Source: Utricularia gibba (taxonomy: Eukaryota; Streptophyta; Magnoliopsida; Lamiales; Lentibulariaceae). From it: a DNA stretch of 64,000 nucleotides. Under the pieces are notes generated by a model. The model made no database searches, had not been told where the DNA came from, and saw nothing but the letters and a program-made list of their open reading frames with translations. The first letter of the stretch is position 1; the number at the start of each line of letters is the position of its first letter. The translations under genes were made by a program, and so were the position numbers. Where the stretch lies: the NCBI GenBank assembly GCA_002189035.1, contig CM007990.1, positions 62,001 through 126,000 of the forward strand. The letters are read 5' to 3'. Positions 1-64,000 of the stretch are shown here, piece by piece.

Positions 1-227
1 AGTTGAAAGACGCGAGCGGCACAAAGCGCTGGCATCCGTACCCGACGTCCACGGCCGTTGACCTTGGTGTGGCGATCTTTGGTGGTGCTGGACTTGGTCC
101 CCCTCGTCGTCTTCCGAGAAACGGCAAGCTTAGGTCTCGAGTTAGCGGGGCCCACATCGTGGCCGGAGGATGGTGGCGGAGGAACGTCGGGGCCGGCGAT
201 TTGAACAAAGATATCTGAGGAAGTCAT
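1..227 (-). CDS. Class I TCP transcription factor, N-terminal part, cut by the window edge
   Basis: The reverse strand is open from an ATG at 227-225 to the window edge, giving 75 codons plus two bases. The first 40 or so residues are Pro/Ser-rich. They are followed by [20 protein letters not shown] and then [11 protein letters not shown], which is the basic region and first helix of the TCP domain. The short basic region with the KDRHTKV-GRGRR(V/I)RMPA pattern is the class I (PCF) type. Family members are nuclear DNA-binding dimers that recognise GTGGGNCCC and control cell proliferation and growth genes. The rest of the domain and the C-terminus lie left of the window. The frame is intact in the visible part. 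Class assignment is firm; which TCP it is cannot be told from the N-terminus. Confidence 0.88.
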
Positions 228-1783
228 TGTTTGACCAACGTTGAACGGGGTTGATTAGGGTTTGTAATTAGCAAGGAGTAGGACGTGTGCGTTTAGTTTA
301 GTAGGGCCGGGCTGTGACGTGGGTTCCAGGGGCTTGGGGCCCACCACGGCCAGGGCCAATGTAATGATCCGATTCCTGCCATGCTATCGCGGTCCCACCA
401 GACACAATCATGAGCCAGCAGTAATGACCTTAGCCCAACATCCTGAGCTGGTCCACCGGGCCCAACCATGTGTGAATCGTCGTCGGCCCAACTGGGCCCC
501 CCCGCCACGCAGAAGAGAAGAGTCAGCGAACAACCAAGTTTTCGTGCGCGCCGTGCCCGTGTTCCAAGTTTCACACGCCGAGTCGTATTTTGGAGATGGT
601 CTCCCTGATTTTTCATTTTCCACCGGCTGACTAATCATAGTGGGGTTTCCTCAATCATGGAGACCAACAGGAGGGGTTCTGTGGTGGTGGTGTTCAGATG
701 AGGATGTTCCACTCGTGTGTTCGACGAAGCAAGAACATCCCTCGGAGTAAGTTCAACTCAAATGGTGCGTAGTTGCAAGATGGCTGAGTCAGAAAACAGC
801 AGGGGGAGAGAGGCGCTTTGGTTCGTTTTGTCTTCTGGATTGTAACGAAATACACTTAACCGATTGTGTGTGTTTTGTTTGACCTCAGGCTTGATCGGGT
901 GTTGTCCGGATCCAGACGGAGACAGAGACACGCAACCTAACCTAACCTACAAAAAAGTAAAGTAAACCCTGGGCTTTGTTAAAAGAAGACGCATCGATTA
1001 CAGATAATGTTTTGTAAATGGGAGTGACGTCATGACGTGCGTCATGGAATACATCTCTGGGATGCCATGCCACCACGTTGCCAAGTATGGTGCATGCATC
1101 CTTCCACAGTCGAGTCCAAGGGCAAGAACGAGAAACCAATGAAGATGAAGATTTTCAAAGCACGCCGTCGCGGCATGAAATAATCCAGTGGCAGCGGGGG
1201 ATCCCACCCCACATCCGCAGCCGCGCATGAAACGCGTGCGGTCGCCGCCTGTCCCATCGACGTTGCGGAAGCGACAACTTACGCCGTAGGGATTATTAGT
1301 TTAATGGCCTGGCCTCGTTAGTATCAATCCGACTTGGTTTCTTCTTGTCCCGGGACACGCAATTTTGAGAATATAATAAATAATAAAAGAGTCTTCTCTT
1401 TGTTGGTGGGCACCGGCAGTCATGGCCTGCATTCCCAACACAACCCCCGCTCGGTGAGAAATGTTTCACAATGCCCGCGTCTCGCCATGCCATGCCATCC
1501 ATTGGCTGGTGGTATAATTATACATACATCCATGAGACAGCAGCCAGCCGGGGCGGGGCGAGGAGGGAGGGGCCGGGGCCGTCCAAAGCCAACCACCCGC
1601 CCCGTACAGAACTGTGCGTGCTGCCTTTTGTCAATCCAGGTATTGAAGCCAAGCAACAGACGATATGAAAAACAAGTCCGCGTATGATGGTTCTGTTCTC
1701 ATTGGGATTACAATTACATTGCCCCCCTCAGTTTCTACCATACACATAAGTAGCAAAATAACCAGCACTGTCTTCTCTATTCC
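228..1783. promoter_or_regulatory. TCP upstream region
   Basis: No convincing coding region is seen. This is the 5' flank of the TCP gene and the 3' flank of the HIPP gene. A telo-box (AAACCCTAA on the minus strand) lies at 255-263. GGGGCCCAC, an exact match to the class I TCP target GGGNCCCAC, is at 336-344. GGCCCA-type site II cores recur around 457-500. A TGACGTCA palindrome with two more TGACG cores spans 1025-1044. About the last 90 bp probably hold the HIPP 3' UTR. Confidence 0.5.
1025..1044. promoter_or_regulatory. Clustered TGACG (bZIP) motifs
   Basis: TGACGTCA at 1025-1032 is a perfect palindromic CRE-type site. It is followed at once by TGACG (1033-1037) and CGTCA (1040-1044). TGA-class bZIP factors bind TGACG. 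Function here is inferred from the motif only; the site is about 800 bp upstream of the TCP start. Confidence 0.35.
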
Positions 1784-3202
1784 TCACATTATGTGACAAC
1801 CGTTGGGGTTCTCGTCGCTAAACATCTGGGGGTCCAAGTTGTTGTTCATGTACGTCGCCGTGGGGGGTGGAGGAACCGGACCTCCATGCACTGCCACTGG
1901 GTAACCCATACCCGGGTTGAAGTAACCCGGATACTGCTCTTGGTTAAAGTAACCGTAGTTGGGTTGCTGCAAGTACGTTGGAGGGGGCGGCGGTGGTGCA
2001 TACTGCATCGCGTGTGCGCTCGTGGTGTACATCGGAATAGCGTAGTGCATCACCGGACTGTAGCCTCCGAACTCCATTTTACTCACTTCCGCTTTTGCCC
2101 CGCTATCCCCGCCCTCTTTCTTCTCCTCCTTTTTCGCTCCGCCGCCGCCGCCCTCCTTCTTCTCCTCCTTTTTCTCCTCTTTCTTACTCTCCTTTTTCTC
2201 TCCGCCGTCACCGCCTTCTTTCTTGCTCTCCTTTTTCTCTCCACCGTTACCGCCTTCTTTCTTATCCTCTTTTTTCTCTTCACCTACTTTCTTCTCTGCC
2301 CCGCCGTCTTTCTTCGGTGGGGGAACAACCGTGACGCTTCTTTTAAGTTTCTCTTGTAAAAATGAGGTGAGGCCCTTGACATCCATCGTCCCCGTAACGG
2401 TGACCAGATCTTTTCCCAGATCAGCACTCACGGATGTCACACCTGTTTAGAGGCGACAGCCCATTAGTTTACCACTCATAAATTCCAAATTTCTCTGCAC
2501 ACTTTCCTCTAATTCTACGAATTGCTTTCCTAAAACATTACCATCAACGTTCTTCTTAATGGTGCGCTTGATCTTGTGAGCGCATCCTTGACAGTGAAGT
2601 TGAATCTTCAGGGTAACCGTAACCGGCTGAATAACAAGAAACAAACACCAGTGAGCAGATACTAAAACAAACCAGAGTAGTCAATCGATAACAAGTACCT
2701 CTTTGGGTTTTTCTGGTTTTTTCTCCTCAGCCTTCTTTTCAGAATTCTGCTCTGTTTTCTTATCATCCTTTTTGGGCTGCGGTGAAATCAGCTCCACCTT
2801 CTTTTTTGTCTTGGACTCAACATTCTCCCGGAGCAACGACGGGTCGACATTTCCGGTAACAATGAGCTTGTTAGCTGAAAAGTCAGCTTTCACATCTTCA
2901 ACACCTGGGTCCAAACCCACGAAGAATGATTCAGTTGAAAATTTTCAGTTCCCGCGTTGAAACCACGTAATTCGAATACATCAATTGATTTCCAAGGAAA
3001 TTCGAACGTTGAGAGCAAAATTTGAACCTTCAAATTTTCTAACTGCTCGCCGGACTTTCTTGGTGCAACCTTCGCAATGCAAATCAAGCTTCAAAACGAC
3101 CTCGATTGGCGCATTCTCTTTCTTCTTCTCTCCGCCCGCGGCTTCCGTCGCCTTCTTCTGTTCCGCCTCCAGCTTCTCTTCAACTTTCTGCGAAGAGACC
3201 AT
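1784..3202 (-). CDS. Heavy-metal-associated isoprenylated plant protein (HIPP), two HMA domains
   Basis: Four exons (3202-3028, 2904-2699, 2626-2542, 2442-1784) join in phase to 374 aa. Two HMA domains carry the metal-binding CxxC pair: LHCEGC in exon 1 (about residue 45) and LHCQGC in exon 3 (about residue 136). Lys/Glu-rich low-complexity linkers follow each domain, and a Pro/Tyr-rich stretch precedes the end. The protein ends in CHIM, a CaaX box expected to be prenylated, which makes this a HIPP. Family members bind soft metals and act in metal homeostasis and stress responses at membranes or in the nucleus. Introns interrupt each HMA domain at the same place, just after the first helix, consistent with domain duplication. 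The start was chosen as the ATG opening exon 1, and a TATA-like element lies about 200 bp upstream. Confidence 0.92.
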
Positions 3203-5284
3203 TTGAGATAGAGCACCCGAGTTAAGGGTGAAAACGGTGGTAAACGGACAGTATTGGGCGGATATGAGATGAAGTTATGAATTTTCCTACCTCTCCCATC
3301 CCCAAAATACGAACTTTCCGTTGTGGGTAGACTAGACTTGAGAGACGAGATTAGAACTCACCCGGGTGGTGGTGGTGGTGGTGAGCGTGGTGAAGAGGGA
3401 AGAGATATATAGAAGGGATTGGATTTGAATGCCTGCCTGAGTTGATGAAGTCAGCGCTGTCGAGGGCCCAGGAACCGGAAGGTTCAGGTCAGGCCTCAGG
3501 GGAAGAGTCACCGCCGTAACGGGTGGGTCATTTATGTATCCATAGATGGATCTTTTGTAAGTGATGTTCGGAAGGGACCCTCAGGGTGTATTACAAAAGT
3601 GAGTAGTATATTTTATATCTTGAATTTGTGAGAGAGAAAGTGGGGATGATCATTTTGGTAAAAGACCAGACCAGAGGCTCAATTGGGGTTGGTATCTGGT
3701 AATTTTGCGTTTACACAAGAAAACTTGCAATTATTTTGCTGGGGGTGGGGTGCTGGTGCATCAATTAAATTGGGTTTGGCATACGTGGGAGCGCACGTAG
3801 AAATGACATGAATGAAGCGAAGCCATCGTGAGCGCTGATGGCAAACACGTAGGCCCCCCAGGGGAATTGACTTATCTGCCCAGCAAGCCTTACCAGCGAG
3901 GGGACTTTTCTGCCTTGCGTAGAGGGGCAGGGCAGGCTTAGCTCTCTAGAAGGTAGAAGATTTTTCCTGCTCCTCCCCCCCGAGAGAAAAGGTTCACCAC
4001 TAGAGGCAGAGGGGTTAAAAATTCCAAGGCTAAAGCATTAGGGGAGCCAAGCACCCCCCCATTTTTCCCCTCCCAAAATTTGACTGACTGACGCCTACAA
4101 CTTGGGAGCAGATCAGCAATATAATCCACCCCAACTCTACTTACGACGTGTGTATGGCAATCGCATCCCGAATGTACATGGTTTTGGGTTGGGTTGCTTC
4201 ATAAACTGCCCTCCAAATTCCCTTCCAATCATGCCATGAGATAATTATGTTAATATGTCGGCGCGGGGAAGGAATGGCGGCCGGCTGCGGGACGCAGCAC
4301 ACTGACAGAGAAATGGGAATTCCGTCCGAGTCAAAACAGAGGGGCTGCCTGCAGAAATACACGAAACGAAATGCGTACTAGTCTAATAATAAATAATATT
4401 CAGGGGCGGGGGCGGAGTCGGAGGAGACTTTCCTCAGGAAACGCCTCCTCCAACTTGGAATTCAATAATAGCCGTAGCTTGTTGAAAAACAACACGAGCT
4501 TATTCAAATGGATCACCAGGTACCCGATTTAGAAATAAAAAAGGCAGTTAATTGCAATTATGAGGCCCATTAACCCACCCCACCTGGCACCTGCCCCTGC
4601 CCCTGCCCCTCCCTCCTCGTTTCGATTCCAATCCAATCCTCCTCCTCGGACCCAATTTCTTCTTCGCTACCGGTGTCTGTTGTACGGCAAGGCCGTATGC
4701 GGCAGCCCTACTGCCGGCCTTCATTAAATACTCTTAATGCGGCGGGGCGGGGTACCCAGTATTACGGATCACCCATGTTGGGCATTGACTTGCGGATCAC
4801 CCTTCCCCTACTCAATCTAGGGTTGCCGGGTTTTCCAAAGGGACAAACAATCAAATCAAAGCTCGAATTTCAGTAACCTCGCAGCAACGAGGTTTTTTCT
4901 TTTTTTCCTGGCCAGTAGCCAGGTAGCCAGCCTCTCTCAGTTACTACTGTTTAGAGCCTATTTGGGTGTCTGCCGCGGTGATGGATATATGTGTTACCAG
5001 TTCAAGTGGATAAAGCTCCCATTTAATGTCCAGTGCTGGAGAGAATTGAATTCCGAGATCCGGCCTTTGTCTGATGTTACTCTTTAGCTTTCCTTCTGCA
5101 ACTCGGCGGCAAGATTGAGGAATGATGATCAAAATGCTAGCTAGCTAGGTATGTTATAAAGATGTAAGCTAAAGAACAAATCGGTGATGAGGTCGTTGGT
5201 ATCAGGAGATTTGCTCTAATGGTTTGTGGATGTCTTCATCGTCATGCGGCCACATGGACGCATGCACTCGCGGTTTGGAGGGAG
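3203..5284. other. Intergenic: HIPP promoter and ABCB1 3' flank
   Basis: No gene is supported in these 2.1 kb. Short open frames carry no recognisable domain. There are simple runs (GGT repeat near 3366, CCCCTG repeat near 4591-4609). The part next to 5285 should contain the ABCB1 3' UTR. Confidence 0.5.
3405..3412 (-). promoter_or_regulatory. Putative TATA box of the HIPP gene
   Basis: CTATATAT on the minus strand lies about 200 bp upstream of the HIPP ATG. It would place transcription start near 3375 and give a leader of about 170 nt. Support is motif and position only. Confidence 0.4.
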
Positions 5285-8200
5285 CTATGCAGCAACCATG
5301 CTCCCATCTTGGGCATGCGAAAGCCTCTGTAACTGTATCATGCGCGCATATATGCCGTCAGGATGAGCCTTCAGAAGATGGGAATGCGAACCATGCTCTG
5401 CTATTTTTCCATCTTCTAGAACCGCGATAACGTCTGCGTTTCGGATGGTCGACAGTCGATGAGCCACGATGAGAATAGTTTTTCCTGCGCAGGTGTGCTC
5501 CAGTGCCTTTTGTATGCACTTCTCTGACTCTGCATCCAGGGCACTGGTGGCCTCGTCCAGCAGCATTATATCCGGTTTCCGCAAAAAGGCTCGAGCAATG
5601 GCGATCCGCTGCTTCTGTCCTCCCGAAAGCTGCGTCCCTCTTTCCCCGACAAATGTTTTGTACCCATCAGGCAATGAGGAAATGAACTCGTGGGCGTTTG
5701 CCAACTTTGCTGCCTCGATTATGTCGGCCTCTGAAGCTGATTCCCGGCCGTAGCTTATGTTTTCATGTATCGAGGTTGCGAATAAGCATGGTTCCTGAGG
5801 CACAACAGCTATGTGACTCCGTAACAGCTTCAGTTTATATTGCCTGATGTCCTTACCATCGATCAGGATTCGGCCTGATGAGGGCTCGTAGAATCTCTCC
5901 ATCAGTGCAATAATTGTGCTCTTGCCACAGCCGCTGGATCCTACGAGAGCTAGAGTTTTTCCAGCTCGAGCTCGAAGATTCAAGTCACAAAAGATGGAGA
6001 TATCAGGCCTGTTGGGATAGTAGAAATCTACATGCTTGAACTCCACTTCCCCTCTTAGGTGTTCTGGGGCAGGAGTCGCGTTTGGGTCATCGGGTTCGAT
6101 CTCTGTCCTCCGATCAAGCAAGTCGAAAACTGAGCTCATCGCTCTACCGCCCTTGATGAAGTCGGGAGCCAGAGCCAAGGTCTCAGCAGCGCCATTTGCA
6201 GAGACCATGAGGACCATGAAAACTCTGATGGTCTTGGAAAAGTCTGAGATTCCATGCTTCACAAGCCACGAGGCATACCATAGACCAAGGGCGTAGGAGC
6301 CATAGAGCAGGAACTGTGCTATTCCGTAACCGCTTCCAGCTATCTGTCCCTTCCAGAAGCAGCGGCGGAGAGGCGATTCAAGACTGGAGGCGAAAAGGCA
6401 AGCAATCTTCGCCTCCGAGTTGAATGCAGCAACAGTTCGCACGTTGGCTACTGCTTCCGCTGCAAGCTGTGTTGCCTTGGCATGTGCAGATTCCAAGTCT
6501 CCAGAGAATCCAGTCATGAACATTTTCTGATGATACCACAGTTAGAAAATCAGAGTCGTTTTTCCTGCTGCCTTGATGCGTAAGTTTTTGAAGAAAACAA
6601 ACCTGTAAAACAGTGGCAACTACTACGATTGGAAACACGGCAATCAGGATGAGGGAGAGGCGCCACTCCAACACGAATCCGACGGTGCAAGCAATGAGCA
6701 AAAGACTAGAATTCTGCATGATCACAGAGATTCTGTCCCCAATTGCTGATCGAACGTTGTTGGCATCAAGTGCCAGCCTTGCAGAAATCCTAGAGCTCTC
6801 GTTATCTTCTTGATCGAACCAAGCTATCTCGTTCTTCAACACTGCTTCCAGCATTTTCTCCCTGACTCGCTTTGTTAAGTTCTCTCCCACGATGTCCCAA
6901 AAAAAGTGCTGTGAAGTGTTGAAAATCAGCGCAGCTAATGAGACGCCGAAAAACAGGTAGCAGTACTTCCCAATCTCCCTTGCCATGACACCGTGGTTGG
7001 GGTTGTAGTAGACACTGAGAACTGCACTCAGCACATAGGCGAAGAATACGCTGAGAGAGCCACATATGATTGATCCCACAGAGCCAGCCAAAGCATAAGC
7101 CCACTCAGGAGAATTCATCTTTATAAGGCGTGAGAATGAGTTGGCTTGCATCTTGAATTGGAGCTTTCCAAGTCGGTGCTTCGGATATGCAGCATCCAAG
7201 GAGAAAGTGAATTCTGAATGGGAGAAGTCAGAGAATCTTCTTCCGCAAGAAGAGTTCCTAGTCATTATGGGTGAACTCACGGAGTTCCTAGCACTAGAGG
7301 GCCTGCACAATAGACATCTCAGAGATATTTCCAATGCTTACAACCAGTGTAAACATGCAGATGATTCCAAAAGTGTAGGAATACCTGGCACTGCTCTTCC
7401 TTGCGTTGACGAGAGCTGCCTCATGTGCTGCTTCTTGCATCTTTATTAGCTTGGCAAAGACACTATCTTCTCCCTTACAAATAAGCTCATCATGTGTTCC
7501 GATTTCCGACACGGTTCCTTGTTGCAGGACAGCCACACAGTCAGCCTTTTGAATAGTGGAGAGGCGGTGGGCGATCACAAGACTCGTCCTTTCTGTCATG
7601 AAACGATCAAGGGCTTCTTGTACAAGCTTCTCCGATTCAGAATCTAAAGCACTCGTGGCTTCATCCAAAAGAAGGATTGATGGATTCTTCAGCATTGCTC
7701 TGGCTATAGCTATTCTCTGCTTCTGCCCACCGGAAAGTTGCAGTCCCCTCTCCCCAACCTGAGCATTTCCCAAACTAGTTGGTTATGGTGTGTATCTTTC
7801 ACCTAAAACTTGGTGCTTCTACTGTACTTAGCTGACTTTTGAAATTGAATTTGATGACTAAATCATTCCTAGACAGCATAAAGACACACAGATACCTCAT
7901 GAATTCTTCTACAGATACAAGGGGACCTTACATCTTAAATGCTGAACCAAACACTTTACATTACATTGATCGTATTGATGGCTGCCCACTTCTAGATGAT
8001 ATATGTATACATTAAGTTTCCAAGGAATCACTCAACAACTGACAGAGCACCCTGGTTTTAAAATGCATTGACTGAGGGACTTCAAAGCTTCAATGATTTT
8101 AGCTGTGAAAATGCATTTCAATAAATGTAGTATCTGACTAACCTGCGTATCATAACCTTGAGGAAGTTTGGAAATGAATGTGTGAGCATTAGCTACTTTT

Positions 8201-10107
8201 GCAGCCTCTTCAATCTCATCCTCGCTCGCTTCTGGCCTGCCTAGCAATATGTTTTCTTTGATTGTGGTTGCGAAAAGCGCTGGCTCCTGGCTAACCAGTC
8301 CGATTTGCTGCCGTAGCCACCTCAACTTCAAAGACCTTATGTCGTGCCCATCCAGCAGAACTTGTCCTGAGAAGTCACAACTAACAGGGCTCAGGGCATA
8401 ATTATGTGATCTGCTGCACTTGCTTCAGTCACTTCCTTACCCGAACTGGGATCATAGAATCTTTCGATTAGGGACACAACAGTGCTTTTCCCAGAGCCAT
8501 TGCTTCCGACTAAAGCTATAGTCTTCCCAGCAGGAAGAGTGAGGGAGAAATTGTTAAGTACTTTTGTTTCTGGCCTTGAAGGATATGAAAAACAGACGTT
8601 TTTCAGCTCCAGTTTCACTGTCAGACCTTCCAACTCCAATCCAGTTTCATTGTTTCTGTCTACGGCGGGCCTGTGATCGATGATCTCGTAGAGTTTAGCA
8701 GCTGCAACTCTTGCCTTCGCCAAGGCCGCGAAACTTGGAGCAGACTGACCCAATGCCCTGTTTCACAGGCTTTCACTTGATCAAATACTACAAGGGTTGA
8801 TGATTACAAGTTTCGCAAAAAGAGCTGTGGAACCAACTTACAGCCCACCGATCATGACTGCAAACATGGTAGCTATTGCGAGACCTCCATTAGTTAAATG
8901 GTGGCGAACCAGGACGCCTCCATACCAGAGAAGAAGGGAATAGCAGCAAAAAACAGTGAAATATGTTGCACCAAGTCCTAATCCTTTAGCAAAACCAATC
9001 TTGTATCCAATCCTTTGAGCTACTCTTAGCGCCGAAGAATACGATTCCAATGATCTAACCTCACCCACGAAGGCGAAAACAGTCCGGATTTGTGCAATTG
9101 TCTGTAATTTTGGTGACAGTTAAGAGCAGAATGAATGAAACACCCAAAAGCTAACAAGAATAAGGCCAAGTTTCCTTACTTGCTCTGCAACACTCCCAGC
9201 TTCAGACAAAGCTTCTTGGTTCTTGCCGGAAAGTTTCGACAAGGTAGCTGCGTGAATACCTCCAATAAAAGCAATGACTGGAACTACGGCGAGTGTGACC
9301 AAGGCCAGTTGCCATGCTGCAGTGAATCCCACAACGAATCCAGATACAAACGTTGCCATGTAGTGCAGCAAATTTCCCAACTGAAAAGAAACAGAGGGAA
9401 TCCTGAAAACTGTCAGAAACAGCAAATGCTCTAAGCATTTGAACAGCTAAAGCTTCAGTTCATCTTCTTTGAGCTTCACCTTTTCACTAATGGCGTCTTG
9501 AACCATTAAGACTTCCGTGTTCATAGCAAAAACAACGTCTGATGTCCGAACCTCTGTATCAAAGTACTGAATATCCTGGTTCAAAGCAGATTCTAAGTAC
9601 CTGATCCTCATTTTCGTTGATTGTCTTTCTCCAGTCCACATCCAAGATGATATCTCTGCAGGGAGAGCCATTTTAAAGAGGAAAATTTCCGAGTAATTAT
9701 TGATGTTCATGTGATTAAAAAGAAAAAAGAAAATCACCTGCCCATGAAGATACCCAGATCGCAGCTCCCACAAAAAGAAAGTAATACGCATACTGCACTC
9801 AAAGAGAGAAGCAACTGTCAACTTGCTGATGGCCTCCAATAAAGAGAACCTGTTTTACTCCGCTTACCTTCAAAACGTCATGCATCATCTTATCAACATT
9901 GTCTGAGTTAGAACCAAAAGAATTCACAAGATCGGCAAAGAATCTGAGAAACAAAGGCAATGATGCTCCATGTATGATCGCACCAGCCGTCCCGATTGCC
10001 ATCAGAACACAGTCAAGCCCATCTGCGAACCGGAAAAGCTCGCCGATCCCCACCGGCGGCGTTGGTCTGTCCTTCATCCCGTCAGTGGCGCTGGGAACCT
10101 CCTCCAT
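5285..10107 (-). CDS. ABCB1: ABCB1/PGP1-type ABC transporter (auxin exporter)
   Basis: Ten exons join without a frame break to 1262 aa: 10107-9868, 9792-9738, 9655-9480, 9380-9180, 9101-8842, 8757-8441, 8366-8143, 7758-7385, 7302-6603 and 6526-5285. The layout is that of a full-size ABCB: TMD1-NBD1-linker-TMD2-NBD2. NBD1 has Walker A GSNGSGKS (about residue 393), LSGGQ and LLLDEA. NBD2 has GSSGCGKS (about 1045), LSGGQ and MLLDEA. The N-terminal [14 protein letters not shown] and the Ser/Arg-rich linker around residue 615 ([18 protein letters not shown]) are specific to the plant ABCB1/PGP1 branch, not ABCB19. ABCB1 is a plasma-membrane exporter of auxin in non-polar and long-distance transport. 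The N-terminus is somewhat shorter than that of the Arabidopsis protein. No catalytic residue is missing. Confidence 0.95.
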
Positions 10108-12924
10108 CAGAAGCGGAAGCGCTATCAGAAACCCAATAAAACAAAAGCCCCTTTCAGAAGCTTCAAAAGATGAAGAAAATAGTTTCGGTTAATATGGTCG
10201 TGGAACTTAATAGGAATAGTAGATAAGGGGCAGTGTCTCAGTCCCTTAAAACTGAAGGAAAGAAACAGAGTCCCACAATTTGGTGACAGAAGAAGCTCTA
10301 GCAATAGACTATCTATCCATGAAGCTTCATTGCTATGCTATAAAGTCCTTTTTATCCCATCTAAAGGAAACAGTTGCCCACCGCATATTTCCTCTTTTCT
10401 TCACACCTGTAAGCAACCCCCCTTCTCCATGTCCCACATTCCCCGATGTTTACAGTGAAGACATTCCCTTTTTCACGCAAATTCTTGAGCCTCTGCACTG
10501 GCGGAGTTGGTCTGTTTAACTGAGGTAAAACTGTTGCGGTAGAAAACATGCACATCCCGACACAACATTGACGTATGATGGAACGGAAGAGTGAGGGAGG
10601 GCCTCAACAGTCAACATGACAATGGAAGAGAAATGTAGAAGCAAACGCAGGAGTTCTTCGACCCGACAAACGCCATTGTCTTCGCACATCGATGCGTTCC
10701 TACGATCTTCCGAACCACCCCACAGCAGCACCACCAACAACAACATCATTTCCTTCAGACCTAAAAAAGCTTCAATCTTTCCCGCGCCATCCTGTTCTTT
10801 AATCGATTTTACGATGGCTGCTTATGAGGTAGAGTATAAACAATGACAAAAACTGGATCTTTGCGAAACTATGTTCCCCATTTCCCCGATGGTGCAAGGA
10901 TTTAGTCAAATTCTCATCAATGCTGAAATTTACATTTGTGGGTGTTGTTTCTTTCACACCCCTACCCACATTGAATGAAGTTTGCGAGTCCATGGGACCA
11001 GTAGGTGAGGGGGGTTTCTCTTTTTTTTCAACACGTTTGTGGGTGGTGCTGCTTCTGTAACATTTGACTTCCAATGCATGATGAACAACGATTTCTTCAC
11101 ATGTCAGGCTTCACATTTACCAATGTATACTATATCAACCCGAGAAACCAAACTCCTCCTAAAATAAGATGATTTCCTTACATATATTTCTTTTGCTGTT
11201 TGGTAGAACAAGACCGGATTTGTGTGAGCATTGCCTGAATCAATTCACTGTGCTGTGGTCCAGTCTAAGAAACCAGATGTACGGAAAATTATTGCTACTA
11301 TTATTTTGTTCACGCACGCCTTGCCTTTACCTTGCCCTTTGCATCACACTGTTGCAGAATGCAATCACCGAGTCTGTGGTTTGGAATGATGCATCCTTTT
11401 GCCCCAACTCATTTAAGATTGTAAAGAATTAGATGGCGACATTTATTGCCCTATAGGCACTTGGTTTTACACCTCACGTAATGAGTAGTTCATCATAGAG
11501 AGAATGGCAATGGTGTGGTGCCCCCGCACCCCATAAGGACTTGGCCCGGCGGTGGCATAATAAGCCGGGCGCCCGCCAACCTGGAAATGAAAACAACGGA
11601 TCTCATCGCAATTTACCATCACAAACTGAGCTTTTTTGAGAAGAGAAAAAACCGTTTCATACGTCTTTTGAAATAGTGATCCAACTACACTAAACTTGAC
11701 GTATTGATGGACCATGGAATTATCTCCAGGTCCCCCGGTGAAGATATAATGAGTTTGAAGGGGGTGGCGTGGCGTGGCGTCGTCTTCTCGGTGATGCAGA
11801 AACCTTCATCATTCGATGCCTGGATCTGTCTGTCTTTATTGGCTCGCCCCCACCCTCCTCTACTAACGTTACAATGATGCCAAAAAACAAAGATGCATAC
11901 ATACATACAACTAAGCACAGCATCGATGACCTTCCTTCCTATGTTTTCACGTCGTTTAAGTCCCCCAATGATGGGTTTACGCTAAGTTGCTGCTAGTTGA
12001 GGATGCAATCATTGCGACCTGGATCCATCCTTGTCCCGTATGACTCGCTCATAACTTGGTGAAGCTGGCTGTTAAGTTGTATGCGGTAGAGAAACAACTC
12101 CATGTGCATTTGCACTGTGGACCAAAGGCGGCTTTAAAAGTCTGAAATCGTGACCAATGCGGAGGTAGAAATAGAAGCACTTGCCATGAAATGTGAACTC
12201 CAAGATGGGGTCCCAATTCGGAAATCCTTCATGTGAGCGAGCGAGCACTCACGGGGACGAAAGCTTGAATACAACTTACCTGCCAGCTTTCTGCTCCATC
12301 GTGCCTTTTGGGCGCTTTGGTCTACAAACAAGCCACATGATCATCCATCCAAATGGTCAACACTCACAGTGGTCCTTCCACGACTTTTCAGAACAACCGG
12401 AGCCCCTCTCTCTAAATCACACCAACACCGAAAAAGGTTTTAGCTATGCAGTCATTGCTGCGCCCGATGGGCACTAATGGGCTCTCGCTAAATGAGCCCA
12501 TCGGAGGGCTCAAGCCCATAACTCCAACAAAAAGTCCAAGTCCATTAACAACTTAGATGGCTGCGAACGAGTGCTAGGCTTGTGTGATAAAATATGTTTG
12601 GTTGATAATATAAATAAATTTATGATAAAAAATAAGAAATAATTTTCTATATTATAAAAATTTCTAATTTTTAATTTAATAAGTAAAAACATGTTAAGAG
12701 TATTCATTTTGAATGGGTTGATTTTAATGAAGATAAGGGCCGGTGGGGGCTTGTTGTGACCACGTGGCGGATTTACGGTGGTACTTTCCAGTGAATTTGT
12801 ATGGGAATCGTGTTTCGTTCTTCGCCGTTCCTGTTCGCAGGCTTCTTTCTATCTGAAGGATTTGTCGGAGGCAAGACAACCAGCTGGAGATCACTTGGGA
12901 TAACTGGACTTCAGTTCTTCTGCG
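10108..12924. other. Intergenic: ABCB1 promoter and DUF4079 upstream region
   Basis: I see no supported gene in 2.8 kb. Short open frames on both strands lack recognisable domains. One minus-strand frame near 11467-11580 follows a good acceptor-like site, but no partner exon could be found. An inverted repeat sits at 12464-12504, followed by a very AT-rich stretch at about 12580-12720. Confidence 0.5.
12464..12504. repeat. Nested inverted repeat with GGGC/GCCC arms
   Basis: CCGATGGGC (464-472) pairs with GCCCATCGG (496-504), and ATGGGCTC (477-484) pairs with GAGCCCAT (494-501), so two alternative hairpins share one right arm (coordinates plus 12000). It lies about 420 bp upstream of the DUF4079 start, next to an AT-rich tract. 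It may be a MITE-like remnant or a cluster of GGGC elements; I cannot tell which. Confidence 0.5.
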
Positions 12925-14181
12925 ATGGCTGTACAGATAAATGCATCTGCAGTTGCTCTGCTCCCAAGTGCTTATGTTTCTCCATGTAATCATGCTTGTC
13001 GACGGCGTTTCCCGTTTACAGGGGCAGCCGGAATGCCAGAAAGGGCTTTTTTGAAGTCTACATTTTCGGTGAAGAGCAACCGGAATACCGAAAATTTGGG
13101 AAGGGTTGAAGAGGAGATTTATGGAGCAGTGGGTGAAGAACCCTCCGCCGTGACGTCTCTGTATTCTTTCTCCCCCGTTTCATTACTTCTTTTTGGTGCT
13201 CTGCCTGGAGGTAAATCATGGATTCCCAGCACTCGTCTTGATCCCCATCGATTGGCTTATCCCAAATTTTTATGCACTTAAAAAATCTTGCAAGTTTTCA
13301 TGACTATCAGCTGGCACTTTGAGGACGATTTTCGGGCCATTCGTGGAGCTCGTCAAGTCCTGGGATCTCCCCGAGTGGCTGGTGCATTGGGGCCACCCCG
13401 GCAACATGGTGCATCACTTGTTTCTCCACGCAGTTTTGATAATCCGTGTTCCCTGCATTGCAACTTGCTTCTTCTGCAGGCCGTGGTGCTCTTTGCAATG
13501 GGAGGCTATGGAACTTATCTCGGTTTTCGTATACGTTTCTCCGATAACCCGGTGCGTAACAGTGATTATGTTGCTGTATGTTTCAACTTCAACAGAAGAA
13601 AAAGTTTGGTTGGTGGCGGTGTGTCGTAGGAGGAGAAGGCGATGGCAAGGGGTTTGCACCCGAAGCTGTTGGGAGGAATGTTCTTTTTCTTTGCCCTTGG
13701 AGCCACGGGAGGAATCACATCCCTTCTTACTTCCGATAAGCCTATCCTAGAAAGGTAGGCACATGCTGCTGTCGCAGTATCCTTCGCTATGTAAACTTCA
13801 GAGACCTTCAACATGCGGTGGAAGATAGATGTAACTGTAGGGACTGTTTATTGCAACGGCTCATTTATGACTGATTCTTTGTATCCTGTAGCCCTCATGC
13901 TGTTACTGGCTTCATCGGGCTGGCTCTTCTCACAATCCAGACTCTGTTGCCTGCATTCTTCCAGGTGCGCCTCGTTGACAACCAACGCTGCTGCTCTTCT
14001 TCTTTTGTCACCCAAATTGCATCAAAAGGATATATGTATATAATACTGCTGTAGATGAGCATCTCTTGTGCGGCAGGGCAATTCTGGGCTGAGAAATGTC
14101 CATGGAGTATTGGGGAGCGGAATCATGACTTTGTTCCTCCTCCACGCCCTTGTTGGACTCCAGCTGGGCTTAACTTACTAG
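12925..14181 (+). CDS. DUF4079 family plastid membrane protein
   Basis: Six exons (12925-13210, 13311-13408, 13480-13551, 13630-13754, 13892-13964, 14077-14181) join in phase to 252 aa. The first 60 or so residues are Ser/Arg-rich and poor in acids, as expected of a chloroplast transit peptide. Four to five hydrophobic segments follow, including GGMFFFFALGATGG, TGFIGLALLTIQTLLPAF and IMTLFLLHALVGLQLG. The FALGATGG block, PHAVTGFIGL and GLRNVHGVLGSG are typical of the DUF4079 family shared by cyanobacteria and plastids. Conserved histidines in the last two helices could bind a cofactor such as haem, but that is inference. The biochemical role is not established to my knowledge. Confidence 0.82.
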
Positions 14182-14369
14182 GCGCCGCGTCACCATCTCA
14201 TTCTCATGGTTTCGTCTTCTTTCGCATCTGTTCAAGACATGGAGGCTGTTTAGCCATCTTCGCAGATTCATTCACCCTGATTCCTATAAAGAGATTCACC
14301 CCCTAACTAAACGATTCAAAGTGTCACCTGAGATTCACAAAAACATGGTGTCTTGATCAACCAAACTCT

Positions 14370-14758
14370 AGTTACCCAGATTCCCACACGAACAAAGGAA
14401 GCCCCTGGCCTTCTGCTACTAGGCTCACCTATGCATCAACAGATCACCCAGATTATGTGGGGTTTAAAACTTGGCAGGCTGCAGACTTTCCAATGGGGGA
14501 TACCTACCGATTTCGCTATCCCCCTGAAGCTGGTTCCGGTTTGTTGCAAATTTGCATCTTCTGATCAAGGAGGTAGTCGATCTGAACAAGATGGCATTGG
14601 GACTCCACCTGACACACACCATAAATTTCCAGAACCCTGGAAGGGCGACTCGCAAATCAGATTTGATCATTGAGCTCAAGAAAATTTTAGAGCCGTTGAG
14701 CATTAAATACCACCTTCCGCCTCGGGAAGTGCACGTCAGATATCTCGTAGCACCATGA
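14370..14758 (+). pseudogene. Remnant of a class II MscS-like (MSL) mechanosensitive channel gene
   Basis: The frame 14528-14758 reads LIKEVVDLNKM, LTHTINFQN, RKSDLIIELKKIL and IKYHLPPREV. This resembles the last exon of MSL4-10-type channels: a segment with THT(I/M)NFQN, then a terminal (R/K)S(D/E)L-ELKKI-E-L-IKYHL-P-EV motif. In another frame just upstream, MGDTYRF and YPDS resemble the preceding YPNS and MGD(T/S)-(E/D)F motifs of the beta domain. A frame change separates them, and the gap to the neighbouring DUF4079 gene leaves no room for the rest of a channel. I therefore read it as a decayed 3' fragment. Homology is judged by eye and needs a search. Confidence 0.42.
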
Positions 14759-14916
14759 AATTAGGGGAAAAAAAAGCTTCTCTTATGACTCTGAGCCTAT
14801 TTTTTTCAAATTATGTATCAGCAGGTGATGTGCAAAACAAAATAAAAAATGGCCCAATCAACCATGTGTTGGAAGGGGGAAAAAAAAACCCACTATGACA
14901 TATTTACCTGCTGTAC

Positions 14917-17075
14917 TCAGTGTGTATGGAGCTTTGAAATCGTATCAAGTAGAAATCGTGTCTCTGTGGAAAAGTTCACCTTCTCTGCTTTGACAACTGT
15001 GACTTTCACTTTCTGCTCATCGCCATATAATTCCTCCTTGACCTTAAGCTTCATGACAAACTCGGTGAAAAGACAGTTTCTAATGATTTCACTAAATTTG
15101 CTATCTTCTTCTTCCTCGTATCTAAGCATGTACAACTCTTTGGCAGGGCGTCCTATAATCTCCTCACCAGTTTCTTGGAAAGCAGTTACCCATGTCAATC
15201 CTGTGTGATCCTGAACCTGTATCTGAAGAAGGTATCTGTAGTCACACTCCTCGAGTTCTTGATTACACCTATCACAGAGCCACTTTGAGTTGCCTGACTT
15301 CGTCACTTTCTTGTTGCATCGTTTGTCACCAATCATCAAAGGGCAAGCTGTGTAACAGAAGGTGTCTGTTTTAATGAACGATATGGTTGCCTTGACTATA
15401 ATCCAATCCGCTCTCTCTGACCTCCCAAGGCCTTCATCCTTAATCTGTGCTAAGCTCTTACGTACCTCGTTATTGATTCCTCCAGGCATGATGTCTCTGG
15501 ATATAGAATGACACGCAGCATCTTTTCCAACTTGGTGAAACCAATCCCTCAGGCTGCTAGCCTCGGGAAATTCAGGATTTATGAACAACTGAGTGGAGGA
15601 TATGGCACTAATAGTCTTCCCACTGAAGTCATTAACCATTCCAGCTTTAACGGCTAGGATAGGAAAGCTTCCTGTTTCAATTATTTCTTGCAAAGTCGTG
15701 CCTTCTCTATTACAAAAGTCTCCCCATAATGTGAGCTCAACACTTCGCTCAGATTGGTCCTTCAAAATCAGAATTCTCCTCTGCGTTTCCAATCCATTTT
15801 TTCTCAGGACAGGAACAGATGGATTGACAGTTATCACAACACCAATTACATCCAGTATGGATTTACTTGCAGCATGTTCAATTTCTCCAATTGTTTTAAA
15901 CGTAAACTGCTGCCTTGGAATTGAAGCATCTTCATCTGTACACGGCTCCACCAATGATGCGGCTTCCAAAAGAATCTCCCACTCATTCTTCAGGTGGTTA
16001 AAGTTCTTCTGAGAAGGTTTCAAGCTACCCTTTGAGATTACATACACTTTTCCGACTTCAATAACGCCATAAAAGCGGTCAACCACAGAATTGAAGCAGG
16101 TTGCCCTGATTTCCCCTCCATCTGAATCTAACAAATCAAAAGAGAATACTTTCCCATCACCTCTTGCATTGTTATAGCGACGTATATCTCCTTTTGCTGT
16201 AACTCTTGCCTTGATGGCCCAACGTCCTTGATAAGGATTCAAAGCAGCAATTGGGATGATACGCGCGGGAGCCTCATTCTTCATGATTGCTCCACGATTT
16301 TTATAATTTGGAGGTGGTTGATATGGCGGTTGAGCAGTCGCAGGGAAACCTTGGATGCCAGTTTCAGCATTTCGGGAACTTGCAGCTTTGCCATTGCTAA
16401 AATTTGTCTTCCCTGAACCTGGAGCCACAAAACTGTTCTTGCCAATATGAGGTGTGAACCCAGAGGCCGTAGCAGGCACTGGCTTCTGTGGCACTGCATC
16501 ACATTCAACTAGCATATCTGGTTTCCCAATTATATCACAATCTTGAATTATTGTCTCCATGTTTAGCACCACAATAATCCTACAAGCACAAACATATCAC
16601 CTAAGCCACTTAGAAACAAACTCCGAAAGAGATCAGTAAAATTGAACTCTATCCCTCAATCGAAAAGAAAAGTACACGGATTTCTCAAGAATTTCTCGCA
16701 GATTCAGTTATAGACATCCATATTAACCTGCTAACTCCTAAAATCGTACGTCCTAGACAGATTCTGACCGAGTCAAAATTGTAGAAATCGGAAGCAAAAG
16801 AAAAGATTGGCTTACTTGCGGTTCTGGACGGTGCTGCAAATGTAATCGATGAGCTGAATTACGGATCCCTTCCGGACGCTTCCAGTCTTGACACGATCAT
16901 TGAGTTGCGTCGCAAGCATGGCATGCTGAGTGGCCACGGAATCCGAGAGGAGGAAGCGATAGCGTTCCTGCGTGGATCCTATGAGCTTGATGTCCACCAC
17001 CTGGACAAGTGGCTTGGAGTTGACATCACCGGCGTTGATCGCCGGAATGGCGTTCGTCGTCAGTTTGATCGACAT
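14917..17075 (-). CDS. RPA1: Replication protein A 70-kDa subunit (RPA1)
   Basis: Two exons (17075-16816 and 16579-14917) join to 640 aa, the usual length of plant RPA1A-type subunits. An N-terminal OB fold (about 1-105) is followed by a Gly/Pro/Ser linker, two central ssDNA-binding OB folds (start at ARIIPIAALNPYQGRW, about residue 190) and a C-terminal OB fold. The last contains the four-cysteine zinc ribbon (CPLMIGDKRC ... CDRC, about 499-525). RPA1 is the large subunit of the heterotrimer that coats single-stranded DNA in replication, repair and meiotic recombination. One intron only, right after the N-terminal domain. An E2F-like site lies 129 bp upstream of the start. I cannot tell RPA1A from other paralogues with certainty. 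Confidence 0.95.
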
Positions 17076-18004
17076 TTGTTCGTCGTCACCTGAATTGTCC
17101 CCGGGAGGCCTTGCTCAAGAAAACATATTTTAGTTTGCTACCGATGCGGCTCATTAATGATTTTCTATTTGGGTGGTGCCTCGGCCCATTAATTATTTTC
17201 TATTTTCGCGGTTGGCCCGGCCCAATTTCATTTCGTACGAGACGAGGGAATTATGTGTTAATCCTGATTTGCACCAAATAATTAATTAATGATTGAGAAT
17301 GATTAGTTGAATCAATCAGTTAGGAGTCACTGGTTTATGACATCATGACATTGCTTTCTGAGGTTTGGGTGTTCAAGTGTCCTCCTCACCCACCCAAAAC
17401 TTTGAATGTTCCATATTTCCTTGTCGGTGTCGAACCAAGTAGCAGCCAGCCATGTTGCTGACACGTAGCTCGACCGGGGATCGCGGGTTTCCAGGCTAGT
17501 GAGGCCTCCACGCTCTAATCCGAAAGTAGCAGACAGGGAGAAGAAATTTGGTTGGAGAAGAAAAAAGCGAGTGAGGATAAATACAAAGAAATGTGTGTCG
17601 CCAAAGTGCTCGTTGTGCAAGAGCTTTCGGCGTCCCTGAAATTGAGATGCCACGTTGAGTGATGATTATCAGGGATCTTCGATGATTAGTGGGGCATGTG
17701 GGGAGGCAACCCTGAGACACATCAAATCATATACTGTAGCCTGCCACAACACATCCTTCTGTGGAAGATAATGCATTTTTTTTTAATAAACCCGTATGCG
17801 CATATGCTTATATGCATACCGACTTCACGCTCTAGACAATACATAATCTGAAAACGTTGTGCGAGATAGCCTTCGCTTGTTTTGTCTGTGTGGTGGGATC
17901 CCCAGCAATGCACCTGTCCTCCTATTCCTCTACTGTTTATTTATAGCCAGGGACATGACACTCAACCAGTTGGCAGTTTCGTGCTGAACGAACACTCATT
18001 CTTC
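17076..18004. promoter_or_regulatory. Divergent RPA1/XTH intergenic region
   Basis: This 929-bp head-to-head interval has no supported coding region. The RPA1 side has GGCCCA at about 17182-17188 and 17219-17224 and the E2F-like site. The XTH side has a TATA-like TATTTATA at 17938-17945, 60 bp before the XTH ATG. Confidence 0.5.
17204..17211. promoter_or_regulatory. E2F-like site upstream of RPA1
   Basis: TTTCGCGG matches the plant E2F consensus WTTSSCSS and lies 129 bp upstream of the RPA1 ATG. GGCCCA elements flank it on both sides. RPA genes are known E2F targets at the G1/S transition, so gene identity and motif agree. Binding is not shown. Confidence 0.5.
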
Positions 18005-19272
18005 ATGGCTGCAACCCTTTTTGTTGCTACTTGTATGTTCATTGTTTTGTCAGCCGCTGCAGATCAGCCACCGTCGCCGGGCGTCTACCTCAGTGGCCGC
18101 TTCCCCTCACGCAGTTTTGACGGCGCGTTTAGGAACCTCTGGGGATCAAGTCATCAGAGAGTTGATAGTAATGGCCTCACTATCTGGCTCGACCGGACCT
18201 CAGGTTTCATTATGCGCATCCCTTCACCCATTACTCTCTCTAACTCTAGGAGTTCGGGGTGCCCTGAATATTTTCGTCTGGTGTCAAAACTAAACGACTT
18301 TGTTACTATAGGAAGCGGGTTCAAGTCGTTGCAGCCGTTTCAGTCCGGGTACTTCGGAGCATCCATCAAGCTCCAGTCGGGTTACACTGCCGGAGTCATC
18401 ACAACTTTATATGTGAGATTCATGCAACCAAGATTCATTACCCTAACAAGTAACATACATTCCAGCTTAAAGGTACATTTTGTGTAGCTATCGAACAACC
18501 AAGATTACCCGGGAAACCATGACGAGATCGACATCGAGTTCCTGGGTACCACATTCGGAGAACCCTACACGCTTCAGACGAATATCTATGTACAAGGCAG
18601 CGGGGATGGAAGGCTGATCGGGAGAGAAATGAGATACCATCTCTGGTTCGATCCCACACAAGACTTCCATCGTTATTCCATTCTGTGGACTCCCAACGAA
18701 ATCATGTAACCCTCTCTCCCTCTCTCTTTCGTTGCTGCATATAACATGCAGAAGAGTGTGTGTTAGGTAGAATTTCGTATTCCTCATGGCATGCTAGCTA
18801 TATTTTCCAACATTTGGATTGCAATAGACGATCAAAGAGTGGTGCAGTGCAGTATAAGTATAACCTTCTCGCATTTTCATACTGTGGGATAAATGCATTC
18901 AGATTCTTCGTGGATGATGTGCCCATACGAAGTTACCCTAAGAAGATTAGTTCAACATTTCCTCAAAGGCCAATGTGGGTGTACGGATCCATATGGGATG
19001 CGTCCTCATGGGCCACCGACAACGGCAGATACAAGGCCGACTACCAGTACGAGCCATTCGTTGCCAACTTCAAGGATTTCAAGGTGAGTGGCTGCAGCAG
19101 CGGCAGTGTTGGAGGGGTATGCCGCCCCGATTCCGTGTCCCCGTCCCCCTCCGGCGGCCTTACGGGGCAGCAGAGGGCCGCAATGCAATGGGCCAGCCGG
19201 TATATGGTATATGATTATTGCAGGGACAATTCAAAGGACCATTCGCTGACGCCAGAATGTGGCTCGCGTTGA
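18005..19272 (+). CDS. Xyloglucan endotransglucosylase/hydrolase, XTH31/32 type (group III)
   Basis: Four exons (18005-18203, 18312-18412, 18488-18705, 18903-19272) join to 295 aa. Residues 1-20 form a signal peptide. The GH16 catalytic motif [11 protein letters not shown] (about 111-121) has all three acidic residues. IWDASSWAT, the FVDDVPIR block and the C-terminal XET_C region ending in DHSLTPEC are all present. PTQDF and [14 protein letters not shown] and the [22 protein letters not shown] context are those of XTH31/32. Family enzymes act in the cell wall, cutting xyloglucan and rejoining or hydrolysing it; group IIIA members tend to hydrolysis. No frame break. An exact orthologue call would need a tree. 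Confidence 0.92.
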
Positions 19273-20315
19273 TTTCTTCAATGTTGTGGTGCTGCTGCAA
19301 GTGTCGGCAAGCGACACTTTATCTGCTACCGGTTGATTCCCTATTTTGTGCTGCTTTTGTCAACCCCCTCTCCATACCTCTTTCACATGTACCTGCTTTA
19401 TTCTGTACGAACGGTGTGAGCTCTTGTGCTTTTCCAACAGTGTCCTCCTTTCCCCAACATTTTTCACTTCAATGCATGGGGACCCATTCACGATTAATAA
19501 TGGTATGAATATTTTATCACATTGCTACATTGGAAACCAGTCTATGCCGAGCACAACCCATGTAGACTCTTCCATGAACAAACAAGAAAACCTTCATCGT
19601 CATCTATATCACAACCTGAGTAGAGAACACTGCCAAGATATGCATTCAAGAAAAGGGAAATACAATACTCCTTTCTCCTGCTGCTGCTGCTGCTGCTGCT
19701 GATAAAGATCATGGAGAGTCGTCATGTTGGATGCTGGACGTCAGCATGGCTCATTATCCTCATGTTGGCAAGAAGAAGACGGCACGTTGGGATAGTAGGG
19801 CTGGGTTTCCCTTCCTTGCAGTGTCGATAGCTATCCAAATGACAATAGTACACCCAATAACTTATCCGACTGAAAAATCATATCAACTCAATGATATCCA
19901 CATTATTTATTTATTCATTATTTGAAAAAGACACCAAATGTGCGGATTCTTTGCCGTGTGTCACACATGTATCATCAACAATTGGAGCACAACCTTACTT
20001 AGCCCACCTTCTCTTCTTTTTTTAATGGACAATGATGCTGCGTTATATACACGTCTGTCGATGTGGGCCCCATGGTCAGCCCAAAGGTCTAATTTGAGCC
20101 CAATACTGGGTAATCGTGTTGGCGGTTCGGCCCATTTGTAAGCTGTCCCCTCTTGGCTCCCTTTTTTCTGGCGTGTGCTTGCAGACGACAACTGCGATCG
20201 ACCAGGTTCTTAGCCTCGGCTCCCCAATTTTCCTTGTGGTTCCGTTATCTTCGATTCGTGAGTGTTAAAAGGTAAGCCGCATCGTTTAATTCTGAAAAGG
20301 CGATTTCTCGTCGGC
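19273..20315. other. Intergenic: XTH 3' flank and ZNHIT2 promoter
   Basis: No gene supported. A CTG trinucleotide run spans about 19678-19702. GGGCCC and GCCCA/GGCCCA elements occur at about 20065-20140 upstream of ZNHIT2. Confidence 0.5.
19678..19702. repeat. (CTG)8 microsatellite
   Basis: Eight uninterrupted CTG units lie in non-coding DNA between XTH and ZNHIT2. Confidence 0.9.
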
Positions 20316-22236
20316 ATGTCGGACATTCCTTTTAGTAGTTCGGAGACGCCATCGAAGTCGGCGGATTTCAAACCTGGAATTCGGGTAGTATGCCGAGTGT
20401 AAGTTCTCTCTACTTGATTCCATATGGTCTATGTGCCAATCGCTGTGGATTTATTGATTCAGGAACGAATAAATGCTCTTTATCGTGCTGCAGTTGTGAA
20501 AAGCAGTTTTCTCAATATACATGCCCGCGGTGCAACATACGGTATTGTTCTCTGCATTGCTACAAGGTGCGACCCATGTTTGCAGCTCCTCTTTTTTTTC
20601 GTTGGTCCAAGTTAGTCGCATATCGTGTGATATTTCAGCTTGATGATATTTGGGTGATGCTATGCAGTCACATAGTCTCCGTTGCACTGAATCTTTTATG
20701 AGAGAGAATGTTATGGGAGAGCTGCAACATATGCAACCTGACGAAGGAGGTAGACTCAGAATGATGGACATACTAAAACGGCTCCACGAGCAGGAGGAAA
20801 CAGATAACTTTGATGAAGAGGGTATGATGATCATTACATTTCAATTAAGATTATCATTTACGTGTGTTTGTTATAAATGGATATTGTTTCTATTAATCTT
20901 ATTCATTCCTATTTCAGAGTCATCAATTTCGGAGGAAATCATTCAGAAGCTCCTTTCAGGTGTGCCACATTTCAAGATTTGATCGTGTCTGGTTTTGGGA
21001 TGATGTGTTTTAACTTCGGTTTTCATTACTCTTGCAGGTACCTTGATAAGCTTCGATGACTTGTCTATTGAAGAAAAGAAACGTTTCAACAGGGCTGTTG
21101 CCACTGGAGAACTAAGCAGGTTGATTGCACCTTGGGATCCTTGGTGGTTAAAGCCGTCAGCAAGACACATATCTCTTAGTGGGGATGGAACACAACTAGT
21201 CCAACCACTTGAGCTTAGTGGATCATCAGAAAATAATATCAAAAGTGATCAGTTGCATGAAATGCCTTTGGGGCCGGAAACACCATTACCATCAGTTGGG
21301 AAACTCACGTCCACAGCTCCTTCACCATTCTTGTCAATCCATCTCATCGACATCATCTATAGCTACTGCTTCACCCTTCGTCTCTACAATGGAGACTGGA
21401 AGGCAGATGCCTTGGAAGCATGCTCCGTTTTTTTGAGTATATCTTCACTGTTGGGCGAAGGTTCGCTGCCAGAGAGTGTGCAGGAAGCCTTGCTGAATTG
21501 CTTGGAGCACACATGTTCTCCGGCTTACAGGCAGATTGGTGGCTTACACTTGGGGTTAAGACTTGTGGATGACGCTATCCATATTCTTCATCTCGGAGGT
21601 GCTGCTTTGGTTTGTTTGCTCTGTGATCTGCAGAGAATGATTCAGACTGCAGAGAGGGAATTAAAGTTGGAGAGAAGACGTCAAACGAGGATGGTGGGAT
21701 CCAGGAGTAAGCTCAAGTGTGCAGTTCGGAAAGTTTATTTCTTCACGTGTTGGGTTCATGAGCAGCCGTCCGATTTATGGCCTTCGTTAGCAGCCATTGT
21801 TAAGGCTGAGAAAGCTTCACTGTCAGAACACAGTAACAAGAATATCTTGGGATCGGCACACAAAACTTACACGAGAGGGAAGCCTATGATTACAGAGGTA
21901 CAGCTGCTGTCGTCTTTCCCCATGTTCCATACATTTGTCGGCCATGAGATATCATGCATCGGTTTTTGCAATACAGGTGTAAGGCGCGGTTGGGCCAAGG
22001 GCCAAATTCATCAACTGATTTACAAATCCACCAGTTTCTTGCATTAACCTGTTGCGGTAAGGCGTAGTGAAACAATGATCATCTACATGACCGAGGGCAA
22101 ACATTAGGCTACTGTTTCACGAGCAGCAGTCAAATATCTCCATTCGCTTCTGTTTCAGGATGTTCTTCTTTACAGCGGACCCTTCATCGGGAAGCGTAGG
22201 CACCTCCATTATCTATGTTCAGGAAAAATGTATTGA
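20316..22236 (+). CDS. ZNHIT2: HIT-type zinc-finger protein ZNHIT2
   Basis: Six exons (20316-20398, 20494-20566, 20668-20821, 20918-20959, 21038-21897, 22159-22236) join in phase to 429 aa. The N-terminal zf-HIT domain reads CRVCEKQFSQYTCPRC, YCSLHCYKSHSLRC (about residues 26-58), with the full set of Cys/His ligands. The rest is the helical region seen in ZNHIT2, with APWDPWW and IHLIDIIYSYCFTLRLYNGDW. ZNHIT2 links the R2TP chaperone complex to U5 snRNP assembly in animals; the plant role is inferred. The final 26-codon exon is supported by splice sites and phase rather than by a motif I recognise. Confidence 0.85.
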
Positions 22237-22742
22237 GCATTCGTTCAAGAAATTGTCTCTGTTCTGTAAAAGCGGCGTCCAATGCTGAGTAGAGAGAGAC
22301 ACATGGACTGCACGGAGAGAGTTAGTGGCGGTTGTTCCGGTTTACCGACACCTGCTGAACGTTATTCTTTTCTGAGCAGGTGTCATCCCTTCAACTAAAG
22401 CCCAGGCTTTGATCCTCGTAATTGGATGCGGATTACTTGGTAAGCTTTTTGCCTCTTTCGTTTGTTGGGTCTTCGGGCCCCCCCTTGTGAACCCCCCGCA
22501 TGTACATTCAAGGTGAAATGACAGTAGAGCATGAAAGAATTATTTCGAGTGCTTCTTGTTCTAGCAATACAATAAAAGCAAGAGAATAAGCATTTCCCTC
22601 AACACGATCATTTTTATCATCCATGATCACCTGCATGCCCACAATAAGTAGCATTGGAAACAAGCAACAGGAGATGATTTCAGCTGTGAATGAGCTTACA
22701 TTGACCGATGTAATAACCATTGTGAGCTAGTCTTCTAGTCCC
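22237..22742. other. Convergent 3' ends of ZNHIT2 and RPS16
   Basis: No coding region is seen. The 506 bp should hold the two 3' UTRs. Confidence 0.5.
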
Positions 22743-23505
22743 TCACTCTGCTTCTGCATTTTTCTTTTGTGTGCCACGGTCTGATTTTTCCTCTGCAATA
22801 ACACGTCCAGTCATCGGATTAACTGGCCTTGTATCTCGTGGGCCGCCCTTTCGTCCCATAGCTAACATGGGAGGCGGGGGAGTAATCCTGCTCGGAAGAG
22901 AAGGCGCTGAACAGGTTCTGAAGGTTGCGCACCAACAGAGAGCCAATATCTACATTTATATCATGTTAGAGACGAAACTAGAAGGCGGTGGTTATGCTAA
23001 GAGAGCCAAATTTCATGAGATACCCCCACCATCTCTCGTGACATTCATCCTCAAAACTATGAATGGGCGGTTCAAGCCATTCGCTTCAGTGAACAAACTA
23101 TGAATGCGCATAGAAACTCGTCAAACTACTCCATTGAAAAGCCCAAAACACCAACACAATAAGCTACATACGCAAGATCTAGAAACTAGGAAACATAATC
23201 ACATCATCACACAAGCTGTGTGTCAAAAACCACTTACTTTACCCTGTCAAAGTTGACACCCATTCTTTTGCCACCATCCTGACCTGCATGCCACATATGA
23301 TAGAACAATCATAAAAAGGAAATGCCTTTTCAATTCAGGTTCTTGAAAGATCAATTAACTCTCTCTCACACACCAGGCAGAGGATTGTAGTATCCAAAAC
23401 TTCCAAATGCTTGCCGTCTCTGGGGGAACGACTGTCCGCTGCCATGACTCGGTAGAACGGCTTATTTCGACATCCCAGTCTTGAAAGCCGCAAACGGACT
23501 ACCAT
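22743..23505 (-). CDS. RPS16: Mitochondrial ribosomal protein bS16m (RPS16), frame broken twice
   Basis: Three exons (23505-23374, 23283-23238, 22949-22743) encode the bS16 family: [20 protein letters not shown] and [17 protein letters not shown], then [36 protein letters not shown] and finally [20 protein letters not shown]. Expected length is 128 aa, normal for the nuclear-encoded mitochondrial protein of the small ribosomal subunit. Two frame breaks exist, each one base short: after HLEVL (about 23394, GG) and before PPPPM (G5 at 22876-22880). Adding one base at each place restores the family sequence and all intron phases. Splice sites and codons are otherwise clean, so sequence error is more likely than decay. 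The upstream GTG at 23532 was not used as start; MVVR is the family start. Confidence 0.85.
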
Positions 23506-24496
23506 TTTCGCACTTCTTCCCTCCACCCGCACAATTCAGTGACTTCCCAAAACCCTGGTGGATTGGGGAAAAATCGAATGGCGAAACGACAGCGTATCGC
23601 CTTCAGCCACAAATATACGGGCGGAGCCCATTAGGCCCAATTACTCCAACCCGAAAAAGCCCCTTTTAATGTGGGCCCTTCATGTCTGTGATGATATATA
23701 AAATTTGTTTCTTAATTGGTTTTGGTTACCAAGTTATCGTTGCGAGGAAGAGCAATACGTTTTACATTGGAAAAGACACAGGATAGATAACACGAGTCGC
23801 TTGCTCGCTGCAAGGACAGGACGCCACCGTACACAGGATCGGAATGACACTCAAAGCTCCCCCATGGCGGCGCGTGGAAAGGGAAATTTGCCAAAGATAC
23901 AAGTTGCCCTATGTGACATCACCTGCACCACCTTAACCCCTACCATCCATTCATCATTCAGCCTGCTGCTGCTGCTGCTGCTGCTGCTCCACGGAAGTTG
24001 CTGCCTCCATCCGAAGATGAAGCCGCTGCTCCCAGTTGGAGGGGGTGGTATGATCAAGTGCTGTTGGGGTTGGGATGCTTATATAGGCGACGGATGCTGA
24101 GAGGTCGTTATTGCAATGAAAGAAAAGAAGGGTTGGTTGTCATTCAACTTTTGAGTAATGGAAAAGTGTAAAGGGAAATGGGGTATCTTCCATGGGATAT
24201 GCTATATGCGCATCCTCATAAATACAGTTACTCTGCACCTGGAGTGCACCCTTTTCTTTAACCGGGTTTGATTCCTCGGATCTATCCCCGATGCTGCTTT
24301 TCAAAATACTCTTAACTGCAAGATGCTTATTGGGGTAGTGAGTGCTTGTCCATTTGCATACAATTTATCATATCATGTCCATATCCTTCCTTTCTCCAAG
24401 GACTTGGAGTACCATGAAGAATGGAACTATATCTCTGAATTCTGGAGATAACCGGAACTAATGCAACTCATTTACAAGAAACAAACACTCGCAGCG
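23506..24496. other. Intergenic: RPS16 promoter and CYP97C1 3' flank
   Basis: No gene supported. GGCCCA and GGGCCC elements lie just upstream of RPS16 (about 23633-23680). A CTG run spans about 23962-23988. Confidence 0.5.
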
Positions 24497-26953
24497 TTAC
24501 CTGCAAGCAGCAGCTGTAGCCAGATGTGATGCAGTTTGCCTGAGGGCTAGTTTCATGTATAAGCCCTGCAAAACATTGCGAGCCACAGCTTAAAAATGCT
24601 GAAAGCATTCCCAGCATCAAGAGTTCAGAACATATCGATAATGAAGCGAAACCAAACAAAAGCAAATAATGGAGGTGGAATGTGAGTGGAAAGACTGAAA
24701 ATTACGTTGGTTGTGTGTATTGTTGCTCCGGTGGTCATGCCAATATTTTGATCGGGGACAAGTTCGAAATGGAGGTGCTGCAGCAGCACCGCGAGGGATA
24801 CAATAGCTTCAAGTAATGCAAACTGATCACCCACGCACTTACGTGGCCCTCCACTGAAAGGGATGAACCTGCATATATAGGATGGGATCACCTGCGAAGG
24901 CTACGTAAGATAAAACACTGCCATTGAAATGGGAACCTACTTGAAGTCCGTGTTCGTTTCATTAGGAATGGGCGCGTCTAAATCAAATCTGTGGGGTATG
25001 AAATCTTCAGCTTGTTCCCATACCTTGAGAGAAATAGCCCAAATGGTGATTGCCCCATTGCTATGAGCTACAATGGACACCAACTCATGCAAAACAGGGA
25101 AATACCTGTGAAGAGTGATGAATGTTGTATACTGAGATCATGACATCTTGCCCAGCATTGATCTTATAGTTCCCTGGGAGAACATCAGCTACTTGAGCTC
25201 GTCTCAAAAGAACCTATACCAATGCATAAAGGATCGACTGGTGGATGAGTGGCTTTTGTAACAGCCCATTTTACTGATGACTTACAGGCGGATGAGGGTA
25301 AAGACGCATCGACTCCATTATACAGATTGTCAAGAACTTGAGATTCTTTGTGTCTTCGTATGTGGGAAGTCTGCCATGTAAAACTCTGTCAACTTCTTCT
25401 TGTGCCTTTCTCAATGAGGAAGGGTCCTGAGGAAAAGAATCTCCAATGACGCACTTCAAGTGAACATAAAAAAGAATGCAATGTTTTCCAAATGAAATTT
25501 TTCAATTTTAGCGTGCCTTCATTTTTTATCATAATACCTTTTACTTTACCTTGCTAAGCAAATAACATGTCCAGGTTAACACTGATCCAGTAGTTTCATG
25601 ACCAGCTACCAACATTGATAAAAGGTCATTCCTCAACTGTGCACTTGAAACCTGAAAGAACGAAATTAGCCCATCAAGGTAAAGCAAATGCAGTAACCAC
25701 AGACACCCGTAGTTGGGAATCCAAAAACCTAAATATGCATTTATTTTCTTGGTATAACGAGCTGTATGGTAGTTCTACGTCGCCAAAGCTGTCCTTGGTT
25801 TTTTAAACACTTCGACGCCATACCTCTTCTCTGCTAGCAAGCAGGAACCTGAGAATACTTGGGTCTGTTTCATTTACGTACTCCTCTTCACCTATCTGCT
25901 CCTCCTCACTTTCCACTATTTCTTTGCACTTCGCCACCAGCTCTTCTACAGTTTCCCTTATTAAAGTCACAGCCTTGTCGGCCTTAATTTGCCTAGGCAG
26001 TACTTTACGAAGAGCACTAATCTGAAGAACATCAAGCAGAAAAACCAAGCCATAACTCTCCAGCTGCAACTAAACTACACATTTACGCATTTAAAGGCTC
26101 AAGCAATGACCTGCCTTCCATAATGGCAGTAAATCTGTAGATCGTAATTCAGCCTCTTTCAAGGCAGTGTAAACTGCGTCAATAACCGGGCTGTTAGACG
26201 TAAGAGAATCAAAATTGTAGTTGAACAAAGCCAGACCAATAACATCAAGCGTAAGCTGAGAAAATTTTTCCTCCATGTTCACAGAAGAGCCATTAATGGC
26301 AGAGCTCTTCAGTTTCTCTACTAATTGTTCAGCGCATTTGCAAAAGACCCTTTCAACAATTACCGAGAGAAACTTTTTGTGAAGCGAAGGAACTACAGCC
26401 CGGCGCCTCGCCTGCAAAAACAGCGATTTCAACCATAGAGCAGAAAAAAAGATACCCAAAAAAGAACTGCAAGTACCATCCACAGAGAGCCCTCAGCAAT
26501 GGCGAAACCAGAGCCAAACAAGAATTCGGAAACCTCAGATACCAGCCCCTTGGCATACTTGGTGCCATAGTTCCTCAACACATGTTTAGCAATGGATGGG
26601 TCGCTAACGATTACGAAATTCCGGAGCCCAGCAGGGAGACGGTAAATGGGGCCGTACTCGTTCATCCATTTGAACAGGGGCAGAAAGAGAGCACCCCCAA
26701 GAAGGGAAGACACATCCTCCAACTTGGGTATAGCGATAGGAATGATGGATTCATCACTGGAGCCGAATGAGGTGAACAAGTTTGGGCTAACCCTGGAGGA
26801 GGTAGGTTTGGTCGGCGGAGGATTCTGATCATTGGAAGAGTTCTTCACGGCAAATGCAGGTGGAACAGAGTAGCGGATCCCATAGTGCCGGTGAAGGCTT
26901 TGGAAGCGGTCAAAACACGGCGCGGAGGTGAGGATAGACAGTGAACACGACAT
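24497..26953 (-). CDS. CYP97C1: CYP97C1 (LUT1) carotenoid epsilon-ring hydroxylase
   Basis: Nine exons (26953-26477, 26411-26115, 26021-25824, 25651-25550, 25426-25286, 25213-25106, 25023-24941, 24868-24706, 24565-24497) give 545 aa. The first 60 or so residues are transit-peptide-like. P450 hallmarks follow: AGHETTGS in the I helix (about 340), ESMR as the ExxR motif (about 396-399), and [15 protein letters not shown] with the haem cysteine near 480. [16 protein letters not shown] at the end and [23 protein letters not shown] are of the CYP97C branch rather than CYP97A or B. The enzyme hydroxylates the epsilon ring of alpha-carotene to make lutein in plastids. The second intron starts with GC rather than GT (26114-26113), since only that junction keeps the frame. 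The upstream GTG at 26959 was rejected as start. Confidence 0.93.
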
Positions 26954-27418
26954 CGGCACAAGATTGGGTTGCCGTCACCCAACGGCTCGCTAATCGCCAC
27001 CGAAGTGTTGATGCTAAAGTAGGCAGTTTTCCTCTTTTTCCCTTTTTTTTTTTTCTCTCTTTCGTTTTTCTTTTATGTAAATAAAAACACGGGCCCTCAT
27101 TCCAGTTTTTAACCTTCAATTGCTCGGCCCATAATAATCTTTCAGTCATGTCCGGCCTGTTTTCCACATTTGAGCCGATTGAAGATTGGTGTGACCCACG
27201 AAAACTTTTAGTGGAGGCCCAGAATGGGTTAACGGAATGCTTCTCCACCACCGAGTTGCGTGCGAGTCGTTTATTACGCGCTTGCTTGGCAAATACCGAT
27301 CACCTTCCGAAATCCACCGGGATTTGGTTCTTGAAGGTCACGGGCGATCGAAATTTCGGAGCACCGTGTTTTTCTTGATTCGAGAGATAAATCGGAGTTT
27401 TAGGGCATTGCTCCAGAC
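26954..27418. promoter_or_regulatory. Divergent CYP97C1/VPS37 promoter
   Basis: Only 465 bp separate the two ATGs. A poly-pyrimidine run (27035-27075) lies on the CYP97C1 side. GGGCCC at about 27090, CGGCCCA at about 27125 and GGCCCA at about 27217 form a small site II cluster in the centre. No TATA box is evident, so a shared TATA-less bidirectional promoter is plausible. Confidence 0.5.
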
Positions 27419-29147
27419 ATGTTTAAAAATTTCTGGCAAGTACTCCTCTACTCTCGCTGTATCTCATTCTTATGGTTCTTTTTTTTTTTTTTATTGAGAG
27501 TAGTGCTTAGAGATGCTTGAACGTGAGTCATTGAGAAATTGGATTTTTTATGATTGGCGCCAAACTAGTCTATCGATCGGCTATGTAAATCACATCAATT
27601 ATGCTTCTTTTTGGTATGTTGTGTGCCTGATTCGAATTCTGATTAGCTGTCTGAACTTCATATTATTGCATATCCTTTTTTTTTTTTTTGCCTGGATGAG
27701 TCAAGCCAGTTTTTAACTTCCACACGAAAACATCTTCCCGTAATGTGAATAAAGATTCTTCGCTCTCCAGGACACCTCAGGAGCAGCAAACTCAGCCCCG
27801 TCCACAAATGGTTACTGAATCATGGTATTCATCTTCCAGTGCAAGCTCTCCCAGTCCCTCGCATCCAACCACACCTAGTGGGAGTACATCCAGCAGCTTT
27901 AGAAGATCAATACATCCCGACCAAGCTAATACTTTTTCAAACGTTTCACCTGCAGAGGCAGCAGGAATCATTGCCATCTTGAAAGATAAAAGGTGGCTCA
28001 CTCTTTTAATTTTTTTTAATATCCCCGCATAAAATTTCAGCAGCGCTAGCAGAACTACTGAATTCCAATAGTGGTAGAAGTTGTGTCAAAACGGATGTTT
28101 TGCCTTCTATACATGTTATCATTCTTGTGTATTCTTATAGTGTGGATGAGCTACGGAAGCTTCTGTCCGACAGAGATGCTTGTCGGAACCTTGTACATTC
28201 ACTAGAGCACGTCAAGATGCAAAGCAAGGTATCACCACTGCTCCTTTTTATTAGCTTTCTCTGGGGAATCATACCATTATTCCTGAGTATGGAATTCCCA
28301 ATGAGCAGGTCCGGGATGATCTTAGACACCAGACACTTCAGCTTGCCAGTAAGCTTTTTCATACATGCACACACACACTCACGCATGCACGCACTCAATT
28401 TATTTTACAAAGTAACCAGAGGCAACTGATATATGTAACCACAGGGGATAATCTGGAAAAAGAACCACGTATAATGGAGCTGAGGAATCAGGTAATTCAT
28501 TATTCTGTGCTTGAAATAACATTTATTTTCATTATGATTGAACTGTAATGCCACTCCTTATGTTACTGCAGTGCAGGATAATACGAACCACAGAACTAGC
28601 TACTGCTCAAGAAAAGCTTCTTGATTTCGAGAGGAACAAAGATGAGATTTTGAAGTATTGCTCACCGTCGTCTCTTCTTCATAGACTTGAAGGTAATCTT
28701 TTCCTCACACAAAGCTGTGCAACCGATTTTGCTTGCCTTTCTTGGCCTTTTTACTTTTATGTAATTTCTCTAGCATTCCCTGCCAAGTTCCTACAACTAT
28801 ATGCATTCTTGTCCATCCAATTTAGATTAATTTTGCGGAAGTAGTATTTGAAATGTTTGATAGGAGTTATAGATGTTCTAGGTTTTACTTTCTTGGTTGT
28901 TTTGTGTGGAATTATTACACTAGCTTATAGCCTTTCCACAGCAACAGAGTATCGCTGATTAAGTTGACCCAAAATTATTTCAGATGGAATGAGTAAAACA
29001 GATGAGGAATCTGAAGCTCTTCACGCACAGCTTCTCAACAGAGAGATAGATCTTCCGACCTTTGTGCAAAAATATAAGAAGATGCGACATGCCTATCACA
29101 AGCAATACCTTACCCATGTTGCTGCCAAGACATCTGTACCCACCTGA
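27419..29147 (+). CDS. VPS37: VPS37 subunit of ESCRT-I
   Basis: Seven exons (27419-27439, 27781-27992, 28141-28228, 28309-28348, 28445-28491, 28572-28692, 28984-29147) join in phase to 230 aa. The first exon is a 21-bp mini-exon, MFKNFWQ, which matches the family start MFKFWG-Q. A Ser/Pro-rich region follows, then the Mod_r domain from about residue 75 (SPAEAAGIIAILKDK, SVDELRKLLSDRDA, LRNQCRIIRTTELATAQEKL). VPS37 stabilises ESCRT-I, which sorts ubiquitinated membrane proteins into multivesicular endosomes. The tail YKKMRHAYHKQYLTHVAAK is the usual C-terminal helix. No frame break. Confidence 0.92.
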
Positions 29148-29621
29148 GGTCCTTCTCTTTGTCATACTCGAGATGATTTTTCTGCTTTTGTAAAGGGGTT
29201 ATCCTTTTAAATAGGAAGATGATCATCTATGCTCATAGGGTTCCGGGTATTCTTCAGCTTGTTTGAACCATTCGCGGTGTTGTTCGGACCAACCAGCAAA
29301 CAACCCCTTTGTAAAAGCACCTCATTTTAATACTATCCGAAATAACGCATCACTCAGTAGCTTGTACCTGTATCCGAGAGAGCGTCTCCTACAAAAATGG
29401 CTGCCTTTACATAATTATTGCTGTGTCTGGATTCAGAGATTGCTGCTAGCCTGCTAGTGTAGGAATTCTCCTAGCATTTAGTAGCTTCAAATCCCTGATA
29501 TACAACAAGCACTGCTATTGTTTCGGAAATAAATCAAACATTCTACAGATGAGATACTGTTGGTATGTCAGTTGTTACCAAAAACGTGAAATCTTGATGA
29601 AAAGCAAACCCGAGCTACAAA
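29148..29621. other. Convergent 3' ends of VPS37 and EMC1
   Basis: No coding region is seen; presumably the two 3' UTRs. Confidence 0.5.
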
Positions 29622-32600
29622 TCATCTCCATTTATCCTGGAGCTCCTTCCTTTCGGACCAGATCCAAGTAACAAAAATTCCCACCACGAGGGCCACAATC
29701 GTGACCAGAAGCAAAGCATAGTTGAATTCTTCTGTAAGTGAATCATATGTTTTTGAAGGTGCAAGCCTGGCAAAAAAGAGATCAATGCCGAACGCAAAGA
29801 CGAGTGTGGTGGACTCCAATTTAGCAGGGAAAGTGGCTATGTCTCTGAGGCCTTCCACCTTGACGGCATGAGTCACATAAGACTGCAACAAGAGAAACAA
29901 CAGCTCATAACAAATTCCCAACTCGAGACAGCAACTTTCCTCATGGCACACAAAGATGATTCTCATAATGCTAGAACACACGTTATTGCATTAGATTCAA
30001 TTAACAAAAGAGAATAATATTGTTACCTGCGGAATAATTGGTAAAAAATCCGTAAGTGGAATAATACCCTCCTCTTTCTCGGCCTGCGTGGGGTTGATTG
30101 TCCTCCGGGGATCGAAAAATCGCTTGTCAAGTGCTAAAACCTGTTATGAAAAATACACGGAATTAAACAAGCAAAGAGAAAAGAGATATGATAGCTTCTC
30201 AACATGAGGTGGGGGGGGGGGGGGAGGGAGGTTGTAGTTCCATGGCTGACCTGATCACCAATTGTGCCAACCAGAACTTGCCTAGAGGTTATGCCTTTAT
30301 TTGTTTGCGTCACCACCATTGCTTTGACAGAATGTGTGAAGAAGTATGACTGAGACTTCATGAACAATTCAAGACGGGAGTATGCTGTGACTGGAGAAGT
30401 GAGATTATGTGCCCCCAGGACAAGCTTCAACACGTCTTTGGTTTCCTGCATACGGATGAGATTTTCATATCAGACCATATTCAAGTTAGTATCTGTGCAT
30501 AGACACTTTGCAAAGAAAGTACCGCACGAGCTTGGTCATAGATTTCAATAACTGCCATCTCATAACGATGAGCTTTTAGGTTGAAGAAGTGATAGACAAC
30601 CCAATTCTCGCTAAAGATCTTCAAAGAAAGAACAAAAATAAGTTGGCATCACCTTAATTTCAACCATTAAATTTTAACCAGGATGCAGCTTTTGATTCAC
30701 TCCAAGAAGACAAAAAAAAAAAAAAAAAAAAAAACCTACAGCATGCACAGGGCCTTGCGATCCATGGTGAGTGACTCTGTGCAGTATGCGACCGGAAACA
30801 GTCTCAATCACATAAACAACCAGCAATGATGCATCTGGAGTAACAGAACCGATAGGCCCCTCAGCTTTCGGTGTAACAGTAGCCAAAAAGAGCAGATTTT
30901 TTGATATATGTTTGTACAACACATTGTGTTCTGAAGTAACCTTAGCTTGAGTATGAACTACCTGAGAAAACAGAAAGCAAACAGAATGAGCGTGGAGACA
31001 AACGAAATGATTGGAAGGCTAACTTACAAAAAAGATGAAAAGGAGAAAGAACCTCATCAGGGTTCCTGGTTGCTGTGGCAATGATCTTTTCTGTGTCTGG
31101 TGGCAAAACAATCGTCCATAGATTTCTTGCGTCAAAAATAAAATTATCTGGCGCCTCAACAAAAGTTTTTTTCAATCCATGCCCCTTAGGATACCCTCAT
31201 CTCTGTTAATAGAATACCAATATATGCTTCCCGATTCCTGCTTAAGAATCCTGAGAGCCTCAACTGTTCTGGGATACAAGTGAGCTTGCTGGTTACCATC
31301 CAAAAGTAAATGCAGACGCTGTTCCAAAGAATCAGTAAAAGGAAGTGGAATAACTCGTGTAATGGAATGAACAGGCCCAATATGATCGAGCTCCTTTCCT
31401 TTGTATGCATCTACAATAGAAAGTACACCAGCAGAATCTAAACCATCCCCACATCTTCCAACAACAAGTATTGATGGATTCTCATCCAAAGCATGATGAT
31501 GTGGATCCTGCCACTGATGCAAACCAAAAAATCTAGGAACTTCGCATGTTTTGGATCTCCATTGAGAATTAAGCAATAATGACCACACGATTCTTCCATC
31601 TCCAGTATGCAGAGCAAAAAGCTTTCCTGCCCGAGTAAGTACTATGAGGAGCTTCCTGAATCCATTGCGGTCACGAGTCATCTTAGTTTTCTCAGAGCTG
31701 CTCACCCTCATTTTATGAATTGCTGCCAAATCATCAGGTGTTGCTACCATTAGACTTCTTTTGACTTTCAGTATATGGCCCTTTCCAAAAGAAAAGAAAA
31801 AGAATCAAACACCACTGCATCGATATCAATCGACATTGAGATACAGAAGCATAAAGATCAATTTCTCAAGCTAAAACACAGAAGGTTTTCACTGCAGCAT
31901 ATTGTGCCAACTGGCTGCTGTAAATAATAAATGCAGAAATTCATGATGTAAATACGTAAACGAATGCACAAAATTCATTTTCAGACACACTGAAAATGAA
32001 TTCATGAACAAGTAATTAACATATTTCCGGAGCCCCTTGAAACTTTATTTGCTGCACATTCTGGAGGACAGTATCTAGGCCCTTTTAGGATGGCTGCTAC
32101 TATCATGAAGAAAAAATCACGGTAGCATTCAGGTGAAAACAGTAACATACAGATCAAAATCAATGATTGCAAGCTAGCTTGGTCAGATGAGTAAATACCT
32201 TCACTCGTTCGAGGATACCATGGTCCACTTTGGCCAATGCAACACCATCCTTTTCAATTGGCAACTCTGATGCTTTTACATCTATGATTGAAGCGAGACC
32301 ATCTTCCCTACTCCAAACAATTTCACCTTGTTGTAACAATAATAAGGAGTGATCTTCCATGACAATAAGAACCCTGAAACCGTTTGACCTGTCCGTTCTC
32401 ACATAACTATTAATGAAAACTTTCGCAACTTGCCCCTTTGATGATCCATTTGAATTTTATCCACCAACAAATTGGATGACCAGTCATTATTAGACTTCAC
32501 AGTCAAGTGAATTTTATTATCCGCTTGATGTACCATGGCACAAGCATTTTCTCCTTCAGAAAGAGGAATAGAGTCACTGACAGCGCTTTCAAGACCACGC

Positions 32601-34086
32601 TTCTCCACAGCTTTCAACTCATGTTCATTTACAACCTTGAAAAAGGTGACAGACGTATCTGCCCTTAGAATAAACACCTCTGGAATCTTTGAGGGTAAAA
32701 TGGTCCCATATCCTGAAAAGTCTGAGATGAACTCAGCAATGGGAGTCGGGTGAAAAGAAATTTGGCCATTTTTCAGAGAAATGACAACCAAATTTGTGCC
32801 AGAAGAATCCACTGCTACAGCTGCGCCATTGGAGACTAATAACAAATCCCCAGAAAATCCCCAGGGAAAGATATCTTCTCATAACCCAAGACCCCACCAC
32901 TCTTGATATTCAGTTGATAGAGACCAACCCAGGATGAATTAATCAAACCAAGAGCATATAATGCATCACTACCATCTTCAGAAATAAGCTGATGCGCTTC
33001 AAACCTGAAATCATGAGAAAGAATTCAATAACTTTCAAAGATAAAAACTGTAAGATACTTAATTCACAATTATGAACAGACCCCTCTAGCGCTAAATCCT
33101 TTTTCCAGATGACTTCACCATCAGTACTTGCGACAGCATGAATATACCCATTCCCATAAACAAGCATCATGCTTTCCATGTCAACCTTCGAATTTTTCTG
33201 CATCACAGGACCAATATTTTTTACTTCCTGATAATGTTCACAAAAAAAAAGTACCGGCCAAAGAAAACATTTTAACGAATGTTTCATATGAAAGAAGAGC
33301 CTCAACAAATAAGAACAGTAAAATGCATTAAAACTGAAACCCATACGCTCGAAAACTATAAAATGGAAACCCGTGTGCTCGCACAATGCCCTTACTGGGA
33401 TTATCAGTAACGATCTTGAAGACCTTGAGCCTTGAAGTCTGGACTCCCACATCATCTGCCCGTCAGGGAGGCCCCAAGCTCTGATAATGCTTCCATGTGA
33501 TGACAAGGTAATAACATCTGCAAGAAGAGCACCAGAAACAATACGAGTTGACATTGATACAAAGATATCGCGAAAAACTCCAATAAGGTATTTATCATAT
33601 ATGACAGTGCGAAGATAACAAAAGATGAAGACATAGACGGTTACATTTTCCAAGAGCAATATCTAACTGATCGATGACGTCCTTGGGCCCCAAGACATGC
33701 CTCCAAACTGTACCGTGTTACAAAACATTGGACCAATCTCGATCAATCAAGGAGCAAAACTTCAGAACAGTGTAAGAGAGGAATAAAACTCACATATTTC
33801 TCCGTGGCGGAGATCAAGCGAGGCGACTACATTCTCCTCCGTCGAGACAATAACCCGTTTCCTCCCGGCTTTTTGGGTGTGAAAAATTGCGTTCTTCACC
33901 TTCCCAATATACTGCTGATGCCTCCATGTTTTGAAAAAAGAAGTCAGCACGAAATTGGTAAAACGTCAAGAAAGCATGGAATGGAACGTACCAGTCCGCG
34001 AGACCAGCTTGGTCTTCATAGAGAGAACAAGCCAGCCTTGAATTAGATATAATGAAGACAAGAAGCCAAATAGCCCTAATCGCCAT
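29622..34086 (-). CDS. EMC1: ER membrane protein complex subunit 1 (EMC1), frame broken three times
   Basis: Twelve exons (34086-33992, 33921-33794, 33707-33645, 33517-33396, 33227-33082, 33004-32199, 31780-31053, 30961-30740, 30618-30523, 30445-30251, 30140-30027, 29882-29622) encode about 992 aa. A signal peptide is followed by the luminal beta-propeller region (HQQYIGKVKNAIFHTQKAGRK, RVIVSTEENVVASLDL). Then comes the conserved DUF1620 core (NGFRVLIVMEDHSLLLLQQG, FFGLHQWQDPHHHALDENPS). The C-terminus has a membrane helix (LLLVTIVALVVGIFVTWIW) and ends KELQDKWR. EMC1 is the main scaffold of the complex that inserts transmembrane segments into the ER. Three one-base losses break the frame at about 32864, 32433 and 31182, each in a C/G run. 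Restoring one base at each returns both family sequence and splice phase. Downstream exons are perfect, so I treat the gene as functional. Confidence 0.93.
30211..30224. repeat. Poly-G run (G14) in an EMC1 intron
   Basis: Fourteen consecutive G bases on the plus strand lie in the intron between exons 10 and 11. Such tracts can form G-quadruplexes and are hard to sequence. Confidence 0.95.
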
Positions 34087-34915
34087 CTTCAAGGCGACGG
34101 CGGGAGTACGCAAATCTGAGGTTCGGGCGATGCTTCTGGGCGGATCTCCAACAAAATAGTAGTAGCCAGTCGGGAAGGATGCAGTTAGTGGGCCGTGGTG
34201 GTGCTGCTGTGAAGGCCCAATAATCCGGTTAGGCCCATGTCACGTGAACCAAGTAAGTACTTGGAGGCCCATGTCACGTGAACCAAGTAAGTACTTGGAG
34301 GCCCATTCATTGCCGTGACTTAGGCGAGTCGGGTGGCGTTTACTAAAATAGTAAGCGCCCTGCGCCTCATGCCTCTTTTTCCTCACTGTCAAAGTGCCAA
34401 TGCACACTATATTCGCTTTAGCCAGGCGCACTCGAAAATATGTACCTAAAACCAACTCCCTTTTGCCTTATTCTTTACCCCCAGAGTTTGTGTTGATTCC
34501 ATTTATGACGACTCCAGCCCAGCCATAGCCATAGTCATTTATATGCTTCTAAACGCGGGTTAAAAATATAATAACGTGGTCAACATGTCATGTCAAAGGT
34601 TGAAGATGATGGTTTAAAAAATGTTGAAAGGCAGCTGTCTAAGGCAATTACATTTAAGTACAATTAATGGCCTAATGATACCCACTATTCCATCTTCTCA
34701 ATTCCACAATATCGATACGTACGTGTGTTGTGTGCATGCGGCACGGCACGGCAGCAGCGCCATCTCATAGGTCAAGCCCCCCCTCCTCCTTCCTCTTCAC
34801 TCGGGCTTGTGGGTTGTTACACACGCTGCACGCAACGCACATATCTTCTACGCAGAGGCGATTCTTTGAGTTACCCGAAAGCTAAATACAGGCAGACCAT
34901 AAATGGGAAAGATGG
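34087..34915. promoter_or_regulatory. Divergent EMC1/GT47 intergenic region
   Basis: No coding region is supported in 829 bp. The EMC1 side carries three GGCCCA elements and the duplicated 34-bp module. The GT47 side has no motif I would call. Confidence 0.5.
34231..34298. repeat. 34-bp tandem duplication with site II and G-box motifs upstream of EMC1
   Basis: Two perfect 34-bp copies (34231-34264 and 34265-34298) are followed by a short third start (AGGCCCAT at 34299). Each copy contains GGCCCA, a CACGTG G-box (34241-34246 and 34275-34280) and AAGTACTT. The block lies 145-212 bp upstream of the EMC1 ATG. Confidence 0.9.
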
Positions 34916-36612
34916 ATGGAACATAAAGCTATGCACGCTTCCAGGGATTCTGAGATGGAGAACGTGATCAACAAAGGAGTCTTTTCCAGTTCCAAAACGG
35001 TGAAGCTCTTGCTGCCGATGCTGCTTCTCTCAGTTCTGCTGCTCTCCAGATCATCATCTCGATGGATTCCCCTGGCGTCTCCCGGCACAAGGGCCACGCC
35101 TGAAGATGGGGCCGGGACAGACCCCCACCCGCTCCCTGCTTACAACGCCAGCCGCCCCTCTGCCGTTGAACTGGTGGTAAGAAAAAAGCACACTCTTTTC
35201 TGATACATGAAGAGACTGTCAGCATGTATCTGGTAATGAAATTACTTTACAACATTCCTCGCTTTTATTGCAGGAATCAACTACTCCAAGATTTCACCCT
35301 TTACATGTCGTTGAGGCCACCCTGCAGCATGCTCGTGCTTCCATAAAAAAGACCCAAAAGAACAACACGATCAAGGATCCCGACTACGAGCCCAAAGGCC
35401 CCATGTACCGGAATCCCTCTGCTTTCCACAGGTAGTTGAATTACCGTACGTATAGTATGATCGTCCTTGAAGTGCAATCTTTTAAGTTTCATTTGCTTGT
35501 GAACTATGGATTAGGAGTTATGTGGAGATGGAGAGGCACTTCAAGGTATTTGTATACGACGAAGGGGAGCATCCGATATTCCACGACGGCCCCTGCGGAG
35601 ACATATACTCCATAGAAGGGAACTTCATCAACAGACTGGAAACTTCTGGATTCCGAACGACGAAGCCGGAGAAGGCCAGTGTTTTCTTTCTTCCATTCAG
35701 CGTCACACAGATCGTGCACTTCATCTTCGACTCGAATTCGTCGGATTATTGGGGCCCTATGAAGCAAACGGTGAAGGATTACGTTGACACTGTCGCTCGG
35801 AAGTACCCCTACTGGAACCGGAGCCTGGGATCGGATCATTTCATGCTCTCCTGCCACGACTGGGTATGTATGTATGCCTGCCTTTTCCAATCTCCAATTT
35901 TGGATGGATTGGTGTGGATGACGATGATAAATTGGTTGAAACAGGGGCCGGAGCTTTCAAAATCATTACCGGAGCTGTTCAACAATTCGATCCGTGCATT
36001 GTGCAATGCCAACACAACGGAAGGATTTTCTCCATCGAAAGACGTTTCGATTCCGGAGATTAACCTCCCGGAGGCAGGGTGTTGGATTCAACCGGCGGAC
36101 CACCGCCGTCGAAAAGGTCGATTCTAGCCTTCTTCGCCGGCGGCGTACATGGACCAATCAGGCCGATTCTTCTAGAGAATTGGGAGAACAAGGATCAAGA
36201 GATTCAGGTTTACAAGTACCTCCCCAAAAACCTCTCTTACGCAGAAATGCTTAGGAAGAGCAAGTACTGCATTTGCCCTAGCGGTTACGAAGTGGCGAGC
36301 CCACGAATCGCGGAGGCGCTATACAGCGGCTGCGTTCCGGTGCTGATCAGCGATCACTACGTCCCCCCGTTCAACGACGTTCTAAACTGGAAGTCGTTTT
36401 CCGTGGAGGTTCCGGTGAGGGACATCCCAAACTTGAAGAAGATCCTGATGAATATCTCGCCGAGGCAGTACATCAAAATGCAGCGGCGGGGATCGGCGGT
36501 GCGACGCCACTTCGTAGTGAACTCGACCCCAAAGAGGTATGACGTTTTCCATATGATCCTGCACTCCATTTGGTTGCGGCGGCTGAATCTCCCTCCGGGA
36601 TTAAAACGATGA
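34916..36612 (+). CDS. GT47 exostosin-family glycosyltransferase, one frame break
   Basis: Four exons (34916-35176, 35274-35431, 35515-35863, 35945-36612) give 478 aa once one lost base is allowed. A short cytosolic tail and a signal anchor (VKLLLPMLLLSVLLL, about 24-40) make it a type II Golgi protein. The exostosin domain begins at RHFKVFVYDEGEHPIFHDGP and includes FFLPFSVTQIV, FFAGGVHGPIRP, YCICPSGYEVASPRIAEALY and GCVPVLISDHYVPPFNDVL. GT47 members of this type act in cell-wall polysaccharide synthesis; the substrate cannot be read from sequence. The break is in the last exon at about 36077-36079 (G3), between INLPEAG and VLDSTGGPPPSKRS. Adding one base makes the exon a whole number of codons. 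Confidence 0.9.
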
Positions 36613-36964
36613 ATGGGCCGCGGCCCATCTCATCAGAAGCCCATATTTGAAAGATTTTTTTGGAAAACCAAATGGAGGGACACGTGTCAAGTTAAGCCTC
36701 GGCATTAATTACGTGTTTACAAGCTCACATGCCACATGTCGCAGCTCAGGCCTACTAATTGAATTTCTTAAACAATCTATTCCATTATTGACCCAATGAA
36801 GTCACAATAATGGGGGGATAGGCGCAACGTACACCTAAGGAGAAATCTGGAAAACCCAAAAGGAACAGTGGAAGTGAGCAGACTAACGATAATCCATGGA
36901 AAGTAACGTAAATTAAGAAGAAGAAGAAGAAGCGGTTTATGAACAGTAAAAAAAGAAAATTGTT
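36613..36964. other. Convergent 3' ends of GT47 and HD-Zip
   Basis: No coding region is seen in 352 bp; a GAAGAA repeat lies at about 36918-36932. Confidence 0.5.
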
Positions 36965-38218
36965 CTAGAGGAGAGCAGGCCAATTGTATGGAGTCATCAT
37001 CGCCGGGTTCGAGTAGTCATCCACATGCATCAAGTAGTTGCTGCTGTTGTTGTTGGTGCCGTTGCATTCCGAGATTTGGTGAACATTGCTGCCGTTGTTG
37101 GTAACCGGCGGTGCATCGGAGCTCAGAATCGACGTGCTCTCCACGGTCTCTTCGCCGGAAACACCCGGGGAAATCTGCTTCTTCCCTGTCTGATCCTTCA
37201 GCAGCGCTCTAAGCGCCATGACCTAACAGTTATGCACACACGTGCTCATTCTTTTATTCAACTCTAAACACCATGATCCATCAAACTAACATATGCACGT
37301 TTCATACCTCTTGCTGAAGCTTCTGTTTCTCTCTAGTAACAGCATCCAGCTCCTGCTTAAGCGCATCGTACAGGTTTTCGAGTTGTTTCGCCTTCCACCG
37401 GGCTCGTCGATTCTGGAACCAGACGGCGATCTGCCTCGGCTGCATCCCCAGCTCTTTAGCCAGCTTCATTTTCCTGTCGGGGTCGAGTTTGATCTCTTCT
37501 TGAAAGCTGTTTTCAAGGGACTCCAACTGCTCAGTGCTGAGGCGCTTCTTCTTCAAGTCCTGGCCATAAATGTTCATGCAACCGTTGCCTTTTCCAGTTA
37601 AACTTGGAAGCATCTGCGTTGCCGAGAGAGATGGCTGCTTCATCTCTAACCCTGACAATGAACAACAGCAACAACAAGTCGTGCGTGCTGCATTGAGCTA
37701 TCTTCTAACACCCCTTCTTCGACTGAAACACATTGTTCACTAAATGGAGAGAGGTAAAAAGCTGATTCATTGGGAAATGGTTGCTGGTCTAGGTTATCTA
37801 TCGTTGCTTTCAGAGTTTTTATTGCATCTAGACAATCAGACAAACTAACTGAACAAAGAAGAAGTGTAAGAAGGAGAAGAAGGCAAGGGTTGTGTAATCA
37901 TTTCTGCCCTGATCTGACACCTTAATCAATACAAAAAAAGGAACAGCTTTTCATATCTTAACATGTGCTGCTTCTCATCACAGACTCGACATTAACTTCC
38001 TCTTAATGAAAGAAAGAAACAAGCAAACCCTTCTCCATTTCATCCGCTGAGAAACCCTAGTTTCAAAAAGATTTGAAAAGAACAAGCAAAAACAACATTG
38101 TGTTACCAGGGAACTGATGATCATAGGTGTAATTGTAGAGGAAACTGAAGGAACTCTCTGGCCTCATCCCGAAACCCGGCAGCCTGTAGCCCTCATTGTT
38201 CCAATCCATGCTCGCCAT
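36965..38218 (-). CDS. HD-Zip class I transcription factor, LMI1/ATHB51-ATHB22 type
   Basis: Three exons (38218-38107, 37651-37308, 37222-36965) join in phase to 237 aa. The homeodomain (about 70-128) starts [20 protein letters not shown] and carries the helix 3 motif [17 protein letters not shown]. It runs directly into a leucine zipper ([20 protein letters not shown], about 127-165). The short N-terminus MDWNN and the tail [15 protein letters not shown] match LMI1/ATHB51 and ATHB22. These nuclear factors bind AATNATT as dimers and regulate meristem identity and leaf or margin growth. Exon 1 to exon 2 spans a 455-bp intron that holds an open minus-strand frame; I left it out because direct joining keeps phase and family length. 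Confidence 0.9.
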
Positions 38219-40154
38219 ATCTTCCACAGAAAGCACAGGGAAAAAAGAAGCTGAAGAAGACGCTGCTTGCTTTCTTGAGAAACTCACAATCTACAACACT
38301 ATCTACACCATTCACTATATATATAGGATGAGAAGACAAAGGACCACTAGAAAGAAGCTAGAGAGAGAGAAGGAGAGGTTAAATTTCGTCTTCCCTTTTG
38401 ATGAAAATGATAAAAGAGTGAATGAATCCAATGATCCCATTTTACCTCCCAACTTTGGATGCAAGCAATAAATGGAGGGACCTGTGTGTTGCAGTGTGCG
38501 CTTAGAGAATTAGAGACATATAATAATAATAACCATAACTATAAAACTGGACATGGAAGATTGAAGCTTGTGTTGGTTGGGAAAGAGTTGAAATAGCAAG
38601 CAAAAGTCGCAATCCGGTCCCCCTTTTCCTCTCTGACAATGTGCCTCACGCCTCCCTCTCCTATATTCAATTCCTGTACCTGGGTTTCAATTTTTTTCTT
38701 TTCGTTCATAAACCCTCTTTTTATCCATTCATCACCCCACTTCACCAATTTCCCGCTGCAAGAACGGAACCCAAGGATACTCGGATATGAGAAAAGGGTG
38801 AAATTTGATATGACTTGTTAATAGTTGTGTTAATCTAGACCTTCTCAAGATGATTCCGCAGATGAAATAGTGTGAGCTCTCGGGTGTGAAGCATGAAAGT
38901 TACAAGAAATTGAGAGTCTGGGAGTTTGCTTGTTTTCTTTTCTTGTTTTAATGTGGAGCAGTTCAAAATGAGTGGTTTGCACCAGAAATCTCAGTGAACG
39001 ACCCATTTCCACTGGTGCTCCATTTAAAGCAACCTGCAATCACACGGACTCCGGAGAGCGTCACTGTGATCTCCTCCCATCAGGTCATCCATATCCATGG
39101 ATATATATATAGTTTGGCAACAAACAGTAGGTAATTCCTCCGAGTTAAAAATGAGGAAACCAGCTCAGTTACATGCGAAGGTATCCATGTCTCACTGATG
39201 CGAAGATACAGGCAGTGTATGAAAGCTGAAACCCCTGTTTTTTTCACTCTTCAGACACCACTGCTTCATCGCACGTTGTAATATAAAAAAAAGAAAAACT
39301 AGAAACGGGAACGACAACACATGATAATCAGTTGCTGAAAACCATGTTTTTAAACCTCCAACTCCCTGCCCGGAAATTCAGCACAGTACACGCTTCGTAA
39401 CAGTGATGCAAAATAATTAAATTATCTGGTTTTACTGGTGAAGGACGGTGGCTATAAATGGCACAGCCCGTTCATCAAATAGCTACCTAGCCGCGTGTTT
39501 GGAAAGTGAGGTCATAAATTTGAGGTCGGCCAACATGCTATTACTCTCCTATCTTCTTCTCCATTTTTCTTTCTTTGCCTTTCTATTTTCATAGTGACAC
39601 CATATCACCACACAGTATCTTTTTTCGCGTATATCGTTTATAAAGCTTGGTGTACGTGTTAATGCAATGCAGTGCTGCTACTGCATGCTTGCTTGCTTCT
39701 GGAACGTAGCACCCTCTTGAGATGAGCCCAGGGCATCAGTCGTCAAGGAGGAGAGAATTATTACTGGCCAGGAGAATCCGCCTGTGACCAAAATTGGATG
39801 AGTCCATAAATATGTTCATAAATAAGAGACGCGCACAAGGCCAATTTCGAAGTCTGCGCATTCCAATGCACGTCCAATAAACCGAATCATCTGAAAAAAA
39901 AAAAAAGCACTTCGAGAGATGCAGAAAGGCCTCGAAATGAGCTCATGGTGCAACTCTCTGTCGTAGTTCATGAGTTGGGACTCATCCAAGAAGCATTCTT
40001 TCGTTATGCGTACCAAAAAGAGTGAATAGACTAGAAGCTGTGCTGAGATGAATATATTTCGTCTTTATTTTAATCCAAAGACGCATCAAAAGTCAGGCGG
40101 CATCCAGTTTTGGGACTTTGGGTGCTGCAAGCTTGTGAACGAAACTAAGAGAAC
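38219..40154. other. Intergenic: HD-Zip promoter and pyruvate kinase 3' flank
   Basis: No supported gene in 1.9 kb. There is a 14-bp palindrome ATATCCATGGATAT at 39091-39104. No plant microRNA precursor known to me by sequence was recognised. Confidence 0.5.
38315..38326 (-). promoter_or_regulatory. Putative TATA box of the HD-Zip gene
   Basis: CTATATATATAG, a perfect palindrome, lies 97-108 bp upstream of the HD-Zip ATG and would give a leader of about 70 nt. Confidence 0.5.
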
Positions 40155-43100
40155 TCAGTCTTCGAGCTCGATGATCTTTACTACAGAAGCATCTCCCACT
40201 TTCTGGCAGACAACCACACGGTCATGGGACTTGATCACACCCGCAGCCTTTCCGTGGTCGAGTGCCACCTTGAGAACTGATTCGTTGGTTGCATTCGTCG
40301 ACTCCGCCTGCGGCCCACAACCCCGGTAATAGAAAGTTCGAATAACATTGAATGAATGCAGTAAGAACAAACATCTTACAGGATGCCGAGGATCAGCAAG
40401 TAGTGGGAAAAGGCCTCTAATTATGAGCGACTGCCTTGCCTGGAATCAAGAAACACACATGATGATTCAGTAATTCACTCACAATGATCAACACAAAGGG
40501 GGGAAAAAGAGCACCTCAAAGGCACCAGTGAAGCTCCATTTCAGCTGATTCGACTTGAGACGGGGGATGACAACGGATATAACAGGCATCGTTGGCCTGT
40601 ACTTTGCAATCAATCTGGATTTGAAGGAAATGGTTTATGGACATGAAGCACTAAAACAGTAGGAAATTTTTATGTGCGTAACATTTTACTCCAAGCTACC
40701 TAGCAGCCCTTCCGGATGAGGTAAAACATATTATAACAGAAGCTTTTACTTTGATGGCAGCACGGACCTACCAAGAAGTTAGTACATTAGTCATAAACAA
40801 GATGGATACGCAAAGACAGAATGGAGTGTACTTTTTTTTTTTCTTCCTGCTATCATTTTGAAAGGAAACTTACTGCAGAAGATGCGATGGCCTCCAAGTG
40901 AATCATGGGTTCACCAACAAATTTTACAGTCTTCCTGAAGAATTCATCTTGATCGAAAACCTTTTCAGACTATAAAAAACCCGTGTCAGTAAATAAATTG
41001 TGAAGACATAATATGAAAGAACAATGAAAAATTGAAAATTGAAGCATTAGAGCTGTTTTGTACTTCAGCACAAATTTTTCCAACGGTAGCAATAGTTTCT
41101 ATAGGGTATAATCCTCGCAGTGTTTCGGCTCCAAGGAGAATCGCATCACATCCTGAAACATAACAGTTGAATGTAGACAGTCCATAGACAGTATGTAGAA
41201 CAGTAATTCATATGTTCACTCCCCCTCTGTTCCACCAATAATTCAGTTGCAGTAAAGAAAAAAACATGGCATGTTCAAAGTTGACTTTAAAATCCAGGCC
41301 ACTAATCTAGTTGTCCTGTCCTACCATGAATCCTTTTTTTTATCAAAAAATTCACGATGCTAAATTTACCATCCAAAACAGCATTGGCAACATCAGTAGC
41401 CTCTGCACGTGTAGGCCTGAGATTTTCGGTCATGCTATCAACAACACGAGTTACCACTGCTGGCTTTCCAGCCATGTTACATTTGTAGACGGCAGATTTC
41501 TGGAAATAAAAAACCTGCAAGAACAGAATAAGCATATCTAGTAACTGCTCTAAATAGAAAAGTAAAACTACATGACAATGTAAAAAATCAAGTGACAAAT
41601 CATAGAAGTTTTTCTATGCTCCACTTTACAAGGGAGAAAAAGACAAAAAAATGGCAGTGGTGTAGCTTAAGTAACCTTCTCAGGAGGGAGATCAATCCCA
41701 AGGTTTCCACGAGATAAGATGATGCCGTTTGCCTCTTTAAGGATCTCATCGAAATGTTCTAGACCCTGAAGGCATGGGAGAATCAATCAAAAACGACTCA
41801 GTCATTCATCCACACAAGATATAATCATCTAAAGCGATAATAACAAAGGTTTCAAGTTCACCTCAACAGTTTCTATCTTAGCAAATATTTGAGTCTGGCT
41901 TAGATCACCATAGTTGGACAGAAACTTTCGAGCCTAGGAAGCATCAAGTATCTTAGGGAGTAGAATAGTAATAAAACCAAATTGAAGAAGCATATAAAAT
42001 AGTAACATGTTTTTGTAGCTTACCTCACGAACATCCTCTGCACGGCGTGTATAAGATAATGACAAGAAGTCTATCTTGTTCTTAGCACCCCATGAGCTAA
42101 TAACCTGTGTAGACTGACGTCTTAGCAGAAGAACTGAACACCATTAAGAATGAAGTGGGCCACAAGAACCAAGAATCCACTATATCATCCTTTGACATTA
42201 AAAAAAAGGAAAATAAAATGAAAGGAAAAACACTGCAACCGAAAAACATAACTTCATACAAACAGTGAAATTAAAAAAAATCTCATTTTTTCAAACCTGT
42301 CATGTATAAATCGAACATCAAAATTTTCGAATTCTCACCTCCTTATCCTTCTCAGATAGAGTGGGCAAATCAATGCGAATTTGAGAAGCATGCAAGGTGA
42401 ACAAGGATCCAGACAATGTGGCTGAATTCTTGATCAAACATACTATATCATCACCATTTACTTCATTCACCTTGATGCAGAAACCGCAATTTCAATGAAT
42501 AAAAACAGTAAAGACCGGCCTCAGGGCCACAAATAAACGAAAAATCTGTGTCCAGGTTATCAACCTCGAGCCAAACTGAAGTAGTCTCGCTTCCTGTGAA
42601 CAGGTATTGGCCGACAAAAATAGTATCCCCCTGCTTCACAGCCTGCAGAATCAGAAGAGTAAGAGGTGTAGGATAGTTAGATTAACAGAATCATATGAAA
42701 AAATCACATTATAATAACTCATAGCTGAAAAAAATGCTGAAAAATGCAGAAGAAATATGAGTAATATGCAAGCAGCTCCACCTTAGCTAACCCCACAAAG
42801 TTGATTGGAAGTAGTTCGGATGACGCTTCCTGTCCTTGATCGGGTGTCAGAACGACTTTTTCATCTATCTTCAACGTTATTGCTTTTTCACTTTTATTGA
42901 TCACTTGTAACTCAGGTCCGACAGTATCCAGCATGATCTAACCAGAATTATATAGATAAAACAAGGCAAAAATAAACCAATCAAAAACTGAATTCCCGAA
43001 ACAGTTGCATATCAGCCTTAAATCCCTCAGTCAGCTTAACAAGTAAAACAAAGAAACACGTACGGCACAGAGTTTCCTAGAGCTCTTCACAGCAGCCCTC

Positions 43101-43430
43101 AAATTCTCTAGAGTCTCCTGATGATACTCGGCATCGCCCCACGAAAAATCAAATCTTGATACTGCCCACAACAACTAAACGATAAGTCGAATCTCTCATC
43201 AAACCAAGGCAGAATATTGACTCGATTACCAGACATCCCAGCTTTGAGACAAGCAGAAATAATCTCAACAGATCGAGAACGTGGACCCAACGTCCCAACA
43301 ATCTTCGTCAATGCAGGAAAAAAACCCTGCAATCCCAAATCATATCCATATAATCCAGATCTAACACCCCAAATTCCAAATACGGGAAACAGTCACTCAC
43401 CGATTTAGATGGTTCCAGAATGGAAGCCAT
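40155..43430 (-). CDS. Cytosolic pyruvate kinase
   Basis: Sixteen exons join without a break to 514 aa: 43430-43401, 43326-43230, 43161-43064, 42937-42782, 42642-42565, 42470-42339, 42104-42024, 41933-41862, 41765-41676, 41514-41370, 41152-41064, 40969-40874, 40767-40700, 40614-40515, 40439-40380 and 40307-40155. [15 protein letters not shown] at the start, SRFDFSWGD, the [10 protein letters not shown] and FAKIETVEG block, ILSRGNLG and the [16 protein letters not shown] motif mark pyruvate kinase. No transit peptide is present and the start [10 protein letters not shown] is that of a cytosolic form. The enzyme makes pyruvate and ATP from phosphoenolpyruvate and ADP. In this protein the usual signature MVARGDLG and M-E/S contexts differ slightly ([16 protein letters not shown]), as in one plant cytosolic subgroup. 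Enolase, the preceding step, is transcribed away from it 978 bp upstream. Confidence 0.95.
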
Positions 43431-44408
43431 CCGTATTGGCTCCTCGAGCAACAGATGATTCGAATGCATGTTTGGATGAAGCTTCTGGTCTGCAAAACTT
43501 GGAAAAGAAAATGGCAAGCAGGGAGAGGTTCGCTGATTGCTCCTTCCTTCAGCGTAGCGTGATCTTACAGTCAAGCACACCACAATCCACGGCCCACCAT
43601 TGCTTCATTACTGTGCAATATTTTATTCAAAAAATATATATTCGACGTTTTTCTGTCGACAAGCTCAGAAGAAAACCACCATAGAAAAGAATTGGAGGAA
43701 TAATAAGCGGCATATCCCTCGCCAAAGGTACACAGAAAAGAAAAAAAGCCAGAACTCGGTTTTTGAGAGGACCACCGGAAGTTAAGTGACATATCTAACC
43801 TCTAAATCATGTCTTTATTGGTGTGTGAATGCACTCATAAATTAATAAAATAAAAGTTTTATTGCAAGGTTTGACTTTTCTTGTATAGCACAAAAGTGAT
43901 TGATCAGACAAAAAAAAGAAAAGAAAATGATCATTTTTTTCATGTTGTAATGCATTTTCGTGACAAAAACAATAAAACTATTAAAATACAAAGTTAAGAC
44001 AAGGCTTCGATCTCCTGCGGCTGCACGTTTGGGTGAGCGTGACATAGAATCCCATGGGCGGCCTACCCCTACCCTCCTCTGCATCAGTATTCAATCATGC
44101 CATGCCGTGTTCACCAGTGCCAAATGACATCACCGTGATTAATTTATATTGCATAAATCATCATTTTTTCCGGATAATAAAAATTCATTTCTTATTTCAA
44201 AATTTAAAAACTAATAATGAATATGCTGTTTTTAATCGATCATCTAATAACGGCGTGAAAATCAACGGCTGGCATTGCCCGGATTCTTCCACAAATAGGT
44301 GGGTGAGTTGCGGTCCCTTCGCCTATTTCTAGAACCTCGCTGAGGCCGCCGTTCTCAGTTTCAACCCTCCGCTCTACAGATCTCGTTTTCTCCCTTTCTC
44401 TGTGCGTA
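43431..44408. promoter_or_regulatory. Divergent pyruvate kinase/enolase intergenic region
   Basis: No coding region is supported. The centre (43800-44250) is AT-rich. Because the two genes are consecutive steps of glycolysis and point away from each other, the 978 bp may hold shared control elements; I see no decisive motif. Confidence 0.45.
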
Positions 44409-47176
<2,768 letters not shown>

Positions 47177-47669
47177 GAGGAAGACCAGTCACTATCTGGT
47201 TCCCTTCCTGCCCCGCGGATTAATAAAAAAAGGATGTGTCCAGACCGCCTTTGCGTATGCGTCTGAATAATTTATGTATGCCGCTGCTGTACTTCTCCAA
47301 GTTTTGCAATGCCCTTTCAACGCAGCTTTATCAACCATTCTAAGGTGTTCAAGTTTTATTTTGGGGGTGCAATCCTATTAATTTCCAAGGGAAACATCAT
47401 GCTCCTATATTTTCCCAAAAAAGAAAAAGGGCGTCAAAATAAGCCATTGAAAATCCAAGGATTCATCGAAGTACGACAAGGATAGGAACGAGGTGACATG
47501 ACAAAATCATCCGTGACGAATGAAGTCATCAAGGACAAGCTGCTAACAAGCAAAACTCTGGAAAAATGTAACGAAGTCCGAGCCCTCCCAACTCTGGATT
47601 GTCAGCTGAACTCATGGTGATAACCAGCAAAACTCTCCTACGGAGAATGAGCGAGGCAGCGAGGCGCCA
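47177..47669. other. Convergent 3' ends of enolase and HD2
   Basis: No coding region is seen; presumably the two 3' UTRs. Confidence 0.5.
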
Positions 47670-49400
47670 TTACCATTTACTTCCAGCAGAATGCTTAGCC
47701 TTGTTGTGAGATTCAAGGGCTTTATCAGAGTTAAAGTTCCTGTGCCACACCAAATCAGCGTCGATATTGTTTCCAATACTGAATTCAAGTTCATAATCAT
47801 GTTACAAACCTTTTGCAGCTATTGCAGGTGTGAGCGCCAGCAGATTTCTGTCCCACTTGATCCGGCTTTTCACCGGGTGCTTTTTTACCAGTTTGCTTTG
47901 CTGGATGAGGAGTGGCTACATGCACACCTGCTTTTTTGCTATCTGAAGGATACCACAAAGCTCGCCTGAGTTCTTAGTAGACGTAACACATTGAGAATGG
48001 ATGCCGTAGATGACTCTACACAGGCCAAAGAAAAAACATTACCAGTTTTCTGAGGAGTGACCAGCTTTGCCTTCTTACCCTGAACAGGGGTTTTTGAAGC
48101 TGGTTCTGCAGCTCGCTTCTTGCTAGGCACCACCTTCTTTGGTGTCTCTTCATCACTTTCACTGGAGTCCTCGTCATCATTCTAAAAGTAAATGAGAATT
48201 AGCAATCTCAAAGTTTTCTGTACGCTCAAAACAAAACAGGTTTTTCCATTTAAGGAATACCATCATGAGCAGAACCACGAACACTATGTTTCATGCAATA
48301 CCTCATCGTCATCATCGTCCTCTGACATTGAATCGCCATCACTAATCTCATCGCCCACCTTCGAGTTTCCACTTTTCTTGTCTTTGAGAGAATTCGCTTT
48401 TCCAGTTCCCAACGACTCCTGTGGCGTAGGTTTCAAAGCGGGTTTCCCTGAATGCAATTTATAATCTCAACTCAGCATGAATCATTTGAAAAGGCATTTA
48501 TGTAACAGACATACCATTATCAGCAACAACGTTTGGTTTATCATCCTCGGAGTCTGAGTCAGATTCATCTGAAAGGAATAAAAGAAATAAACTAACAAGG
48601 CATGAAGGTAAAGTAACAGGACATAAAATGTAGGAAAACACGAAGTGGTATAATACCAGTGTCTCCTTCAGGGAACTCGGTGATCACGGAAGGGAACAGG
48701 GTGAAGGAAAATAAAAAACCTCAACATGACAAGAATGTGAATGTACAGAAACTAAAGAATTTCACGGCGCAAAGGATATTCATCATCAAGTATGTTGTCA
48801 GCTATGTAACCATAAAAGTACACGCTTCCACTCTTCCAGTTGTGAGAGATCTCGAAATCCCTGTCAAATACTAAGTCAAACTGTTGCTGCGGCAGTTTAT
48901 CTGCGAACAGGGTTCCTAGGCCTAATTTCGATCCGTCAACATTAACAGACAGGTAGACCGATTCACCACTTTTCTCCTTCTTCACCTCACCAAGACACGC
49001 CTGAATATAAATAGCATAACAAGCTCTATTATATAACAAGCACTAATTTTAAACAACGTTACTTCATAAATAGTGATTTTTTTAACCTGGGAAAGATGCA
49101 AAACCCTTCCAAAACCTGGCGTCACCTTGAGAGGCTCTCCACTTTTCACCTCAACACCTGAAACAAAGAAAAAAAATGCTTAGAATGAATACATACCACA
49201 AGGCTGCCGCGCTCAGGAATTTATTCGAAATCAAGCAACACCGATAATGTGAAGAAAACACAAATGCTGATTAATGCAGGCGACTTGCAGATGAAGCTTA
49301 AAAATCGTATAAATCAGAAAACGCAATGAAAGACGATTCATGGCTACAGGATAAAACAAACAAAACAAAAAAGAGAGAGAAGCGAACCCCAGAACTCCAT
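47670..49400 (-). CDS. HD2-type (plant-specific) histone deacetylase
   Basis: Nine exons join in phase to 261 aa: 49400-49388, 49157-49087, 49000-48780, 48679-48657, 48568-48515, 48447-48302, 48181-48043, 47942-47810 and 47739-47670. The N-terminus MEFWGVEVKSGEPLKVTPG, then the FDRDFEISHNWKSGSVYFYGY block, are diagnostic of HD2 (HDT1-4). A strongly acidic middle (DESDSDSEDD, SEDDDDDE, NDDEDSSESDEE) and a Lys-rich part follow. The end is a C2H2 finger (CNSCKRNFNSDKALESHNKAKH, spacing C-x2-C-x12-H-x4-H). HD2 proteins are nucleolar, nucleoplasmin-like repressors linked to histone deacetylation and rRNA gene silencing. The third intron appears to be of the minor AT-AC class; only that junction joins exon 3 and exon 4 in frame. 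Confidence 0.92.
48680..48779 (-). other. Probable U12-type AT-AC intron in the HD2 gene
   Basis: Between exons 3 and 4 of the HD2 gene the minus strand has no usable GT donor that keeps the frame. It does have ATATCCTTT at 48779-48771, the exact 5' splice consensus of U12 AT-AC introns. The 100-nt intron ends in AC at 48681-48680, and TTCCTTCAC, close to the U12 branch consensus TTCCTTRAC, lies about 22 nt before the end. Joining gives DDDEFPEGDTDESDS, a natural acidic HD2 sequence. Confidence 0.75.
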
Positions 49401-50806
49401 CGAAGCTGAGCACGATTGACAGTGAGCGAGCGGCGAGATGTAAGAAGGCGTGTAGGGCTTTAGGATTTATAGAAGTAAGGTTTTAGCGCCGATTACCTTG
49501 TTGGGCCTGATGACAATGCCAGCTTTTAATATCCATTTAAAGGTGTTAGGCCCAACAGCTGAAACAAATTTAGAAAAAGGGATGGGGAAACCTTGTTTGT
49601 TTTTAATGGTGGACCTGATTTGCCCCTACCGTACGCCGAGTCTAGGAGCCAGACTTGGTTGAGCCCGGGCCCGGGGCGGGGCAGGGCAGACCACCAGGAA
49701 AAGGTGGTCCAGGCATGCTTTAATTACTTTTTACCCTCCTAATCCCGCTGCATTTGCATTTGCATTTGCATTTGCATTTGCATTTGCATCTGCATTTGCA
49801 TTTGCTTGCACACGGTGCCCCCATCTCATCCTCTGCGCTCCATTGAAACTAGTTGGCAATGGCAGGAGCGTGGCTGCTCGCTGCTCGCTGCTTTGGAGTG
49901 CGCGCAAGTGTCGTAGGATCGGGGCATCGACCCAGAGAATGTAGAGATCCAACTACAATCATTGCAGAAGACAAGGAAGCGTCATCATCATCCCTCCCAA
50001 TCCCCATTCTGTGGTACTCGTTGCTGCCTTGGCAAGATTGATGATTGTGGCAAGGCACACTATCCGCAGCAGCGCTCTAAGGAACAAGGCATCGGCAGAG
50101 CAGTGAGCAGTCCCACCATCGCAAATGGGAAATGGTGCACTGCGCTGCGCTGCGCCCCTCTTTCCTCTCTCCCGTCGTCGTCCTGGATTTGGTGTGAGCG
50201 GAGACATCCCCCGACACATTCTGTAACAAAATCCTGAGCCCTTTATACGCAACATCACATCCTGTTCGAGTAATGCTCAAGTCAAGGGCCCCCTCACTCC
50301 CGATTCCTGCACTGTGGAGTGTGCTGCTGCTGTGTCTCGCGCACATACATAACTTAGCTCCCTCGTAATACATTTAATACATAAGTGCTACCACACGGCG
50401 TTGTAACGGGGCAAATCTATCATCTCTTCTTGAGTCATCACCACAGGCACAGGCACAGGACGGCGGTAAGTAGCGTCACAAAGCAAAAAGTAAAGGCAAG
50501 AATAACGGAATCGGGTCAAACATCACAAGGTAACTGCTTCGGTGCACTACACTAACGGCCTCCCCTGAATCCTTAAATGCATGTATTCATGAGTCGTGAT
50601 TTTCTGTTAGAACCAACTCGCAGTCGCTGCTCCCCTCTTCTTCTTCCGCCTCCCCGTTTTCGCTTTCGGTTACAAACCAGGGAAACGCCGAGGCTTCCGA
50701 CATGTTTCGCCGATGAAGCCAAACATCGATAGCGAGCAAACCGCAAATCTCATCTACCCTTTGTCCATCTTCTCTTCCTCGCTCTGTTTCTGACCTCGAT
50801 TCCGCA
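49401..50806. promoter_or_regulatory. Divergent HD2/DUF868 intergenic region
   Basis: No gene is supported in 1.4 kb. TGGGCC and GGCCCA elements at about 49500-49555 lie upstream of HD2. A hexamer repeat is at 49749-49805. Short Ala/Asn repeat frames come only from that repeat. Confidence 0.5.
49749..49805. repeat. (TGCATT)n hexamer tandem repeat
   Basis: About nine and a half TGCATT units, with one TGCATC variant, form a 57-bp tract in non-coding DNA. Each junction creates ATTTGCAT, an octamer-like element. Confidence 0.95.
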
Positions 50807-51711
50807 ATGAAGAGCGTCGCCGTGTGTTACAGCGAACACGCGATCAAGATCTCCGACGCCTACTGTTCGGGCCCATCGAATATCATCTACAGCTCTTCGA
50901 GGTTACCCAATTCCGTATGCGACGTCGTTACGTCGCTTTACACGGTGAAACTCTCCACCGGGGACCGGTTCCTCGTCGGATTCACATGGAAGGAAGGGAT
51001 GAAACCCGGGTTTTCCATTGGAATCTGCGATTACTCTTTCCCCTTGTCCGATTTCTGCAAAAATTACAGAATCGCTGGAAGTCACGCGGCGCCAAGATCT
51101 TCGAGTTCGGTCGCTGGAGATTTGAGGTGATATGGGATCTTTCTCGCGCAGAGTACGACTCCTCTGGGCCCGAACCAGTGTCGCGATTCTACATAATTAT
51201 TCTAGTGAACTCGGAACGGAGATTGATTATCGGAGACGATGCCAATGGACCAGAACTGAAGAAGCAGAGCAGTTTTGATATGGGATTTTCCTTGATTTCT
51301 AAAAGCAAGCATTTTTCCGGGAACTCCGTGTACTCAACGATGGCGAGGTTTTGCCACACCGGATCTGTTCACGAGATCGTGATCAAATGCGGGGACGATG
51401 CCGGCGGCGTGACCAGCCAGCACCGCCCTGCTCTGTCCGTGTTCATAGATAAGAAGTGCGTGATTCAAGTGAAACGACTAAAATGGAATTTCAGAGGGAA
51501 CCAAACGGTTTTCATCGACGGGTTCGTTGTGGATTTGATGTGGGATGTTCATGACTTGTTCTTCAACCCCACGGGAGGCTGCGGAGGAGTATTTTTGTTC
51601 AGGACAAGGAGCGGGTCCGACAGTAGGTTGTGGTTGGAGGAGAGTAACAAGAACTCCGGTCGACCGGAGTTTTCTCTGCTGATTTCCGTTAGCAAGAATC
51701 ATCCCGGCTGA
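50807..51711 (+). CDS. DUF868 family protein, single exon, one frame break
   Basis: Two overlapping frames together encode one DUF868 protein of about 301 aa. The first frame (from ATG 50807) covers the N-terminal half (VAVCYSEHAIKISDAYCSG, YTVKLSTGDRFLVGFTWKEG). The second carries FEVIWDLSRAEY, GPEPVSRFYIIILV, LLISKS-type and DLMWDVHDLFFNPTGG blocks to the stop at 51711. The family has no intron and no known biochemical activity. The switch lies at about 51040-51065 and needs one added base; a C4 run (51040-51043) and an A5 run (51059-51063) are candidates. Both halves keep family motifs, so error or a very recent mutation is likely. It stands head to head with HD2. Confidence 0.85.
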
Positions 51712-52420
51712 CTGGATCATGTCCATAAAGGAAGCCACGTGCCTCCTCTCCAGTGCCAAATTTCGAACGGCGGTTGCTTGTGTGCCAGGTTCATGGATTT
51801 GACGCTTCAGCTTGTAGCTTTTAAGTCGCCCAATCAATTTCATTTCCTCTTCTTCTTCTTCTCCTTCTCGTGTGTGCAATGCAATGCATTAGTGTCGCTT
51901 TGGACCATTCTAATTCCTTCAAAAAGTTAAACCCGGTCGAAGCTCCCTACTTTAGTCACGTGATTTCCTATCGAGGCCCAATCCCAAGTAGACAGATTAT
52001 TGGGCCGTATCAAGCCCATTCAGCACACGCAGTTGGCCCTAAACCCTTGCCATGAAATATATTAATTTTGACCATAGATGAAATCCTTTATTTTTCAACA
52101 GCAAGATGCTTTCCACACTTGCGCTACGTACCCACATGAACCGTTCCGCTGCACGAAGTATTTTAATCATTAAAAATCATATTAACAGTCAAGGTTCAAT
52201 GGGGATATCGGGCGGAGCCGCCGCGAGAGTTTCAGACAGGCAGACAATGGCTCACAACGCGTTGAAGCGACTGGATGGGCGACACCTCCTGGCACATGGT
52301 CAATGCTTCTAGAACATCATCTACCTCCCTGGCTGACGTGTATATATATGATTTGCAGGAATGAGGGGGTACACAACGCAATCCTAGCAGCTTCTCCCTT
52401 TGTTTGCTTTCACTGATCAG
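51712..52420. promoter_or_regulatory. DUF868 3' flank and MDHAR promoter
   Basis: No coding region is seen. GGCCCA elements occur at about 51975-52035. A TATA-like TATATATA lies at 52341-52348, 73-80 bp before the MDHAR ATG. Confidence 0.5.
52341..52348 (+). promoter_or_regulatory. Putative TATA box of MDHAR
   Basis: TATATATA placed 73-80 bp before the ATG would put transcription start near 52372 and give a leader of about 50 nt. Confidence 0.5.
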
Positions 52421-54459
<2,039 letters not shown>

Positions 54460-55132
54460 GTCATCCATCATCATCATCTGTTGGTTATTACAATACAGCT
54501 TGAGGTCTGGTATTCCTGGCGTAAGAATTAGACACCCAGTCGCATGTAGAAGAAAACTTACCCCACAAGAAAATAATAATATTTCAGCATCCTTAGGACC
54601 GTAAACAGCTATGGCACCCACCTCCACCCTCGCTGGCATATCATCATCATTTAAACAGCCATTTACAGAGCATTAGCCGGTCTGGTTCTACAGATCCAAA
54701 GCATCCAACTTTTACTCCAGATTTCTGCGTAATAATCATCATGTTTCTTACAAAAAAAAGGCCAAAACGTTCGTTGCTAGGGGATGTAGAGTTCGAACTT
54801 CAACGAACCTCATCTATGGTGTCTTTGAATTTAAACGAGTGATGATTGATGAATCGAGAGTCTTGCATGGAATAATACCGATTGTTGACTGTGTGTAATT
54901 TCCTGCTATTTCATCATCTCCAACAAAAAAAGAAGAGGAAGATTGGAATTCAGTGGTGCAATAAACAAAGTATTTATTTAAAAAATGCACTAGATGAAAG
55001 GAGGGGAACTGTACCTTTCCATCCATCGGAGGAAATGATGCGCTCATTCTGATTTGAATCACGCGCGTGAAGTCAAAACGCCTACCACACTATAAATTTA
55101 GCCCATTAGCACCACACTTCGTCCTTCACTCC
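54460..55132. promoter_or_regulatory. MDHAR 3' flank and IQM promoter
   Basis: No coding region is seen. TATAAAT at 55091-55097 lies only 36-42 bp before the IQM ATG. Confidence 0.45.
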
Positions 55133-57371
55133 ATGGAGCTCCAAGCTCAGTTGCTCTCTTCACGCGATTTCAATGGCCCTCTGCCGTACCGTGGAAACCA
55201 ATCGGAGTTTCCGATCTCCGCCACACGCCAATCTTCTGGTGAGACGGCGGAGTCGGAACGTGTTGAAGCTGAGGTCATCGATAAGGATTATGTCGCCGCG
55301 GGCGCTCCGTCTCTCGCGGCTACGAGACTTCAGAAGGCTTATCGAGGTTACCGTACCCGGCGCATGTTAGCCGACTCTGCCGTCATTGCGGAAGAACTCT
55401 GGTGCGCTGAATTTTTCTGTTTCCTTCTCCGTCGAATTCATTGCGATTCGTGTTTTTTCTGTTTCTGAGTGTGATCCTTCTTAAATATGGGAAATCGAAG
55501 GTGGCAGTTGTTGGATTTTGCGCGACTGAATCGCAGTACGATATCGTTTTTCAATTTCTTGAAGCCAGAAACAATTCCGTCGCGATGGAATCGCGTTAGC
55601 CTGAATGCTTCCAAGGTATTCGATGCTTGTTCTCAGCCAATTTCTATTCTGATAGTGCGCATCTATGAATACCAAAAAAGCATGTAATAGGTTGGCAAGG
55701 GTTTGTGCGAAGATGCCAGGGCTCAAAAGTTGGCTTTTCAACATTGGATCGAGGCGGTGAGTTTCCCCTGGTTTCTTTACGTGCTCTATTTCGATATTTT
55801 GCATTTATGAGTTGATTTTTGATTGGTCTTCACTTGGTGTAGATTGATCCGAGGCACCGGTATGGGCACGGCCTGCACTATTATTTTAACGAGTGGTGTT
55901 GTGCAAGTTCAGGTCAACCGTTCTTCTACTGGTATGCGCACAGAGTACTTGCCCGATCTTAATAAGATGCTGGTTTCATATTGTTGGGATGGCTGTGTTT
56001 TGATTACCTCAGTAGTTACATCGTTGACTTGATGGCAAGATCATTGATTTGCTACAATACAGGTTGGATGTTGGAGACGGCAAGGAAGTTGATCTCAACG
56101 AGTGGCCAAGATCAAAGCTTCGTCGACAGTGCATCAAGTATCTTGGTCCTGTACGCGAAAACACATGCCATTAGTTGCTATAAATTTATTTTCCGTTTTG
56201 GCCTTGTCTTTTGATCGTATTTAAAATCTTCTTCATACTATGTTCTCCCTTTGGAATGCTTCCCTTGGCTTAGACGGTGATCTTATTTGATCAGAATGAG
56301 AGGGAGCATTATGAATACATTGTGGCGGATGGAAAGCTTTCACATAAACTAAGCGGTGAGTTTCTCAACACACACCGTGAACCATCAACAGTTTCAAAAT
56401 GGATATTCGTGTTGAGCACCTCAAAAAGGCTGTATGCTGGAAAGGTATGTTCTTCTTACCTACTGAGTTCTGTTACTTCTGTACACTCAAATAATCACAT
56501 TTTCATCATCACCAGAAGAAGAAAGGTCTTTTCCATCACTCCAGCTTTTTAGCCGGAGGAACTACTCTGGCTTCCGGAAGGCTTGATGTGGAGGACGGGG
56601 TTCTCAAGGTACTGTCACTTTGATATCCCTAAGTTTTGTAACCATCTTTTAGCTCATGTGTACAAAATATTCTCTAAATACACAAGACCTTATCTTCCTT
56701 GGATACAATTCTCAGTGCATCTCAGGCTACAGCGGTCACTACCGGCCGACTGAAGAAAGCCTTGATGGTTTTTTATCATTTCTCAAGGAAAATGGAGCTA
56801 GCCTTGAGGAAGTACAGGTACTATATACGGCAAGGCCAATAGAGCCAGCGTCTACATCTCTATTTATGAACCGTGGTCCAATCTGCTGCAAAAAAAAAAA
56901 AAAAAAAACACCTTGATTTGGTTTATCATGGTTCAAAGTCCAGCTTCAAACTGAATGAACACTTCTTCTGTGGCTCCTCCTCCTCGTCAGATTGTCAGAG
57001 GAACTGAGGAATATGAGAGCACGGAAATCTGCAACCTGCTCAATGAAGCTGTAGCTTCTGAAGATCCTACTACTCCACAATCTGATGACCCCGGCGATGC
57101 TGGCAAAAGAAGTCTTTCTGGTGGACTTCGAAGCCCCAAACCGGAGGTGCCGCGGAGTGAAGTACTGCTGAGAATCAGCTCCAAGAATAGTGTAAGATCA
57201 TACCAGCTTGGCCATCAAATATCCACCAGATGGTGCACTGGGGCAGGACCCCGGATCGGTTGTGTGGCGGATTACCCCCTGGAGCTGAGGCGTCAAGCGC
57301 TTGAACTCGCAAGCCTCTCACAAAGTACCACGACCACAGCCATAACCAGATCCTGCGTGTTTACTCCTTAG
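55133..57371 (+). CDS. IQM family calmodulin-binding protein
   Basis: Nine exons (55133-55401, 55501-55615, 55691-55756, 55843-55931, 56063-56150, 56295-56444, 56516-56608, 56716-56817, 56991-57371) join in phase to 450 aa. A single IQ motif ([19 protein letters not shown], about 62-80) precedes the conserved plant core: [21 protein letters not shown]-type [61 protein letters not shown] and [11 protein letters not shown]. This is the IQM family, whose members bind calmodulin without calcium and affect stomatal, hormone and stress responses. The long Ser/Asp-rich tail is less conserved. Which of IQM1-6 it is cannot be settled here. The first in-frame ATG was taken; upstream there is only a GTG. 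Confidence 0.9.
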
Positions 57372-58222
57372 GAAGTCTGTTCATGTGAAATTCACCTCTG
57401 AAAAAACTTCTCAGAAATCAGAATCATAAGGTTCATGCGTAGTCACTTACCCTCCTGGATGAGCTGCGCAAAGACTGCACATGAAAAAGGAGTACCATGT
57501 GATCAACATTATCTTATGAGCATTTACATCAAGAAATAGAGAGAGAGAAATGGAAAATGGCAGGTACGACTCCATCAATGCTGAGATGATGGATGCAAGT
57601 GGCCTTTTTATTTTGTTTTTGGAAAATAATATTTAAATGCCACTATTTATATTTCCTGTTAGGAATAAACACCCCTTTTGGTTTTTATTGAGCCTCCCAC
57701 TTTTGGACATGACGCATTGACGCCTGAATGAAAGCTTCCGCTTTTGGACCCAAAGCAAAAAAAGGGGGTTGGGGAAGATGCGGTGGGAGGGCCCACTTCT
57801 GCGATGACAAGTCACATCAGCACAATATGCACCGGTGAAGGTGAAGATGATGATCCATCCGCCTAGCTGGGTAGCCTTAGGCTTTCGCGCGGCTATCGAA
57901 GACCCAGAATCGGACGGCGTTTGTTCAAAATTTAGTGCTGAAATGGCATTGGCTGCTGTGGGCTGGTCGCCATGCGGGCCGGTGTCTTTGCATGACACCC
58001 TATACGTGGCGTCCTCTCCGATGCCCAATTTGTGACTCGCACTGGCCTGCGTGTGCCCTCCTAACTGGCTACCCCCTTCATCTTCAAAAGGTTTTCCGCA
58101 TCCCTATGCCATCGATGCACTGCTGTTGTTTGTAAAATTGCCCTCGCCCAGATGTAAATGTTTTTGCTTTCTGCTCCCGTTCTCCCCTTCCTTTCAGTGC
58201 CCTGTCCTAGAACCTGCTTGAA
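57372..58222. other. Intergenic: IQM 3' flank and bZIP promoter
   Basis: No gene supported; nothing notable seen beyond simple runs. Confidence 0.5.
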
Positions 58223-60108
58223 ATGGAGTATCGGAAGCCTGATCTGAGCGGAAACGTCGAGTGTCGTCAAACGATGGGCATTTGTGAACTGGAGGCAGCG
58301 GAAACTCTAGCGGGCTTGGTTCGTACACACGGTGAAGATTTGGGTCCCCTCTTCATTAAGCGTTGCCGTTTTGATGAACCCATGGTGACTTCTCAGGTGG
58401 GTCTTCAACTATTCCAGCAAAAGTCTCAATCTTGTGGTTTTAATCTTGAAAATGGAGTAGGCTTTTTAACGCTCAATTTTCTTCTAACCGGCTGTTCACT
58501 AGGATCAAGTGCTTCACACAACTGGCCGGCCTTTTCCTGATTGTAACCGAACTGCCAACCTTGAAACTAGTAACCATATCCCTGGACATGTCGCCTTCAA
58601 TATGTGTACCACAAGCCGACAATTCAATACGAGAGGCAGAACAGGTAGAAAATTGACAGAGGTATGCGCATTCATTTGCATTGTGTTGGCTTTGATTTGG
58701 GCGGTTGTTGATGTTTTATTTTTGTACTCAGGCCGAGCAGGAAGAACGAAGGATGCGTCGTGTGCTGGCTAATAGAGAATCAGCTAGGCAGACAATTATC
58801 CGCAAACAGGTATTCATGGTTTGGGCATCCTGACCCTTTTTGTTGTTTATGGCCTTTTTATAGTTGTCTGTTGTTAGTGGGAAGCATGATCTGGTGAACT
58901 GCTCTGCTTTCTATTTTGTGTTTCTTTTTTTGAGTTGTGGCCAAGGGGGCAATGAAGGGGTTTGGGTCGAAGATGGTAACCTTATTGATCATTGTCTGTT
59001 CACGAAAATTGGTAATTAGTTAGAGACTGTTGCAATTGATTGGTTGTTGCTTACTGAATCTTTATGTAAGCGCGTGATACAATTTTGTTGGTATCAGATG
59101 AGGCAATTAATTGGGTGGTAAGGATCCTAATCTGTCAAGTAAGCATGGTGGTAGGTTAGAGAAGTTGTTGTAGGTGATTTGCCATTATTTGCGGAATTCT
59201 TATGTCTTCTGAAATCAGGCTATGTTCGAAGACTTAACTAGAACAGTAGCAATTCTTACAGAGGAGAATAAGAACTTGAAGAAGGTACGTGCCTTGTTTT
59301 TTCTTCGTGATCTCCCTTATTCTCTCTTGCCGTACCCTTGTCCTTGTTGGGGTTTACCCTATATCCTTTTCTGGATCCGTTGAATGTGGTGGTGAGAAGG
59401 CTCAGGAGCTTGCAGTGAACAAGTACGACTCTCTGAAAGATGCAAATGCATGCCTCAAAGATAAGGTAATGCACACAATGTAGCTCTTGAGCGGTTCTCC
59501 TGGAAGTATACATCACCTGGCATCACTCGTTTACAGTTGGCTAAAGTAAGGAAAACGGATCTAGGAGACAAGGGGACAACTCAAGTGGGGTGTTGGCAGC
59601 AAGCTCCGGGTTGGCCCCTATTACCAGCAATTGTAGTTTCTCAAGTGATCAACCTCCTACGTTTCCCCCATATGGACCCCCTTTGGACCCTTTCCGAAAT
59701 GTTAACCAATTCCGGTGTGAACCGTCTCATGTTAACCCTTTTCATGTTCTTGTCCCTCCAACCTCTATTCAACATCCACGAGAAGGCACGGCGGATATTA
59801 GTGGACAAGGAGCTGCTCTTGTTTTCCTCCCCGTCACCTGTTTGCTTCCTTTTGTTGCTCATAGAAGTCCAGTCCACATAAAAAAAGCACTTGACTGTAG
59901 TAGCATACACCCCTCCCGTGGGATTCAACCGGATGAAGCGAGTGGAAATCACTTGTTATCATCAACCCCAATGGGAGGAAATGCACCCCCTGGTTCTTAC
60001 CATGTCGGTCTCAATAAAGGGAAACAACGCCTGGGTACTCCATCTGCAACCGAGGCAAGATGGAGGCGGAAGGAATTGATGAAAATGAGAAACCACCCTC
60101 AGCATTAA
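58223..60108 (+). CDS. bZIP transcription factor with an atypical basic region, one frame break
   Basis: Six exons (58223-58396, 58503-58661, 58732-58809, 59219-59284, 59400-59465, 59537-60108) give 371 aa once one lost base is allowed. The basic region EERRMRRVLANRESARQTII, then RKQ, is followed by a zipper (LTRTVAILTEENKNL, ELAVNKYDSLKDANACLKDK). The usual N-x7-R/K pattern is broken: the position normally Arg/Lys is Ile, a variant known from a small plant bZIP subgroup with NRESARQTI(R/I). Such proteins may bind unusual sites or act mainly as partners. The tail is Pro-rich (FPPYGPPLDPF) and ends with RWRRKELMKM. The break lies in exon 6 within G4 runs at 59572-59575 or 59587-59590. One added base gives 191 whole codons and continues the Pro-rich tail. 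Confidence 0.85.
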
Positions 60109-60429
60109 CAGCCCCTGGTGATCTGGTATGGAGAATTTTGATTTTCTGCTGCTGCTTTTTTCTTCCAGGGAGTTTGCAGTTTGAAATACCCATAACATAT
60201 GATGAGCCTTGTACATATTCATCACTTTGGCTGTTGTGAATCATGGTAGTTTCAAGTTTCATAAGTTTAGTAATGCAGTTTTGGTACAAACCTTGTAGTC
60301 GCTGGGGTGGACGACTGAGAAAGTAGTGATCAAAAGAAATTAGCGTGCATTGCTTACAGTGTCAAGACATGTTTGGGGGATCACTGGCCAATTCTTGAGT
60401 TTGTAGTCCGAACAAATGAGATACAGTTT
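60109..60429. other. Convergent 3' ends of bZIP and GDSL lipase
   Basis: No coding region is seen in 321 bp. Confidence 0.5.
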
Positions 60430-61986
60430 TTAGAGACGAAGAAACTGTCCAATGTTTCTCTGTACAAGCTTAAAAACGGTCCTCCAACCAGCCTGAGTCG
60501 GGTGAACCCCATCCCAGAAGATGAATGCACCTGGGTCGCTGCACACCGTGTACAATGCCGTTCCGTTTGCGTCGACGCTGCCGCATGAGTTCCCCCTTCC
60601 TATCCATTGGCAGCAGGGCCTCAATGGAGCCGTAAAACGCAGGTTCCCTGCATTGCACACAAGCTCTTATGGTCATCATCCGAACGAGTACAACAAAATT
60701 GCATCCACATCCTCGTTGCTCTTCTTTTTTAGTAAACCAAATCTTTACCTTTGTAATCTCTCCCGGTTGTGATCACAGTCTGAAAAGCATGGTAGAAGTC
60801 AAGCAGCAGGAATGTGGGAGTGGAGGTGTTATTGTTGAGTTCGTCCACTGCCTGTCGAAGCAAGGAGTTGTGATAACTGGCAGCCGAATTCGAGTTGTTG
60901 TCACAGCTACTGTATCCCGTCGGTTCAGCCAGACTGGGTAGGCAACCCAAAGGCTCTATTCCGGCCACGATGATCTTCAGGGCACCAAGTTGTTGGATTC
61001 TTTTCAGGTCCGTAACCAGCTGATTCACCACGCTTTGGATGAAGACGGTGATATTCGTCAAGGATCCGCCATTGCGCACGTAAGCGGAGTAGTCGTTTCC
61101 GGCAAGCGTAACGAGAAACGCGGCCGAACGGACGTCGCTGTTGGTGTAGTAGGATGTGGTGAGGAGCTCCTGAAAGAAGTCTATTTGAGAAGTGACGTTG
61201 GGTAGACCAGGGAGTGTCAAGAAAACTCCACTGCCGCCAAAGGCGAAGTTCATTCCGTTTTTGGACCTGTTTGCGCTATCCCGCCGTGCGTATGTTAGCG
61301 GACTGTGAAGCCGCAGGAATTTGGCTGTGCGGAAGCAAAGTGTCAGTAGAGAAGCAAAGCAAGAATTTTGGCAGAAGCAGGGGGTGGGCACTCGGCAGGC
61401 AAGCCGTTACGTGAAGAATTTCATTGGCTCGCCTCTAAAAGCAAAAAGTCAGCCTGGTACATTTCTTTAAGTAAAAGAAAACTTTCCAAAACTTGTAAAA
61501 GCAGGGAAATCAGACGCCTGTGCGAAGTCAAGATGCTACTCTGCTGTTTGTCCGGGGGCTAGTCAGATGAGTTTGTTTCAGTTTCGGAGAAACGTAAAGG
61601 AAAGCAGTTCCAATTATCATCATCATCATCATCTGTGCAAAAAAATGAATATGAGGAGTACCCAAGTAATCGGTGAGGATAATTCCATCGCTGAAGCGGC
61701 CTGCCGGTTTCCCTGGATGCGTGCTCCCGTAGGGTACGCTCCAGGAACCTCCGAACGACCGTGGGAAGTTGCCCGTGTCCGCATACGAGTCCCCGAACAC
61801 AAACAGCTTCCTTGGTTTGAAGCCGTGCAACTCACGGGCACCCACGAACCCTGTCATACATGAAGGCGATATTAGGGTCGTTCTTGCGGAACAGCACACC
61901 AAGATCAACGACGACTAACCGGAGATGGCGACGAGGAGGAGGAGGAGGAGGAGGAAGAGGGAACTCGACGGTGTCGACATAGCCAT
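60430..61986 (-). CDS. GDSL esterase/lipase (first of a tandem pair)
   Basis: Four exons (61986-61920, 61850-61662, 61324-60749, 60647-60430) join in phase to 349 aa. A signal peptide with a run of seven leucines, coded by a CTC/CTT repeat, marks it as secreted. Block I has FVFGDSYADTGN with the nucleophile Ser, so the motif is GDSY rather than GDSL. GMNFAFGGSGVF holds the block II Gly, LAGNDYSAY the block III GxND, and DGVHPTQAGW the Asp/His pair of block V. Family enzymes are broad-specificity hydrolases of cell wall, cutin or lipid esters; the substrate is unknown. The neighbour at 63050 has the same last-exon length (218 bp) and close sequence, so the two arose by tandem duplication. Confidence 0.93.
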
Positions 61987-63049
61987 GGAACGCGCGACCT
62001 GAGAAGTTGATGAAAGCAACGCAGTTGGTTGTCTGTTATATAAGCAAGGGAAAAGCAACAAGTGGAAAAACCAAAACACTGGATTTGTATCATTATTTGT
62101 CATCATTAGACACAAGTGACTCAACAAACTGCATCTCAAACCACTAACGTCGGCCTCAGTCCAGCCTGCCGGCTTCATCTCGCCCTTCCTAACTCACTCG
62201 AACATTCAAAGTTGAAAAATTTGGAAGTCGACATTAAAAAAATAAGCAGCGCGTAGTCGCCTCGTGCTTTGCTTGACAGCTGACCCTCCCATTCACATCA
62301 AAGCAGGGTTTCCTCGGGTTTACACTTAAGTCGACATGGTCAAATTACGCAACTTTATAAGTCCAAGGCATCCAATGCCCACCCTTGAGCACCTTGCCTG
62401 CTCTGTATGAGCCATGACACCATTTTGCAGGTTGGGGTAATATGAATATGCGAGTGCTGATACTATTCTGATGGCTTGCCTTTTTTATCCCATCTCCAAC
62501 AGATAAATATGCACCTTGACACGGACGTGATGTCAAGACAAACAGATCATCCATACAACATGTATTGAAGGGTAATCCATCCCATCGGTCCTCCTCCCTC
62601 TACCTTGAAAACGGAAAACCCATTCTGTGTGTGTTCATTTATAGCCAATCAACACAAGTATCTTGTTCAGACGCCCACGTGTTTAACCCATAAATAATTG
62701 GATAGGATGTGAGTGACTTAAGCATCTATACTATCTAATCAAAGAAAAATTAACAAAGGAAGGAACCCACGTGTTGGTATAAATTTCCAAGTTCGTAGTC
62801 CGCCAAACCCACCTCACCTAAACTGGAGAATCTCCAATTCACATCTGGGTTGACAATAAAGACATCATATTCTACTCGTCTGATGAACTTCCAACGCATT
62901 ACAGGGAGCCAACGCTCTCCTCCAATTGCCGGTCGTATCGCAAACGCAAACAGCCGATGCAAGGATGCTTGATAACTGATGCAGAGGCGTTCGAAAAAGG
63001 AAACGGAAAAAACATTTATTTATAATCTAGACATACATCAGGTAGCGGC
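61987..63049. other. Intergenic between the tandem GDSL genes
   Basis: About 1 kb with the promoter of the first lipase and the 3' flank of the second. No further gene is supported. Confidence 0.5.
62036..62043 (-). promoter_or_regulatory. Putative TATA box of the first GDSL lipase
   Basis: TTATATAA, palindromic, lies 50-57 bp upstream of the ATG and would give a leader of about 25 nt. Confidence 0.4.
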
Positions 63050-63901
63050 TCAAACTCTAAAGAAGTGCTCGACATCTGTCTGGACAAGTGAGAAGACGGT
63101 CCTCCAACCAGCCTCCGTGGGATGGCTCGAATCCCAGAAGAAAGCCCTGCTCCGATCCGGGCACAACGTGTAATACACTGTTCCATTTGCAGCAGCGGTG
63201 GCGCACGAATGCCCATTTCCCGTTCCTTCACAGCATGGCGTCAACGGAGTCTGGAAGCTCACATCCCCTGCAAGCGCAATCAAAAGTTAATTTCCATTTG
63301 ATAATTGAGTGGTGAAATTTAATCGTTACCTTGATAATCCTTCTTGTTGATGATCACGGTCTCAAAAGCCTTGTACAAGTCAAGGAAAAGGAAGGTGGAA
63401 GTACGGTTGTCAAGCTCCTCTACAGCTTGTTGTAGCAAGGCATTGTGATACCCGACTGCCAAATTCTGAATCTCAATGCAGCTTTTGTATCCTGTCACTG
63501 CCGTCATACGGGGGAGACAGCCCAGAGGCTGTAATCCGACTACAACGATTTTCCGAGCTCCGAGGCGGTGGATTCTCTTCAAATTTGACACGAGCTGGTT
63601 CACCACCCCGGGATGAAGTTCCTAATATCCGCAAGAGATCCGCCAGTGGACATATAAGCCGCGTAGTCGTTCCCGGCGCAGGTTACTAGAACAGCCGAAG
63701 TGTCGAGGACATCCCCGGTGTAGAAACTGTTGGTGAGTAGGAGCTGGAAGAAGTCGATCTGAGCAGTCATATTGGGCAATGTTGGGTATGTGTCGAAAAC
63801 GCCGCTGCCACCGAAGGCGAAGTTCATTCCGTTGGTATACTTGTGAGGCACATAGTTTCTCCATATGTAGCCCAGTGGACTCCTTAGTCCCAAGAACTTT
63901 G
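63050..63901 (-). CDS. GDSL esterase/lipase (second of the tandem pair), 5' part beyond the window, one frame break
   Basis: Two exons are visible (63901-63330 and 63267-63050). They match the last two exons of the neighbouring lipase: GMNFAFGGSGVF, CAGNDYAAYMSTGGS (GxND), VVNQLVSNLKRIHRLGARKI, LQPLGCLPRM and DSSHPTEAGW with the catalytic Asp/His. The exons with signal peptide and GDS motif lie right of 64000; the last 99 bp of the window are intron. One base is missing at about 63606-63609 (C4 on the plus strand) between RNFIPG and VVNQLV. Adding it makes the exon 573 bp and keeps splice phase. I treat it as intact in nature. Confidence 0.88.
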
Positions 63902-64000
63902 CTGCAAAATCCAAAAGAAACTCGTACTTAGTACCACCTTAATGCAATAATCAGTTTAATAATTGAAAATATTATCATTATTTAATAATCAGTTCTGTAA

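Follow-up and report, generated by a model that had tools for sequence, protein, structure and literature searches.

The window, a 64,000-nt stretch of the Utricularia gibba genome, carries on its minus strand (49400–47670) the coding part of a gene for an HD2-type (plant nucleoplasmin-like) histone deacetylase. When its nine exons are joined, the frame stays intact over 290 codons including the stop, and the resulting 289 residues read MEFWGVEVKSGEPLKVTPGFG...GSVYFYGYIADNILDDDEFPEGDTDESDSDSEDDKPN...CNSCKRNFNSDKALESHNKAKHSAGSKW*. The protein starts with MEFWG and a nucleoplasmin-like (NPL) domain. Residues 3–94 match PF17800 in a profile search (E = 2.2e-16), and the NPL chains of HDT1/2/3/4 in the PDB are matched with E = 1.6e-28 to 9.7e-17. 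Arabidopsis HDT1 is the best of these (E = 1.6e-28), followed among the solved structures by the NPL domains of HDT3, HDT2 and HDT4, and then by FKBP43 and FKBP53. The middle region of the translation is acidic, and the C-terminus holds a C2H2 finger with its Cys and His pairs present (PF13912, E = 1.8e-4, slightly below the curated cut-off). The identification as HD2 in a preliminary description of this DNA is borne out, as the NPL match, the closing C2H2 finger and the HDT NPL domains as best structures all place the gene in this family. The assignment is one of family membership, and deacetylase activity is predicted.

The exon borders follow from the spliced frame and, in part, from paralogous genes. 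Exon 1 (49388–49400) encodes MEFWG and is followed by a phase 1 intron; paralogues have the same first exon and donor. Exon 2 (49087–49157) ends in ...LHLSQ with phase 0. Exon 3 (48780–49000), supported by both frame and paralogues, contributes the remainder of the NPL domain and ends in GATGATGA. Exon 4 (48657–48679) is a micro-exon of 23 nt that begins with CGAGTTCCC at 48679 and encodes (D)EFPEGDT(D). It is separated by intron 4, a U2-type GT-AG intron (48569–48656), from exon 5 (48515–48568) in the acidic region. Apart from the intron between exons 3 and 4, all introns of the gene are GT-AG.

Upstream of the gene, two TGGGCC/GGCCCA (site II-like) elements are found at 49554 and 49507, about 110–150 bases before the start codon; such elements are common in plant growth and ribosome-related genes. 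A tandem AAATGC hexamer repeat is located at 49745–49795. On the plus strand, the convergent neighbour at 45500–47100 appears to code for enolase, as judged by eye from its protein letters.

The intron between exons 3 and 4

The third intron spans 100 nt (48680–48779, minus strand) in phase 2. Its 5' splice site ATATCCTTT (48771–48779) matches RTATCCTTT at nine of nine positions, its branch site TTCCTTCAC (48701–48709) matches TTCCTTRAY at eight of nine, with C at position 7, and its TCAC end provides the 3' splice site AC (48680–48681). The preliminary description had reported an exact U12 AT-AC 5' splice site, a terminal AC and, without coordinates, a branch-like element, and all three were recovered. 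Its further statement that the AT-AC join gives an acidic stretch typical of HD2 holds as well: removal of the intron restores ...ILDDDEFPEGDTDESDSD, and the 48780/48679 junction yields ILDDDEFPEGDTDESDSDSEDD within the intact 290-codon frame. Phase 2 fits the tendency of minor introns to avoid phase 0 (PMC10639083). Retention of the intron, on the other hand, leads translation into an in-frame TAG at 48752–48754 (...DDEYPLRREIL*).

The intron thus shares with U12-type AT-AC introns the 5' splice site ATATCCTTT, the TTCCTTNAC branch element, the AC end, a phase other than 0, and the situation of one minor intron among major ones. It departs from them in the C at branch position 7 and in spacing. 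The distance from the branch A to the intron end is 22 nt in the window gene and 24 nt in both HD2 paralogues (see below), compared to an optimum of 11–13 nt for U12 introns (PMC3584512), which suggests that splicing is possibly inefficient. A nearer branch candidate, TTCCGTGAT (8/9), was rejected: its A is positioned four nt before the intron end, which leaves too little distance to the 3' splice site. Likewise, AC at 48701 or 48659 is unsuitable as a 3' end, cutting within the branch element or leaving a 2-nt exon, respectively.

Related genes in the genome

The preliminary description had called for a comparison with HD2 orthologues; the genes compared here are paralogues, all within this one plant genome (a 100-Mb assembly of 516 contigs). 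PF17800 is matched seven times, by seven distinct NPL genes or remnants of such genes. Two of these, L004 (C451; exons joined across 5911222–5911312) and L005 (C304; across 2493985–2494086), are HD2 genes whose AT-AC intron agrees with that of the window gene in codon and phase. In both, the exon end GAAGATGA is followed by an intron of the form ATATCCTTT...TTCCTTGAC...TCAC, and the next exon starts with TGAGTT. Their 5' splice site is identical to that of the window gene, and their branch site TTCCTTGAC reaches 9/9 to TTCCTTRAY. The TCAC end, the 23-nt length of exon 4 and a stop inside the retained intron are common to all three HD2 genes, and GATGAATATCCTTT is invariant among them while the intron bodies align poorly. 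The window gene differs from L004 and L005 by a dN of 0.20–0.26 at saturated dS; between the latter two, dN is 0.06 and dS 0.63. The presence of the same intron in the sister genes indicates that it is real and old. A diverged HD2-like gene with a MEFWG start (L007, C412:2314343–2314690) ends soon past the NPL domain. Inspection of L007 for U12 signals revealed none, and a phase 0 GT-AG join fits; its short form resembles the predicted intron-retention product of the other HD2 genes.

A whole-genome search with the pattern ATATCCTTT-N50-80-TTCCTTNAC-N8-28-CAC gave five matches in 100 Mb, compared to zero matches in 100 Mb for the reversed control; this combination of AT-AC signals exceeds chance. 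Two of the five are copies of one Bud20/ZNF593-like gene; the other three are the HD2 genes, matched at the same codon. The HD2 introns were already known when the pattern was drawn up, so the HD2 matches are not independent evidence, but the empty control and the additional, genuine-looking gene are. The latter (L019/L020, C414:3151066–3151155 and C415:5068–5157) has a 95-nt AT-AC intron whose in-frame join leads to a small zinc-finger protein (PF12171) that, by our reading, looks like a member of the Bud20/ZNF593 family. It shares with HD2 the composite signal, the TTCCTTGAC branch and the in-frame AT-AC join, and being unrelated to HD2, it serves as an independent positive for the genome-wide pattern. 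Its intron sequence recurs on a contig of 50 kb, which may be a haplotype copy.

A related intron is found in FKBP53-like genes. In two of them, L001 (C255) and L003 (C1), a GT-AG intron with U12 signals lies just past the NPL domain, with GTATCCTTC/GTATCCTTT at the 5' end and TTCTTTAAC 17–19 nt before the end. Like the HD2 intron, that of L001 is in phase 2. L003 is a pseudogene with in-frame stops inside the domain; its boundary sequence matches that of L001. In a third gene, L002 (C451), the GT-AG intron is likewise in phase 2; its signals (GTATGCCTTT) are degenerate, and it may have been converted to the U2 type. FKBP53-like and HD2 genes further have in common the end of the first exon at FWG and the following NPL exon after SQ (phase 0), so that the two introns preceding the one past the NPL domain are the same. 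Differences from HD2 in L001 and L003 concern the GT-AG subtype and the branch sequence TTCTTTAAC.

The simplest reading is that a single U12 intron in a common ancestor gave rise to the third intron of both families and that a switch between the AT-AC and GT-AG subtypes followed. As the FKBP53-like U12-type intron has the same phase and follows the same domain, the HD2 intron probably predates the HD2/FKBP53 split. Homology of the two is likely rather than proven, because the linker lengths differ. Alternatively, U12 introns could have arisen independently near the same domain border, which would make the intron of HD2 specific to that family. The different subtypes speak for such a scenario, as does the domain-to-intron linker, which differs by several residues and makes the alignment uncertain there. 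It is countered by a common series of three introns: intron 1 after FWG, intron 2 after SQ in phase 0, and an intron 3 of the U12 type in phase 2. Moreover, very few introns are of the U12 type, and two independent ones at a single border are therefore unlikely. The difference in subtype carries less weight in view of the subtype switches documented for U12 introns in other genes (PMC2831892). In sum, we consider independent origins improbable and favour the single ancestral intron.

Alternative joins and splicing machinery

All GT-AG, GC-AG, AT-AG and AT-AC pairs between exons 3 and 4 were enumerated, and skipping of exon 4 was considered as well. An open frame into exon 5 is kept by nine of 36 GT-AG pairs, six GC-AG, seven AT-AC and 17 AT-AG pairs. 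The preliminary description had held that no GT-AG pair joins exons 3 and 4 in frame; given nine such pairs in frame and without a stop, this has to be withdrawn. On paper, the counts leave room for an ordinary U2-type GT-AG intron elsewhere (e.g. 48765–48666), with the AT-AC signals present by chance. One example, GTGAAATT...CTGAAG, would give ...DDEYPLRRDTDESD. However, the in-frame GT-AG joins use weak sites and lose conserved residues or gain non-conserved ones, without support from the paralogues. Their acceptors (CCTGAAG, AAGGAG, GTTGAG and CACCGAG) lie inside conserved exon 4 or have no pyrimidine tract, and no counterpart was seen in L004 or L005. Exon 4 and both intron ends, in contrast, are conserved in three genes despite saturated synonymous sites, and the composite AT-AC signal has a near-zero chance rate. 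We regard a GT-AG intron at this place as very improbable. Some of the GT-AG, GC-AG and AT-AG joins keep an open frame, yet the conserved DDDEFPEGD results from none of them, nor from exon-4 skipping. Removal of the AT-AC intron by the major spliceosome (AT-AC class I, U2-type) is less probable still: U2-dependent AT-AC introns exist, according to the passage of PMC6310983 that cites them, but have U2-like 5' sites, whereas the HD2 site is U12-type at 9/9 and the U12 branch element scores 8/9 in the window gene and 9/9 in both paralogues.

The genome also encodes components of a minor spliceosome. Genes for U12, U6atac and U11 snRNA score above the Rfam cut-off (86, 87 and 74 bits, respectively). 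U4atac, sought twice in the genome, gave sub-threshold matches only, from which absence does not follow. U6atac contains AAAGGAGAGA, which pairs with the 5' splice site, its AAAGGA pairing fully with UCCUUU. U12 contains GTAAGGAA, which pairs with the branch site; in the window gene seven of eight pairs form with GUAAGGAA. The missing pair is due to the C at branch position 7; the paralogues have G-U there. In addition, a Dim1-family gene on C451 is a TXNL4B/DROL1 orthologue by sequence comparison (103.6 bits to human TXNL4B vs. 39.8 to TXNL4A). The partner of human TXNL4B, CENATAC, is needed for AT-AN introns (PMC8280824), and DROL1, the plant TXNL4B orthologue, is required for AT-AC introns in Arabidopsis, as stated where PMC11039992 cites Suzuki et al. 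2022 (10.1111/tpj.15582). The DROL1-requiring introns resemble the HD2 intron in subtype, plant host and the presence of a TXNL4B/DROL1 orthologue in the genome; for the HD2 intron, DROL1 dependence is predicted.

Taken together, the evidence strongly favours removal by the minor spliceosome over any other explanation, and nearly all testable sequence features agree with it. The 100-nt phase 2 intron is most likely a genuine U12-type AT-AC intron, excised by the minor spliceosome and ancestral to the three HD2 genes, a reading to which we assign a probability of about 0.96. The U12 type proposed in the preliminary description is thereby upheld as a prediction from sequence, drawing on the signals, the AC end, phase 2, two AT-AC paralogues and the minor snRNA genes.

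Predicted consequences for HD2 expression

In the proposed mechanism, U11 and then U6atac would pair with UAUCCUUU at the 5' splice site, and U12 would pair with UUCCUUCAC, leaving the branch A bulged, while the AT-AN-specific TXNL4B/DROL1 factor would assist removal. Correct excision would join the 23-nt micro-exon, so that translation could continue past the NPL domain through the acidic tail, the basic region and the zinc finger. An unremoved intron would end translation at the TAG at 48754, and full-length HD2 would hence depend on the minor spliceosome. A common U12 intron is the probable source of both this intron and the GT-AG one past the NPL domain of FKBP53-like genes. Both splicing at 48780/48679 and its limiting effect on HD2 output are what we infer.

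A broader scenario, tentative and on present evidence rather unlikely, is that one ancestral U12 intron at the border between NPL domain and acidic tail was kept through the subtype switch in HD2 and FKBP53-type genes, and that the activity of the minor spliceosome (DROL1-type in the case of HD2) gates the supply of this whole group of nucleoplasmin-like chromatin proteins in their full-length form. If so, transcripts that keep the intron would specify a protein consisting of the NPL domain alone.

Introns of this kind are already known, and published work on plants describes AT-AC introns served by a dedicated factor. Among the papers searched, none joins HD2 and U12 introns, and none treats FKBP53 and U12. 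The DROL1 study in Arabidopsis is said to include a link to HD2B. Gene finders that accept only GT-AG introns will annotate HD2 genes incorrectly. The present data indicate that three full-length HD2 genes are predicted to depend on the minor spliceosome via one conserved AT-AC intron, which is suggested to be older than the HD2 family itself. Plant minor-splicing mutants (e.g. drol1 or U11-48K) are thereby linked, in a testable manner, to chromatin regulation.
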